NCBI RefSeq assembly: GCF_020023735.2
Contig: NZ_CP076444.2
Coordinates: 1,317,501-1,381,500 of the forward strand
Origin: Mycoavidus sp. HKI
GTDB lineage: Bacteria > Pseudomonadota > Gammaproteobacteria > Burkholderiales > Burkholderiaceae
Reading direction: 5' to 3'
DNA length: 64,000 bases
The notes under the pieces are model-generated. The model was not told the DNA's origin. It was given only the letters and a program-made list of their open reading frames with translations, and did not search any database. Made by a program: the position numbers and the translations under genes. Positions 1 through 64,000 of the stretch are shown in pieces. Positions within the stretch are counted from its first letter, which is position 1; the number at the start of each line of letters is the position of its first letter.

Positions 1-2
1 TT

Positions 3-347
3 GCAGAAAGAGCTTCTTCCAGTACACGGCAATTAATACAGTGCCACGAGACAATACGTTCTGCTCATAAGGAATTTAAAAAGAAAATGGACTCTGTAAA
101 ACTGGACAAATTGGACAAAGGTATAGAAAACACATTCCGCGCTAGCTCTATCGCTTTTGCTGAAACAAGCGCTATGCGGAATGAAGTTAGTGAGAAGCTT
201 GATCGCTTACTAGCCTCTCGCTCTGAGTCAGCCAGCCCTGATTTAGCAGCAGAAAATGCAAGGCTTAGAGAAGAAAATAAACAATTAAGAGAATACAACA
301 TGCAATTAATGGCCGCTGCTATGAACAATATAAATAAGAACGCATAA
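3..347 (+). CDS. Unrecognised coiled-coil protein, C-terminal part (5' end outside window)
   Basis: The reading frame is open from the first bases of the window to the TAA at 345-347, so the gene starts upstream; the ATG at 87 is probably internal. The visible part has about 114 residues. It is charged and ends in a heptad-like coiled coil ([20 protein letters not shown]), which resembles the coiled-coil ends of the proteins at 14936 and 29210 in style, not in clear homology. I do not recognise a family. Two terminators follow directly and then the contractile-tail locus begins, so it could be an independently transcribed cargo gene beside the tail genes. Function unknown. Confidence 0.6.
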
Positions 348-378
348 AAGTAGTTTTCTTAATTGCAGTACCGAGAAG

Positions 379-426
379 CCCATAAAAAATTCTTTTTCTT
401 TAAAGACTTTTTATGGGTATTTTTTT
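379..426 (+). terminator. AT-rich intrinsic terminator after the coiled-coil gene
   Basis: A 10-bp perfect inverted repeat (cccataaaaa at 379-388, tttttatggg at 408-417) is followed by a run of T from 420. It lies 32 bases after the stop at 347. The stem is AT-rich but long. Confidence 0.65.
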
Positions 427-457
427 GAAATAAAAATATCTAGCTGAAATGAACAAG

Positions 458-478
458 GCCCTCTGAGAGGGCTTTTTT
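458..478 (+). terminator. Second intrinsic terminator before the tail locus
   Basis: The stem gccctc/gagggc (458-463 and 467-472) has a three-base loop and a T run at 473-478. Nearly the same stem occurs at 16506-16528, also just after a coiled-coil cargo gene and just before tail genes. Confidence 0.75.
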
Positions 479-527
479 AATGGACGGCTTTTGGATGGCT
501 ATGCAATAAAAGGTATGACCGATAACC

Positions 528-2473
<1,946 letters not shown>

Positions 2474-2486
2474 TAAGGAAATAGTT

Positions 2487-3989
2487 ATGGCGATTCCCTT
2501 TTCTAAATATGTAGACATTACTTCTGGCGTAGGGGCGGCAACTGGTGTACGGCGGCGCGACCTGATCGGGCGATTTTTTACCACGAATACATTGCTACCA
2601 CCTAAATCCATTATCGAATTTGATAGTGCAGACGGTGTGAGGGAGTATTTCGGTACGCTTTCCGAGGAATATCTTCGGGCTATGTTTTATTTCAGTTGGA
2701 TATCAAAAAATATCACGAGTCCTCAGAAAATCAGTTTTGCGCGTTGGGTGAATACGGAAACGCCACCTATGATTTTTGGGGCCGCCATCACCACCACTTT
2801 AGCCGCATTTAAAGAAGTCAAAGCGGGGGCGCTTACGCTCACACTCGGAGCAGATACCCACATTGTTAAAAATCTATCGTTTGAAAACATCATTAGCCAT
2901 AGCGATGTGGCCGCCGTCGTACAAGCTGGCATTCGCGAGGCAGGCACTGGCCCGTTATGGGCGGATGCTGTTGTGGCTTTCGATGCGGTGAACAGTCGAT
3001 TTAATTTCACGACAACGAACGCATCCGCTAACGCAAAAATCGCCATTTCAGAAGGAACGATTAACCACATGCTCGGCTGGAACGAGCACGCCATCTTTGC
3101 GGACGGTGCCTTGGTTGAAAGCGTAAGCGAGGTATTGACTATCTCAACAGACAAATCTAACAACTTTGGCTCTTTCGCGTTCATGCCTACGCTATCAAAA
3201 GATGAGATTGTCGAGGCGGCAACATGGAACGCTGCGCAGAACGTGATGTACCAGTTTCAAGCAAGCGTCCTATCAAAAGATGCCTTTGATTATTACGAAG
3301 CACTAAAGAACTATGCCGGAACGGGTTTAACGCTTGCAGGGGCCGCTCATGAATACCCCGAGCAACTTCCCATGATGATTCTAGCGGCAACGGATTACAG
3401 CCGCCGCAACGCGACGCAAAGTTATATGTTTCAGTCGGCAGCGCTCACGCCTAGCGTGACAGAACCCACAGATTCGGCCCGTCTAGATGCCTTACGTATC
3501 AATTATTACGGTCGCACACAAAAAGGCGGTCAGATGCTGGACCTTTATCAACGTGGCGTGTTGATGGGCGGTGCAAGCGCGCCAACAGATATGAATGCCT
3601 ACGCCAATGAACAATGGCTCAATGATGCGGCTGGTAGCGCGATTATGGAATTGTTGATGTCGCTTGCGAACGTGTCAGCCAATGCCCAAGGACGCGGACA
3701 ACTGATTGCGACATTGCAAAGTGTCATTAATCAAGCGCTGATCAATGGCACGATTAGCGTAAGCGAAGATTTAAAACCCTTAAAACCCACACAGCAACTG
3801 TATATCACCAGGATGACCGGCAATGATAACGCCTGGCAACAAGTACAAACTATTGGTTATTGGCTCGATTGTGTAATGGAGCCTGTTGTTACTGAAGATA
3901 GCCGCACTGAATACAAAGCCGTTTACACCCTCATCTATAGCAAAAACGACGCTATCCGCAAAGTGGAAGGCGCGCATGTGCTGATCTAA
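2487..3989 (+). CDS. Contractile tail sheath protein (DUF3383-like)
   Basis: This 500-residue protein begins [16 protein letters not shown] at ATG 2487, seven bases after an AAGGAA ribosome site; an upstream in-frame start at 2451 would overlap the previous gene and is less likely. The repetitive domain layout, size and the N-terminal motif match the DUF3383 family, which I know as the sheath protein of a group of contractile phage tails. It sits before the tube gene, as expected for a sheath. The sheath polymer contracts and drives the inner tube through the target envelope. The frame is intact, with no stop or shift. Confidence 0.85.
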
Positions 3990-4003
3990 TTTAAGGAGTG
4001 ACG

Positions 4004-4993
<990 letters not shown>

Positions 4994-4997
<4 letters not shown>

Positions 4998-6661
4998 GCA
5001 TCCTAGAAACGTTCTATATTCTCTTTGAGGCGGACGCCCAGGCCGTTAAAAAAGGCGCGCAAGAGGCCGAAACCGCAACCGACAAACTGGAAAGGAAAAT
5101 CCAGCACGCCAATCTGGCTACGACGCAACTAGGCAAATCCTTTCAATCTTTGATCGGCGTGGCAACAAGCGCACTAGCAGGTGTGCTGTCAGTAGGTGCA
5201 TTGGTTTCTGGTGTCGCCCATGCGGTGGCAAACGCGAGCGAAATCAGCAAAAGCGCTAACGCGCTAAAGGTAGAGTTCGATACGCTGCAGGCATGGAGCG
5301 AGGCAGCCAGACGGGCGGGAGGGAGCGGCACCGTATTTAGGCAGTCGCTTATCGACCTTAACGAAAAACTCCATGACTTTGCTAAAACAGGCAAAGGGGA
5401 GATCGGCCCATTACTGCAACAACTCGGCGTGCATTTCCGTAATGTGAATGGCACCCTCAAAACCACGCCGCAGTTACTGCTCGATATCGCCCAATCCTTT
5501 GAGCCGCTCAGCAAAATAGAGTCTACGGAATTGGGTAAGAAAATGGGGCTAGATGCCGCAACCATTACCCTATTACAAAAAGGCCAACGCGCCATTGAAG
5601 ATCAAATTAAGCAACATAAAGCGTTAGGCGTACTTAACAAAGCCGATGCGCAAATCACCAAACAATATACCGAGCAACTAGAAAAGAACAAAGTGGCATT
5701 AGATAACCTGGGGCAGGTGTTTAGATATCTATTCACGACGATGGCCGTTACTGTTATGCCTGCTCTAACGTGGCTGCTTAAGCAATTCGAAGCCCTCACA
5801 AGCTATCTCGCGCAGCACCAGGACTTGGTAAAGGGATTTTTTATTGGACTGGCTGCGGTGCTCACCACCCTATATTTACCCGCCGTTCTGAAAGCCGCCT
5901 CCGCTACGTTGGCGCTTGTAGGCCCCTATCTCTTACTAAGTGCCGCGATTGCCGCAGTAGGCGCTGTATTTGCACTGGCCTACGAAGATGTGATGCATTT
6001 CCTGGATGGCCATGATTCCCTGATCGGAGAATTCACCAAACGTTGGTCGTTATTGGGCGAAGTCGTGCGTACAGTGGCGCATGTTTTCTTGTTCTTATTC
6101 GAGCTGGTAAAAGCAGGGCTAACTTTGATCGTAGACCTTATCCATAAACCAGAGAAAGCACTCGAGCGTTTCTCCGCAACCGTACAGGCTACATTTAATA
6201 CACTGCTTAATAAGATACCCGCGCTCACATCGAGCATAGGCGCGATAGGGGGTGTATTCACTCAGGTAGGGAATATCGTACAGTCGGTGTGGGGTGGTAT
6301 CACCGCCGCCATCGATAGGGCTATTGGCACCGCCTCGCAAGGCGTGAAGGTTATTGGCCACGCAATAGATAAGGTCAAATCTTTTTTTGGTATCAGCCAG
6401 GCTGCGAATGCGCAAAACGGCAGTTTTATGGCCGGTCAGCAGGCACTGGCGCTCACTTCAATCCCTCTCTCCGCGCAGACCTCGAACAGCATCATGCAGG
6501 CAAACCGCAACGTGAGCAAAAACACCAGCGTACAGACGGGACCGATCACTATTCATACGCAAGCATCTGATGGTGCGGCTATCAAACAGGAACTCAGCAA
6601 AGGATTAGAGCGCGAACTGAGTACGACATTACACCATTTTGATGATGGGGTTGTCGCGTGA
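4994..6661 (+). CDS. Tail tape measure protein
   Basis: The 555-residue product starts at ATG 4994, which overlaps the stop of the frameshifted chaperone. It has an N-terminal coiled-coil part (about residues 10-50), a helical glycine/alanine-rich segment, and a long hydrophobic region at about residues 282-345, as usual for tape measures that set tail length and later pass into the target membrane. At 555 residues it predicts a short tail. The order chaperone, tape measure, Dit-like protein is canonical. The stop overlaps the next start (GTGA at 6658). Confidence 0.85.
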
Positions 6662-7182
6662 TTGCCGGATTCTTCCCCACGGCTGCTATCGATGTAGTCG
6701 GCTTGTTCGATGATAGCTTTGCGCAGTGTTTTGTTGATGCGAGGCCGATAAAAGCCACGGTTAAAGAGGCATCCAAGACGATGGAGCACCCGATTGAATC
6801 GGGCGCAACAATTACCGATCACCGTATTATTTTGCCGGTCGAAATTGAGCTATCGATGATGCTGCCCTCTACCGCATATCGAAACACCTATGCACAAATC
6901 CGAGAAGCCTATCTAAATGGACAGGTTTTCAGCGTGCAAACCAAGGCGGGCCGCTATCCCAATATGTTGATCGCGGACATGCCGCACGAGGAAGACCCGG
7001 ATATTTTCGACTCAATCATGCTCTCACTTAGGCTGAAAGAAGTTTTATTAGTAAAAGCACAATACGAAGACTTGCCCCCTCAAAAGGTGAGAAATAAATC
7101 CCATGCCTCGACCGTGCAACGTGGCGAGCAATCGGGAAAACCCATAAAAAAACAATCGACGCTTCACAGCCTTTTATTTTAA
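6658..7182 (+). CDS. Dit-like / baseplate hub adaptor protein
   Basis: This 174-residue protein begins at GTG 6658, overlapping the tape-measure stop. The first 130 residues resemble the N-terminal Dit-like domain of contractile-tail baseplates, with an EHPIESGATITDH stretch followed by a beta-rich part; the last 40 residues are basic and low-complexity. In this gene order the protein usually links the tube end to the hub. It is the last tail gene before an inserted DNA-methyltransferase pair; the tail operon resumes at 10020. Confidence 0.65.
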   Translation: MIAGFFPTAAIDVVGLFDDSFAQCFVDARPIKATVKEASKTMEHPIESGATITDHRIILPVEIELSMMLPSTAYRNTYAQIREAYLNGQVFSVQTKAGRYPNMLIADMPHEEDPDIFDSIMLSLRLKEVLLVKAQYEDLPPQKVRNKSHASTVQRGEQSGKPIKKQSTLHSLLF

Positions 7183-7280
7183 TGGGCTATATGCCTTCTA
7201 AGGTTGTGGCCTCAGCTACGTATTTAAATGACGAAATTTTTTTGTGCAAGATTTTGAGCAAAACTTGGTTGGAGAACTAA

Positions 7281-9311
7281 ATGGCAAGAACAGCAAATTC
7301 AGCTGCCTCACTAGCAAATTTCATCTGGAAAAACGCAGAAGATCTTTGGGGGGATTTTAAACGCGCCGATTTTGGCAAGATCATCTTGCCGTTTACGCTT
7401 CTTCGCCGTCTTGAATGCGTTTTAGAGCCGACGCGAGGAGCGGTCTACGACAAGTACGCCAGCCTCAAAGATGAAGCGCTTGACTTAAATTTGATCTTAC
7501 CTCAAACCACGGGCTACCCTTTCTACAATACCTCTAAGCACACGTTGAACAATCTCGGCAGCACGCAGACCTGCCAGCACCTCCAGGACTATATCGCCCA
7601 TTTCTCGGACAACGCCCGGATTATTTTTGAGCAGTTCGACTTCTCCAATACCATCATCCGGCTAGAAAAAGCCGGGATTCTATTCAAAATTTGCCAGAAC
7701 TTCGCCAATATTGATCTTCATCCAGAAGTGGTGCTAGATCGGGCTATGAGTAACCTCTACGAATACCTTATCAGCTATGTTGGCGTGGCAGTGAATGAGG
7801 GGGCCGAAGACTTCATGACTCCCCGCGATCTGGTGCATCTGGCGACTGCGATGCTACTTGACCCGGATAACGCTTTGTTCGAATCTAGTCCTGGCCTGAT
7901 TCGTACTCTATATGACCCAACTTGCGGCACAGGTGGCTTCTTAACCGATGCAATGAACCATGTTGCAGATTACAGCAATCCCTTCAAAATGCCGCCTATT
8001 CTCATTCCACATGGACAAGAACTCGAACCAGAAACCCATGCAGTTTGTTTGACTAATATGCTATTGCGCAGACTGAAATCTGACCCTGGGCGGGATTTAT
8101 CGAAAAACATCAAATTTGGCAGTACGCTTTCCAACGATCAATTTGCCAACGTACGCTTCCATTACTGTCTCTCTAACCCGCCATTTGGTAAAAAGTGGGG
8201 GAAAGATCAAGCGGCAATCACCCGCGAGCACAAAGAAAAAGGCTATGACGGTCGCTTTGGCCCTGGCCTGCCACGCACTAATGACGGGGCGATGCTGTTT
8301 CTGATGCATGTAGTTAGCAAGCTGGAATTACCCAAAAACGGTGGTGGCCGTGCTGCCATTATTTTGTCCGGCTCTCCGCTCTTCAACGGCGGGGCGGGTT
8401 CTGGCGAATCCGAAATTCGCCGCTGGCTTCTGGAAAATGATTTAGTAGAAGCCATTGTGGCTTTACCATCGGACATTTTTTTCCGCACAAGCATCAGCAC
8501 TTACCTTTGGATTTTGTCCAACAAAAAACCTACCAACCGCCAACACAAAGTGCAGTTGATCAATGTCGCCGACCTTTGGGTTTCCACCAAAAACGAAGGT
8601 AAAAAACGCCGGATTATCAATGACGATCAACGTCGTCAGATTGTCGACCTGTACGCCGCTGCCGAAAATAGCGAGCGCTCTCGGATAGTTGATTACCCAA
8701 TCTTTGGTTATCGCCGCATTAAAGTACTGCGTCCGCTCCGAATGTCTTTACACATTAATGGGCCCAATCTAAACAAACTGAAGGAAAATAAGGCATGGCA
8801 AACACTGTCAGCCGAACATAAAGCAATCTGGGAAATCGCCTTGCAAAAGCACGTTGGCTCGGTGCATCCCTTTGCCTGGATAGACACCTTCACGATTGAA
8901 ACGATGCAATCGGCTCTAGCCGTTGGTCAGATCATTAAGATAGATAAGACATTCGTCAAAGCGCTAATCAGTGCCTTCAGCCAGCACGACCCGAATGGGG
9001 AGCCGGTGCGAGATGACAACGGGGAGATAGTGGCCGATCCGGAACTGACAGATTACGAAAACGTGCCGATAACCGAAAGTATCCAAGGCTACTTTGCGCG
9101 TGAAGTGCTGCCGCATCTACCGGGTGCTTACATTGATGAGACGTTTTGCGACCACAAAGACAAGGGAATTGGCCGTGTCGGCTACGAGATCAACTTCAAC
9201 CGCTTCTTCTACCAGTACCAGCCACCGTGCAAGCTGCATGATATTGACGCCGAATTGAAGCACGTTGAAGCAGAGATTGCAGCATTACTGGCGGAGGTGG
9301 CAAGCGAATGA
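7281..9311 (+). CDS. hsdM: Type I DNA methyltransferase, modification subunit HsdM
   Basis: The 676-residue protein starts at ATG 7281 behind a GGAG site. It carries the SAM-binding motif DPTCGTGGF at residues 212-220 and the catalytic motif NPPF at 299-302, which together mark an N6-adenine methyltransferase of type I systems. The N-terminal 170 residues match the HsdM N-terminal helical domain. Its stop overlaps the start of hsdS (ATGA), so the two are one operon. No hsdR is present next to it. It lies inside a tail operon, between the Dit-like gene and the plug gene, so it was inserted there or carried as phage cargo. The frame is intact. Confidence 0.93.
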   Translation: MARTANSAASLANFIWKNAEDLWGDFKRADFGKIILPFTLLRRLECVLEPTRGAVYDKYASLKDEALDLNLILPQTTGYPFYNTSKHTLNNLGSTQTCQHLQDYIAHFSDNARIIFEQFDFSNTIIRLEKAGILFKICQNFANIDLHPEVVLDRAMSNLYEYLISYVGVAVNEGAEDFMTPRDLVHLATAMLLDPDNALFESSPGLIRTLYDPTCGTGGFLTDAMNHVADYSNPFKMPPILIPHGQELEPETHAVCLTNMLLRRLKSDPGRDLSKNIKFGSTLSNDQFANVRFHYCLSNPPFGKKWGKDQAAITREHKEKGYDGRFGPGLPRTNDGAMLFLMHVVSKLELPKNGGGRAAIILSGSPLFNGGAGSGESEIRRWLLENDLVEAIVALPSDIFFRTSISTYLWILSNKKPTNRQHKVQLINVADLWVSTKNEGKKRRIINDDQRRQIVDLYAAAENSERSRIVDYPIFGYRRIKVLRPLRMSLHINGPNLNKLKENKAWQTLSAEHKAIWEIALQKHVGSVHPFAWIDTFTIETMQSALAVGQIIKIDKTFVKALISAFSQHDPNGEPVRDDNGEIVADPELTDYENVPITESIQGYFAREVLPHLPGAYIDETFCDHKDKGIGRVGYEINFNRFFYQYQPPCKLHDIDAELKHVEAEIAALLAEVASE

Positions 9312-9964
9312 GCCAGTACAAACCGTATCCCGCGTACAAGGATTCAGGCGTTAAGTGGATTGGGCAGGTGCCAGAGCATTGGGAAATAAAGCCATTCTTC
9401 GTATTGGTGTCCGAACTTAACAGAAAGAATACAGGTTTAATTGAAACTCATATCCTGTCGTTGAGCTTTGGTCGGATCATCAAGAAGCCAGAAAACAGGA
9501 ATATGGGACTGATACCAGAATCCTACGAAACGTATCAAATTGTAGAGCCTGGTGAGATTATGTTCAGGTTTACTGATTTACAGAATGACAAAAGAAGCTT
9601 GCGTTCTGCCGAAGTTACACAGAGAGGGATAATTACCTCTGCATATATGGCCGTTAAACCTCATGGCCTTGGGTCAACTTACTTGGCATGGCTAATGCGG
9701 TCATATGACCTTTTTAAAGTATTTTATGCAATGGGCGGAGGATTAAGGCAATCATTGAAGTTCGAAGATGTGAAAAGATTGCCTGTACTCGTTCCCTCAC
9801 CCGAAGAGCAGATAAATATCACTAACGCAATTAATGAGGAAACTGCTCGCATTGATTCACTTATAGAAAAAACTGAGCAAAGCATCGCCCTACTCAAAGA
9901 ACGCCGTTCTGCCTTTATTACCGCAGCAGTGACTGGTCAAATCGACCTTAGAAAGTCAGCATGA
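9308..9964 (+). CDS. hsdS: Half-size specificity subunit HsdS with one target-recognition domain
   Basis: At 218 residues this is about half a normal HsdS. It has the usual N-terminal opening (YPAYKDSGVKWIGQVPEHWE), a single target-recognition domain, and one long helical conserved region (PEEQ... to KERRSAFITAAVTGQ) near the C-terminus. Full-length HsdS has two of each. Half-subunits can dimerise and then recognise a symmetric site, so it may still work with HsdM; equally it may be a deletion product that joined the start and end of a longer gene. The C-terminus looks natural (GQIDLRKSA). Confidence 0.85.
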   Translation: MSQYKPYPAYKDSGVKWIGQVPEHWEIKPFFVLVSELNRKNTGLIETHILSLSFGRIIKKPENRNMGLIPESYETYQIVEPGEIMFRFTDLQNDKRSLRSAEVTQRGIITSAYMAVKPHGLGSTYLAWLMRSYDLFKVFYAMGGGLRQSLKFEDVKRLPVLVPSPEEQINITNAINEETARIDSLIEKTEQSIALLKERRSAFITAAVTGQIDLRKSA

Positions 9965-10019
9965 GCTGCCCTGCCCAATCGCAAATATCTCAATGACTTA
10001 ATCAAGCTGCCAATCTACG

Positions 10020-10331
10020 ATGATTCAAATTCCACTCGATGCGATTCCAAATCAATCGCTATCCATTCGGTTAGAGGATCGCCGCTACGAGATCACGATA
10101 CAGGCGACGGCGGGTGTAATGGCCGCCACCATTACCCGCGATGAAATTGTGCTTGTACAAGGCCTGCGATGTCATCCTAGGGCGCTGCTGTTACCAAGCT
10201 ATAAGGAAGGTGACAGTGGAAATTTCATATTTGACACTGAGAACGGCGAATATCCAGACTATACAAAATTTGAGAGTACCCACGCTTTGTTATATGTGAG
10301 CCGTGCAGAGTTGAAAGCCGTCCATGAATGA
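10020..10331 (+). CDS. Baseplate plug-like protein (Pam3 gp18-like)
   Basis: A small beta-rich protein of 103 residues starts at ATG 10020. Its size, acidic C-terminal half and place directly before the hub gene match the small plug protein of simple contractile baseplates such as cyanophage Pam3. The next gene starts inside its last codons (10324), so the pair is translationally coupled. A possible natural start is obscured by the insertion junction 55 bases after hsdS. Identification rests on recall of the family and on synteny. Confidence 0.6.
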   Translation: MIQIPLDAIPNQSLSIRLEDRRYEITIQATAGVMAATITRDEIVLVQGLRCHPRALLLPSYKEGDSGNFIFDTENGEYPDYTKFESTHALLYVSRAELKAVHE

Positions 10332-11154
10332 ACTCGATCCGCGCATTGTTCGTATTGGCATCGAGGTCAACGGTAAGTTAACGACCTATGACAACCTAAC
10401 GATTAGCGCCAGCGGTACTAAATTCGCGAATGCGTTGCAAAATGAGGCCGATATTCGGGTAGCGAACTTATCAAAACCAGACCGTGAATATCTGCTTACA
10501 GAGACCAGTCCATTTAACAGAAATCGCACCCCCAAGCGCATCATGCTTTATGCAGGCCGCCGTTCTACAGGCTTATCGCTGGTGTTTATCGGTGATATTT
10601 CAAGCTGCATACCGTCGCAGCCACCCGATATCACACTGATATTTAAAGCTTCGACTGGACAGTTTCAAAAGGGCAACATCATCGTCCGCAGCCAAGCGGC
10701 AAAAGTCCCGCTTTTCACCATTGCACAACAGATTGCAGACGATCTTGGGCTGGCATTGCGTTTTGAAGCGATAGATAAGCATATCGCTAACTATGCTTTT
10801 ACGGGCTGCGCGCTTAAGCAAATCGAGCGGTTAGGCGAAGTGGGCGGCGTGAACGCTTTCGTGGATGACCAAACATTAGTCGTAAAAAATAGCCATACCC
10901 CATTACGCAGCGAAGCACGTCTAATAAGCGAGTTCACAGGGATGATTGGCATTCCCGAACTCACTGAATACGGCGTCAAAGTGAAATATCTTTTAGATAC
11001 GACAACGCATCTAGGCGGCGCATTGACCATTGAGAGCAAACTCAACCCCGCTGCATCGGGCCATTACGTCATCTTTAAATTGCATTTTGAGATTGCGAAT
11101 CGCGATACGCCGTTTTATTGGATTGCTGAGGCGAAACGTATAGATTCGCGTTGA
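10324..11154 (+). CDS. Baseplate hub protein
   Basis: This 276-residue protein overlaps the plug gene by 8 bases. Its sequence (IRVANLSKPDREYLL near residue 45, then alternating beta segments) and position between plug and spike fit the hub that connects the tube to the spike in Pam3-like baseplates. No catalytic motif is visible. The frame is intact. Directly downstream, the + strand operon is interrupted by a reverse-strand toxin-antitoxin pair, then continues with the spike at 11916. Confidence 0.65.
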   Translation: MNELDPRIVRIGIEVNGKLTTYDNLTISASGTKFANALQNEADIRVANLSKPDREYLLTETSPFNRNRTPKRIMLYAGRRSTGLSLVFIGDISSCIPSQPPDITLIFKASTGQFQKGNIIVRSQAAKVPLFTIAQQIADDLGLALRFEAIDKHIANYAFTGCALKQIERLGEVGGVNAFVDDQTLVVKNSHTPLRSEARLISEFTGMIGIPELTEYGVKVKYLLDTTTHLGGALTIESKLNPAASGHYVIFKLHFEIANRDTPFYWIAEAKRIDSR

Positions 11155-11176
11155 CTAGGGCGGCAATTCTTCTCCC

Positions 11177-11461
11177 TCATTTATGCGCAGGCGGCCAATG
11201 GCGGGCCGTATGGACCAATGCCAATATCCATATTGTTTCACCCACAATTTCATACACAAGACGATAGCTATCATGTGGGATGAGTTCACGAGTACCGATT
11301 ATCTTACCCAGTTGGCCGAGCATTGGGTACTGAGCTAAATTACTAGCCGCCTCACTGAACCGTTCATCCATCTTAACTGCTGCCCGCGGGTTATCGACTG
11401 CAATGTAATCCCAAATTTCTCTACGGTCCTGTTGCGCCTCTGGCGTCCAAAAAAGTTTCAT
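11177..11461 (-). CDS. RelE/ParE-family toxin
   Basis: The 94-residue protein begins MKLFWTPEAQQDRREIWDYI and ends with HTARHWPP, the typical start and end of ParE/RelE-superfamily toxins. It is the second gene of a reverse-strand pair: its ATG (11461) follows the antitoxin stop by two bases. Members block gyrase or cut mRNA; sequence alone does not decide which. The pair is transcribed against the tail genes on both sides, so it is an independent module lodged in the tail operon. Confidence 0.85.
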   Translation of the reverse strand: MKLFWTPEAQQDRREIWDYIAVDNPRAAVKMDERFSEAASNLAQYPMLGQLGKIIGTRELIPHDSYRLVYEIVGETIWILALVHTARHWPPAHK

Positions 11462-11463
11462 GT

Positions 11464-11736
11464 CTAGTTTGTTGCACGCGTGCGGCGTAAGGCAAATTCG
11501 GCTTCAACCTCTTCATTGGAGCGACCTTGTCCATCCCGCATCGACGCCCGGCCCACTTCGACCTTTTGCCGCAGGAATGCATCATATTCCCGCGCTTCGC
11601 ACTGACGTTGAATAAATTCGCGCATTAGATCACGCAGCACTTGCGATGCTGGCCGGTGGGCGGCATCGGCTTCAGCAGTAAACGCGGCACGCAACTCTGG
11701 CTCTAGTTTCATCGTGAAAACGGCTTGCTTCGACAT
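11464..11736 (-). CDS. Ribbon-helix-helix antitoxin
   Basis: The 90-residue protein starts at ATG 11736 (MSKQAVFTMKLEPELRAAF), with an AGGAG site a few bases upstream; an in-frame extension to 11814 would cross the promoter region and is unlikely. The first 45 residues fit a ribbon-helix-helix DNA-binding fold (beta strand VFTMKL, then two helices); the charged C-terminal half would wrap the toxin. A palindrome just upstream (11755-11772) is a likely autoregulatory operator. Antitoxin first, toxin second is the usual order. Confidence 0.82.
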   Translation of the reverse strand: MSKQAVFTMKLEPELRAAFTAEADAAHRPASQVLRDLMREFIQRQCEAREYDAFLRQKVEVGRASMRDGQGRSNEEVEAEFALRRTRATN

Positions 11737-11754
11737 GATCGGAACTCCTCTGTA

Positions 11755-11772
11755 ACTTTGTACTAACAAAGT
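11755..11772. promoter_or_regulatory. Palindromic operator upstream of the toxin-antitoxin pair
   Basis: A perfect 7-bp inverted repeat, ACTTTGT-acta-ACAAAGT, lies 19 bases upstream of the antitoxin start. Ribbon-helix-helix antitoxins usually bind such short palindromes to repress their own promoter. The binding is inferred. Confidence 0.55.
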
Positions 11773-11915
11773 ATATACGTTTTCATTACTAATTGCGCAT
11801 TTATGACGCAGCATAAGCTCGAGTTCGGTCTTACAAAAATGTAGAGCAAGATATTAATGAAGGTTAGCCAAGCTGACGCAGGGATATTCAGATTTATACA
11901 TAGAGGAATACATGC

Positions 11916-12590
11916 ATGAATGAACATGCCATACCAAGCCATGATCCCGCAAATGCAGGCGGATTAGCGGGTACTTTGCGCGAAGTGTTTAAAAAATTCA
12001 TGCAAGGTGTCGATGATATGTTGCCGGCGAAGATCGTAACGTACGACCGCAAGCGTAACGTCGCCACCGTGCAGCCCCAAATTAGGGTATTGACGACGGA
12101 GAACGGGACCGTATCGCGCCCATTGCTTGTAAGCGTACCTGTTTTGGCCCTGGGTGGCGGTGATTTTTTGTTAAGTTTTCCCCTCAAACCAGGGGACACT
12201 GGCTCGATTAAAGCCAATGATCGAGATATTTCCCTTTATCTGCAATCCGGCGCAGAAGCAGGACCCAACACACAACGCTTGCATTCATTTTCAGATGGTT
12301 TGTTCATCCCCCATGTGATGTGTCATTACACGCTGGCTGAGGAAGACGCCACTAATGCGGTGCTACAAAGCACGAATGGCGCAGTACGTATTTCTCTTTC
12401 ATCAGACAAGATCAAAATAACTGCACCGACTATTGAGTTGCAGGCAGCAGAGGTGAATTGCACTGGCAATTTCACTACGTCTGGCCGTGTGATTGGACGC
12501 GGCGGCGTGACCTTTGGAGACACGCCTGCTGAGAGTCACTGCCATAACGGCGTTCGTAGCGGCATTGACATAAGCGGGGGGCCAGTTTGA
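11916..12590 (+). CDS. Baseplate central spike (Gp138-like)
   Basis: The 224-residue protein contains an OB-fold-like N-terminal half of the Gp138 type (AKIVTYDRKRNVATVQPQ, then a conserved GGGDFLLSFPLKPGD loop), followed by a repetitive beta-helix segment and a C-terminal H-x-H (ESHCHNG), where spike proteins of this family bind an iron ion at the tip. This is the needle that first pierces the target envelope. The start ATG 11916 lies after a weak site; the stop overlaps the next start (TTGA at 12587). Confidence 0.8.
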   Translation: MNEHAIPSHDPANAGGLAGTLREVFKKFMQGVDDMLPAKIVTYDRKRNVATVQPQIRVLTTENGTVSRPLLVSVPVLALGGGDFLLSFPLKPGDTGSIKANDRDISLYLQSGAEAGPNTQRLHSFSDGLFIPHVMCHYTLAEEDATNAVLQSTNGAVRISLSSDKIKITAPTIELQAAEVNCTGNFTTSGRVIGRGGVTFGDTPAESHCHNGVRSGIDISGGPV

Positions 12591-12934
12591 AAAGCCTTGC
12601 AACTAATCAACGTAATGACCTCTATATCGGTGCTGATGGCATGTTGGCGGTAGTACGTGGAATCGAAGCCATCAAACAAAACTGTCAGCACGCGATGCAG
12701 GCCCAATTGGGCGAAATGGTGCTTGCCTTAGATCGGGGGATGCCTCTGTGTGAAGTCGTCTGGCACCACACCAATCTAGCGCAATTTGAATCGACTGCTC
12801 GCCAAACACTGCGCGCAGTTGATGAGGTGATCGATATTCCAACCTTTGAAGTGGCTATTGTTAACGACACATTGCGCTATCACGCAACCATTAAAACCGT
12901 TTTCGGCCTGACCGATCTGGCGAACTATGGCTAA
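12587..12934 (+). CDS. Baseplate wedge protein, gp25/W-like (DUF2634-type)
   Basis: This 115-residue protein begins at a TTG that overlaps the spike stop; no ATG fits the coupling as well. The pattern GIEAIKQNCQHAMQAQLGE followed by a short beta-rich end is typical of the small gp25-like wedge proteins, which join sheath and baseplate and help trigger contraction. The next gene starts within its last codons at 12927. Position between spike and J protein is canonical. Confidence 0.75.
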   Translation: MKSLATNQRNDLYIGADGMLAVVRGIEAIKQNCQHAMQAQLGEMVLALDRGMPLCEVVWHHTNLAQFESTARQTLRAVDEVIDIPTFEVAIVNDTLRYHATIKTVFGLTDLANYG

Positions 12935-14126
12935 GCCTTATGATTATTTGACACGTACCGGCGTAATTGTGCCGGATACCTCTACCGTATTAGAAACCAT
13001 ACAAAACGAATGGCGCAGCGTATTCGGCAATGATTTGTCCGTTGAGGCAGAAACGCCGCAAGGGGTGTTAATGACTGCGGATACGCTGGGGCGTAATGCC
13101 GTTATTCGCAACAATGCCGCCCTGGCCAACCAGATAAACCCCAACCAAGCAGGCGGGGTATTTCTAGATGCCATATGCGCATTAACTGGACTAGAGCGCG
13201 CTAAAAAGACTCATTCGACCATTGCAAATGTAAACGTTACAGGTGTTCCGCATACCTTGATTCGCAAAGGCGCGCGAGCGCGCACGCAAGCCGGAGATTT
13301 ATTTAAAACTATTCGAGAAACTCGGCTATCTCAAGATGGAACGGGAAAGGTAGATTTTAGTTCCGTTGAATATGGCCCGATTGCAGCGTCGGCAGGCACG
13401 CTGGTGCATATTGTCGATAACGTGCTTGGCTGGGAAACCGTCTATAACCGAGAGAATGCAAGCCTTGGTCAAACTGAACAATCCGACGAAAGTTTACGTA
13501 TGCAGCGTAAGCGCACGCTTGCTTTGCAAGGTATTGCACTTTCGGAAGCCATCACCTCTTCGCTGTCTGTCATAGAGGGCGTGCGAAGTCTGCAATTTCG
13601 AGAAAATGTCGATAGTACAGCTCAAAGGATAGATGGTTTGTTGCTCAAACCTCACTCAATCTGGGTATGCATCGATGGAGGAACGGATACCGATATTGCA
13701 CAAGCACTGTTGAAACATAAGAGCGCGGGCGCGGGTTGGAATGGCGCGGTGGCTCTCCAAGCTATCAACGCCGCTTCAGGGCAGGCATACAGCGTGTTAT
13801 TTGATCGGCCAACCCCTCGCTATTTTCTAGTATGTGTAACAGTACATACTGACGCGTCCATTACCGACCCACAAAATGCCGTGCGTCAGGCAATTACGAC
13901 CTATTCCGAAAACCAGCTCGAAAATGACAAGGGTTTTAGATTGGGTACGAGTGTCTCCCCATTTGAGCTTGCTGCTGCGGTTAACCGTGGTGTGCCAGGT
14001 ATTTATGTACAGAAATTAGAAGTTTCTAACCTTGAGCCGGTTGAATACGTAACAACTGAAATTGCGCTCAACATTTGGGAAAAGGCATTTATCACGCCTT
14101 CGGCTATTCAAGTGGTCGTACTATGA
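12927..14126 (+). CDS. Baseplate assembly protein J-like
   Basis: The 399-residue product has the standard layout of Baseplate_J proteins: an N-terminal part (SVFGNDLSVEAETPQGVL), the middle domain with TAGDLFKT-like and DESLRMQRKRTLALQG motifs, and a C-terminal beta domain ending in LNIWEKAFI. It forms the wedge ring around the hub. Start and stop both overlap neighbours (ATGGCTAA at 12927, ATGA at 14123), so the wedge genes are one translational unit. The frame is intact. Confidence 0.88.
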   Translation: MAKPYDYLTRTGVIVPDTSTVLETIQNEWRSVFGNDLSVEAETPQGVLMTADTLGRNAVIRNNAALANQINPNQAGGVFLDAICALTGLERAKKTHSTIANVNVTGVPHTLIRKGARARTQAGDLFKTIRETRLSQDGTGKVDFSSVEYGPIAASAGTLVHIVDNVLGWETVYNRENASLGQTEQSDESLRMQRKRTLALQGIALSEAITSSLSVIEGVRSLQFRENVDSTAQRIDGLLLKPHSIWVCIDGGTDTDIAQALLKHKSAGAGWNGAVALQAINAASGQAYSVLFDRPTPRYFLVCVTVHTDASITDPQNAVRQAITTYSENQLENDKGFRLGTSVSPFELAAAVNRGVPGIYVQKLEVSNLEPVEYVTTEIALNIWEKAFITPSAIQVVVL

Positions 14127-14779
14127 AAATCCAATCGTTCGATTTTTCCATCGATCTATTGCAGGCGCTGCTATGGCAATACAACGATGCCGATAATCTA
14201 CAGGGCCTGCTTGAGCATAAACAAGCGTGGTACGCGCAAAACCATACGGAATTCTGGGAAAACTGGATACGGGATATTTTTGATTTACGTACCGCAAACG
14301 ATTTTGGGCTTTCGATTTGGTCTGCCTTACTGGGTGTACCGTTGAGCGTCACGGTAGACCCGACCCAGTCAGGCACACCCGTATTTGGTTTTGGTGCTGT
14401 TAATAAAAATTTCGGGCATGGCAGTTTCGGAAGTCAATCTTCCTCAACGGTCAAACTGACGCTAGAACAAAAACGTACCGTATTACGGCTGCGCTACTTT
14501 CAGCTCGTCTCACGCGGTACGATCCCTGAAATTAACCAATTTATGAAAGTGCTATTGGGCGATCAAGGGCCGGTCTACGTGTTGGATACGCACGATATGA
14601 GCTACGTTATTTATGTATTCACGTATCAGCCGAGCTCGGGGCTGACATTCGTGCTCGATCATTACGACCTATTACCACGCCCAGCAGGGGTAGGCGTGCG
14701 CCGAATTATTACCACTCGGCCTTCATTTGGTTTTGGTATGCAGAACAAAAATTTTGAGCATGGAACATTTTTAAGATAA
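14123..14779 (+). CDS. DUF2612-type baseplate/tail protein
   Basis: The 218-residue protein starts at ATG 14123, overlapping the J stop. It fits DUF2612, found after gp J in Pam3-like tails, where it probably links the wedge to the tail fibres. Two related motifs, FGFGAVNKNFGHGSFG near residue 90 and FGFGMQNKNFEHGTF at the C-terminus, are an internal repeat that I can see directly and that is typical of this family. It is the last gene of the tightly coupled tail block; the next gene is separated by 150 bases. Confidence 0.75.
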   Translation: MKIQSFDFSIDLLQALLWQYNDADNLQGLLEHKQAWYAQNHTEFWENWIRDIFDLRTANDFGLSIWSALLGVPLSVTVDPTQSGTPVFGFGAVNKNFGHGSFGSQSSSTVKLTLEQKRTVLRLRYFQLVSRGTIPEINQFMKVLLGDQGPVYVLDTHDMSYVIYVFTYQPSSGLTFVLDHYDLLPRPAGVGVRRIITTRPSFGFGMQNKNFEHGTFLR

Positions 14780-14816
14780 GCGCTATGCAACGGTACCCAT
14801 GATTTAGATACCCCTC

Positions 14817-14835
14817 CCTGAACAAAATATTCAGG
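14817..14835 (+). repeat. Short hairpin between baseplate genes and cargo gene
   Basis: An inverted repeat cctgaa/ttcagg with a 7-base loop lies 38 bases after the DUF2612 stop. There is no T run, so it is a weak terminator at best or a processing site. The rest of 14780-14935 holds no gene that I can see; a promoter for the cargo gene could lie here, but I cannot point to a clear one. Confidence 0.3.
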
Positions 14836-14935
14836 CCAATATCGGGTGTACGAACCTTACTTACAGAGTATAGGATCGGACTGAGTCATAAGATTTGCGT
14901 TCGCCGTGCTTCTAGAGAAAAGGGAGTTTTGCATA

Positions 14936-16462
14936 ATGATGCGTATTAATACGGCATGTACTATTGCGCATCCCCCTATTGAAGCAAAGACGATATCTGA
15001 AAAAAAAGCGGCTTCCTATGAGGAAAACCCCGTCAGTGCAGGTAGTAGCGCATCCTCGATAGGCAGTAGAAATAATACGTATAGCGAAGGAACGCTTATC
15101 GAGCGTGCAGAATTAGACCATCTAGAATATGAGGTAGTCGAAGGGGCCGTAGATTTATTTTCTTTTCCAGAGCCTACGAATGAAGAGGCATCAAAAATTG
15201 CATTTGATCTTAATGGTATCAATGTACTTTTTGACACTGAATTGGATATTCATGCGCATGACATATTACGCGATACACTGAGCGATGCTTTTAAGCGGTT
15301 TGAAAAATGCAATAAAGCGGTTCATACTTCTTGGGCCAAAAACCAGTTTCTTTCTGCCGATGAAAGCACTGCTCTTAAAGCGGAGATGGAACAGGCGAGC
15401 AAGCTATTAATTGCTCTTCATCAGATTTGCAAGGATGTGCACCACATAAAGAATGAAATAGACTGGATTACAGAACCCGTCCTCACTGCTTTATCCGGTG
15501 AGACAGAAAATCAAGAAATGGTCCTGTTGCCCGAAGAATTTACTACGATTTTATTAGAGCAAGTTCACGATAGTATTTCTGTGCATGTCCTTAATATCTG
15601 GGTGGTGCAAGACCTGATAGAAAAGCACTTAGAGCAGACTGAAAGATTTCTCGCTCTTGACGAAAACACCCCGCCCAAGCCAGGTCTATTAGAGCGGGCT
15701 TCCTTTATATTAACGGCGATACCGGGTTTATTAGGGGGGTTGGGTACGGTAATAGCGTATGTTTTGGGAGCAAAATCCGTATTGGCTTTTCTTCCTTTAG
15801 CCGCGGGGGGAATAGGCTCCTGCATCGTTTTATTGTATCTGGTTTTAAATTTATCAAAATTTGCGCCTACTGAAAAAATTACGCAGCTTACAGAAGAGCG
15901 AATAGAACTGAACAAAAACGTCTTTAGACCCGTATTAGATTTATTGAAAAAGGCAAAAAAAATGAATAGTGGTGGGAGTGGAAGAATTCCTGATGTGGCA
16001 AATAAGCCTGCAACTTTTGCAGCAATGTATCAATTTAATAAACCGATCCAAGATAATACTGCAGCTATTCTTGAAGGTAATGCAGAGTTACAGACATCAT
16101 TAGGTGAGTTGATTGGCGAAGTAAAAAAGAATAATTTAGAACTTCAAGATTTAAAGCGCTCGGTAGCTCCTTTCCTAAGAGAACGTAAAACCTCGACCAC
16201 TTCCTTAAACTCCAACTCTTCCAACGACTCCCAAGCCACCACCCTAGTAGGTTCCACGTCCAGCTCACATCCAAATACGCCTCCTAACCCAGAACAAGCG
16301 AAAAAGATTGAAGAGTTGGAGGAGATCATTAAGCGGCAAGATCAGAAGATTAGTGGATTAGAAACCACCCTTACTCATGTAAATAAGGGGCAGGAAGAAA
16401 CTAATAATTTACTTCGCCAACTTCTTGCACAAAAAACTAAAGCAGTAACACAAGATATATAA
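14936..16462 (+). CDS. Unrecognised 508-residue membrane/coiled-coil protein inside the tail locus
   Basis: The best start is ATG 14936 (MMRINTAC), nine bases after AGGGAG. I recognise no family. The first 50 residues are Ser/Asn-rich and look disordered. An acidic helical region follows, with three or four amphipathic helices. Two hydrophobic segments (about residues 255-276 and 281-305) form a probable membrane hairpin. A Ser/Thr-rich linker (about 415-450) and a final coiled coil (about 456-503) end the protein. There is no signal peptide. It stands between the baseplate and tail-fibre genes, is followed by its own terminator, and has lower GC than the tail genes. This layout suggests a cargo gene, perhaps a toxin or host-acting effector; that is inference. 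Confidence 0.6.
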   Translation: MMRINTACTIAHPPIEAKTISEKKAASYEENPVSAGSSASSIGSRNNTYSEGTLIERAELDHLEYEVVEGAVDLFSFPEPTNEEASKIAFDLNGINVLFDTELDIHAHDILRDTLSDAFKRFEKCNKAVHTSWAKNQFLSADESTALKAEMEQASKLLIALHQICKDVHHIKNEIDWITEPVLTALSGETENQEMVLLPEEFTTILLEQVHDSISVHVLNIWVVQDLIEKHLEQTERFLALDENTPPKPGLLERASFILTAIPGLLGGLGTVIAYVLGAKSVLAFLPLAAGGIGSCIVLLYLVLNLSKFAPTEKITQLTEERIELNKNVFRPVLDLLKKAKKMNSGGSGRIPDVANKPATFAAMYQFNKPIQDNTAAILEGNAELQTSLGELIGEVKKNNLELQDLKRSVAPFLRERKTSTTSLNSNSSNDSQATTLVGSTSSSHPNTPPNPEQAKKIEELEEIIKRQDQKISGLETTLTHVNKGQEETNNLLRQLLAQKTKAVTQDI

Positions 16463-16505
16463 AAAGTTAAATAAAAATAATTATTCAATAAGCCTCATTG
16501 AAAAA

Positions 16506-16528
16506 GCCCTCTAGGAGGGCTTTTTTTT
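16506..16528 (+). terminator. Intrinsic terminator after the cargo gene
   Basis: The stem gccctc/gagggc (16506-16511, 16515-16520) is followed by eight T. It is nearly the same as the terminator at 458-478. The tail-fibre start at 16552 is only 24 bases further on, so fibre transcription must read through it or begin very close by. Confidence 0.8.
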
Positions 16529-16551
16529 GGGGGGCAAAGTTGGGAGGAGCA

Positions 16552-17445
16552 ATGCAACAAAAATTCTTCATAAAACCATTTGCAGCGGCAGGCGACCGCG
16601 AAAGCGTGCCAAACAACACCCAAATTACCGGCGACGTGAGCTATGAACAAGGCTATGGGTACGATTATCAACGCGACCAAGCGATCGATCCGCTCGCTAA
16701 ACCCATTGAGCGCAGCAAGCTCAACGCGATATTGCACGATATGACTCAGGCGCTACAGCAATATCAGGTAGACGGTACGCCTGAATGGATTACGAAAACG
16801 GATAACGAGGGCAAAGCCTATCCCTATGCAAAATGCGCACGGGTGCGCTATCGAACAAAAGATACCGACCCTTGGGAAATATACGAATCTTTGATCGATA
16901 ACAACACCGCAACACCCAGCAATACGAAGAAATGGGCGCGTAGGGTGTCTGAGGTCGCCTCTCAAGAGCAAGCCCTTGCAGGAACCGACAACAGCACGAT
17001 CATGACACCGTTACGGGTGGCGCAGGCCTATGCAACGCAACAATTTGTGACGTCAAATTATGCACGCACGGATTATGTGGATACCCACTATCTGAAACTG
17101 GAAGAGGCAGATACACGCTACCTGAATCCTCAGCAAGGCGATAGCCGGTATGTGCGTCGAGAAGAGCGGACTTTTCCAGAGCTCAAGCCGAATTATCAAG
17201 TGCTACCGAATGGCCTGATTTTGCAATGGAATAATGCGGTACTAGATGCGCATGGCAGTGAACTTTGGTTCCCACTGAGTTTTCCAAATGCAGTATTCAC
17301 GGTTCAGCTTAGCCTTATTGACACAACACCTGCGTCTAGCCTTTATTACAGTATTCGAGATCAAACTAAATTTTTTGCAGCCGCTGTTACTCACGAGGGC
17401 AATTACTATCCCGGGAATATCAGCTGGTTTGCGATTGGCCATTAA
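16552..17445 (+). CDS. Tail fibre protein 1
   Basis: The 297-residue protein starts at ATG 16552 (MQQKFFIKPFA) behind GGGAGGAG; the longer in-frame start at 16498 lies inside the terminator. The first 150 residues are shared with fibre 2 at 17819 and probably attach to the baseplate. The middle has YLKLEEADTRYLNPQQGDSRY-type fibre repeats. The last 85 residues (NGLILQWNNAV ... ISWFAIGH) resemble the gp53-like C-terminal fibre domain that binds the receptor. Duplicate fibres with different ends allow more than one target. The frame is intact. Confidence 0.8.
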   Translation: MQQKFFIKPFAAAGDRESVPNNTQITGDVSYEQGYGYDYQRDQAIDPLAKPIERSKLNAILHDMTQALQQYQVDGTPEWITKTDNEGKAYPYAKCARVRYRTKDTDPWEIYESLIDNNTATPSNTKKWARRVSEVASQEQALAGTDNSTIMTPLRVAQAYATQQFVTSNYARTDYVDTHYLKLEEADTRYLNPQQGDSRYVRREERTFPELKPNYQVLPNGLILQWNNAVLDAHGSELWFPLSFPNAVFTVQLSLIDTTPASSLYYSIRDQTKFFAAAVTHEGNYYPGNISWFAIGH

Positions 17446-17466
17446 AAATAAGCAGGAGATCAGGCA

Positions 17467-17661
17467 ATGACACTGTATTACTCAGCAACAACCGGCGGCT
17501 TTTACGATAGCGACGTACACGTTACGCTACCTGCTGATAGGGTTGAGATCACGCCTCAGACACATCAAACCTTAATCACTGCTAATGCGCAAGGCGCACG
17601 TATTGCTGCCGATGCGCACGGCTATCCACAAGCGATCTTCCCCACTTTAGATAAAGCATGA
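17467..17661 (+). CDS. Tail fibre assembly protein, short
   Basis: At 64 residues it matches only the N-terminal part of tail fibre assembly chaperones (YYSATTGGFYDSDVH, then a conserved ITANAQGARIAADAHGYP-like stretch), which are usually two to three times longer. It directly follows fibre 1, 21 bases after its stop, with an AGGAG-like site. It could be a naturally short chaperone or a remnant that lost its C-terminus. Confidence 0.65.
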   Translation: MTLYYSATTGGFYDSDVHVTLPADRVEITPQTHQTLITANAQGARIAADAHGYPQAIFPTLDKA

Positions 17662-17818
17662 GCCACGCTCCAAGAGGCAGCATTCATCAGCTTCGCTGAA
17701 ATGACTTAATTTTAATTAAAAGGGGGACATGCCTAATACAAGGAAAATGAAACGGCATAAGAAAGAAAAGAAGGATGTATTTATTTTTTTATGGCGTTAC
17801 ACATTTTCGGAGTGCAGT

Positions 17819-18898
17819 ATGCAACAAAAATTCTTTACTAAACCCTTTGCCATACTCGGTGATCGGGAAGCCGTCCCCAACGACACCCAAATTACAGGCG
17901 ATGTGAGCTATGAACAAGGGTATGGCTATGATTATCAGCGCGACCAAGCAATCGACCCACTCGCCAAACCCATCGAACGCACGAAGCTTAACGCCATATT
18001 GCACGACATTACCGACGTATTGCAGCAATATCAAGCGTGTGGCACGCCTGAATGGGTGAGTGCAGCCGATAATGACGGCGAATCTTTCCCCTATGCGCAA
18101 GGCGCACGCGTACGCTATCGCACAAACGAAACAGAGCCCTGGAACCTGTACGAATCTTTAGGGGATCACAACACCACTGCACCCAGCGACCCTGAAAAAT
18201 GGATGCGTGTCGTGTCAGCGATTGCTTCCGTAGAGCAAGCTGTAGACGGCACCGATAACCACTCCATTATGACGCCGCTCCGCGTTGCACAAGTCATAGA
18301 TGTCTCTATTGCCTTCGCAATTGCCTCAGAAAGAGAAGCCGTTGAAGGCATAGACAACAAAACCATTATGACACCGCTACGCGTTAAACAAGCGATAGCC
18401 ACATCATCACACCATGTTGGACAAATTGTGTTTGAAGCGCGCACCAACGCACGCGTAGGCTATCTCAAATGCGATGGAGCGGAAATTGACCGAAAGACCT
18501 ATTCCAACCTCTGGGAATATACTTTGGCGAGCGGCGCACTAGTCGATGAAGCAGAATGGCACAAAGACAAATATGGCTGTTTTTCATCCGGCGATGGAGT
18601 CAGTACCTTTCGCATTCCAGACTTGCGAGGTGAATTTATTCGGTGTTGGGACGATGGGCGCGGGATAGATCAAGGGCGGCATATTGGCAGTTGGCAATCT
18701 GACATGACTCGAGTACCTTACCGGGGGCCAGGACACGGTGGTGGTGGAGCGTTCACGGGCAGTTGGCAAACTGAAGCCACTGAATCACATAACCATAACG
18801 CGCCTAAGGAAGAAGCGGGTACACCTAACCCTGGCGGTACTGCCGAGAACGAAACCCGCCCACGCAATATTGCGCTACTGGCCATGATTCGATATTAG
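17819..18898 (+). CDS. Tail fibre protein 2 with tail-collar domain
   Basis: The start ATG 17819 (MQQKFFTKPFAIL) aligns with the start of fibre 1; the in-frame start at 17729 adds a lysine-rich stretch without homology and is rejected. The product has 359 residues. Residues 1-150 duplicate the fibre 1 N-terminus. Two copies of a motif of the form EQAVDGTDNHSIMTPLRVAQ follow (fibre 1 has one). The C-terminal half is a phage tail collar domain (VGYLKCDGAEIDRKTYSNLW, then FRIPDLRGEFIRCWDDG) with a His/Gly-rich tip. It would recognise a different receptor from fibre 1. Confidence 0.85.
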   Translation: MQQKFFTKPFAILGDREAVPNDTQITGDVSYEQGYGYDYQRDQAIDPLAKPIERTKLNAILHDITDVLQQYQACGTPEWVSAADNDGESFPYAQGARVRYRTNETEPWNLYESLGDHNTTAPSDPEKWMRVVSAIASVEQAVDGTDNHSIMTPLRVAQVIDVSIAFAIASEREAVEGIDNKTIMTPLRVKQAIATSSHHVGQIVFEARTNARVGYLKCDGAEIDRKTYSNLWEYTLASGALVDEAEWHKDKYGCFSSGDGVSTFRIPDLRGEFIRCWDDGRGIDQGRHIGSWQSDMTRVPYRGPGHGGGGAFTGSWQTEATESHNHNAPKEEAGTPNPGGTAENETRPRNIALLAMIRY

Positions 18899-18912
18899 CC
18901 TATGCAAGCATG

Positions 18913-18938
18913 AACCCAGCCTCAAGCTGGGTTTTTTT
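18913..18938 (+). terminator. Intrinsic terminator after the tail fibres
   Basis: The stem aacccagc/gctgggtt (18913-18920, 18926-18933) with a five-base loop is followed by a run of T. It separates the fibre genes from the lysis cassette. Confidence 0.85.
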
Positions 18939-18963
18939 GTTGACTACCTAACCTTAAAAAAAT

Positions 18964-19389
18964 ATGGCCGAAACCTTTGACAAGGCGGCGCTTACATTAG
19001 AGCTGAAACGTGATGAAGGACAGCGCCTCAAGCCTTATCTGGATACCGTCGGAAAAATGACGATTGGCGTAGGACGCAATTTGAGTGATATCGGTATTTC
19101 TTATAGCGAATGCACCACTCTTTTAGAAAACGATATAGAAAGAACGCTGACGTGGCTCGATCACGCTCTCCCCTGGTGGAGGACTTTAGATGCGGTACGG
19201 CAGCGCGTCTTAATCAATATGGCCTTCAATCTGGGCGGGAAACTCCTTACTTTCGTTGACACATTAACCGCGATGCAAGGCGCTGATTATGCGGCAGCGG
19301 CTAACGGTATGCTTGCCTCGAAATGGGCAAAACAAGTTGGCCAACGAGCGCAACGCCTGGCAAAAATGATACACACCGGAAAAGCATGA
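18964..19389 (+). CDS. Endolysin, T4-type lysozyme (GH24)
   Basis: The 141-residue protein has the full catalytic triad with T4 lysozyme spacing: Glu18 in KRDEG, Asp27 in YLDT, and Thr33 in MTIGVGRNL. It cuts the glycan strands of peptidoglycan to release particles. There is no signal peptide or signal-anchor, so export depends on the holin encoded next to it. The start at ATG 18964 has a poor ribosome site. It opens the lysis cassette, followed by holin and spanins. Confidence 0.92.
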   Translation: MAETFDKAALTLELKRDEGQRLKPYLDTVGKMTIGVGRNLSDIGISYSECTTLLENDIERTLTWLDHALPWWRTLDAVRQRVLINMAFNLGGKLLTFVDTLTAMQGADYAAAANGMLASKWAKQVGQRAQRLAKMIHTGKA

Positions 19390-19416
19390 GGGGAAAGTGA
19401 GATACAGAACGAGGCA

Positions 19417-19761
19417 ATGATGGCTGACCGTGTACCGACCGCATATGTTTTTTATGAGAAAAATATGGATCTTCAAGAACAAAATCGAACGATAGTAACC
19501 CTGGCCGCAATAGGTGCCGCTATCGCAATTGGAAAATTGCTCACAGGTGGCGAGAAAATCACCGCTCGGCTTATTATTGGACGCATCATTGTAGGGGCGG
19601 GGCTGAGCATCGCTGCTAGCTCGGTCCTGATGCTATTCCCTGAATTGCCCTTAATGGCAATCACTGGCCTAGGCGCAGCTTTGGGGATTCTTGGACAATC
19701 TTATCTCGAGTTGATCGTACAGCGCTGGTTTAACAAACATCCGAATCAAGATGTGGATTGA
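19417..19761 (+). CDS. Putative holin
   Basis: Between endolysin and spanins lies a small protein with two or three hydrophobic segments (TLAAIGAAIAIGKLL, a second around LIIGRIIVGAGLSIAASSVLM, and a third around LMAITGLGAALGILG). It resembles phage holins of Burkholderia prophages, which form the membrane hole that lets the lysozyme through. ATG 19417 has a GAGG site close by; an internal ATG at 19465 (MDLQEQNR) would give a 98-residue protein that fits the family better. A dual start, as in other holins, is possible. Confidence 0.7.
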   Translation: MMADRVPTAYVFYEKNMDLQEQNRTIVTLAAIGAAIAIGKLLTGGEKITARLIIGRIIVGAGLSIAASSVLMLFPELPLMAITGLGAALGILGQSYLELIVQRWFNKHPNQDVD

Positions 19762-20293
19762 TTGGATAACACCACGGCCCCGATTATTGGGCCTTGCAAT
19801 GGCTGCATTCAGCCTAGGTGTGTGGTGTGCGGGTTCTTTTTATTATGGGCCGCGTATTCAAAAAGAACACTCAGCATTGGTGCACTATAAAGCGCAGCTT
19901 GCTATAGCGCACGCCAAACTTACACAAGCGCAGTACAAACTCGCTACTCGCATTGAGATTCAATACCGCGACCGCATCAAAATTATCAAAGAAAAAGGCG
20001 ACACACTTATTAAGGAAATACCCGTCTATGTTACGCAAGCGGATGCTACCCATTTTGGCGTTAACGTTGGCTTCGTGCGCCACTACAACGCCGCTTTTAC
20101 CGATGAATCTGCCAGACCTGCCGCCCAGTCTGACCGAGAACCCGCCCACATTTCGCTTACTGAGATTGCAGCAATCAATGCCTACAACGCTAGCGCCTGC
20201 TTGCAGTGGCGCGAGCAAGCGCTTGGATTGAAAGATTTTTATAGGCAGTTGCAGCGTTATAGCAAATACAGTGACTCGCCCAGCGGGAGTTAA
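19751..20293 (+). CDS. Inner-membrane spanin (Rz)
   Basis: The 180-residue protein starts at ATG 19751, overlapping the holin by 11 bases. It has one N-terminal membrane segment (about residues 12-32) and a long periplasmic coiled coil (about 40-95), the standard i-spanin design that joins inner and outer membranes in the last lysis step. A second gene, the outer-membrane partner, is nested in another frame at 20028-20231. Confidence 0.85.
   Translation: MWIDWITPRPRLLGLAMAAFSLGVWCAGSFYYGPRIQKEHSALVHYKAQLAIAHAKLTQAQYKLATRIEIQYRDRIKIIKEKGDTLIKEIPVYVTQADATHFGVNVGFVRHYNAAFTDESARPAAQSDREPAHISLTEIAAINAYNASACLQWREQALGLKDFYRQLQRYSKYSDSPSGS
20028..20231 (+). CDS. Outer-membrane lipoprotein spanin (Rz1), nested inside Rz
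   Basis: In the +1 frame relative to Rz, the stretch MLRKRMLPILALTLASC gives a lipoprotein signal with the lipobox LASC, followed by a proline-rich short protein (LPDLPPSLTENPP). This is the classic o-spanin embedded in Rz. The likely start is ATG 20028 or 20043 (67 or 62 residues). The mature lipoprotein would bind the Rz coiled coil and fuse the membranes. Confidence 0.82.
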   Translation: MLRKRMLPILALTLASCATTTPLLPMNLPDLPPSLTENPPTFRLLRLQQSMPTTLAPACSGASKRLD

Positions 20294-20373
20294 CGAGCGT
20301 TTTCTCCTGAATACTTTACATTCAGCTTTAAGAGTAGCCCAAAAGCAATGTACTTTATCTAAATGTGTGGAAA

Positions 20374-20446
20374 GCCTGCCAATTCGGGTGAAAACCCCAA
20401 AAAAGTAAGGGTAGTGAACTTTGGGGGTTATATTAAAAGGGCAGGC
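20374..20446. repeat. Nested inverted repeat, possible structured RNA
   Basis: Between Rz (+) and the WD40 gene (-) an outer stem gcctgcc/ggcaggc (20374-20380, 20440-20446) encloses an inner stem built from aaccccaaa near 20394 and ctttgggggtt near 20420. The structure is more elaborate than a terminator and lacks a clear T run. I recognise no known RNA family in it. The remaining bases of 20294-20472 hold nothing else that I can see. Confidence 0.4.
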
Positions 20447-20472
20447 TATTTTAGCCGATTAGAGACCTTAGA

Positions 20473-21501
20473 CTAGGCATAGTCAGTCATGTTTGTCACT
20501 TTTTGAGATGCATGATTATATGCCTCAGCCTCGAGCTTATCGATTGCACATTGATTGAGCATGTGATCATCTCCTCCTGACGCTAATACTTTTCCTGATG
20601 CTGAAAAATTGACATTTAGCACAAATTCGCTATGCCCTGTAAACATAGCAATCTCTTTTCCAGTTGCTACATCCCATAGCTTCACCGCTTTATCATCACT
20701 TCCCGATGCCAATATTGCTTGTAATGGCGAAAAACATACGCTATTTACCTCATCACTATGCCCTTCAAGAGTAAAAATTTCTTTTCCAGTTACTATATTC
20801 CATAGTTTCACTGTCGTATCTAGACTTGCTGATGCCACTACTTTTTCTGATGGTGAAATATTTACGCTATTCACTCTACCTCTATGCCCTTCAAGCGTAA
20901 AAATCTCTTTTTTAGTTTCTATATTCCACAGTTTCACCGTTTTATCCCAGCTTGCCGATGCTAATACTTTTCCTGATGGCGAAAAATGTATACTGCTCAC
21001 GAAATCGCTATGTCCTTTAAGCGTACAAATCTCTTCTCTCGTTTTTACATTCCATAGCTTGATAGTTTTATCATCACTTCCCGACGCTAATATTTCTCCT
21101 GATGGCGAAAAATGCACGCTCATCACTCTGTCGCTATGGCCTGTTAGCGTACAAATCTCTGTTCCATTTTCTATGTTCCATAGTTTGACCGTACCATCAT
21201 CACCTCCCGATGCTAATATTTTTCCTGATGGCGAAAAATGCACACTATTCACGTAATTATTATGTCCGGTAAACGTGTTTACTAATTTTAAGGTCGCGGT
21301 TTCGTACAGCTTAACTTCGTTGCCCCTTGTGCTAACAGCTAGCCAGCAACCATTTGGAGAATAACTAGAGCCAGTAACATCGCTGCCTACTTTTATAATA
21401 GATGACCTTTCAGAGTTAATAGCAGCTGATAAAGAAGAAATTGGAAATTCTTGCTTTGCAACAGGGGATTGAATAGCCGAGCTGGAGATAGGATTTAACA
21501 T
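20473..21501 (-). CDS. WD40-repeat protein, seven blades
   Basis: The 342-residue protein has six clear WD40 units ending in KLWN/KLWD (pattern GHSDxVxSVHFSPSGxxLASGSDDKTIKLWN) and a degenerate first unit (GSSYSPNGCWLAVSTRGNEVKLYE), which makes a seven-bladed propeller. There is no signal peptide or catalytic domain. The opening MLNPISSS is also present on the frameshifted F-box-like/WD40 gene at 31577-33039, so they form one family, but this member lacks the F-box-like and pentapeptide parts. Such proteins usually hold complexes together; in a host-associated bacterium an effector role is possible. It stands alone on the reverse strand, beyond the phage lysis genes. The repeats are very similar to each other, which suggests recent internal duplication. 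Confidence 0.85.
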   Translation of the reverse strand: MLNPISSSAIQSPVAKQEFPISSLSAAINSERSSIIKVGSDVTGSSYSPNGCWLAVSTRGNEVKLYETATLKLVNTFTGHNNYVNSVHFSPSGKILASGGDDGTVKLWNIENGTEICTLTGHSDRVMSVHFSPSGEILASGSDDKTIKLWNVKTREEICTLKGHSDFVSSIHFSPSGKVLASASWDKTVKLWNIETKKEIFTLEGHRGRVNSVNISPSEKVVASASLDTTVKLWNIVTGKEIFTLEGHSDEVNSVCFSPLQAILASGSDDKAVKLWDVATGKEIAMFTGHSEFVLNVNFSASGKVLASGGDDHMLNQCAIDKLEAEAYNHASQKVTNMTDYA

Positions 21502-21578
21502 AGAATGTCCTTAGGTTGAACAACGAATTTTGATCTACAAAGTCTTAGATTATTGCGAGGTAGATTTTTACTCTGCAT
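21495..21578 (-). pseudogene. Remnant of a duplicated solute-binding protein gene, first ten codons
   Basis: Directly overlapping the end of the LysR gene at 21568 is an ATG (21578) followed by MQSKNLPRNN, which matches the start of the intact solute-binding protein at 22892-24019 (MQSKTPPRNS). After about ten codons the similarity ends and the sequence runs into the WD40 gene start. It shows that the LysR plus binding-protein unit was duplicated and this copy then lost nearly all of its second gene. Confidence 0.7.
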
Positions 21579-22527
21579 TTGATGCTCCGAGTGGAATTGA
21601 CGAATTATTATCCACCTCTGGCGAGAAAGTAAAAACGGATAATCTTGCTTTGAGTAATCTAAGTAAGTGATCCGTGGCCGGAAAAATGGGGTTGCCACGC
21701 TTGGTAAGTAAAGCCATCTTGCTAGATTGAAAAGCCGGGTGAGTCACTTCCAGCGCAATAAGCGTCCCTGCCTCAATTTCTTCACGTGCAGAAAAAGCGG
21801 ACATAAACACGGCACCAGGGCTAGTAGACGCAAATATTTTACGGGCTGTTGTTGAGTTACTTACAAATGATGAAGAACAAAGTTGAACGCTTTCTGATTG
21901 CGCTACCGCTTGTATCTTTTGTCGTAATATTCCCGAAGCGGGCAGCGAAACTGGATAGCTTACTGCCTCCGAGAAAGTGACTTTGCGCTTACCCGCCAAC
22001 GGATGGTTTTTGCCTACTAGAAGATATAAAGGGAAAGGCACATGCGCATAATGTTGAATATCCGGGGATTCTTGGAAAACATCGGCTATCCCTATATCAG
22101 CAGTATCGCTCAGTATTTGGTCGATTATCTTTGTGGTTTCAAATATTTCTTCAATCTGTAGATGCACGCCGGGATATCGAAGACGAAATTCATCAAATAT
22201 ATCCATAAAGACATGCACAAAGATAGCCGGTATAGCAAGATGAATATTACTTTCCCGTATATCGCCTAGCTCTTGTAAACCAACCTCAAAGGCCATCCGT
22301 GCATCGCAGCTCTGGCGGTAATATTCAAGCAATAACTCAGCTACATAAGTTGGCGCTACTCCATCCTGGCGATACTCGAATAATTTGTATCCTATCTCTT
22401 TTTCTAAAATCTTTATCTGGTGCTTAATAACGGATGCGCTTGTACTCATACTTTCCGCGGCTTTACAAATTTCTCTATGTGTAAATACGGCATTGAAGTA
22501 ACGCAATCGCTGCTGGTTAATGATCAC
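21568..22527 (-). CDS. LysR-family transcriptional regulator, copy 1
   Basis: The 319-residue protein has the N-terminal winged helix-turn-helix of LysR regulators (HREICKAAESMSTSASVIKH and the wing that follows) and a C-terminal effector-binding domain. It is a close paralogue of the gene at 24009-24968; a 123-bp block (22118-22240) is identical in both. It resembles nitrogen-metabolism LysR proteins of the Nac/Cbl type only loosely; the ligand is unknown. The gene it would have been coupled to is reduced to a remnant at 21495-21578. Confidence 0.88.
   Translation of the reverse strand: MIINQQRLRYFNAVFTHREICKAAESMSTSASVIKHQIKILEKEIGYKLFEYRQDGVAPTYVAELLLEYYRQSCDARMAFEVGLQELGDIRESNIHLAIPAIFVHVFMDIFDEFRLRYPGVHLQIEEIFETTKIIDQILSDTADIGIADVFQESPDIQHYAHVPFPLYLLVGKNHPLAGKRKVTFSEAVSYPVSLPASGILRQKIQAVAQSESVQLCSSSFVSNSTTARKIFASTSPGAVFMSAFSAREEIEAGTLIALEVTHPAFQSSKMALLTKRGNPIFPATDHLLRLLKARLSVFTFSPEVDNNSSIPLGASNAE
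22118..22240. repeat. 123-bp block identical between the two LysR genes, copy 1
   Basis: This block matches 24559-24681 base for base, while the sequences on both sides differ at many positions. It encodes part of the effector-binding domain. The sharp edges suggest gene conversion after the duplication. Confidence 0.75.
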
Positions 22528-22891
22528 TGTCCCCGCTCCTAAAGTAAATCCACTTTATTTTCAAGAAAAATTATAGTGCTAATTTGAAAATGCAGAATTT
22601 TCTTATTTATTTTTTAATATCTGCTTGATAAGCAATAAAAAATATATTTTAAAGATTGGGAACCTAATCATTGGTTAAATGCATATTTACTCCAGAAACG
22701 CTATCATTAATAATTTAATAGCTAGTTGCTCTTGAAAAAGAAATATAAATTCACCAGAAATTTCACCTATTTATCAATTTTGGCGAATCAATGGAGTGGG
22801 TTTCAATTTTTAGAGTAGTCACGCAGGCTTATCCAGAAAATACGAATCGCTTCTCCATCTTATTTGTGCAAATCGTGATTCCAACATGTAG
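22528..22891. other. Intergenic region, part of the LysR duplication
   Basis: I see no gene here. The 130 bases next to the LysR start closely match those upstream of the second LysR gene (24969-25100), so the promoter region was duplicated too. The remainder is AT-rich and without visible structure. Confidence 0.6.
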
Positions 22892-24019
22892 TTAGCTTAC
22901 CATCCACTGACTAAAGCGTTCGATAATGGCACTATGCTTATCTGCCCAATACAAGCCACTACTAGGTATCCCTTTTTTTAAATTGTCTGGATACGTTGAG
23001 AGTGACTTTACATATTTTGGATCAATTCGGTTTCTTTCTAAGACATCTTTTTCCAACGCACTAGGCTGTGTAGGGCTAATCCCATAGGGTATAAGCCGCG
23101 CCTGTCGCTCTGGGTCAGTGGCAAATCGGATAAATTGGCGGCAGGCATCCACATTAGGAGTCCCCTTCAAAATCGTCCAATTATCATATCCATAGATATG
23201 TTGGTCCCATGAAAATGCAACCGGTGCACCGGCATCAATAGCAGATAGTGTTGAAATGATAAAAGCAGGCATTAAATCTACTTCGCCAGTTTTTAATAGC
23301 TGTTCGGCGTGCGGCGTATTCTGCCACCAGACGGAGATATGCGGTTTGATTCTATCGAGGCTATCAAACGCACGCTCAAGCTTGCAAGGGTAGATTTCAG
23401 TTGGAAGCACACCATCTGCTAGCAAAGCTTCTTCAATGGTATCAAAAGGGATTTGACGTAGACCACGGCGGCCTGGGAAACGTTCCACATCCCAAAAATC
23501 TTTCCATGTCTTGGGGGTTGGGCGTCCTTTAAAAGCATCCGTTCGATACGCGAGCACAATAGAGTAAACGTTCATACCAACGCTATAGTCTGACAAAAGG
23601 TGCGGCATAATGGTTTTAACGACATCATCGTTCCCCAGTCTATGAGCTTCTAAATAACCCTGTTGCCCCAGTACTGGAATAGCCCTATTACCCAGGCACG
23701 CCATATTCCACTTGTACTCTCCTGTATCGACCATCGTTTTAATTTCTGCAACAGGCTCCACATTCGACGGAATGCCGATCACCTTAATACCCGTTTCTTT
23801 TCTAAAGGGTTCAAAGAGTATTTCTGTATACGCATAATGACTCTTGCCCCCCGAAGTACGAATCACAATTTGATCTGCGGATTCTGTAGTCATTTTCCTT
23901 GAAGGCGCGCTCTTCCGGGAGGTGATGATATAGGGCGCAGCAATCGCCGCTGCACCTGCGGCAATGAGGGCCTTAATGGCATTACGGCGACTATTGCGAG
24001 GTGGAGTTTTACTCTGCAT
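22892..24019 (-). CDS. Periplasmic solute-binding protein of an ABC transporter, PotD-like
   Basis: The 375-residue product begins with a twin-arginine-like signal (SRRNAIKALIAAGAAAIAAP), then a type-II periplasmic-binding fold of the polyamine/iron group (for example KTWKDFWDVERFPGRR, a motif typical of PotD-like proteins). It would capture a small solute, perhaps a polyamine, in the periplasm. No permease or ATPase gene is adjacent, so it either works with a distant transporter or is an orphan. Its start overlaps the end of the upstream LysR gene by 11 bases, which implies co-transcription and a regulatory link. Confidence 0.85.
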   Translation of the reverse strand: MQSKTPPRNSRRNAIKALIAAGAAAIAAPYIITSRKSAPSRKMTTESADQIVIRTSGGKSHYAYTEILFEPFRKETGIKVIGIPSNVEPVAEIKTMVDTGEYKWNMACLGNRAIPVLGQQGYLEAHRLGNDDVVKTIMPHLLSDYSVGMNVYSIVLAYRTDAFKGRPTPKTWKDFWDVERFPGRRGLRQIPFDTIEEALLADGVLPTEIYPCKLERAFDSLDRIKPHISVWWQNTPHAEQLLKTGEVDLMPAFIISTLSAIDAGAPVAFSWDQHIYGYDNWTILKGTPNVDACRQFIRFATDPERQARLIPYGISPTQPSALEKDVLERNRIDPKYVKSLSTYPDNLKKGIPSSGLYWADKHSAIIERFSQWMVS

Positions 24020-24968
24020 TTGATGCTCCGAATGGAATTGACGAATTACTATCCATCTCTGGCGAGAGAGTAAAAACGGATAATCTTGCTTTGAGCAATC
24101 TAAGTAATTGATTCATGGCTGGCAAAACGGGTTTGCCACGCCGGGTAATTAAAGCCATCTTGCTAGATTGAAAATCCGGGTGGTCCACTTCCAACGCGAT
24201 AAGCTTACCTGCCTTAATTTCCTCTCGTGCGGAAAAAGCGGACATAAACACGGCACCCGAGCCAGTAGACGCAAATGTTTTACGGACTGTGGTTGAATTA
24301 CTCACAAACGATGAAGGGCAAAGTTGGAGTTTTTCTGATCGCGCTATCGCTTGCACTGTTTCTAGTATCATCCCCGAAGCGGGAAGTGAAACTGGATAAC
24401 TTATCGCTTCCGCAAAAGTTACCTTCCGTTTACCAGCTAACGGATGATGCTTACTGACTAACAGATATAGCGGTAAAAGCACGCTTGCATAAAATTGAAT
24501 ATCCAGAGTTTCTGGGCAAACATCGGCTATCCCTATATCAACAGTATCGCTAAGTATGTGGTCGATTATCTTTGTGGTTTCAAATATTTCTTCAATCTGT
24601 AGATGCACGCCGGGATATCGAAGACGAAATTCATCAAATATATCCATAAAGACATGCACAAAGATAGCCGGTATAGCAAGACTCACACTACCTCGTCGCA
24701 TATCGCGCAACTCCTGTAAGCTAGCCTCAAAGGCTTTCAGCGCCTCGCAGTTCCTGCGATAATATTCAGACAATAACTCAGCTACATAAGTGGGCTTCAT
24801 TTCACGCGGGCAGCGATCGAATAATGGGTATCCTATCTCTTTTTCTAAAATCTGTATCTGGCGCGTAACAACGGATGCGTGTGCACTCTCACTCACCGCG
24901 GCTTTAGAAATTTGTCTATGGATAAATACGGCATTGAAGTAAAGCAATCGCTGCTGATTGATGATCAC
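24009..24968 (-). CDS. LysR-family transcriptional regulator, copy 2
   Basis: This 319-residue regulator is the paralogue of the one at 21568-22527. Helix-turn-helix (HRQISKAAVSESAHASVVTR) and effector domain are complete. Its last codons overlap the start of the solute-binding protein gene, so the intact unit is regulator then binding protein, both on the reverse strand. The two regulators differ mainly in the DNA-recognition helix and parts of the effector domain, so their targets may have diverged. Confidence 0.88.
   Translation of the reverse strand: MIINQQRLLYFNAVFIHRQISKAAVSESAHASVVTRQIQILEKEIGYPLFDRCPREMKPTYVAELLSEYYRRNCEALKAFEASLQELRDMRRGSVSLAIPAIFVHVFMDIFDEFRLRYPGVHLQIEEIFETTKIIDHILSDTVDIGIADVCPETLDIQFYASVLLPLYLLVSKHHPLAGKRKVTFAEAISYPVSLPASGMILETVQAIARSEKLQLCPSSFVSNSTTVRKTFASTGSGAVFMSAFSAREEIKAGKLIALEVDHPDFQSSKMALITRRGKPVLPAMNQLLRLLKARLSVFTLSPEMDSNSSIPFGASNAE
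24559..24681. repeat. 123-bp block identical between the two LysR genes, copy 2
   Basis: Identical to 22118-22240; see that entry for the likely origin by gene conversion. Confidence 0.75.
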
Positions 24969-25527
24969 TGTCCCCGCTCCTAAAGTAATTCCACCTTATT
25001 TTCAAAAAAATTATAGAGCTAATTTGAAAGTGCAGAGTTTGTTTATTTATTTTTTAAACATGCTCAATAAGCAATGGAAAGTATACTTTGAAGCTAGAAA
25101 CTTAATAACTGGTTAAATATACAGTGTCATAAAAGCAACGCTTCGATAGAATATGATTCATATTTTATATAAGAAATGGTTTATATATCCACATAACTCT
25201 TATTTCACCTTAGTTAAGAAGCCTCTACATAACTCTGTAGCGGTGCCCTGGCTCCTCTTCGATCTTTCCCTCAGCAACGCTGTCTCAATCCTGGTTCATT
25301 CGATTCTTTGCCCAATGAGCAAAGATAAACCTTGAGATTACTATTTTTTACATATTCTTTGCCGTCCATACTAGCGCTCAAATCATATATGAGGGATCTA
25401 CGGAGCTCTCAACGCAAGATGATTTACATGGAGTGCCTTTAGTGGATAACGCTCAAAAAATCACTTAGGGGCCTCCTTTTGGCAGCGAGTGTGAAATGAA
25501 TAACTCAAATTATGGAGATGTAGGCAA
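24969..25527. other. Intergenic region with a possible gene fragment
   Basis: The first 130 bases repeat the sequence upstream of the other LysR gene. Around 25380-25468 the + strand has an uninterrupted frame of about 30 codons ending in TAG (QIIYEGSTELSTQDDLHG then more) that looks coding, possibly the tail of a lost gene; I do not recognise it. I see nothing else. Confidence 0.4.
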
Positions 25528-26874
25528 ATGAATACTTCATCGGCTGATAGTGGTGTTTTGGTACATAAAAAGTGGCGATATTTTCGACGGCAACATAAAA
25601 CGAGTATGTTTCATCTCGCATTTATTTGTACCCGATTGCAAAAGCTGATGCACAGGCACATCGGCATTATTCCGTTACCGCTGTATTGCGTTATTCTTTT
25701 TTGCTTGAGCATTCTTTTAGCCTTTGGAAAAATCTCCAGTGATATCTCCATCATGGTGGCGATACTCACTACCTTAGGCTTTACATGTGCCGAATTGGGG
25801 GCGCGTATTCCGCTCCTACGTCTGATTGGTGGGCCGGTTATCGTTACGACCTTCCTTCCCTCCTGCTTGGTGTATTACAAACTTTTACCGGGTGAATTGG
25901 TTAGATCAATTAATGATTTTTGGCAGTCAACCAATATCCTGTATCTCTTTATCGCCTCTGTAGTGGTTGGCAGTATTCTTAGTATGGACCGCAGAACACT
26001 TGTTGCGGGGATGGCTAAAATTTTTGTCCCTCTTGCTGTCGGCTCAGTTGCCGCCGCTATCGTTGGCACGCTGACCGGGATGGCTTTTGGGTTAGGCGCT
26101 CACCATACTTTTTTCTATCTTGTCGTTCCCGTTATGGCGGGGGGTATTGGAGAAGGGGCAATTCCTCTCACGCTTGGCTATGCGGATATTCTTAACTTGC
26201 CACAAAAGCAGTTATTCGCCCAAGTTATACCCGCTATCGTGCTCGGGAATTTGATAGCGATTATCTGTGCCAGTTTGCTTCATCAATTCGGTAAGCGCCA
26301 TGCCAGCTATAGTGGCAAAGGCCGCTTATCTGCTGCTGACGAGGGTATATCCACAAACCCTAGCGACGCTTCTTCTGTCACGGTTGAACATCTCGCCGCC
26401 GCGGGCATGATCGCGATTTGTTTATATATGTTGGGAATACTTGTACATAAGCTGATTGGCTTGCCCGCACCCGTAGCGATGCTCTTTCTTGCGGTACTCG
26501 CCAAGCTAACTTACGCCATTTCACCCAAGCTGGAGGGCGGCGCTCGTATCGTTTATCGTTTTTTCTCGACGGTGGTTACTTATCCTTTGCTCTTTGCAAT
26601 CGGGATCACCATTACGCCGTGGAACGACTTACTAGCTGGCTTCACCTTAGCCAATATCGCCACCATTACGGCGACGGTTTGCACATTAACCACCGTGGGA
26701 TTTTTTGTAGGCAAATGGGTGGGTTTATATCCGATTGAAAGCGCAATCATTAATGCCTGCCACAGCGGTATGGGCGGTATTGGTGACGTAGCGATACTGT
26801 CTGCAGCCTACCGCCTAGAACTGATGCCATTTGCACAGATAGCAACTCGCCTAGGGGGAGCACTGACTATTACT

Positions 26875-28289
26875 CATGTCCTTACACACAACTATAAACA
26901 GCCAAGTACAATAAACCTTTAAAAGAAAGAGATGACAGGCAGAGATGAGCTGGGCAGCGAAAGAATTTAAGACAGTAGATTTAGGTGACAAGCGGTTAAA
27001 CAAGAGGCTGATGTTGCTTGCAGAGCGTCTTGGGGAAAAGCCGACGGCGAGTCTGCCTGGGGCATGTAAAGGGTGGGCGGAAACCCAGGGGGCGTATCGA
27101 TTTTTATCTCAAGAGGATATAGGTTGGGAGTCTATTTTAGAGCCGCACTGGTCCTGTTCGCGTGCGCGCTTACAAGAGCAGCGTACCGTTTTGTGCATCC
27201 AAGACACCACGGAACTGAACTTCAACGGACAATCGATAGAAGGCTTGGGTCCCCTGTGTTACGAAGCGCAACGAGGTATGTACCTGCACCCGACGTATGC
27301 GGTATCGTTGGAGCGTGAACCGTTAGGCGTATTAGATGCGTGGATGTGGGCACGTGCATCCAAAGAAGACGTAGAGAATCGGTCTGGGATCAAGGAAAGT
27401 ATACGCTGGATCGAAGGGTATAGCCGACTGGCAGAACTCTCAGCCGAGTTACCCCGAGACACGTTTGGTGTATATGGCAGACCGTGAATCCGACATGCTA
27501 GAACTGATATGCAAAGCCTCCGAACTGGGGAATCCGGTGGATTGGTTAATTCGCTCGTGTCACAACCGGGTGCTACCAGATGGTGCTCGCCTGTGGGAGG
27601 CAGTCGGTGCGCAGGCAGCGGTAGGCGAATTGCATTTTATGATGCCCTCACGGCATGGCCAAAAGGCTCGAGCGGTACGTCAGCAAGTCAGAATGAAACG
27701 CGTTGTCCTTGATGATAGAAAGGGCTCCCCGTTAGAAGTGACCTGCGTAATAGCCCAAGAAGTGGAGGTACCGTCTGGCTGTAAGCCTGTGGAGTGGCGC
27801 TTGCTCACTAATCGCGTGGTACTTGATTTCGACGCAGCAGTGGAGTTGATTGACTGGTATCGGGCTCGCTGGGAGATTGAGATGTTCTTCCACGTTCTCA
27901 AAAACGGCTGTCGCGTCGAGGCGCTGCAACTAGGGGCTATCGAAAAGTTAGAGAGGGCGCTGGCGGTCTATATGGTGGTGGCTTGGCGAATCGCTCGCTT
28001 GATGAGACTAGGCCGTACTTGCCCTGATCTGGAAGCAGAACTGCTGTTTGAGCCAGAGGAATGGCAAGCCGCGTATCTTCTCATGAAAAAACCTGTGCCA
28101 AAAAAGACGCCTCGACTCAATGAAGTAGTGCGGCTTATTGCGATGTTGGGTGGATTCTTAGGCCGAAAAGGGGATGGCGAGCCCGGCGTAAAAACCATCT
28201 GGCAAGGATTACAGCAGGTTACTGCCTTTGCTCAGGGTCTACGCTGGGCGCGCCAAAACCAGATATTTTGAGTTGTGTATAAGGATATG
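26875..28289 (+). mobile_element. IS4-family (Tn5/IS50-like) insertion sequence, copy B
   Basis: This is the second copy of the element at 528-1940, 1415 bp long, with the same inverted ends and a perfect 9-bp target duplication ACTATTACT at 26866-26874 and 28290-28298. It lies in the 3' end of the symporter gene. Copies A and B appear identical apart from one base lost in A (about 741) and one gained in B (about 27453). Confidence 0.95.
26945..28271 (+). pseudogene. Tn5-like transposase of IS copy B, frameshifted in the middle
   Basis: The N-terminal 170 residues are intact from ATG 26945, but at about 27451-27454 this copy has CCCC where copy A has CCC, and the frame shifts. The first frame ends at 27487; the rest continues from about 27465 to 28271. 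The shift falls just before the second catalytic Asp (MADRESD), so neither part can make the DDE site alone. Copy A is correct here and wrong elsewhere, so an intact 441-residue enzyme can be deduced from the pair. Confidence 0.9.
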
Positions 28290-28350
28290 ACTATTACTGC
28301 GGCAATCATTTTACTAGGCATCATTTCATAAAATTTTTATTTAAATGACG

Positions 28351-28761
28351 ATGAGACCTATTTTTCTTTCCATAATATTATGTATTTTTCCTTTTATGGG
28401 CTGTGGTGGAGATAATCCTATCCATGAAGAACAGGCGCTCATATCTGGAAAAAATAAAAATGCGAAAAAATCCTTAGCGGAGCTTGCAGATGAATTAAGC
28501 AAAGTGAGCGTAAAAGATTATGGCCGTGCTGCGCATGATAGCGCAGTAGACTTAGCAGAGATCGCACGTAACTTAGAAAAAATTATGCCAGAGCCAATTG
28601 GGGGAATCGCAAGTAGAACCTTATTGCTGGTGGAGCGTTTAATAATATTAATCAATTCTTATCCAAATTTAAAAAATAATAGTTATATTTTAAATGACAT
28701 TTCAAGAGAGACGGAAGAATTGAAAGAAGAAATGAGTGAGAGTATAGATGAAAGTCTATAA
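28351..28761 (+). CDS. Small lipoprotein with an RPLG-type motif, member 1
   Basis: I chose ATG 28351 (MRPIFLSIILCIFPFMGC) because it aligns with the start of the related gene at 30056, including the bases before it; an ATG six bases upstream is possible. The 136-residue protein has a short hydrophobic signal with a probable lipidated Cys at residue 18. Near residue 75 is the motif EKIMPEPIGGIASRTLLLVERL, shared in form with the proteins at 29210 and 30056; after it the chain is helical and acidic. No known family comes to mind. The gene begins 19 bases after the original stop of the symporter gene. Confidence 0.6.
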   Translation: MRPIFLSIILCIFPFMGCGGDNPIHEEQALISGKNKNAKKSLAELADELSKVSVKDYGRAAHDSAVDLAEIARNLEKIMPEPIGGIASRTLLLVERLIILINSYPNLKNNSYILNDISRETEELKEEMSESIDESL

Positions 28762-29209
28762 AATTAGAAAATAGATTAAATTAAACTTTTTAAGTTATTA
28801 ATGAAATCGAGAAGATCTCTATAAAATTAAAATATATTTTACGATACTCTGACTACAAAGGCTTGTATTGCTCAAAGTCTATTAAAATCTCGCTTTTCTA
28901 TTTGCTGCTATTTCTAAGCAATCTGCTTTTTCCAAAAAAAAACATTCCTCACTACGACTCGTAAAACATGGGTAAAAGCAAAGTTTACGTAGCCCATTGT
29001 CAACACCGTTCCTCTATCAATTTTTAAATTTCTTGATTTTGCTCTCTTCATCGACTAGCTTACATTAGCAAGCATCTCGTGAATAATAATTATCTTATAT
29101 TGTTTATAAACCATCTTAACCAGTATAAACAATTAAAATCCGCGAGCCGCTATCCGTTAGGAAATTTAAATTGGGGATTTGTTTGTTTTTATAGTCCAAG
29201 GAGAAAGTA
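28762..29209. other. Intergenic region of the RPLG cluster
   Basis: These 448 AT-rich bases hold no gene that I can support. An AAGGAG ribosome site at about 29198-29203 serves the next gene. Confidence 0.5.
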
Positions 29210-29995
29210 ATGGGTGCTGTAGAAAGTGTTCTTCGTGAAGTAGAGAAAACGACGATAAGACCATTAGGACAAGTCGCGCAGGGTGTCGAGAGAGTGACGA
29301 TAAGACCCTTAGGACAGGTCGCGCGGGGTGTCGAGAAAGTGACGATAAGACCTGTAGGAGAAATTGCCCGTGAACTGGAGAAAGTGACAATAAGACCTCT
29401 AGGGGGGATTGCACGCGGCGTAGAGACAGTGACGATAAGACCTTTAGGGGCAATTGCGCATGAATTGGAAAAAGCGCTAGCCAGACCTTTGGGGAGCATT
29501 GCAAGTAAAACTGTATTGCTATTGGAACGCCTAATAGATGCAGTTGAGCAAGAATCGTCTATGGAGACGAACACAGACATGCACGCCAGGCGAGAAAATT
29601 TAAACAGAATGGCAGAAGACGTGGTGCAAGTAGAGAGAGAGATAAACGAGGCAGTATTAGCAACGCCAGCGACTGACGAAGATCGTTTAAGGGTTTTCGG
29701 TGAATGTAGCAGAGTAAATAGCGAGATTGGGCATAACATCGGGCGACTGCAAAATAACGTAGCGCTTGCTCAAACTAACGCAGAACTTTTTCAAGTTAAC
29801 TCGGGACTTGTTCAAACTAACGAAGAACTTGCATCTGAAAATCACTCTCTTAGAGACCAGTTAAATTTTATGCAAGCTAGACTTCGGGAGGCTTTAGTAG
29901 ACGAAAATAATATTGGTCAGACAGACGTTATTTATGAGGATGAGGATGAGAGTGAGGATGAGGATGATTTAGCTCCTCCGGAATATTTTCCATAA
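29210..29995 (+). CDS. Unrecognised protein with six 15-residue RPLG repeats, coiled coil and acidic tail
   Basis: The 261-residue product starts at ATG 29210 behind AAGGAG. Residues 11-100 are six tandem 15-residue units with consensus VEKVTIRPLGxIARG; the last unit continues into ARPLGSIASKTVLLLERLI, the motif shared with the flanking lipoproteins. A helical region follows (about 105-165), then a coiled coil built from near-repeats (AQTNAELFQVNSGLVQTNEE) at about 180-225, an acidic stretch (DEDESEDEDD), and the end APPEYFP, which contains a PPxY sequence. There is no signal peptide. Function unknown. The unit resembles amphipathic repeats that bind membranes or form solenoids, which is only a guess. 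Confidence 0.7.
   Translation: MGAVESVLREVEKTTIRPLGQVAQGVERVTIRPLGQVARGVEKVTIRPVGEIARELEKVTIRPLGGIARGVETVTIRPLGAIAHELEKALARPLGSIASKTVLLLERLIDAVEQESSMETNTDMHARRENLNRMAEDVVQVEREINEAVLATPATDEDRLRVFGECSRVNSEIGHNIGRLQNNVALAQTNAELFQVNSGLVQTNEELASENHSLRDQLNFMQARLREALVDENNIGQTDVIYEDEDESEDEDDLAPPEYFP
29240..29509 (+). repeat. Six tandem 45-bp coding repeats
   Basis: The repeats encode the 15-residue RPLG units of the protein at 29210. Units 1-5 share a stretch of the form acgataagacc[ct]ttagg; unit 6 is more divergent. The repeat number may vary between strains. Confidence 0.85.
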
Positions 29996-30055
29996 ATCAA
30001 TTTATTTTTTATAATAAAGTGATTTTTTAATGAATAAATTTCAATTTAAATAACA

Positions 30056-30747
30056 ATGCGTCTTATTTTAATTTCAATAATATTATTTACTTCTCCTTTT
30101 GTAGGTTGTGGGAGTGATACTCATGAGAGTGATAACTCTAATTTTACAAAGCAGCCGCTTGCGATTGAAATAAATAAAGGATCGGTAAAATCTTTGGAAG
30201 ATATTAGAAATGACCTAGCTAAAGTAAAAGCTGATTGTTTGGATATGGTATGCGATGGGACAGATTCTTTAGGAAATATTGCGCTTGATTTTGAAAAATC
30301 ACTTATAAAACCGCTTGGGGAATTTGCAAGTAGATCTGTTCTTCTGGATAAAGCTTTAATAATGGTCCTTAAGCGTGGTTTTGATATAAAAGACGATGAA
30401 AATATTGTAGATAAAATATTTGATGATGCGCACCAACTAAAAATAGAAATAAATCAAGAAATATCGGTAACACCAGAGATTGAGGTAAATATTATAAATT
30501 TCCTAAATAAACTAAAAATAAATGTTGATGAGATTGTAAACAACGCAGAAAACCTTTATAAAACAAAAATAGATTCTATTAAAAACCGACATATTCTTCT
30601 TGAAAATAATGCTTACCTTACTCAGCGTAATTTTCAAATCTGTAAAGATAACGTCAATCTTGTGCGCGAGCAAAAAAACTTAGAGAAGATTTAGCTTTAG
30701 CAAAAGCTCAGAAACTAATGCAAGAACTTATAGATTCATTAAGTTAA
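30056..30747 (+). CDS. Small lipoprotein with an RPLG-type motif, member 2 (frame broken near the 3' end)
   Basis: The protein begins MRLILISIILFTSPFVGC, closely like the 28351 gene, with a probable lipidated Cys at residue 18. The shared motif appears as EKSLIKPLGEFASRSVLLDKAL. A long helical, coiled-coil part follows. In the present frame the protein ends at 30694 (212 residues). In another frame the coding continues as LREDLALAKAQKLMQELIDS to a stop at 30747, and restoring one A to the seven-A run at 30672-30678 joins the two. So the gene either lost a base or relies on slippage at the A run. It is the third gene of the cluster. Confidence 0.6.
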
Positions 30748-31405
30748 ATATAACTTTGTGATGACGTGACATTAAATCAACCAATCAATACACTGCTTAT
30801 GAAGCCCTGTATTACTCTAAATTTCTAGAGACTGAGTGCCTACCTGTTTAGGCCAAAATTCCTTGATTGTCTACCTCTATCTTTCAACGAATTTCTCCTA
30901 AATTTCTTATCTCGCCCCAGCGACTACAAAACGCATTTTCCGCGTGCTCCAGGCTACGTGTGAACAGTACGACCAGGAACCGCTGATTGTCAGTGAGCAT
31001 GATCAAGCGCCATAGCTTGGGACAAATCTTGGGACAAATGAGGGGAAACCAGGGAACTGTAAGGGTGTGAAGCCCCATAAAATCAAGGCATTAAACCCAT
31101 AACATCCCCCGTATTCCCCTATGCTGCTGGTTCAAATCCCTCCCTTTCCGCCAATTCCCTGTTTTTATAAGGCTTTACAGCTTCAAACCTCCGCTTCTGC
31201 ACCGGTTTTTTGCTTCGTAATGCGTTTTTTCTTCTGTTTCGTGGGCGGGTTTATCGCAACGATAAATACAAGAGGAAAATGTTTGGGCTGAGTCGGGACT
31301 GGAGATGATTTTTTTTGCCGTCTTGTGCCTTACTGTGGAGAACAGCAGAGCAAAACTAGGACAGAGAAATTTCTAGATGTTTTAGATGGGGAAACCAACT
31401 GACCT
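30748..31405. other. Gene-poor stretch with phage-related scraps
   Basis: I see no intact gene. Included are a tRNA 3' end (31124-31153) and, on the reverse strand at about 31210-31275, a short coding scrap (CIYRCDKPAHETEE) that has a relative fused to an integrase end at 33245-33310. The reverse frame around 30884-31078 (LTDNQRFLVVLFTRSLEHAENAF) may be another phage fragment. Confidence 0.45.
31124..31153 (+). other. 3' end of a tRNA, likely phage attachment site remnant
   Basis: The bases read like the T arm, acceptor strand and CCA end of a tRNA (ggttcaaatccctccc, then a 3' strand ending in gCCA). The T stem pairs poorly and the rest of a tRNA is absent. Such 3' tRNA ends are left by integrating phages; integrase and spanin fragments lie nearby. 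It is not copied from the tRNA-Ser at 42782, which differs. Confidence 0.55.
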
Positions 31406-31547
31406 GTTGGCCTTCTGCGCCACTACAATGCGTCTTGTGCTACTACGGTGCTGCTGTTACCAGCGGACCTCGTTAAATCTGAACGATAAGCCCGCCGGAA
31501 TCTCGATTGCTGAGGTTAATCCCTTTAACGCCAGTGTCTATTGCTAA
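31406..31547 (+). pseudogene. Decayed spanin (Rz) fragment of a second prophage
   Basis: Translation in two frames gives GLLRHYNA and, after a shift, PAGISIAEVNPFNASVYC, which align with GFVRHYNA and PAHISLTEIAAINAYNASAC of the intact Rz at 19751. The fragment has a stop and a frameshift and cannot be functional. It shows that another lysis cassette once stood here. Confidence 0.65.
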
Positions 31548-31576
31548 ACCCTTCTTTTCTACTCCGCTTGTACAAT

Positions 31577-33039
31577 TTACGCTAATCCAGCTCCTCTCTG
31601 TTTTGACAGCCTTTGATTCACTTCGCTTAACCCTTCCACTCCTTCCATTAACGCTCCTCTCACCGTCAGAAAACTATGACCCGTACTCCAGCTCAAATGC
31701 GCCTTATAGTCCACTCCCTCTTTTTTTAATTCCCATTGCCGCACTGAATTATCAAAACCACCTATTCCTAAATAGTCTACTCCGCTGATCTCTTTCCAGG
31801 AGAGGCTTGCCACTGAACCACTATCCTCAATGAGGATCCGGCACTCACCCGTTTGGACATCCCATAGACGCACCGTATTGTCCCAACTCCCCGACGCTAG
31901 CTGCGAGCCACTGGGCGAATACACTACGCTATAAATTTCACCAGTATGGCCTTCTAAGGTCTGGACTGACCTGCCAATCGCCGCGCCCCACAAGCGAACT
32001 GTCTTGTCATTACTCCCAGACGCTAGCTGCGTGCCACTGGGCGAATACACTACGCTATTAACACCAGCAGTATGACCTTCTAAGGTCTGGACTGACTTGC
32101 CACTCGCCCCGTCCCATAATCGAATCGTTTTGTCACTACTCCCAGACGCTAGCTGCGAGCCACTTGGCGAATACACTACGCTAAAAACACTTCCAGTATG
32201 GCCTTCTAAGGTCTGGATTTTCTCCCAATTCAAGGTCGTATACACACTGATCTTACCGTTGTAGAGACCTACCGCATACCTTTTACCATCCGGTGAATAC
32301 GCGCACGACCATACTGAGCTCTCTTCTTCGAAATACGACCATTCGCCAAACTGCACTCCAGCCATCTGCGCTCCACTTAAATTCGCGTCTCGCAGCCAGC
32401 TCATACAAAATTTCACTCCCCTTAAATCCGCTCCTTGAAATTGCGTATGGTCAAACACCCCATAGCTTAAATCTGCCCCAGGCACGCGTATACCGCTGAA
32501 ATCTTTGTTATTCAATTGCACGCCAGCTTTCACTAATAATGCCAACGCGTTAGCTGCTATAGGCTGCACCTCTTCTGTTTTCGACCTTTCCACCCAGTCT
32601 AATAATTTCTGTTTTAGCTGTGCATCTTGTTGGACTCTTTCTTGTAAAAATCTAAATATCTCTGCATCGTTAACAAGACATACCAACTCAAAAGCGCTAA
32701 TTTCTCTACAACCTGATCGAATTGCCCTGAGTCTGATAACTTTTCTAATTGGCTCAATGCAAATTTCTTTAACCCTTCATCTGAGCTTATGAGAGATCCT
32801 AGATATTGGGATTGAATCCTTTCTTTGATTAAGTGCAACTTTAAAATAGGCGAATCTATAGGTTCATCATTGCGAGTCACTTTGGTCAATGCTTTAAACA
32901 AAGCTTGCTGGCTCGAAAAATCCAGAAACTTTTCTATTTCTTCCCTGATTTCCAGGGGAAGCGAAAGAAAACCTGATTCTGTGGATTTTTGTGTTGCTAG
33001 ATAATGCAGATTGGTAGAGCTCGAAATAGGGTTCAGCAT
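31577..33039 (-). pseudogene. F-box-like / pentapeptide / WD40 protein, broken by a 1-base deletion
   Basis: The N-terminal part (33039 down to about 32690) begins MLNPISSS and contains LPLEIREEIEKFLDFSSQQ, an F-box-like stretch. The frame is lost at about 32689, where the paralogue at 36032 has one more base (its codons read CTT TTG GAA); restoring it joins this part to the frame that runs to 31577. The second part has pentapeptide-like units (GADLSYGVFDHTQFQGADL) and about five WD40 blades. A restored protein would have about 487 residues. The WD40 blades are nearly identical to each other. The end KQRGA matches the end of the intact paralogue. Confidence 0.8.
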
Positions 33040-33090
33040 AAATCTTGTTCAATTAAGTAAAAAAATTTCATAAGCCCTGACCCAGGGCTT

Positions 33091-33244
33091 ATTCATGACT
33101 CATCCATGCGCGTCGCCGGATTTTACACAAATAAATAACGAATGCTGCCAGCCTCTCTCATTTCGTCGGCTCCACCTTATCGCCTCGGCGATTCCGCACA
33201 TAATGTTCCGCCATCTTGATGCTCGTATGCCCCAACTGCTTTTG
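33091..33244. repeat. Direct repeat A, integrase 3' end
   Basis: About 150 bases here are roughly 85-90% like 39791-39939. Both carry the 3' end of an integrase gene and its downstream flank. The pair brackets a 6.7-kb block that holds the amidinotransferase, IS21 relic, WD40 gene and group II intron relic. Confidence 0.75.
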
Positions 33245-33310
33245 CTTTGCTTCGCAATGGGTTATTTCGTCTGCTTCGTTGGCGGGCTTATTGCAACGAT
33301 CAATACAAGG
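33158..33310 (-). pseudogene. Tyrosine integrase C-terminal fragment, copy 1
   Basis: The reverse strand encodes KQLGHTSIKMAEHYVRNRRG and then DKVEPTK before a stop at 33158, the conserved end of phage tyrosine recombinases (His in LGHTS and the Tyr in EHY are catalytic). Upstream it is joined in frame to an unrelated Cys-containing segment (CIDRCNKPANEADEITHCEAK) instead of the catalytic core, so the gene is a relic. The integrase would have inserted a prophage, probably at the tRNA whose end is at 31124. Confidence 0.8.
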
Positions 33311-33665
33311 AAGCATCACCCCGAGAGCCCGATTCATAGCAGGCTAACAATTGTTCGGGGCAGTCGATGCATCTAGTAAGTAGCTCACCGACAGCCAACC
33401 ACCCAGCTAAAGACTTTATGCTGAGGCAGTCAGTATTGTCAGTACGTCAAGCGAGGCCATATTTTTTGAAATTTGCGCAATTTACGGCTATGATTCCTCT
33501 TAGCATAAAATTTCAGTAGGCAATGTCTTTATCTGCAAGAGATTTTTTTCATCGAAGGAGGTGCCGCGAGGTTGTAGCGAAATAAGAGAAAACATTTTTT
33601 CTAAAAATAAATCATGACTTAGATTTTTTATTAAAAATTTAAATGCTAAATTAAGAGGAGATTTA

Positions 33666-34718
33666 ATGAAAGCAAATAACTTAGTCAATTCACATAATGA
33701 ATGGGATGAATTAGAAGAAATTATTGTTGGTAGCGCTCGACTTGCTAGGGTCCCGGAAAAAGATAAAGGAATCATCGCAGCTTCTGTCGGCGGTGGCTAT
33801 GATTATTTCGACCCTGATATTTCAGAATTTTTCCCTGAATATATCTTGCATGAGACTGAGGAGGATATTGATAACTTTACTTCTGAATTAAAAAAACTTA
33901 ATATCAAAGTTAGGCGACCAGAAGATATTTCTATAAATAATTTTTCTACTCCTGACTAGCATTGCGATTCTTTTTTTCCATATTGCCCCCGAGATGTTTT
34001 ATTGACAGTGGGTAATTCAATTATTGAAACACCTAATTTATTTAGATCCAGATATTTTGAGACTATCGCTTATAAAGAGACTCTGATTGAATTTATGCAA
34101 TCGGGTGCCCGCTGGATTTCTGCCCCTAAGCCCAGGCTGCTAGACCACGGATACAACATACAGGACAAAGCGCAGCTGAGTCTAAATAATCATGAACCAG
34201 TATTTGATGCCGCCAATGTGATCCGTGCGGGTCGCGACTTGTTTTATTTAGTATCTGATTCCGGTAATAGACTCGGTATGCAGTGGCTACAAAATGCCGT
34301 AGGCCATGATTATACTGTCCACGAACTATCACCCAGCATATATTCTTCCGTTCATATTGATTCGACCCTCTCTTTTCTGCGCCCAGGCTTGTTGTTGGCT
34401 AATCCGGCACGTGTCAATGAAGATAATATTCCAGACATACTGAAGAAGTGGGAAATTATTTACGCACCGAAGATGACAGAATATAGTTATTCAGACATTA
34501 AGCCATCATCTTCAAAATGGTTGGGGATGAACTTGTTAATGCTTTCACCTACCCTCGCTGTGGTAGACAAGCATCAAACTGAACTCATTAAACTGCTAGA
34601 AAAACGAGGGATTGATGTACTACCTACCTTATTGCGTCACGGGCGGACATTAGGTGGTGGCTTTCATTGTATAACCCTAGATGTGCGCAGAAAGAGCAAG
34701 TTGGAAAGCTATTTCTGA
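33666..34718 (+). pseudogene. Glycine amidinotransferase-like gene with an internal TAG stop
   Basis: Two segments in the same frame (33666-33959 and 33960-34718) are separated by a single TAG at 33957-33959. The joined 350-residue protein matches the amidinotransferase family (glycine or inosamine-phosphate amidinotransferase, also used in toxin synthesis): NEWDELEEIIVGSA at the start, YCPRDVLL, EPVFDAANVIRAG, the catalytic His in HIDSTLSF, and the catalytic Cys in GGGFHCIT near the end. The residue at the stop is normally Trp in the pattern TPDW, so TGG to TAG is the likely mutation. Enzymes of this family move an amidino group from arginine to an acceptor. Unless the stop is read through, the product is lost. 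Low GC compared with its flanks suggests transfer. Confidence 0.82.
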
Positions 34719-34924
34719 TCGCCCCCCTTTGCTGTGTGAAGTGCTGCTTAGAGGTAAGGACCACGTGGTTGCCGGATGCGAGTGCGCAATATAAAAACTG
34801 CACTTGTATCTGGTGACGGACATATTTTAAAGTTCATTGGATCAGCTGCCGAAGATACAATGGCTTCAGCTGTGCGATTTACAGACATCATTTCACTTTT
34901 TTGCAAGCGAATTTGAGATTGTCA

Positions 34925-35682
34925 AACAGCGTCCAAAATTTGCCAGTAAACAGCGCCGAAAAGTTTCCAGTTAAGGCACTAAATGAGAGGGGATATTTCG
35001 ATGTTTGAAACGGTAAGATTGATTGCCAGTTTCAAGGATGTGGCAATGATGGGTAATCCGGTCCAACAAAGCGGCGGTCATTTTTGCATCCCCGAAGAGC
35101 TGACGGCTATACGCCAGCCGAAAATGGGCCACCTTGATCGTTTGCGCAACGCCCCCTAATTCGACATGCTCATGGCTCCAATCAAATTGGCAAGCGTCAG
35201 CAGGCTCAAATACGAGTGGCACAAAAACCTGTGTGACTCGCGGCCCTTGAGCCTTCAGTTTCCAATCCTTAACAAAGCGTTGCACGCTGTCATAAGCACC
35301 CTGGTACCCCACTTCCTGTAACCCTTCAAACAATCTACGGGCGGTACGACGACGGCTACGGGGAAACTTTGCTTCTTGTTCTAACCATTGCTCTAGTTGC
35401 CCTTCATAAGCCCCCAATTGGGGGCGTATTGGCTGTGCTCGCTCATATTTGGGCTCCTCTACCGTCTCCACATTTTTGCGCACTGTCGGGCGCGATAGAC
35501 CCATCTCTCGCGCTATCGCGCTGATGCTCTGTTTTTGTACTTTGTATCGACGTCTTATCTCGTAAATCATATCCATGTAAAACACTCCAGTTACCCCGGC
35601 AAATTCGCCGGATCATTGCATAAATAGGGTGGAAACTTTTGGACGCTGTTTCCCCTCCTAAACTGGAAAGTTTTGCACGCTG
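34925..35682 (-). mobile_element. Internally deleted IS21-family element
   Basis: Repeated end motifs of the kind aacagcgtccaaaa...ttgcca occur twice at the left (34925-34945, 34949-34970) and, inverted, twice at the right (about 35630-35650, 35663-35682), as in IS21 elements with multiple terminal repeats. Only about 760 bp remain of an expected 2-2.5 kb. The exact outer ends are uncertain. Confidence 0.7.
34971..35585 (-). pseudogene. IstA N-terminus fused in frame to IstB C-terminus
   Basis: The 204-residue frame begins as an IS21 transposase: a helix-turn-helix ([20 protein letters not shown]) and the first catalytic Asp region ([16 protein letters not shown]). At about residue 170 it changes to [20 protein letters not shown], the end of the helper ATPase IstB. 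A deletion of most of istA and istB thus joined the two genes in frame. It lacks the remaining DDE residues and the ATPase site and is inactive. Confidence 0.8.
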
Positions 35683-35690
35683 ATCAACAG

Positions 35691-36031
35691 AATGGAGCAC
35701 GTGATCGCTTATCAGATCACGCTTATTGCTTTTTTTCAGATAAAAAGAGAAAACTGAGCAATTTGAAAAAATTATCGAAGATGAGCTAGAACCCACTCAA
35801 ATTTTGACCTGGTCACTTCATACATCAAATTGAGTAGCTGTCAGATCAAATCGAGACTTCATCAAGCAAAAAACTACGATATTTCGCTCACTGCATCTGC
35901 CACAGTCAGCGCACTCAACATCAACATCTGCCAATAATGATGCAGGCAAGTACCTAGATTACACGCATTTTATCGGCAGTTGCTGCAAGCTCAGTATGGT
36001 TTACTCGTCTCCAACCGTCCGGATAAAAGAG
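35691..36031. other. Intergenic region between IS21 relic and WD40 gene
   Basis: No gene is supported. A short + strand frame near 35750-35835 (EQFEKIIEDELEPTQI) looks coding but is too short to identify. Confidence 0.4.
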
Positions 36032-37708
36032 CTATCTTGCGCCTCGCTGTCTGAGTAAGGCGGCGTTTTCAGAGCTTAAACCGCAGGCATTTTCGATCAA
36101 TGCATCTTCTGCAGTTAGCGTACCTTCCTCCAGTTCTCTCCCACTCACAATATACGCACTGCGCCTAATATGCCACAGCCCCACCGTCTTATCATCACTT
36201 GCAGATGCTAGCCACTGGCTATCGCTTGAGAATGCGATGCTATTCACCCGAGATGTATGCCCAGTATACGTGCATGCAAGAGATCGACTGCCCGAGACAT
36301 ACCACAGCTTCACTGTATTAATTAAATCTGCAGATGCTAGCCACTGACCATCGTTTGAGAACGCGACACTACTCACACGCTCATTATGTCCAGTATATGT
36401 GTGCACAAGAGATAGATTATCCGAGACATGCCACAGATTCACTCCCTCAGCACTTCCAAACGCCACATATTGGCCATCGACTGAAAACGCGGGATCTCCC
36501 ACCCAATCCTCAGTATATCTGTGCACGGGAGATCCATCGCCAGAGACATGCCACAGCAGTGCCGTCCGAGTATCACTAGCAGCTAACCATTGGCCATCGC
36601 TTGAGAACACGACACTATGCAGCCCCAAATGACCGTAATAGCCAGTATAGGCGCGCGCAAGAGATCGGTCACCCGAGACATGCCACAGTTGCACACTATT
36701 ATCATAATTTACAACAGCTAAATATTGGCCATCGACTGAAAACGCGACACTCCCGAATCCACTATACGTGTGTGCGAGGGATCGATCGCCCAAGACATGC
36801 CACAGATTACCATCACCAGCAGCTAGCCACTGACCATCTCTTGAGAACGCAATACTACTATCCGAATACCTATGGCTAGTATACGTATGGACTTTCTGTA
36901 AGCTCTCTGTTTCATAGAGATAGATATATTGACTCTCCTTCACAGCCAACCAGTGCCCATCCAGTGAATAACAACAAGCCTTCACTTCATTTTCCATCTG
37001 TAGTGCGGGACTTTCAACCAACTCTAATCCCTGGAGATCGGCCCCCTCTAAATTGACTCTTCTTAGCTGAGCATGGTACCAATTTACATTTCTTAAATCC
37101 GCACCTTGAAATTGCGTATCATCAAACACCCCATGACTTAAATCTGCGCCGGGCACGCGTATTCCCCTGAAATCTCTATTCTTCAATTGCACGCCGGCTT
37201 TCACCAATAGCATCAGCGCATTAGCTGCCACAGTTTGTACTTCTTCTGTCTTAGAGCGCTCCACCCAACTCAATAGCTTTTGTTCTATTTCAGAATCGAT
37301 TTCGTCGTATATATAGCCAAATAGCCCTAGGTCATTGACAAACCATAACAGTTCCAAAAGTGCAGATTTCTCTACCGCCTGATCGAGTTGATGCAAGACA
37401 CATAACCTTGCCACTTCATTCCACGCAAAATCTTCCAAGCTCTTATCTGAGTGGATCAAAGCTTCTTGATATTTGGCTTGAATCCTATCTTTGATTAGGT
37501 GTAGCTTCAGAACGGGCGAATCTATGGGTTCGCTATTGCGAGTCACCGTAGTGAGCGCTTTAAACAAATCCTGCTGGCTTGAAAAATCCAGCAGATTTTC
37601 TATTGCTTCTCGAATTTCTAGGGTTAGCAGGAGAAACGATGGTTTTACGGTCTTTTGTGCCGCCGGATAATGCGTAATGGCAGAATTCGAGATGGAAGTG
37701 AGCATCAA
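36032..37708 (-). CDS. F-box-like / pentapeptide / WD40 protein, intact
   Basis: The 558-residue protein has three parts. Residues about 20-60 (LTLEIREAIENLLDFSSQQ, then LFKALTTVTRN) resemble an F-box, the eukaryotic motif that binds Skp1. A helical linker follows, then pentapeptide-like units at about 190-235 (GADLSHGVFDDTQFQGADL, NLEGADLQGLEL). The remainder has seven or eight WD40 blades with the pattern VAFSxDGQWLAxxD...LWHVSGDRSLAxxYTGH. It ends ENAALLRQRGAR. F-box plus WD40 is the architecture of eukaryotic ubiquitin-ligase receptors, so a role as effector in a host cell is a reasonable hypothesis, unproven. Paralogues: 31577-33039 (broken) and a relic at 55462. Confidence 0.75.
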   Translation of the reverse strand: MMLTSISNSAITHYPAAQKTVKPSFLLLTLEIREAIENLLDFSSQQDLFKALTTVTRNSEPIDSPVLKLHLIKDRIQAKYQEALIHSDKSLEDFAWNEVARLCVLHQLDQAVEKSALLELLWFVNDLGLFGYIYDEIDSEIEQKLLSWVERSKTEEVQTVAANALMLLVKAGVQLKNRDFRGIRVPGADLSHGVFDDTQFQGADLRNVNWYHAQLRRVNLEGADLQGLELVESPALQMENEVKACCYSLDGHWLAVKESQYIYLYETESLQKVHTYTSHRYSDSSIAFSRDGQWLAAGDGNLWHVLGDRSLAHTYSGFGSVAFSVDGQYLAVVNYDNSVQLWHVSGDRSLARAYTGYYGHLGLHSVVFSSDGQWLAASDTRTALLWHVSGDGSPVHRYTEDWVGDPAFSVDGQYVAFGSAEGVNLWHVSDNLSLVHTYTGHNERVSSVAFSNDGQWLASADLINTVKLWYVSGSRSLACTYTGHTSRVNSIAFSSDSQWLASASDDKTVGLWHIRRSAYIVSGRELEEGTLTAEDALIENACGLSSENAALLRQRGAR

Positions 37709-38081
37709 TATTCTCTTATTTATTTAAAAGCTTCATTCAAATGATCCCTGTCATCCTGGGCCCTTTTCAACCCACGATGTGGAACAACGAATTTTACATG
37801 TCTCATTCGACACAATTGAACAAAAACTCTTGAAGTGACTCGTAGTGCTCACAGACTTTTATGATGCGGCTTTCGTTCCAGACCCTAGTCGTGCTAAAGA
37901 AGTTATTCACCGCGAGAATGGGCTGGATAAGGTCATGTGTACGTGTTGGGCGGGGGGCCAGTAATGGACTCTTGCTACCCGACCCCACCATTTGGCAAGG
38001 CCTTACTGTCAGATCAGATCTGAACTAATACACTTCATTCACTGGCTACCGATCTTCTGCGCACCGTTGCTCTCCATCGTG
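37709..38081. other. Gene-poor stretch upstream of the group II intron relic
   Basis: I can support no gene. The reverse frame at 37803-37991 has no family resemblance. The sequence may hold the decayed middle of the group II intron or another element's end. Confidence 0.4.
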
Positions 38082-38201
38082 AGGCACGTCAAAATACAAG
38101 CCCCGGCCAATCCTTTCGATCCCGCATGGGCACCTTACTTTAAACGACGCCAAACCAAAACTAATTCCGTAGCGCTACCCGGTACCACGCCATGGTGCTG
38201 A
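38082..38201 (+). pseudogene. C-terminal scrap of a group II intron-encoded protein
   Basis: The frame RHVKIQAPANPFDPAWAPYF, followed by KRRQ, resembles the extreme C-terminus of bacterial group II intron reverse transcriptase/maturases (pattern HxKIxxxANPxDPxWxxYF). The rest of the protein is gone. An intron domain V follows eleven bases later, which supports the reading. Confidence 0.55.
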
Positions 38202-38211
38202 AGAATGGCTT

Positions 38212-38245
38212 GAGCCGTGTGCAGGGTGATCTGCACGCACGGTTC
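38212..38245 (+). ncRNA. Group II intron domain V (relic)
   Basis: The 34 bases fold as gagccgtg-tgcag / ctgca-cgcacggttc with a short loop. This has the length, the AGC catalytic triad position and the closing ggttc of bacterial domain V. The intron is a 3' relic only, and an IS element is inserted directly after this domain, so it cannot splice. Confidence 0.75.
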
Positions 38246-38252
38246 TTAGAGG

Positions 38253-39689
38253 CAGCCCTTTCAGGGTGTTTGAGCTATCCTAAATGAGGAGTATCAACGA
38301 ATCGGAGAGAATATGCTAAGAAAACTGTTCGAGCAAGCGACGCAGAAGATGCCAATAAGCGTAATGACGCGGTTATTGATGGGGTCAATATTTGATACGG
38401 AGTGGATAGATGCTTTATTTGAAAAACACCGAGAAAGACAGTACTCGCGGGAATTATTATTTTCGACGGTAGTAGAAATGATGTCGATGGTGACGCTGGG
38501 CGTTTGTCATTCACTCCATAGCGCTTCGCAGACATATAAAGATAAATTGAATGTGTCGCTAAGCTCACTATATGACAAGATAAATCGGACTGAGCCGAAG
38601 CTATTGCAAGTATTGGTACGGGAGAGCGCTATGCGTTTGGCGCCCGTGCTTGCGCCGCTGAATTTGCCAGTTACCTTGCCAGGTTACCGGATGCGAGTGG
38701 TGGATGGTAACCACTTACCTTCGACCGAAAAGCGTTTAACAGCGCTAAAGACAAAGACAGGAGCAGCGTTACCAGGTCATACTTTAGTAGTTTACGACCT
38801 AGATCAAAGCCTGGTGACTGATATTGTACCCTGCGAAGATGCCTACACACCAGAGAGCACGATTCTTGAACCTTTGTTAGCCAGGGCTCAGCCTGGTGAT
38901 GTATGGATAGCAGATCGGCACTTCTGCCTTAAGAAAGTGCTAATGGGTTGGCAGATCCAAAACGCCTGTTTCATCGTGCGTGAAGCGGCCCAATATCACC
39001 CGAGGCTGGCTCAAGAGAGTGAGCTGCATTATGTGGGTCGCTGCGACACAGGTGAGGTTTATGAGCAAACAATTAGCCTGCGCGATGAAGTCCAGACTTG
39101 GCGTCGGATTGACGTGCGTTTAGATCATCCTACTAGCTCGGGCGAAACCCGCCTTCGTATTTGGAGCAATCTGCCTGCTGAGGTGGGCGCGCAAAAAATT
39201 GCTGATCTTTACCGCCGACGCTGGCGTATTGAAGGAATGTTCCAGCGCCTGGAAGCCGATCTCAAAAGCGAAATTCGCACTTTGGGTCATCCACGCGCTG
39301 CTTTGTTGGGCTTTGCTACAGCAATATTAGCTTACAACATCCTGGCGCTACTCAAGCGAGTGATTGAGCAGGCTCATCAAGAACAACAAGTCGAGGTATC
39401 CACTTACTATATGGCCAATGAGGTGCGTATGGCCTATTACGGCATGATGAGTTTCTTGCCTCCTGAGGCTTGGAACAGCTGGATCAGACTATATCAAGGC
39501 CCGGCCTTAGGGCGGCTGTTGCTGCAGATTGCTCGCTACGTCGATCCACAACGTATTCGGGTTCGACAACGCGGCCCCAAAAAACCGAAAACTAAATCCT
39601 ACACAGACTCCGTAACAGCACACAAGCATTTCTCTTCTGCTAGAGCTATTAGGGAAGCTGCTCTTTGAATCAACACCCTGAAAGGGCTG
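38253..39689 (+). mobile_element. IS4-family element inserted in a group II intron relic
   Basis: The 1437-bp element has perfect 18-bp inverted ends (CAGCCCTTTCAGGGTGTT) and an 11-bp target duplication GTTCTTAGAGG at 38242-38252 and 39690-39700, between intron domains V and VI. Duplications of 10-12 bases fit the IS4 family. It is unrelated in sequence to the Tn5-like element at 528 and 26875. It encodes one intact transposase. Confidence 0.93.
38313..39668 (+). CDS. IS4-family transposase, intact
   Basis: The 451-residue DDE transposase shows the first Asp in VVDGNHLPSTE, the second in WIADRHFC, and the YREK motif YRRRWRIEGMFQRLE with the catalytic Glu. The C-terminus is basic (RQRGPKKPKTK). 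ATG 38313 lies 60 bases inside the element. No stop or frameshift is present and both ends of the element are perfect, so the element is potentially active, unlike the two Tn5-like copies. Confidence 0.93.
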   Translation: MLRKLFEQATQKMPISVMTRLLMGSIFDTEWIDALFEKHRERQYSRELLFSTVVEMMSMVTLGVCHSLHSASQTYKDKLNVSLSSLYDKINRTEPKLLQVLVRESAMRLAPVLAPLNLPVTLPGYRMRVVDGNHLPSTEKRLTALKTKTGAALPGHTLVVYDLDQSLVTDIVPCEDAYTPESTILEPLLARAQPGDVWIADRHFCLKKVLMGWQIQNACFIVREAAQYHPRLAQESELHYVGRCDTGEVYEQTISLRDEVQTWRRIDVRLDHPTSSGETRLRIWSNLPAEVGAQKIADLYRRRWRIEGMFQRLEADLKSEIRTLGHPRAALLGFATAILAYNILALLKRVIEQAHQEQQVEVSTYYMANEVRMAYYGMMSFLPPEAWNSWIRLYQGPALGRLLLQIARYVDPQRIRVRQRGPKKPKTKSYTDSVTAHKHFSSARAIREAAL

Positions 39690-39700
39690 GTTCTTAGAGG

Positions 39701-39734
39701 AGGGCGAAGCAGCAATGCTTCGCTCTTACTCGAC
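39701..39734 (+). ncRNA. Group II intron domain VI and 3' end (relic)
   Basis: After the IS and the second copy of the target site, an 8-bp stem gcgaagca/tgcttcgc (39704-39711, 39716-39723) with a short loop is followed by cttactcgac, as at bacterial group II intron 3' ends. It completes the domain V at 38212. The intron boundary is probably near 39734. Confidence 0.6.
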
Positions 39735-39790
39735 AAATTAGGACTGTTGCCCCGTTTGACAAAATTCTAATAGGCCATGATCTAGTACTG

Positions 39791-39939
39791 ATTCACGACC
39801 TACTCATGTGAGTCGCCGGATTTTATACAAATAACGATGCTGCCAGCTTCTCTCATTTCGTCGGCTCCACTTTTTCACCCCGCCGATTACGCACATAGTG
39901 TTCCGTCATCTTGATGCTCGTATGCCCCAACTGCTTTTG
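39791..39939. repeat. Direct repeat B, integrase 3' end
   Basis: Partner of repeat A at 33091-33244. Confidence 0.75.
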
Positions 39940-40050
39940 CGCACGCCGTATATCCCCTGATAGTTCCGCCTTGCCTGTCCCCGCTTTCGCATAAATCGCT
40001 CCATATTCACTATCTTCGATATAGACACTGCGACCGTCTTCTCAATAGCC
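39853..40050 (-). pseudogene. Tyrosine integrase C-terminal fragment, copy 2
   Basis: The reverse strand reads EDSEYGAIYAKAG, then TGKAELSGDIRRAQKQLGHT, SIKMTEHYVRNRRG and EKVEPTK before a stop at 39853. It carries the end of a tyrosine recombinase with its catalytic His and Tyr. The stretch before TGKAELSG appears joined across an internal deletion of the catalytic core. The fragment is related to copy 1 (33158) but not identical, so two related prophages, or one duplicated end, contributed. Confidence 0.75.
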
Positions 40051-40218
40051 CTTGATCCGTAAACCCTGATTCGGCTGATCCGTATACCCAGGGCAATCGT
40101 GCTATAAAAACCTTGAGAATAATTAGCCTCTGAAAAGTCATAGAGACCGGCCTTATTAAAGTAAAAATTAATCCACTCAGTTATCTTGAGAAAATAAATA
40201 TTGAGATTTCGTCTGTGG

Positions 40219-41244
40219 CTAGCGCATGACAATGGAGCTCTTTGAAGTTGCCTCGCACTGTAATGGCTTATGGCTTAAACCGACCTTGATCGCCGCCATC
40301 TTCCGCGGCGAGTCCGATAATACTGCGTCCAGGCCGAGACACGCTGCAGTTTGGTAGTCGAGCGCATTATTTACTGCAAACGCCAGGATTTTCACTGACG
40401 CCTGCTGATGACGGAAACAGGCAACTGTCGCAGGTGTCCACATCATCCCATTGACTTGCGAGATACCTTCGCCAAGAGTGAAATTTTCCGCCACCACCAG
40501 CTTTCGGTGCAATTCGAAACCAGTCCATACAGACGTAAGTGGTACGCTTTCGTAGCCTTCATTGAGTAAAATTTTTACTAGCCGGCTGCGCGTTGCATCG
40601 CGCGATTCGAATAACCGGGCTTGTGGATAGCTGTTGAAAGCCTGTTGATACGCGGCCTCGGTTGAATAAATTAATACATGCGGCCACGCGTTCTCGTCGC
40701 TCAGCACCTGCGCCACCGCACGCGCCTGTGGCTCAGCGGGTAGCGCTTTCATATCGAGCACTACTGGCATGCCAACTGGTAGCGAGCGCAAAGCGTCGCG
40801 TAGTGTCGGAATGCCAATCGGACGGTCGCAATATGGATATTGCCCATGCTCGTTCTTGAAACTCCATCCGACATTCATCCGTGCCAATTCGGCCGCTGTG
40901 TAATTTGCGACCGGGCCGGACGCATTTGTTAACGAGGCGAGATCGGTAGGGCGATATAGTATCGGCACACCATCTTTGCTCAACTGCACGGTGAGCCACA
41001 TTCCATCGGCGCCGTGCGCAACTGCGAGCCTGATCGCTTCAAGCGTATTCTCCGGAGCATCGCCAGTGCCGCCGCGATGCGCAACAACCTGTGGTAGCGC
41101 GACAGAATTCACGTTCGGTGTAACCAGTCCATTCGCGTAGGCCACTAGCAAATAGAGGCTCGTCAACGCGAATACAAAATAAATACGACATTTTTTCAAC
41201 AACCTGAGGCGAACTCTGTCTCCCCAGTCAAGCAATCTTTTCAT
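40219..41244 (-). CDS. Glycerophosphodiester phosphodiesterase-like protein
   Basis: From ATG 41244 the product has 341 residues, with an N-terminal membrane segment (IYFVFALTSLYLLVAYANG) and the GDPD opening VAHRGGTGDAPENTLEAI. These enzymes split glycerophosphodiesters into glycerol-3-phosphate and an alcohol. However, the usual metal ligands of the E-x-D motif read GMWLTVQLSKDG here, and the following His-Asp is YRP. The protein may thus be a non-catalytic or altered GDPD; I recall similar divergent versions in Burkholderia. A longer start at 41307 is possible. Confidence 0.7.
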   Translation of the reverse strand: MKRLLDWGDRVRLRLLKKCRIYFVFALTSLYLLVAYANGLVTPNVNSVALPQVVAHRGGTGDAPENTLEAIRLAVAHGADGMWLTVQLSKDGVPILYRPTDLASLTNASGPVANYTAAELARMNVGWSFKNEHGQYPYCDRPIGIPTLRDALRSLPVGMPVVLDMKALPAEPQARAVAQVLSDENAWPHVLIYSTEAAYQQAFNSYPQARLFESRDATRSRLVKILLNEGYESVPLTSVWTGFELHRKLVVAENFTLGEGISQVNGMMWTPATVACFRHQQASVKILAFAVNNALDYQTAACLGLDAVLSDSPRKMAAIKVGLSHKPLQCEATSKSSIVMR

Positions 41245-41336
41245 AATTTCAAGGAGTCCATAATAAGTCAATCCAGAGTGCCGTATCCAGCGGCATTTCG
41301 CCAACAAATGATCGAATTGGTGAGAACTAGTAGAAT

Positions 41337-41678
41337 GTGCGACTTATTATGTGTTTTGCGACCGGAGATCGGCCAACACAGCAAAGAAAGGTTGCGGGTT
41401 TGGTAACAGCTAAAGCCAAATGTGAGCAAAGGCACCTATTTTTTACTCGTTATTTCTTTAAGTACCGCCAGGGCATTCGGTTTCATCTGAACTGGCACCA
41501 TGCTTTGATTGCCGACACGGTTCAGAAGGTGATTGATGGCGAGCTAAAGAATGTTGTCATTAATATGCCACCGTGCTCTTCTAAGACCGAGCTGGTAGCG
41601 ATTAATTTGATCGCACGTCAAAATTCTGTTTCCATCTTTATGCTCACTCCATCGATATTTAGATGGATGCAAGTATAA
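41337..41678 (+). pseudogene. Phage terminase large subunit, N-terminal fragment
   Basis: The segment [18 protein letters not shown], followed by [20 protein letters not shown] and the Walker-A-like [12 protein letters not shown], matches the start of TerL ATPases that pack phage DNA. Similarity ends at about residue 95 and the frame stops at 41678, against a usual 450-550 residues. It is the only head-packaging trace in the window and lies far from the tail locus, so it may come from another prophage. Confidence 0.72.
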
Positions 41679-41806
41679 ATTCACTAGCTTTAAGCGACAA
41701 GCCTGGGGTTCATGGCGTTCTTACGAAAAAAGGCCACAGCACCCATGAAAGATGACACGGGTGCTGCGGCTACGCATACTGAAAGCGTAAGCTTTTCTGC
41801 ATTTGT

Positions 41807-42055
<249 letters not shown>

Positions 42056-42781
42056 TCATACCTCCATAGTTATTTTAGAAACAGTCCGAAAATCTCCCAA
42101 AGAGCCCTTCTTTAAAGAAGTATAGAAGCGCGGGAACTGGAGATATACTTAAATACAGCCAGGACCCTGAGCACTACAAGGCCACAAAGAAAGACTCTGT
42201 GGCGGATTGTAGACCGATTCTCATAATAGGTGTATTCGCATTACGCGGTTGATTGTAAGCAATGGCATACGTGCTCCTACCTTAAACGGCAATTTGTCAA
42301 AGTGGAGAGGCACATTAACTCATTGATTTGAGCCCAGATTAGATGGGCGGCGTCTCTAGTTTCGCAAGCAATACGTGCGCGGGGGACAAAAGAGCACACT
42401 GGCGGATGAAATTCTAGATATTGCCTGCCGTCACACAAGATATTCAAACTGACAACAGGATAACGAGCGTACCCGGCACGAAGTCGTCAACCGCTCTAAA
42501 CTGTATTAGTCACTGATTTACGCAGCGTAGCATTGCTAGATTTATGCTTATCCGAGAATGGAGATGACTAAAGAACAGCTTTGCATTTAGCGTCTGAGAG
42601 CGAATTTGTAGGCATCCTTACATACTTTCTCTACGGATACCTACAAGGTCTCTGTGTACGTGGATCCGATTGCGCTGTTTTTGATTGGAGCTTAAGGGGA
42701 TAAATCCCCCGTTAAGCCCTTATTTTACAAGGCTTTTCGGTTAATTCGAAGGGGGATATTTTGGCTGCCGCCGAAGGTAAC
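42056..42781. other. Long intergenic region upstream of acpP
   Basis: I see no gene in these 726 bases. A near-perfect 11-bp inverted repeat lies at 42607-42645. The acpP promoter should lie at the left edge, but I cannot mark it with confidence. Confidence 0.5.
42607..42645. repeat. Inverted repeat in the acpP-tRNA gap
   Basis: tgtaggcatcc (42607-42617) and ggatacctaca (42635-42645) pair with one mismatch around a 17-base loop. No T run follows. It may be a transcript end or a scrap of a mobile element. Confidence 0.4.
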
Positions 42782-42874
42782 TGGCGGAGACGGAGGGATT
42801 CGAACCCTCGATGCGGATTTTGTCCACATGCTCCCTTAGCAGGGGAGTGCCTTCGACCTCTCGGCCACGTCTCC
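42782..42874 (-). tRNA. tRNA-Ser (anticodon GCT)
   Basis: The 93 bases read on the reverse strand give a class II tRNA: acceptor GGAGACG paired with CGTCTCC, discriminator G and encoded CCA, a TTCGAAT T loop, a long variable arm, and an anticodon stem ctccc/gggag with loop CTGCTAA (anticodon complement at 42838-42840). It reads AGC and AGU serine codons. Confidence 0.97.
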
Positions 42875-43130
42875 GAATCTTGTTCGCATTTGAAGATAAA
42901 TGCGGCAAAACCGGGATGATAGCGGGTTCGGGTTTCGAGGTCAAATTTAACTGCATTTGATGGCCACTAGGTTAAGTCGAAAAAACCATCTCAACGCTAG
43001 GAAATGTACTATATTTTAAGGATTCGCTAGATATCAAAGCGGGGGAAATCAGATAAGTCCTGTAAATTTTACAAGTCAAGCATGCCGCTCTAATCAATGT
43101 AACTGTAAATTTAACGTAAGGTAATTTTTT

Positions 43131-43685
43131 ATGTCGCTGATCGTCGCTGGACGTTTTGATACTTTCGCTGAGGCCCAGAAAGCCGCCCAAATCTTATTTG
43201 CACACGGATTTAAAGAAGAGGATGTGACACTTTTCTTTGTTAATCCTCCAGGTCAGCATGACCCCCTGGTAGGCAGTGGTGCTCAAGTTGCAGATCGCGG
43301 TTCAAAGTCCATTTCTAAAGGTGCAGGCATGGGGCTGGTATTGGGTGCGGCGCTTGGCGCAAGCATCGGTGCCATGCTCTGTGCGGTCTTTGGCTTTCCA
43401 CTGCTGCTCACTCTCATTGCTGCCTTGGTGGGTGCTTATCTTGGGTCATTGATGGGCGCGATGGCCAAAACACTTACCTCTACGCAAGAGCGGACCTCTG
43501 CCAAAATACATCAATCTGGCGTGCTGGTTGCGATTCATGTGACGGTCAATAATCAAGCAGATGCCACTGCGGTATTGCGCCAGGCTAACGCAAAAGATAT
43601 TGAACGAGCACATGGACGCTGGGAGAACGGACAATGGAGCAATTTTGATCCCTTAAAAACGCCTGTTCTACCCAAAAATCTTTAA
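43131..43685 (+). CDS. Glycine-zipper membrane protein of unknown function
   Basis: The 184-residue protein has a soluble N-terminal part (VAGRFDTFAEAQKAAQILFAHGF, like a small ferredoxin-fold regulatory domain), two hydrophobic Gly-rich segments (about residues 65-85 and 88-110, with GxxxG spacing), and a C-terminal soluble part. I recall conserved hypothetical proteins of this type in Burkholderia next to lysC. No enzymatic motif is visible. It converges with lysC. Confidence 0.75.
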   Translation: MSLIVAGRFDTFAEAQKAAQILFAHGFKEEDVTLFFVNPPGQHDPLVGSGAQVADRGSKSISKGAGMGLVLGAALGASIGAMLCAVFGFPLLLTLIAALVGAYLGSLMGAMAKTLTSTQERTSAKIHQSGVLVAIHVTVNNQADATAVLRQANAKDIERAHGRWENGQWSNFDPLKTPVLPKNL

Positions 43686-43703
43686 TTAGGTGCGCCTGGA
43701 TTG

Positions 43704-43764
43704 CCATAACCGTTCCGCTCTGATCCTCGGCCTAGGCGAGGAAGGAGTGCGGAGCCGGTTATGG
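43704..43764. terminator. Large hairpin between convergent genes
   Basis: ccataaccg and cggttatgg form the outer stem, with further pairing inside (ttccgc/gcgga and ctcg/cgag). It lies between the convergent ends of the glycine-zipper gene and lysC and could stop transcription from both sides, although T runs are weak. Confidence 0.5.
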
Positions 43765-43828
43765 TCGGCCCATTGTTTTGTTAGCGAGTCTTAGTCGCCT
43801 ATTGTCGCTTCGCGTGGGCGTACGCTAC

Positions 43829-45091
43829 TTAAACTTTACTTTGCCCCTGCTCCAATTCAAACGCTTTATGCAGTGCGCGCACGGCCAGTTCCATATATTC
43901 CTCATCGATGAGCACTGAGATTTTGATTTCTGAAGTGGAGATCATTTGAATATTGATCCCTTCTTCCGAGAGGGTGCGAAACATCTTGCTGGCAATGCCA
44001 ACATGCGAACGCATGCCAACCCCAACGACCGAGACTTTGGAGACTTTCGGGTCGCCCAGCACTTGTTGAGCGTTGACTTTGCCTTTGATGTGTTGATTCA
44101 GAATATCCATTGCGCGCGCATAGTCGCTGCGGCCAACGGTAAATGTAAAATCCGTTTTGCCTTCTACGCTCTGGTTTTGAATAATCATATCAACATCAAT
44201 ATTCGCATCGGCAATCGAGCCCAGTATTTGATAGGCAATACCCGGGGTGTCCGGGACGCCAACGACGACGATCCGACCTTCATCGCGCTGAAAGGCAATG
44301 CCGGAAATAAAAGCTTGTTCCATAGATTTATCTTCTTCAAAAGTAATCAGCGTACCCGAGTGCATTTCTTCCTCAAGGGGTATCAAAGGGTCAGTCAGGC
44401 TGGATAAAACACGTGTTTTAACCTGATATTTTCCAGCAAATTCAACTGAGCGAATTTGCAATACCTTCGACCCTAGGCTTGCCATTTCTAGCATTTCTTC
44501 AAATGTAATGCGCTCAAGGCGGCGCGCGCCCTCGACCACGCGCGGATCGGTGGTATAAACGCCATCCACATCGGTATAAATTAAACATTCATCCGCGTTG
44601 AGCGCAGCCGCTATCGCTACGGCTGAGGTATCTGTGCCGCCGCGCCCCAAAGTGGTGATATTGTGCGCGCTATCCACCCCTTGAAAACCGGCAATCATGA
44701 CGATGCGACCGGCGTCAAGATCTTGCTGCACGCGTTTGCCGTCAATCTCAACAATCCGCGCCTTGGTATGAGTATTATCGGTTTTAATTGGCACCTGCCA
44801 GCCCGCGTAGCTACGCGCATCAAACCCTAATTCTTTGAGGGCGATGGCCAGTAAACCCACACTCACCTGTTCTCCAGTGGCGGCTACGATATCCAATTCG
44901 CGCGGATCAGGCTGGGGAGAAATTTCATGGGCGAGCTTAAGCAAACGATTGGTTTCGCCAGACATGGCTGAGGGGACTACAACAATCTGATAGCCAGCCT
45001 TATGCCATTTGGCGACGCGCAACGCAACATTTTTGATGCGCTCGACCGAACCCATCGAAGTGCCGCCATATTTATGTACAATTAGAGCCAT
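43829..45091 (-). CDS. lysC: Aspartokinase
   Basis: The 420-residue enzyme starts at ATG 45091 ([14 protein letters not shown]). It phosphorylates aspartate as the first step to lysine, threonine, methionine and diaminopimelate. The kinase motifs KYGGTSMG and [16 protein letters not shown] are intact. Two ACT domains at the C-terminus (from about residue 265; ending with [12 protein letters not shown]) give feedback control. The in-frame extension upstream to 45124 has no homology. In Burkholderia relatives lysC lies beside tilS; here an EamA transporter stands between them. Confidence 0.95.
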
Positions 45092-45397
45092 AGGTATTTG
45101 CTGAAACAAAAGGATAACCAGCACGAGCGTATCGCGAGCGATGCATCTGCAGGCAAGCGTTGAAAACTACATGAAGCACGCTGAAAAAACAAGCTTATTG
45201 GGCAGAATATCGTATAACTGAATGAATTTTCACGCTGCCTTCACGAAACCACTGACGCCAATACGAATACTCCTGGCCGCACGCTGATTGAAGCATTACA
45301 CAACCCACCCACCGAAAACCACCATCATGATTTCTTGCCTAGTCTCATACAATACTGTATATTTATACAGCATAAAAACTCGTGCTGGGGATCACAC

Positions 45398-46330
45398 GTG
45401 AACTACAAATCATTTTTCTTTTTATTTTTCCTTTCGGCGCTCTGGGGCGCTTCGTTTCTTTTTATCAGCATGGGGGTTTCTACTTTCGGCCCGACTCCGT
45501 TGATGGCAGTACGTGTCACTATCGCCGCGCTCTTTTTGCTGGCAATTCTCTTATATAAGCATGGTGTCAACAGCTTACACACCCTACGTGCTAATCTCTG
45601 GCCATTGTGTGTAGTAGGCATGTTGAATGCCGCCTTGCCCTTCGTTCTATTTGCTTATGCCGAACTCACGATCTCTGCCGGGCTAACTGCCGTGATTATG
45701 GCGACAGCTCCCCTTTGGGGCGCGGTGGTTGCACGGGTATGGTTTAAAGAGCGCTTAGACTTATCCCGCACGATAGGCTTGATGATTGGTTTTACTGGGG
45801 TCGTGTTGCTGGTTTGGCACCACCTGCCTATCTCTGTAGATATACTTGAGGAAACGCCAGACACCTCGCCTATTCTACTGGCCGTCCTGGCTTCACTGGT
45901 GGCCTCAGCCATGTATGGCATCAGCGCTAACTATACGCGGCATTATTTAAGCACGCTAAAGCCCCTGGAGATCGCAACCGGCAGCATGATGTGCTCTGCC
46001 ATGGCGCTGATTCCGATTGCCATTATTCAATGGCCAAGCGTCAGCGTACCCTGGCAGTCCTGGGCGGTTGTCGCCACCTTGGGCATTGCCTGCACGGCCA
46101 TTGCGTTCATTGTGTATTTTCATCTGATTGCGACTACAGAGCCCACTTATGCCATTTCGGTGATGTTTTTAGTCCCTATTTTTGGCGTGTTGTGGGGCAT
46201 GCTGTTTCTGGGAGAAAAAATATCCGTCGATATGATTGCTAGCGGCTCAGTCATTTTAGTCGGGGTACTATTCTCTACCGGGCTGGTGAGTCGTCTGTAC
46301 GTTAGCCGGAAGAATTGGTTCCGGACTTAG
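45398..46330 (+). CDS. EamA/DMT-family transporter
   Basis: The start is GTG 45398 (VNYKSFFF), behind a GGGG-type site; a longer frame from 45335 lacks hydrophobic character. The 310-residue protein has about ten membrane helices in two EamA halves (WGASFLFISMGVSTFGP in the first, FLVPIFGVLWGMLFLGE in the second). Such carriers export amino acids or other small metabolites. Its 3' end overlaps that of tilS by 29 bases in convergent orientation. It interrupts the lysC-tilS neighbourhood. Confidence 0.85.
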   Translation: MNYKSFFFLFFLSALWGASFLFISMGVSTFGPTPLMAVRVTIAALFLLAILLYKHGVNSLHTLRANLWPLCVVGMLNAALPFVLFAYAELTISAGLTAVIMATAPLWGAVVARVWFKERLDLSRTIGLMIGFTGVVLLVWHHLPISVDILEETPDTSPILLAVLASLVASAMYGISANYTRHYLSTLKPLEIATGSMMCSAMALIPIAIIQWPSVSVPWQSWAVVATLGIACTAIAFIVYFHLIATTEPTYAISVMFLVPIFGVLWGMLFLGEKISVDMIASGSVILVGVLFSTGLVSRLYVSRKNWFRT

Positions 46331-47885
46331 GGTCGGGTTGCCATGCAAGATGCACTCGCTCGGCTTCTGCTAAATCACTTAATTGAGGAATCTCATAATT
46401 CAAACCGATATAGGGTACAAAAAGTAGCCTATCGCCCACGTAGATACAGGGTACATCACGCTGCCAGGCAGGGATGCCGGCTTCTTGGAAGAGATTTTTC
46501 AAAGTGCGGCGAGGGCCTGGCGCCAATTGACGCATCCGCTCGCCGCCTTGGCGCAGGCTGGCACGCAGCGGCGCTGAATGGAGTAACGCAGCGGGCACGC
46601 TGGCTAACTCATGGCTGTCATGGCTGTGGCTGGCGATAAAAAGTAAAGTACCACGCCAGCGGACCAGAGGCCACGCCGTTTGTCCAGACCAGTGCAGGGT
46701 TGCGTCTGACGGCTTCAATAGCACATTGGCGTCAGACGCTAATACGCCCGCTGCGCGAGACTGGTTTTGAGGCCGATCGGTTCGCTCCCACCACACTTTG
46801 TCACGATATACCCGCAACTGATACCCAGCATGCTCTAGCTGGATCGTAGCGTCTGCTCGCGCCGCGCACAATTGCTTGAGTAGATTATCAAGCCGAGCAT
46901 TTGAGGGCGCCGGCAAACCAAGCAAACGCAGCCAGTAACGGATTACATTGGCCGTGCGTAAGGTGTGCTCTTGGTTTAGCGCAATCAGCGCGGAGTGTGA
47001 TAACACATACGCGTTGGGCTGCACTGCAATACGCTGTAAATCGAGTTGTGCTAACTCATCTAATAAAGTTTGCGCATCTGCCGCATGCCGCGCGGCCCGT
47101 GCCAGCGCGGTCTGATAAGCCGGAAAATAGGCGCCAATCTGCGGCAAGACTGCGTGACGCAAGGCATTACGCGTATAACGCAAATCTGTATTCGATTCAT
47201 CTTCAAGCCAACGCAAATTATAGTGCCTCGCGTAAGCTGTCAGTGCCGCGCGGGGTACATTGAGTAATGGCCGCATATAGCTTGGCCGGTTTGTCGCTTG
47301 AGCGCCTGGTGGCGCCTGAAGATTTGAGGCCGGGAGAGCAGGCGCTACTAACCCACTATCCGCTGATTTTTTCTGTTCTTTCAGCACGGGCATCGCAGCC
47401 AGTCCGGCGATCCCTGTGCCGCGTAACAATTGCAGCAAGACTGTCTCAGCTTGATCATCCGCATGATGACCCAGTAGCAAGAGCTGTGCCTGTTGCACCT
47501 GGCAAAGCTCGTCCAAAGCCGCATAACGTAGATCCCGCGCAGCGGCTTCAAGACCGCGGCCGGACTTCCTATTGATCTCGATCTGACGCGCGGCAAAACG
47601 CACGCCAAATTGCGCGGCCAATGCGTCACAGTGAGCTAGCCAGGCATCAGCATGCGGACTTAAGCCATGATGAATGTGCAGGGCCACACAGTGCTCAGCG
47701 CCGACACATGAAATTGCCGCATGGAGCAAGACAGTCGAGTCGAGGCCGCCGCTAAATGCAATCGCCAGTGTCTGATTGACATGCAGCGGCAGCAGTGCGG
47801 CCGAGAGCGCCTGCGCTACCGGCTTAATCTCAGCGGCTTTAACGCTGAGCAGAGCCGATGGTGGTGGTTTCCTTGAATTTGCCAT
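46302..47885 (-). CDS. tilS: tRNA(Ile)-lysidine synthase
   Basis: The 527-residue protein has the PP-loop [14 protein letters not shown] near residue 45 and the C-terminal TilS domains ([28 protein letters not shown]). It adds lysine to C34 of tRNA-Ile(CAU), which allows AUA decoding, an essential step. It is longer than usual, partly through a low-complexity insert at about residues 175-205. Its start overlaps the end of accA by 47 bases; a start further in may be used. Confidence 0.93.
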
Positions 47886-48822
47886 AGCCCATTAAACGCT
47901 CAAGGCGCCGCTCGCGCAAGTCGACTAGGCTCATGCCCTGTAACTGGCGCAAGCTATCGACCAACGCCCGGCGCAAGAATGCCGCCATGGCTTTGGGATC
48001 GCGGTGCGCGCCCCCCAAAGGCTCATTGACAATTTTATCAATCAAACCCAAGGCCTTTAAACGATGGGCGGTGAGACTCAGCGCTTCGGCCGCATCCGGC
48101 GCTTTGGCCGCGCTTTTCCAAAGAATTGAAGCACAGCCTTCTGGAGAAATCACCGAATAAGTTGAAAATTGCAGCATTAAAACGCTATCCGCGACGGCAA
48201 TCGCGAGCGCGCCGCCCGAGCCGCCCTCGCCAATGATGGTCACGATCAGCGGGGTTTTCAATTCAGCCATGACATAGAGATTGCGGCCAATGGCTTCGGA
48301 TTGTCCCCGTTCTTCGGCGCCAATCCCAGGGTAGGCGCCAGGCGTATCCACAAAGGTAAAAATAGGGATGCCAAATTTCTCGGCAAGCCGCATCAAACGT
48401 TCGGCTTTGCGATAGCCCTCTGGTCTAGGCATACCAAAATTACGCAGAGCGCGCTCTTTAGTATCGCGCCCTTTTTGGTGACCAATTACCATGCAGGGCT
48501 GTCCATTAAAGCGCGCCAGACCACCAATAATAGACAGATCATCGGCAAACGAACGATCCCCGTGCAACTCATGAAAATCAGTGAAGACTTCCCTGACGTA
48601 ATCAAGCGTATAGGGACGCTGCGCATGTCGAGCAATTTGCACCACCTGCCAAGGTGTCAACCGTGCATAGATATCTTTTGTAAGCTGCTGGCTTTTCTTT
48701 GACAGGCGCTCAATTTCCTCTGAAATATCAACCGCCGAATCATCTTGCACAAAGCGCAATTCGTCGATTTTTGTTTCAAGCTCAGCGATCGGCTGCTCAA
48801 AATCCAAAAAAGTGGTTTTCAT
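47839..48822 (-). CDS. accA: Acetyl-CoA carboxylase carboxyltransferase subunit alpha
   Basis: The 327-residue protein matches AccA along its length ([19 protein letters not shown] at the start; [40 protein letters not shown]). With AccD it transfers carboxyl from biotin to acetyl-CoA to form malonyl-CoA for fatty acids. It precedes tilS on the reverse strand, as in Burkholderia, with overlapping reading frames. Confidence 0.96.
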
Positions 48823-48917
48823 TTTATTTACAATCCTTATTTCCCACGCAAAACATGGGCGTCAACACTAAAGTAGGGCTTATATTGAGTGCACGCTTGG
48901 GCACTACAACAATCGCT

Positions 48918-49799
48918 TTAATAATCAACCGGCAGTGGATCAAGGCTACGCCACATATACCAAGTCGCAACTGTGCGCCAGGGTTCCCAATTTGCGGCAA
49001 CCTCACGCGCCTCGCTGCGCGTAACCGGCTCGCCACTAAAGTAATTCAGTCCAATCGCACGAATTAAACCCACATCGTCAAGCGGCAGCACATTAGGTCT
49101 TAGCAGGTTAAAAATCAAAAACATTTCGGCCGTCCAACGGCCAATCCCACGAATTTGCGTCAGCTCCAGGATCACCGTCTCGTCATCCATGGTTGTCCAC
49201 TTATCAACATGCAGCGCACCCGATACAAAATGCTGCGCCAGGTCAAGAATGTATTCCGCTTTTCTTTTTGACAGGCCGCACTGGGCAAGTGTTTCGACAT
49301 CGAATTTCAAAAACTGCTTAGGAGTCAATTTAGGGCATGTTTTTTCAACCCGCTGCCAAACCGTTTGCGCCGCTTTCACTGAAATTTGCTGGCCTACAAT
49401 TGAACGAGCTAAAGTGACAAAGGGTTCTCCCCGGCCAATCAAATGGACCGGACCAAACTTCGGAATCAACTTTTTAAGAATCCGATCGCGCTTCACTAGG
49501 TCGGCGCAGGCCTTATCCCAATAGGCTGGCCGCGTGGCAGTAGGCTGCAAGGTGTCGACCGGCAAAGGCACGGCGGTTTCTTGCAGCCCGCGTTTAGCAG
49601 CCATGGTGGCTTTCGCTGTGGGCGTAGCTTGGGCCGTCACTACCGTGGATCTCGTCACTTTGCCCATGGTCGATTCAGACGCCACAACTTTGGTTGCCTG
49701 GCGCGCTTTTGTCGCGGTTGCCCGTACCGGCGACTTTTTGACCGCGGCCACACTCGAGCGTAATGCTACTTTAGGAACTGTCTTACTGGCTAAGGTCAT
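48918..49799 (-). CDS. DNA-3-methyladenine glycosylase, AlkA-like
   Basis: From ATG 49799, preceded by AGGGGG, the product has 293 residues. The first 80 are Ala/Thr/Lys-rich and repetitive, probably a disordered DNA-binding tail. The rest is a HhH-GPD glycosylase: helix-hairpin-helix LTQIRGIGRWTAEMFLIF, followed by the catalytic Asp in LPLDDVGL. It removes alkylated bases from DNA. The basic tail is a lineage feature that I also associate with Burkholderia homologues. Confidence 0.9.
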   Translation of the reverse strand: MTLASKTVPKVALRSSVAAVKKSPVRATATKARQATKVVASESTMGKVTRSTVVTAQATPTAKATMAAKRGLQETAVPLPVDTLQPTATRPAYWDKACADLVKRDRILKKLIPKFGPVHLIGRGEPFVTLARSIVGQQISVKAAQTVWQRVEKTCPKLTPKQFLKFDVETLAQCGLSKRKAEYILDLAQHFVSGALHVDKWTTMDDETVILELTQIRGIGRWTAEMFLIFNLLRPNVLPLDDVGLIRAIGLNYFSGEPVTRSEAREVAANWEPWRTVATWYMWRSLDPLPVDY

Positions 49800-49863
49800 C
49801 GTACCCCCTACTTTGCCCACTCAGTTATCCTATCAGGATCAAATTGCGCGCAGACCATGTTCA

Positions 49864-51255
49864 TCAAGCACGCCTCCATTCAGTCAGCGCATCGGATTTA
49901 TCCTCAAGCACCACACCCGCGGCCAGAAGCTCTGCACGAATTTGATCTGCTACACGATAATCTTTAGCGCGCTTGGCGGCTTGCCGCTCAGCAATACGCG
50001 CGGCAATCACCTCAGCATTCAAGGCGGTGCTCACGGCAGGGGTGATTTGCAAAAATGCCTGCGGCACGCGCGCCAGCAAGCCGAGAATCTCAGCTAAGCC
50101 CTTTAACTGCCGCGCCAGCGCCGGATCCCGGCTTTTATTCACGGCGAGCGCTAACTCGAACAGTACAGCAACCGCGATCGGCGTATTAAAGTCATCGTTC
50201 ATGGCCGCGTGAAACCGTTGCGCATGCGCTTCATTCCAATCCAGCGGCAAGGTATCCGGTTCAGTCTCTTTCAGCGCCGTATAAAGACGTGTCAACCCAC
50301 CGCGGGCATCTTCAAGATGAGTGTCGCTGTAATTAATTGGGCTGCGATAGTGAGTGCGCAAGATAAAAAAGCGCACCACTTCTGCATCAAAATTAGCCAA
50401 CACATCGCGAATTGTAGAAAAATTACCCAGCGACTTCGACATTTTTTCATCATCGATCTGCACATAGGCATTATGCATCCAGTAATTCACAAATGCATGC
50501 CCATTAGCCCCCTCGCTTTGCGCGATTTCATTTTCATGATGCGGAAACTGCAAATCTTGTCCGCCACCATGAATATCGAATGTGTTACCAAGCAATGAAC
50601 AACTCATCGCCGAGCATTCAATATGCCAACCAGGCCGCCCACTGCCCCATTTAGAATCCCAGCGAGTATCGGCCGGCTCATCGGGCTTGGCACGCTTCCA
50701 TAAAACAAAATCAAGCGGATCTTGCTTAGCCGCGTTGGCCGCAACGCGCTCGCCGGCGCGCAAGTCATCGGGAACAAAGCCTGCGAGCTGACCATACGCG
50801 GCAAATTTGCGCACCGCGTAATTCACATCACCATCGGCCGCCTGATAGGCATAGCCGTTTTTTTCCAAGGCCTCAATCAGCGCCAGCATCTGCGGCACAA
50901 AAGCTGTCGCACGCGGCTCAAGATCGGGACGTTCCACCCCCAGTGCCGCAGCATCTTCATGCATCGCACGGGTAAAACGTGCGGTCAGCGCGGCAATGGT
51001 CTCGCCGTTTTCTAAGGCGCGGCGAATGATTTTGTCATCAATATCAGTAATATTCTGGGCATAAGTGACCCGATAGCCAAGCGTGCGCAGCCAACGCCTG
51101 ACCACGTCAAAAACAATCATGACGCGCGCATGCCCAAGATGACAATAGTCATACACCGTCACGCCACAGACATACATCTGGACTTCGCCAGCCACCAGGG
51201 GTATAAAAATCTGCTTGTCGCGCGTAAGCGTGTTATAGATGCGCAGTGAATTCAT
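49864..51255 (-). CDS. cysS: Cysteinyl-tRNA synthetase
   Basis: The 463-residue enzyme starts at ATG 51255 ([15 protein letters not shown]). It has the HIGH motif as HLGH at residues 39-42, the zinc-binding Cys30 in [10 protein letters not shown], the WHIECSAM segment, and KMSKSLGN for ATP binding. It attaches cysteine to tRNA-Cys. The longer in-frame start at 51279 has no homologous sequence. It is divergent from the TPR gene at 51378. Confidence 0.96.
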
Positions 51256-51377
51256 AGAAAACCGTGAGCCGGCCGTCAATACTTTACCTACAGGCTAAAG
51301 TTTACGCACCGGAATTTTGGAAAATAGCGAACGTTTTGTTAAAATGGTCGAGAGTATAACATTGTGGATTTAAAGCT

Positions 51378-51989
51378 ATGAAGACCCCCAGTCTGGCCTA
51401 TGCCGTGCGTATTTGGATATTCCTCTTATGCGCCGGCGGCACCCTCAGTAGCGCATACGGGCAGTCCAAACTGGCTATGGACAGTAGTATACCCACCAGC
51501 CATATTGCCAGCGCTGAGCACGCTGGACTCACCGCTCAACTGCACACGCTAGAGCAACGCATCAAAAACCATCCTAACGATGTGCAAGCACGCTTTAAGC
51601 ACGCCACCATGCTGACCCAACTTGGCCGCGATCGCGAGGCCGTGAGCGCGTTCCAGGACCTCATCCAACGCTACCCAGAATTACCTGAGCCCTACAATAA
51701 CTTAGCCTATCTACACAGCAAGCATGGCGCCTATGAAGCGGCGCGCGTAGCACTGGAAACGGCAGTCAGCGCTAGCCCTGACTATGCGCTAACGCAGAAA
51801 AATCTAGGCGCGCTCTATTTACAACTTGCCGCCCAAGCATATCAACAGGCGCTTGAGCTCAAGCCGCGCGATACGCTTTCTGCTCAGCGGCAACAGCAAA
51901 TAGACGCTATTCTAGCCATGCCCGCCAAACTAGGTCATGACCCTGCTAGCCCTCTTACTATCGCGCCGGCCACCAGTGGCTTAAAATAA
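51378..51989 (+). CDS. Exported tetratricopeptide-repeat protein
   Basis: The 203-residue protein has an N-terminal signal (VRIWIFLLCAGGTLSSAYGQ) and two or three TPR units in the middle (HPNDVQARFKHATMLTQLGR, LPEPYNNLAYLHSKHGAYEA, YALTQKNLGALYLQLA). It probably acts in the periplasm as a protein-binding scaffold. Position between cysS and ppiB is as in Burkholderia. The gap to ppiB (133 bases) contains no obvious terminator. Confidence 0.85.
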   Translation: MKTPSLAYAVRIWIFLLCAGGTLSSAYGQSKLAMDSSIPTSHIASAEHAGLTAQLHTLEQRIKNHPNDVQARFKHATMLTQLGRDREAVSAFQDLIQRYPELPEPYNNLAYLHSKHGAYEAARVALETAVSASPDYALTQKNLGALYLQLAAQAYQQALELKPRDTLSAQRQQQIDAILAMPAKLGHDPASPLTIAPATSGLK

Positions 51990-52122
51990 GAGAGACTCCC
52001 TTAGTATCATGTTTTATGTGATGGTTAACTACCCTCACACGGGATGAAGAGAGTTTCCATATTCCCGGTGGATTTTATCCACCTACTTTTTTTCCATTTT
52101 TATTTTAATAAGGATATCTTTG

Positions 52123-52617
52123 ATGATCGAATTTCACACCAACCATGGCGTCATTAAACTCGAACTCAACGCTGACAAAGCACCTAAGACGGTCGAAAAC
52201 TTTATCAACTATGTCAAAAAAGGACATTACGACAATACGATTTTTCATCGTGTTATCTCAAACTTTATGATTCAAGGCGGGGGCTTTGATACTGCTATGC
52301 AACAAAAACCCACTGATGCTCAGATTGCTAATGAAGCCGATAATGGTTTAAAAAACACGCGTGGCGCGATTGCCATGGCCCGCACCAGCGACCCGCATTC
52401 AGCCTCAGCGCAGTTTTTCATTAATGTGACAGATAATGCCTTTCTCGATTTCTCCAACCCTACCCCACAAGGCTGGGGCTATTGCGTCTTTGGTAAAGTG
52501 GTGGAAGGCTTAGACATCATCGATACCATCAAGGCAGTCAAAACAGGCTCAAAGCAAGGCCATCAAGATGTACCCCTTGAAAACGTCGTGCTCCAAAAAG
52601 CGCTCATCGTTGAGTAA
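52123..52617 (+). CDS. ppiB: Peptidyl-prolyl cis-trans isomerase B, cyclophilin type
   Basis: The 164-residue protein starts at ATG 52123 behind AAGGA. It has the cyclophilin core: [15 protein letters not shown], then [18 protein letters not shown] and [16 protein letters not shown]. There is no signal peptide, so it is the cytoplasmic form that speeds proline isomerisation in folding. The next gene, lpxH, begins 14 bases after its stop, so they share a transcript. Confidence 0.95.
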
Positions 52618-52630
52618 GGAATTTTCAGAA

Positions 52631-53437
52631 ATGCCTAAACCTGGCAGTGCATCGAATGACCTCATGAGTAATCAGCCAACCGATGCACGGCCGGTTTATT
52701 TTATTTCGGACTTACATCTAAGCGCAGCTATTCCATCTACCGTGGCCGCGTTTAGGCATTTCATCGAGATCACCGCAAACGATGCGCAGGCGGTTTATAT
52801 TCTTGGCGATTTATTTGAGTATTGGATTGGTGACGATATGCTCGTCACGCCCTTTGCCAAAGAGATCAGCGCGCAGTTGCACACCCTGACTGAGCGCGGC
52901 ATTCAACTTTACATCATGCCTGGCAACCGGGATTTTTTGCTGGGCACGCACTTGGCTCAAGCAGCAGGGGCGAAGATGCTAGAGGATCCATCGATTATTT
53001 ATGCATTTGGCGTGCGCATTACACTCGCGCATGGCGATGCACTGTGCACTGCCGATCGTTTCTATCAAGGGTTTAGAAAAATTGTACGCTGCCGAGCGCT
53101 GCAGCGCTTTTTTCTGAGCTGGCCGTTACCTTGGCGGCTAGCGCTAGCCGCGCGCATCCGGGCACGTAGCCGTGCGCAAAAACGCCCGCATGAACGGATA
53201 CTAGGAGATGTGACAGAAGCTGCCGTGCGGCAACTTTTTGCACAACACGGCACCACCACCATGATTCATGGCCATACTCACCGGCCCGCCCAACACCAGC
53301 ATGGCACTGCAACACGCTGGGTACTTACCGATTGGGATTACGATCATGGCAGCCCACGTGGCGGGTATCTAAAGCTGGATCAAAGCGGCATGATGGCGTG
53401 GCCGCTAGAGTCTTCCGCACTACGCCACATCGGATGA
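52631..53437 (+). CDS. lpxH: UDP-2,3-diacylglucosamine pyrophosphatase
   Basis: ATG 52631, with AAGGAA upstream, gives 268 residues. Metallophosphoesterase motifs are all present: FISDLHLS, GDLFEYWIGDD, MPGNRDF, AHGD, and HGHTHRP. LpxH removes UMP from UDP-diacylglucosamine in lipid A synthesis at the inner membrane. Its 3' end overlaps the convergent trmJ by 18 bases. Confidence 0.94.
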   Translation: MPKPGSASNDLMSNQPTDARPVYFISDLHLSAAIPSTVAAFRHFIEITANDAQAVYILGDLFEYWIGDDMLVTPFAKEISAQLHTLTERGIQLYIMPGNRDFLLGTHLAQAAGAKMLEDPSIIYAFGVRITLAHGDALCTADRFYQGFRKIVRCRALQRFFLSWPLPWRLALAARIRARSRAQKRPHERILGDVTEAAVRQLFAQHGTTTMIHGHTHRPAQHQHGTATRWVLTDWDYDHGSPRGGYLKLDQSGMMAWPLESSALRHIG

Positions 53438-54304
53438 TTTTGTTTTCAATACAATGTGTTTGGCTAGGCCACGCAAAATATTGATTTCCTCACGCTCAAG
53501 CCCCGTACGTGCAAAAAGCCGCCGCAGCCTAGGCATCAGCTTTTTCGGCTGTGCCGGATCTAAAAAATCTAAGGCAATCAATGCATTTTCAAGATGCGCA
53601 AACATCTGTTCAATTTCATCGTTGGTGGCAAGCGCGCTCACTGACAAGCCATTGGCCAACGCAGGTGTATGATCATTACTAACCTCCTCAAGGCCTGCCA
53701 TCCTGAGCTCATAAGCGAGTACCTGCACGGCCTGCGCAAGATTAAGTGAACTGTAGACTGGATTAGCCGGAATATGAACCAGCGCGCTGCAACGTTCAAC
53801 GTCTGCATTGGATAAACCAACACGCTCATTACCGAAAACATAGGCAAAGCCGCCCCCTGCAGCCAATAAACACGCCTGTTGTGCTGCCGCACGGGGCGTG
53901 AAAATGGGCGGACTATAACCACGCGGCCGAGCCGAGAGCGCAACCGACCATTGCACGCCAACTAAGGCTTCTTCAAGCGAATCGACAACCTGTACAGACG
54001 CGAGTACATCCTGTGCGCCACTGGCCATCGCAATCGCGTCAGGATGCTTAAGCACATTGAGTTCGCGCGGTTTGACCAGCACCAGCCGGGTAAACCCCAT
54101 GGTTTTCAAGGCCCGCGCAGCAGCGCCGACATTACCGGGATGGCTAGGCTCAACCAGCACAAAACGCGTCAATGTCAAATCACTCCCTAAGCACTGCGCT
54201 GATGCTAGCGGGGCCGTTTGCGGGTCATTTTTTTGTGGCATATATGATGTATGGGCAGTCAGTTCATTAAGGTGGTCGGTCAGGCCGGTGAGATCTTTTG
54301 TCAT
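53420..54304 (-). CDS. trmJ: tRNA (Cm32/Um32) methyltransferase, SpoU family
   Basis: From ATG 54304 the protein has 294 residues. The SpoU knot motifs are visible: FVLVEPSHPGNVGAAARA, FGNERVGLSN, and IPANPVYSSLNLAQAVQVLAYE. It 2'-O-methylates position 32 of tRNA anticodon loops. The first 45 residues are less conserved and the true start could be downstream. It diverges from suhB at 54477, as in Burkholderia. Confidence 0.9.
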   Translation of the reverse strand: MTKDLTGLTDHLNELTAHTSYMPQKNDPQTAPLASAQCLGSDLTLTRFVLVEPSHPGNVGAAARALKTMGFTRLVLVKPRELNVLKHPDAIAMASGAQDVLASVQVVDSLEEALVGVQWSVALSARPRGYSPPIFTPRAAAQQACLLAAGGGFAYVFGNERVGLSNADVERCSALVHIPANPVYSSLNLAQAVQVLAYELRMAGLEEVSNDHTPALANGLSVSALATNDEIEQMFAHLENALIALDFLDPAQPKKLMPRLRRLFARTGLEREEINILRGLAKHIVLKTKSSDVA

Positions 54305-54476
54305 AGCCAGTCCGGCTTCCTTATTTAGCAAATTTTAGGCAATTGTAAATGCTTATCCCGCCCATGCGTATGCGCAAACCCTGCATGAAGCATATATCTA
54401 CCCCTCGAAAGTCCATAAGTCCGTTAAAATAGAGGGTTTATAAATTTGCAAAAAGCTGGTAAAAAGGACCTCATTC

Positions 54477-55280
54477 ATGCATCCTATGCTCAATACTGCC
54501 GTCAAGGCCGCGCGCCGGGCCGGGCAGATTATTACCCGTGCTTCGCTTGACCTTGATCACATTCAAGTGAGCAAGAAACAACACAATGATTTTGTGACTG
54601 AGGTGGATAAAGCCGCTGAGGCGGCCATTATCGAAATCTTGCTGACCGCTTATCCAAAACACGCCATTTTGGCCGAAGAGTCAGGCCACTCTGGGCAATC
54701 CTGCTCTGACTATCAGTGGATTATTGACCCGCTGGACGGCACCACGAATTTTATTCACGGCTTTCCGTATTATTGCGTATCGATTGCGCTCTCACATAAA
54801 GACGTGATTATGCAGGCGGTGATTTATGATCCAACCCGCAATGACCTCTATACTGCCTCGCGTGGCAGCGGCGCCTACCTGAATGACCGCCGTCTGCGCG
54901 TGGCACGCCGCGACCGGTTAGCTGACGCATTACTTGGCACAGGTTTTCCATTTCGCGATCAACAGGGCATGGATACTTATTTAAAACTTTTTGGGCAAAT
55001 GACAGAAGCGTGCGCAAGCCTACGCCGCCCGGGTGCCGCCGCACTTGATCTGGCCAATGTTGCGGCCGGCCGGCTCGATGGTTTTTTCGAGCAAGGACTT
55101 CATTTCTGGGATATGGCAGCAGGCAGCCTGATGGTGACTGAAGCAGGCGGATTGGTCGGCAATTACACCGGAGACTCAGATTTTGCTGAGCTCGGCGAAA
55201 TTATGGTGGGCAACGCCAAATTGTACGCACAAATGGCGCAAATTCTTAGCCCATATTCAAAGGTTAATTTAAAAAGCTAA
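54477..55280 (+). CDS. suhB: Inositol-1-monophosphatase family protein
   Basis: The 267-residue enzyme has the metal-binding motifs [13 protein letters not shown], and [15 protein letters not shown]. It dephosphorylates inositol monophosphate, and SuhB also joins rRNA antitermination complexes in proteobacteria. The start is ATG 54477 ([17 protein letters not shown]). A terminator follows at 55314-55346. Confidence 0.94.
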
Positions 55281-55313
55281 TATAAAAGCTTAGGGTTCAC
55301 GCCCAAAAAATAG

Positions 55314-55346
55314 AGTCTGCCATACCTATCAGACTTTGTTTTTTTT
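55314..55346 (+). terminator. Intrinsic terminator after suhB
   Basis: Stem agtctg/cagact (55314-55319, 55330-55335) followed by a T run. It is nested in a larger inverted repeat (gcttagggttcac at 55288-55300, gtgaaccccaagc at 55349-55361, one mismatch). Confidence 0.8.
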
Positions 55347-55461
55347 ATGTGAACCCCAAGCTTACCTAGAGTTTTTTGCACGTGGGCCTGTGCTAGGTTG
55401 TTCAAACAAATGATAATAAAAAAGGGCACGCAGTATTAAATCAAGCTCCCACTAACCTGAG

Positions 55462-55543
55462 CTACCTTGCGCCTCGTTGCCTGAGTAGCTCGGCATTTTG
55501 AGGGCTCAAATTGTGGGTCTACAGATGCTAGCCACTGATCTTC
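55462..55543 (-). pseudogene. C-terminal relic of a WD40-family gene
   Basis: The reverse strand reads NLSPQNAELLRQRGAR followed by a stop at 55462, which matches the end of the intact WD40 protein at 36032 (GLSSENAALLRQRGAR). In another frame just upstream is DQWLAS, a WD40 blade fragment. The remainder of the gene is absent. The relic lies between suhB and zapE in otherwise core sequence. Confidence 0.75.
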
Positions 55544-55552
55544 TCTTGTCAG

Positions 55553-56659
55553 TTAAGTCGGCGCCGTCAGTGAAGTGCTCATCGCCCGGCATGGTGTTTC
55601 TAGGTAGGTTTTTGACTGCATTTCAATAATCCGCGACACGGTACGCGCAAATTCATTGACCAGTGGGCCACCAAAATAAAGCTCTGCAGGTGGCACTTCA
55701 GCTGATATTAAGAGCTTAACTTTATGATCATATAAAACATCGATCAGCCAGGTAAAACGGCGGGCCTCAGACGCCATGCGCGGAGTCAGTTGCGGCACAT
55801 TTGAAAGGATGATCGTATGAAAGCGATTGGCGAGTTCAAGATAGTCATTTTGTGAACGAGGGCCACCACACAGGGTTGCAAAATCAAACCAAACAACTTG
55901 GCCAGCACGACGTAACGCAAGAAGTTTACGTTGCTCAATACGCAATAGTGGGCTTTCATCCGGCATGGCTGCCAGCGCCACAAAAGTTTGACGCAAGGCT
56001 TCATCAACTGACTCGCTCAGCGGCGTATAGTAAATATTCGCTTGTGCGAAGGTCCGTTGCCGATAATCGACGCCACCATCGACGTTGATGATTTCAAGCT
56101 TGGTATTGAGCAGATCGATCGCCGGCAACATCCGGTCACGATGCAGGCCATCTGGGTACAGCAGGTCGGGGTGGTAATTTGAGGTTGCCACAAATTGCAC
56201 GCCACTTTTGAATAAGCGCTCAAGCAAACGAGACAGGATCATTGCATCGGCAATATCCGACACGTGGAATTCATCAAAGCAAATTAAGCGATAGCGTTTG
56301 GCAATATCGCGCGCTAAATGATCCAATGGATTAGCGGTTTTTTTAAGGTCTTCAAGCTGCCGGTGCACTTCACGCATAAACTCATGAAAATGCAGTCGGA
56401 TTTTATTTTGTAGTGGCACACAGGCATAAAAGCTATCCATCAAGAAGCTTTTGCCACGCCCAACGCCCCCCCACATATAAATGCCTTTAGGCAATTCACC
56501 CTGGTTGAGCCACTTCAGGAATAGGTTGGAGTGCCGAGCTTGGTAGTTGACCCATTGATCATAACAACGTTGTAAACCCATCACGGCCGCACGCTGAGCC
56601 GAGTCCACACGATAACCACGGCTTTCGAGCTCACGCTCGTAATATTCAATGACATTCAT
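55553..56659 (-). CDS. zapE: Cell division ATPase ZapE/AFG1-like
   Basis: The 368-residue protein has Walker A as GGVGRGKSFLMDSF near residue 65, Walker B as LICFDEFHVSDIADA, and the sensor region QFVATSNYHPDLLYPDG. ZapE binds FtsZ and is an AFG1-type ATPase. In Burkholderia it follows the oxoglutarate dehydrogenase genes as here (lpdA, then zapE). The C-terminal end (SKTYLETPCRAMS) is less conserved, possibly altered by the nearby WD40 relic. Confidence 0.93.
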   Translation of the reverse strand: MNVIEYYERELESRGYRVDSAQRAAVMGLQRCYDQWVNYQARHSNLFLKWLNQGELPKGIYMWGGVGRGKSFLMDSFYACVPLQNKIRLHFHEFMREVHRQLEDLKKTANPLDHLARDIAKRYRLICFDEFHVSDIADAMILSRLLERLFKSGVQFVATSNYHPDLLYPDGLHRDRMLPAIDLLNTKLEIINVDGGVDYRQRTFAQANIYYTPLSESVDEALRQTFVALAAMPDESPLLRIEQRKLLALRRAGQVVWFDFATLCGGPRSQNDYLELANRFHTIILSNVPQLTPRMASEARRFTWLIDVLYDHKVKLLISAEVPPAELYFGGPLVNEFARTVSRIIEMQSKTYLETPCRAMSTSLTAPT

Positions 56660-56740
56660 TGCGCACCCAAATAAAAAAGACGAGTCGCCTCGCCTTTTTT
56701 ATTCGCCTTTGCTGGGCTTTTAGCATTTATTTATCACGCA

Positions 56741-58177
56741 CTACATATTCAGCGCGCGCTTTTCCACGGCCAACGCCGCTTCACGCATCACTTCAGACAA
56801 GGATGGGTGAGGATGGCAGATACGACCGATATCTTCAGAGGCGGCTTTGAATTCCATCGCAACCACCGCTTCAGCGATTAAATCGGAAGCGGCAGACGCG
56901 ACAATATGCACGCCAAGAATTTCATCGGTTTTGGCGTCCGCGAGCATTTTGACAAAACCCTCTGCCTTCGCCATACCCAGCGCGCGGCCATTGGCGGCAA
57001 ATGGGAATTGCCCCGCTTTGTAAGCACGCCCTTCTTGTTTGAGTTGCTGTTCAGTCTTGCCAACCCAAGCAATTTCTGGCGAAGTGTAAATCACCCATGG
57101 GATGCAATTGTAGTCAATATGCGGCTTTTGGCCGTCAATCACTTCGGCGACCATAACGCCTTCATCTTCCGCTTTGTGGGCGAGCATTGGACCTCGCACC
57201 ACATCGCCAATCGCATAGAGGTTAGGCAGTTTTGTATGGCAATGATCATCGACGTCAATCATGCCACGTTCGTTCACTTCTAAGCCAATATTCTCTAAGC
57301 CCAAGCCATCCGTATTTGGCACCCGGCCCACCGAGACGATTAAACGGTCAGCAGCCAGCGTCTGTGCTTTGCCATCTTTATCAGTATAGGCAATCGAAAC
57401 ACCCTGTTGCGTGGTTTTGACTGCGCCGATTTTGACCCCAAGGTGAATCTCTAACCCTTGTTTCGTCAAGTGTTTCCAGGCTTCTTTTGAGACACCCTCA
57501 TCAGCTGCCGCCAGAAAGCCTGATGAGGCTTCTAGCACGGTGACTTGCGCACCTAGCCGCCGCCAGACAGAGCCAAGCTCAAGGCCAATGACACCCGCAC
57601 CGATCACCGCCAGTTTTTTAGGTACTGAATCAAACGACAGCGCCCCTTCGTTATCGGCAACAATCCGGTTATCGACGGGGATCTGCGGCAAATGGCGCGC
57701 TTTTGAACCGGTTGCAATGATCACATGCTGACCGGTAATGGTTTGTGCCGCACCTTCGCCGCTGACTTCGAGTTGGTAAGTGCCATCACTCTTGCGAGCC
57801 GTAAATTTAGCGTGGCCTTTGAACCAATTCACTTTGTTTTTACGAAACAAAAACTCAATGCCCTTGGTCATTTTGCTCACGATGTTGTCCTTGCGGGACA
57901 GCATTTTCGCTAAATCAAGAGCCACTTCGCCCTTCACTTCAATGCCATGCTCGGCAAGGTGATGAGCCGTATGCTCAAGGGTTTCAGACGAAGCCAACAG
58001 CGCTTTGGATGGGATACAGCCCACATTCAGGCACGTGCCACCCAGGGCTACTTCACCGTTTGGACTTTTCCATTTTTCAACGCAGGCAACGGATTTGCCA
58101 AGCTGCGCGGCACGAATGGCGGCAATATAGCCGCCAGGGCCACCGCCAATCACGATGACATCAAATTGATTAGACAT
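56741..58177 (-). CDS. lpdA: Dihydrolipoamide dehydrogenase (E3)
   Basis: The 478-residue flavoprotein has the FAD site VIVIGGGPGGYIAAIRAAQ, the redox pair in GGTCLNVGCIPSKALL, the NAD site VIGAGVIGLELGSVW, and the C-terminal catalytic His-Glu region (CHPHPSLSE). It reoxidises the lipoyl group of the E2 subunit encoded next to it, and makes NADH. The gene follows odhB by 27 bases, so the order odhA-odhB-lpdA is one reverse-strand operon. Confidence 0.96.
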   Translation of the reverse strand: MSNQFDVIVIGGGPGGYIAAIRAAQLGKSVACVEKWKSPNGEVALGGTCLNVGCIPSKALLASSETLEHTAHHLAEHGIEVKGEVALDLAKMLSRKDNIVSKMTKGIEFLFRKNKVNWFKGHAKFTARKSDGTYQLEVSGEGAAQTITGQHVIIATGSKARHLPQIPVDNRIVADNEGALSFDSVPKKLAVIGAGVIGLELGSVWRRLGAQVTVLEASSGFLAAADEGVSKEAWKHLTKQGLEIHLGVKIGAVKTTQQGVSIAYTDKDGKAQTLAADRLIVSVGRVPNTDGLGLENIGLEVNERGMIDVDDHCHTKLPNLYAIGDVVRGPMLAHKAEDEGVMVAEVIDGQKPHIDYNCIPWVIYTSPEIAWVGKTEQQLKQEGRAYKAGQFPFAANGRALGMAKAEGFVKMLADAKTDEILGVHIVASAASDLIAEAVVAMEFKAASEDIGRICHPHPSLSEVMREAALAVEKRALNM

Positions 58178-58204
58178 AATTCAGGTCGCAGAAGTGATAG
58201 AGGA

Positions 58205-59455
58205 TTACAGGTCGAGCAGAAGTCGGGCTGGGTCTTCTAACGCCTCTTTGATTGCCACCAGCGCTAATACTGCTTCACGGCCATCGATGATACGGTGGTC
58301 ATAAGACATTGCTAGATAGTTCATCGGACGAATCACGATTTGACCATTTTCTACTACAGCGCGCTCTTTGGTTGCATGTACCCCGAGAATCGCTGATTGC
58401 GGCGGATTAATGATTGGCGTCGAGAGCATTGAGCCAAATACGCCACCGTTTGAAATTGAGAAGGTGCCGCCGGTGAGGTCTTCTAGCGACAGTTTGCCCT
58501 CTTTCGCCTTTTGACCGTATTCAGCAATCTTGTTTTCAATGTCCGCCAAACTCATTTGATCGACATTACGCAATACCGGCACAACGAGCCCACGCGGTGA
58601 ACCAACTGCGATACCGATATCGAAGTAGCCGTGATAGACGATATCGTTGCCATCCACGGAGGCATTCACGATTGGATATTTCTTTAATGCATGCACAGCG
58701 GCTTTAACGAAGAAGGACATAAAGCCCAAACGCGCGCCATGTGCTTTTTCAAATTTATCTTTGTACTTACTACGCAGCTCCATAACAGGCTGCATATTGA
58801 CCTCGTTAAAGGTCGTCAAAATAGCATTCGTTTGTTGCGATTCAAGCAAGCGCTGTGCAATCCGTGCGCGCAAGCGTGACATCGGCACTCTTTGCTCAGG
58901 CCGGCCGTCGAGCGATTGGCTCGTATTGACCGCAGCTTTAACCTCAGGCAGCGCCGGTTTGGCAACCGCGCGCAGTGGCGTGGTGGAAACTGTTGCGACC
59001 GCAGGCTTGGCTGATTGAACGGCGAGTACATCACCCTTCGTGATCCGCCCATCGCGCCCACTGCCTTCCAGTTGAGCGGCGCTAATGCCTTTTTCATCCA
59101 TCAGTTTCGCGGCTGAAGGCATCGCTTTTGCACTGACTGGTTCAGTTGGCGCGGCAGAGGCTGGCGCGCTCGCTGCCGGCGTTGCTTGGGCCTCACTCGA
59201 TACCGACGCTTGCGCCTCAGTATCAATTCTGGCGATGACTTCATCCGCAATCACGGTGTCGCCGTCTTGGCGGATAATTTGTGCCATGATGCCGGCGGCA
59301 GGCGCAGGCACTTCAAGCACCACCTTATCCGTCTCAACTTCAATCACAATCTCATCTTGCGCGACCGCTTCACCGGGACGCTTTTTCCATTGCAGCAGCG
59401 TCGCATCAGCGACGGATTCGGACAGCTGCGGGACCTTGACTTCTACAATAGCCAT
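58205..59455 (-). CDS. odhB: Dihydrolipoamide succinyltransferase (E2 of 2-oxoglutarate dehydrogenase)
   Basis: The 416-residue protein has one lipoyl domain (lysine in [14 protein letters not shown]), an Ala-rich linker ([15 protein letters not shown]), a peripheral subunit-binding domain ([20 protein letters not shown]), and the acyltransferase core with the catalytic His-Asp in [13 protein letters not shown]. It transfers succinyl groups to CoA in the TCA cycle. Confidence 0.96.
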
Positions 59456-59578
59456 TGACTTTCCTGAACATATCTTTAAAAAACCGACTACACGTCTATT
59501 TTGCTACATAACCAACGCTAACGCAAAATACTCGCACACTTATTTCATACAGCGTGGGCCCAATTGGGCCCAACGCTT

Positions 59579-62434
59579 TTATTTCACGCGCACTGCACCT
59601 TTCAAACGGCCAAACGCTCCATCAATAAGCTGCTTTTGCTGCTCATAATGTTTGGCGTAATAGCCGACCGCAGGCGAAGCAGAGGCTGGGCGGCCACTAT
59701 ACGCGAGCTTCTGCCCTTCTTTCATGCCTTCCAGCAAATGATGCTCGATATAGAACCAAGGTCCTTGGTTTTGCGGCTCATCTTGGACCCAGACTACTTC
59801 GGTTGCATGCTCATATTTCTTGAGTTCCGTTTCAAACGCTTTATGGGGAAATGGATAAAGCTGCTCAACGCGGATAATTACGGCATCTTTCAGTTTGGCT
59901 TCGCGGCGATGTGCGACCAGATCAAAATAGACTCGGCCGGAGCAGAGCACTACCCGCTTGATCTTTTTAGGATCGAGCGCCGTATCGGTTTCACCAATGA
60001 TCGTGCGGAAGGTCCCTTTGGCAAGCTCAGACAAGCTGCTCACCGCTTCTTTATGACGCAGCAGTGATTTTGGTGTTGCCACGATTAATGGCTTACGGAA
60101 CAGACGAATCATCTGCCGGCGCAATAGATGGAAAATCTGCGCTGGCGTTGTCGGCTGCACCACTTGCATATTGTTATCTGCGCACAACTGCAAATAACGT
60201 TCAATCCGCGCCGATGAATGCTCTGGCCCTTGGCCTTCATAACCATGGGGCAACAGCATCGTCAGGCCTGAAACACGGCCCCACTTGACTTCACCCGATG
60301 AAATAAATTGGTCAATCACGACCTGTGCGCCATTCGCGAAATCACCAAACTGCGCTTCCCATACCACCAGCGTGTTTGGCTCAGCCGTTGAATAACCGTA
60401 TTCAAAACCGAGAACCGCCTCTTCCGACAGCACCGAGTCAATCACATTGAATACGGCCTGATTATCGGTCACATGTTGCAATGGAATATAACTGCCATGA
60501 TCCCAGCTTTCGCGATTTTGATCATGCAGCACCGAATGTCGGTGTGTAAATGTACCGCGGCCGCTGTCTTGGCCAGTTAAACGTACAGCATAGCCAGAAG
60601 CCACTAACGAAGCATAAGCCAGGTGTTCGCCCATGCCCCAATCAAGCGGTGCCTCGCCTTTACCCATCGCACGGCGGTCATTGATCACGCGCTCAACTAA
60701 AGGATGCAACTTGAGCGTTTCTGGAATTGTCGTCACGCGCTCAGCTAAGCGTTTCAGCTCAGCCAGTGGCACAGCAGTGTCCGCCGCATCGGTCCATTTA
60801 CGATTTAAAAATGGCATCCAATCTACCGCATACTTACTCTTGTAATTCGACAACACTGGATCAACCGTATGTTGCCCTTCGTCCATTGCTTTGCGATAGC
60901 GCTTCACATAAGCATCCGCTTCATCGCTGGTTAAGACGCCTTGCGCGACCAGCTTTTGCGCATATAGCGCGCGCGTGCCTGGATGCTGAGCAATTTTTTT
61001 GTACATCAACGGCTGCGTTACCGCAGGGGTATCTTGCTCATTGTGTCCAAGCTTGCGAAAGCAAACGATATCTAGCACGACATCTTGATGGAATTGCGTG
61101 CGGAAATCGACAGCGAGTTGAGTCGCCAGGATCACTGCTTCTGGATCATCGCCATTCACATGCAGCACCGGCGCTTCGATCATCTTGACGACATCTGAGC
61201 AATACAACGTTGAGCGCGCATCGCGCGGATCCGATGTAGTAAAGCCGATTTGATTATTAATCACTACGTGCACTGTGCCATATGTGCCGTAACCACGTGT
61301 TTGAGCTAGGTTAAGCGTTTCCATCACAACGCCCTGCCCAGCAAATGCTGCATCGCCATGCACTTGTACTGGTAATACTTGGCGTCCATCTAGGTCACCA
61401 CGACGCTCCATCCGTGCTTTGGCCGAGCCTTCCACGACTGGGTTTACGATTTCAAGGTGGGATGGATTGAAAGCCAGCGACAAATGAACGGGACCACCTG
61501 CGGTCGATACATCGCTTGAAAAACCTTTATGATATTTGACATCGCCCGCAGGTAATTCATCAAAGTGCTTACCTTCAAACTCAGCAAAAAGATCTGCTGG
61601 CATTTTGCCAAGGGTATTGACTAAGATATTTAACCGGCCACGATGCGCCATGCCAATCACAATTTCTTGCGCCCCTTTGACGCCAGCACGATGCACCAGC
61701 TCGTCCATCGCTGCAATAAAACTCTCTCCGCCCTCAAGCGAAAAGCGTTTTTGGCCGACAAACTTGGTATGCAAGTAGCGCTCAAGCCCCTCAGCTGCAG
61801 TGAGTCGCTCAAGAATATGCTTTTTCTTTTCAGCGGAAAACTCCGGCGTTGCGCGAATCGATTCAAGGCGTTCTTTCCACCAGCGTTTTTGCTCAGGGTT
61901 GCTGATATACATGAATTCAACGCCAATCGTGCCGCAATACGTATCGCGTAGCGCTTTGACAATGTCCCTCAACGTGGCTTGCTCAGAACCAAAATATAAG
62001 TCGCCAGCATCGAAAGTTTGATCCATGTCAGCTTCCGTGAAACCATAGAAAGCAGGATCAAGCTCAGCGATCTGCTGGCGTTCTTGGCGCTTAAGCGGAT
62101 CAAGGTTAGCCCAGCGCGAACCTAGAAAACGATAGGCATCAATGAGTGATTGAACATGCACTTGCTTACGTGCAATCGCCAAATCAGCACTGCCTGCCCG
62201 TTGCAAAAACGCATTTGCTTTAGCGCGTTGCGCAAAAGATTCAACGATTGGGCCATGGGCGACATCGTTTGCATTAGAACCATCAACAGCTGGCACGTTC
62301 TGCAACGCATCGAAATAAGCGCGCCAATGATCTGACACTGAAGCGGGATTGTTGAGATAAGCCTCATAAAGCTCTTCAACATATGGCGCATTACCGCCAA
62401 ATAAATACGAATTTGATTGAAATTGTTGCATCAT
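59579..62434 (-). CDS. odhA: 2-Oxoglutarate dehydrogenase E1
   Basis: From ATG 62434 (MMQQFQSNSYLFGGN) the protein has 951 residues, typical for E1. It has the N-terminal segment that binds E2, a thiamine-diphosphate site (GDAAFAGQGVVMET with HVVINNQIGFTTSDP), and the substrate histidines (VIGMAHRGRLNILVN). It decarboxylates 2-oxoglutarate. The extra seven residues of the longest frame (62455) are upstream of a good ribosome site and are not used. The first gene of the TCA operon. Confidence 0.97.
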   Translation of the reverse strand: MMQQFQSNSYLFGGNAPYVEELYEAYLNNPASVSDHWRAYFDALQNVPAVDGSNANDVAHGPIVESFAQRAKANAFLQRAGSADLAIARKQVHVQSLIDAYRFLGSRWANLDPLKRQERQQIAELDPAFYGFTEADMDQTFDAGDLYFGSEQATLRDIVKALRDTYCGTIGVEFMYISNPEQKRWWKERLESIRATPEFSAEKKKHILERLTAAEGLERYLHTKFVGQKRFSLEGGESFIAAMDELVHRAGVKGAQEIVIGMAHRGRLNILVNTLGKMPADLFAEFEGKHFDELPAGDVKYHKGFSSDVSTAGGPVHLSLAFNPSHLEIVNPVVEGSAKARMERRGDLDGRQVLPVQVHGDAAFAGQGVVMETLNLAQTRGYGTYGTVHVVINNQIGFTTSDPRDARSTLYCSDVVKMIEAPVLHVNGDDPEAVILATQLAVDFRTQFHQDVVLDIVCFRKLGHNEQDTPAVTQPLMYKKIAQHPGTRALYAQKLVAQGVLTSDEADAYVKRYRKAMDEGQHTVDPVLSNYKSKYAVDWMPFLNRKWTDAADTAVPLAELKRLAERVTTIPETLKLHPLVERVINDRRAMGKGEAPLDWGMGEHLAYASLVASGYAVRLTGQDSGRGTFTHRHSVLHDQNRESWDHGSYIPLQHVTDNQAVFNVIDSVLSEEAVLGFEYGYSTAEPNTLVVWEAQFGDFANGAQVVIDQFISSGEVKWGRVSGLTMLLPHGYEGQGPEHSSARIERYLQLCADNNMQVVQPTTPAQIFHLLRRQMIRLFRKPLIVATPKSLLRHKEAVSSLSELAKGTFRTIIGETDTALDPKKIKRVVLCSGRVYFDLVAHRREAKLKDAVIIRVEQLYPFPHKAFETELKKYEHATEVVWVQDEPQNQGPWFYIEHHLLEGMKEGQKLAYSGRPASASPAVGYYAKHYEQQKQLIDGAFGRLKGAVRVK

Positions 62435-62629
62435 CTGACGCTCACCTTTCCTCAAGTTTGTCGAGAAATAGCGGGTTAATTAAACCTCCCGCAGCACGGC
62501 CTGGCCATTTAGCGGATCGCAATTAGCGCCCAGGAAGGAGTGTGTAAACACACGACAGCTTCAATCAAATAACTGACAGAAGCTGCCTATCCATAGATTT
62601 TAACATAGCAGACGACAGCACATATGCTC

Positions 62630-62977
62630 TCAATGCTTTTCTTTTGCATGATTAATTGTATAACGTGGAATTTCAACCACAATATTAGCGTCAGCATCGG
62701 CCGGGATAAGCGCTTGGCACGATAAGCGTGAAGTGGCTTCTAGACCCCATGCCATATCGAGTAAATCTTCTTCAATTTCATCGGGACGGCCAAGCTTATT
62801 AAAGCCTTCACGCACAACCACATGACAGGTTGTACACGCGCACGATTTTTCGCAGGCGTGCTCGATCTCAACCCCGTTTTCAAGCAATGTATCGCAAATA
62901 CTTTTCCCGGGTACCGCGTCAATGACGGCGCCCTCTGGGCATAATTCGAGATGAGGTAATACAATGACCTGAGGCAT
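62630..62977 (-). CDS. fdx: [2Fe-2S] ferredoxin, ISC type
   Basis: The 115-residue ferredoxin has cluster ligands Cys42, Cys48, Cys51 and Cys87 (CEKSCACTTC, then RLSCQ), with an extra Cys46. It supplies electrons for iron-sulfur cluster assembly. It follows hscA by 30 bases on the reverse strand, as in isc operons. The 195-base gap to odhA holds no gene that I can see. Confidence 0.95.
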   Translation of the reverse strand: MPQVIVLPHLELCPEGAVIDAVPGKSICDTLLENGVEIEHACEKSCACTTCHVVVREGFNKLGRPDEIEEDLLDMAWGLEATSRLSCQALIPADADANIVVEIPRYTINHAKEKH

Positions 62978-63007
62978 CTAGTGTTCCAGTTTCGATTAAG
63001 AGTAATT

Positions 63008-64000
63008 TTATTGTTCAGTCAGCTCATCCACTTTGCGGCCAGCAAGCGCCGTGCGGATATTTTGGTTCATGCGCCGTGCGGCAAATTCATCGGTGGCGGC
63101 TGCTAAAACCTCAATGGCGCGCTCAAGGACATCGCTGTGCGCGCCATTTTTGACTTCCTGCAGCGCTTTTGTGGCGGTATCAATGGTTGCTCGCTCTGCC
63201 GCACTGAGCAAATCTGCATCGCGGGCTAAAGCGCTTGCTGTTGCGGCCAATAACCGTTCAGCGTCGACTTGTAGTTCGCGCAATGCACGCGCATGTTTAT
63301 CGATATTGGCCGCTTGGAAACTGTCATCAAGCATGCGACCGATCTCTTCATCGCTTAAGCCGTATGAGGGCTTAACTATGACTGAAGCAGCCACACCGGA
63401 TTGCATCTCACGCGCAAACACGGACAATAAACCATCGGCATCCACTTGATAGCTTACTTGAATCCGCGCAGCGCCAGCTGTCATTGGCGGGATCCCACGC
63501 AACTCAAAGCGCGCCAGCGAGCGGCAATCTGCCACGAGTTCACGCTCGCCCTGCACAACATGGATCGACATTGCCGTCTGGCCATCTTTGAAGGTTGTAA
63601 ACTCTTGCGCTCGCGCCACCGGAATGGCCGAGTTACGTGGAATAATTTTTTCCACCAAGCCACCCATCGTTTCCACTCCGAGCGAGAGCGGAATCACATC
63701 CAGCAGCAGCCAATCATCCTCATCACGCCGGTTACCCGCTAACAGATCCGCTTGAATCGCGGCCCCCAGCGCCACCACTTGGTCCGGATCAATGCCGGTG
63801 AGCACTGGCTGCCCAAAAAACAGTTCAACCGCGCGGCAAACCACTGGCATCCGCGTGGCGCCACCGACTAACACAATGCCTTGCACATCTTTTGCCGCAA
63901 TCTGCGCATCGCGCAAAGTTTTGCGCATGGTCACTAAGGTCCGCTGTACGAGCGGCTGAACGAGTTCAGCAAACTCGGCCTCGCTCACCGTCACGGCGAT
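63008..64000 (-). CDS. hscA: Fe-S assembly chaperone HscA, C-terminal part (5' end outside window)
   Basis: The frame is open to the end of the window, so only the last 331 residues are visible. They cover the end of the Hsp70 ATPase domain ([13 protein letters not shown]), the substrate-binding domain ([20 protein letters not shown] and [15 protein letters not shown]), and the helical lid. HscA uses ATP with HscB to move clusters from IscU to target proteins. Adjacent fdx confirms HscA, not DnaK. Confidence 0.95.

Follow-up and report, generated by a model that had tools for sequence, protein, structure and literature searches.

Two adjacent genes in the 64,000-nucleotide stretch of Mycoavidus DNA analysed here (the window), encoding a leaderless repeat protein (gene 2) and a lipoprotein-type partner (gene 3), may be one copy of a symbiosis module that is specific to Mycoavidus and has been duplicated repeatedly, in which a lipoprotein and a repeat protein would pair at the bacterium-fungus interface; we hold this reading tentatively, at less than an even chance. 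Mycoavidus is an endosymbiont of Mortierellaceae fungi, and the genome around the window is a single contig of 2,254,889 bases. An earlier note on this DNA had described three related genes. All three open frames are real and the motif EK..PLG.IASRT.LL..RLI is common to all of them, as it had claimed; the end that it gave, 30747, is the stop of another frame, and gene 3's own stop comes earlier. The features of the region are as follows.

25528..26922, forward strand: 2-hydroxycarboxylate (2HCT) transporter gene, apparently the ancestral neighbour of gene 1 (Pfam 2HCT, E 1.2e-132)
26945..28271, forward strand: Tn5-type transposase, broken into two frames, between the 2HCT transporter gene and gene 1 (Pfam Tnp_DNA_bind and Dimer_Tnp_Tn5)
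28345..28761, forward strand: gene 1, 138 aa, short lipoprotein-type relative, apparently a stray copy outside the pair
29085..29102, forward strand: upstream element resembling AATAATTAGACTATATTR, 107 bp 5' of gene 2 (3 mismatches)
29198..29204, forward strand: AAGGAGA, Shine-Dalgarno-like sequence of gene 2, as read in the DNA
29210..29995, forward strand: gene 2, 261 aa, leaderless repeat protein with the start MGAVESVL
29261..29530, forward strand: PLG units of gene 2, six of 15 residues each (45-nt repeats)
29444..29920, forward strand: predicted helical domain of gene 2, common to the family, with a long coiled-coil-like helix, residues 79–237 (AlphaFold2; hhalign to the gene 3 family)
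30056..30694, forward strand: gene 3, 212 aa, lipoprotein-type partner carrying gene 2's domain
30672..30678, forward strand: poly-A tract just 5' of gene 3's early end

AGGAG was aligned 5' of all ten repeat genes compared. Sigma-70 sites were no commoner than in shuffles (10 versus 9.0), and terminator-like sites numbered 3 versus 1.7 in shuffles. WD40 proteins flank the region at 20473–21501, 31577–32686 and 36032–37708 (reverse strand), one of them with pentapeptide repeats. Further upstream, 22892–26922 compared with L080:3154–7528 reads as an apparent duplicated cassette of LysR regulator, solute-binding protein, 2HCT transporter and gene 1 (L080 by eye).

The P[L/V]G units of gene 2 begin at residues 18, 33, 48, 63, 78 and 93, always 15 apart, which bears out the six repeats previously reported, and the DNA repeats with a 45 nt period. 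Self-comparison of the first 108 residues at lag 15 gave 53 identities, a number to be set against at most 21 over lags 5–30 in 2000 shuffles. Beyond the repeats, the gene 2 family profile aligned over 175 columns with that of the gene 3 family, which includes gene 1 (hhalign probability 99.9, E 9.7e-32), and a genome search matched gene 1 to gene 3 (E 4.5e-15). Judged from these profiles, the domain common to genes 1–3 is homologous, and the proposed origin by duplication is upheld: there is one family, with lipoprotein-type and leaderless repeat forms. Two C-terminal traits reported for gene 2 fared less well. The acidic stretch is present in some long-form members and missing from others, while the PPEY end, found in gene 2, occurred in 0 of 23 other rows checked and is not conserved; PPEY as a WW-domain ligand was dropped on that count. 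Many long-form repeat proteins in alignment A1 finish FA after the acidic stretch, and the window's gene 2 finishes YFP.

The earlier note knew of no described family with this layout, and profile searches found none either. The window's three proteins reached no curated cut-off in Pfam or NCBIfam, the best PHROGs match (a collection with no cut-off of its own) had E 0.012, and the best PDB match by sequence, sought for the gene 2 family, had E 0.063. Ten rows of the gene 3 alignment gave nothing in Pfam at E 0.01. Pfam Ral matched 7 of the 17 A1 members weakly (best E 2e-4) and was read as spurious. Among the matches listed in a search of the Mycoavidus literature, mostly open-access, titles and abstract openings held no description of the PLG family. 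A protein search of 41 genomes (its own and 40 relatives) placed the family in three, and profile searching across 398 genomes from the taxonomic family returned the identical three, all within the genus; the named relatives (P0012, P0014, P0015, P0021, P0025) are all Mycoavidus in the database. Among ~5.8 billion proteins, 14 relatives of gene 2 were found and, with the gene 3 alignment, 11 including the window's own. An L077 variant drew four relatives from the same collection, three of them already among gene 2's 14. In a genome_contigs scan, from which records near the genome itself were possibly left out, none of 54 pattern matches encoded a relative, and phage records yielded none. Presence in other endosymbionts, which the earlier note had raised, is confined to Mycoavidus in both sets, with three genomes in all, the window's own included. 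Since these searches depend on shared words or patterns, distant relatives may be missed; as found so far, the PLG-domain family is seen only in the genus Mycoavidus.

The AlphaFold2 model of gene 2 (mean pLDDT 70.9) has helices at residues 79–89, 94–117, 122–151 and 157–237; residues 1–76 are mostly below pLDDT 50, with the repeats at about 37–43. That of gene 3 (mean pLDDT 74.0) has helices at 47–55, 71–82, 87–107, 115–138 and 144–211. Foldseek found no match to the gene 2 model at E ≤0.001, and the VIA-align matches of both models were largely three-helix bundles or other helical chains. At 96 degrees per residue the gene 2 array had a hydrophobic moment of 0.448, against 0.015 at 100; 500 shuffles reached at most 0.309, though shuffling also removes the repeat itself. 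Single units were modestly amphipathic (shuffle fractions 0.01–0.19), and one of seven exceeded the lipid-binding score of 0.68. On this modelling, the array may be a membrane-binding ribbon, a rod or a flexible interaction array. A 15/4 periodicity such as that of the array also fits right-handed coiled coils and, together with the long predicted helices and the lack of a signal peptide in gene 2, would suit scaffold or granule proteins within the bacterium or its periplasm, whether phasin-like or rods of 15-residue coiled-coil repeats. We consider this quite unlikely, as each unit holds a proline and restriction to one genus would be unusual for a housekeeping role. A phasin role in particular is disfavoured, with no match to PhaC_N (PHA synthase) in any of the three genomes; the Pfam families listed for the window's three proteins and for the 17 members of A1 likewise include no phasin.

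The module reading draws on the recurrence of genes 2 and 3 as a pair. Genes with RPxG repeats were read at ten loci (n = 10: the window, L072, L073, L075, L074, L076, L078, L079 and two in L077), and at eight a relative lies directly downstream, lipoprotein-type in four and leaderless in four. Behind the long-form genes (six or seven units) the relative is lipoprotein-type, at 60 (window), 61 (L072), 30 (L073) and 33 bp (L075); behind the short-form genes (three units) it is leaderless, at 201 (L074), 68 (L076), 189 (L078) and 226 bp (L079). Pairs are present in all three genomes. At both L077 loci the repeat gene starts MGFLKG and no relative follows; these genes (L077:6308-7129 and L077:10040-10900, genome G001) are near-identical and carry RPAGE repeats, and a PLG partner was seen downstream of neither. 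L103 has an MGxVES start, a different body and no partner downstream, and the L082 copy is a fragment with a 62-residue open frame.

A single three-gene system, as had been proposed, finds no support, in that the recurring unit is genes 2 and 3 only and gene 1 stands apart. Gene 1 lies 448 bp upstream of gene 2, and its L080 copy sits 13 bp behind a transporter-like frame (similarity by eye) with no repeat gene within the 8 kb read. In the window, the 2HCT transporter gene lies upstream of gene 1, separated by the broken Tn5-type transposase, whose start also occurs at L103, there in a single frame at least 335 residues long. Gene 1 is apparently a short copy that changes quickly and accompanies the 2-hydroxycarboxylate transporter, outside the pair.

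Approximate dN/dS, for which synonymous distances were often near saturation, was 0.26–0.32 for gene 2 against three long-form paralogues and 0.41–0.47 for gene 3 against three relatives. Over six comparisons per class it was 0.18–0.33 for long repeat genes, 0.26–0.41 for short ones and 0.27–0.47 for the lipoproteins, and it reached 0.85 for gene 1 against its L080 copy. The values for genes 2 and 3 support their coding status. Gene 3 itself ends early: its relatives P0016 (93% identical), P0019 and P0020 have 230 aa, against 212 in P0018 and in the window's protein, and the window's frame stops, at 30694, soon after the poly-A tract. Intact copies exist among relatives, and the early end may reflect decay, assembly error or slippage. 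That the genes are decaying duplicates with little present function is an account we find very doubtful. The near-neutral gene 1, an internal stop in L081 (a third gene 1 copy), the 62-residue frame of L082 and the early end of gene 3 are consistent with it, but the pair genes keep dN/dS well below 1 despite high synonymous divergence, and pairs are retained in all three genomes.

At the N-terminus of the repeat proteins, M1, G2, V4, E5, S6, V7 and L8 are the same in all 17 rows of A1; L078, outside A1, begins MGVVESTL. The MGxVES codon pattern occurs at 11 places in the three genomes (reversed control, 4): nine are open MGxVES genes, one is the L082 fragment and one is a further place in G001. 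With at most two mismatches, AATAATTAGACTATATTR occurs four times in the three genomes and not at all in the reversed control: 93, 95 and 124 bp 5' of the MGxVES gene at L074, L078 and L103 respectively, and once more at L074, 290 bp 5' of the lipoprotein gene. The window has a single match with 3 mismatches (0.09 expected; at least one match in 8 of 100 shuffles). Mismatches elsewhere numbered 3 at L076, 4 at L079, 5 at L073 (at 115 bp), 5 at L075 in a different place, and 7 at L072, at both L077 genes and at each of genes 1 and 3; L072 and L075 are without a clear element. As background, 350-base stretches were drawn at random from the loci retrieved, and 22 of 3000 reached ≤3 mismatches, true sites counted. 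Because the pattern was derived from these upstream regions, the information lies in how rare it is elsewhere. L103:1703-2491 combines an MGAVES start and the upstream element with another body.

The N-myristoylation consensus has G at position 2 and S at position 6. Gene 2 could accordingly be imagined as a lone effector inside the fungus, its G2/S6 start serving as a eukaryotic N-myristoylation signal and its repeats adding membrane grip, with gene 3 an evolutionary by-product; this we judge unlikely. MGxVES is retained in all nine intact MGxVES genes although the rest of L103 differs, the first 16 codons show pN 0.027–0.122 versus pS 0.09–0.455 (12 comparisons), and NEL-type genes adjoin three MGxVES genes, all of which would agree with it. 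Yet the consensus is short and often met by chance, the L077 variants begin MGFLKG, and the partner gene is retained at eight loci.

Genes 1 and 3 had been called lipoproteins. Their starts are leader-like, with a basic start, a hydrophobic core, FMGC or FVGC and then G after the cysteine, and a relaxed lipobox is present; the strict pattern (PS51257-like) fails in both, owing to a proline at –4, as it does in the L080 copy of gene 1. The remaining 10 of 13 leaders checked match it. A lipoprotein-type gene also precedes the repeat gene at L074, L076 and L079. This outer position is not one gene throughout, since L079 has an LRR-NEL gene there and the leader frame of L076 resembles that gene's start. 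In G001, L104:1104-3143 encodes a 679-residue lipoprotein-led protein in which internal repeats were noted by eye and for which Pfam gave nothing at E 0.1.

NEL-domain genes occur once in each of the three genomes, each adjoining an MGxVES gene.

L103:2517-3911, reverse strand: NEL-type E3 ligase gene, convergent with the MGxVES gene, 25 bp apart
L079:4866-6368, forward strand: NEL-type E3 ligase gene, 201 bp upstream of the MGxVES gene
L076:9407-10798, reverse strand: NEL-type E3 ligase gene, upstream of the MGxVES gene on the same strand

At L079 and L103 a single frame holds a lipoprotein-type leader together with LRR matches, which stay below cut-off, and NEL, which exceeds it; at L076 leader and NEL are split over two adjacent frames. 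All four short-form pairs precede frames of 1995–2467 residues, three of these lengths being lower bounds because the frame runs off the sequence retrieved, and scans of the first 1000 residues of two matched TPS (L074, E 6e-16) and Fil_haemagg (L078, E 1.2e-9). Such NEL or haemagglutinin-type neighbours were seen at short-form or L103 loci and at none of the long-form loci, the window included. An export-gate family gene is present in all three genomes; it can be flagellar, because the family also matches the E. coli and B. subtilis controls. In a comparison of M. cysteinexigens strains, one strain is given type II, III and IV secretion genes and another partial systems (PMC5877345).

In the module that we tentatively favour, gene 3 would be tethered to the outer membrane, and gene 2 would leave the bacterial cell by a putative export route. 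The two would pair via their helical domains, and the PLG array, a string of amphipathic 15-residue units, would thereby be presented to fungal membranes or proteins, or else delivered to them. Gene 1 would be a stray short copy on a transporter operon, which the module does not need. The pair account is the most economical because the anchored and leaderless forms have in common a domain with a long, potentially pairing helix, stay adjacent, and have host-interaction-type genes nearby at other loci. We counted for it the common domain, the pair order (4/4 long-form and, with a leaderless partner, 4/4 short-form), the low dN/dS, the long helices in both models, the invariant MGxVES start, the upstream element, the NEL, TPS and haemagglutinin neighbours, the export-gate gene and the 96-degree periodicity. 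Against it we counted the low pLDDT of the repeats, the modest amphipathicity of single units, the partnerless L077 variants and L103, the window's lack of NEL or haemagglutinin neighbours, the lack of a clear element at L072 and L075, the early end of gene 3 and the possibly flagellar export gate. A broader reading, which we regard as very unlikely, would make these genes an unrecognised symbiosis regulon marked by the MGxVES tag and the upstream element, with the helical domain attached to a lipid anchor in gene 3 or, in gene 2, to amphipathic repeats plus a candidate myristoyl site; the pair would tether the bacterial surface to the fungal membrane, and the leader type would put the LRR-NEL ubiquitin ligase on the bacterial surface.

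In the endofungal Mycetohabitans, a 2025 review describes a type III system as essential for hyphal entry, the corresponding effectors as elusive, and a TAL-like effector as named for later survival (PMC12306442). The PLG family would offer, in a second endofungal genus, a short list of candidate host-interface proteins that is searchable by N-terminal tag and upstream element. Lipoprotein-type leaders on NEL ligases, if real, would be an unusual placement for such effectors, and a search for NEL domains with lipoproteins in endosymbionts found no paper.

Among known systems, LRR-NEL (IpaH/SspH-type) E3 ligases come close as neighbours: the Mycoavidus NEL genes lie beside MGxVES genes and have a lipoprotein-type leader resembling those of genes 1 and 3; the PLG domain, by contrast, has no sequence relation to NEL or LRR families. 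Candidates for comparison also include the BAG domain, an Hsp70-binding three-helix bundle, and other three-helix bundles. Exchangeable apolipoproteins are proline-punctuated amphipathic repeat proteins, and the amphipathic units of gene 2, with one proline each and in phase along the array, resemble them; gene 2 differs in its 15-residue units and the absence of a sequence match, and its lipid binding is putative. Trimeric autotransporter stalks are 15/4 right-handed coiled coils and have in common with gene 2 the 15-residue period at 96 degrees, whereas gene 2 has a proline and a glycine in each unit, no anchor and no signal peptide.
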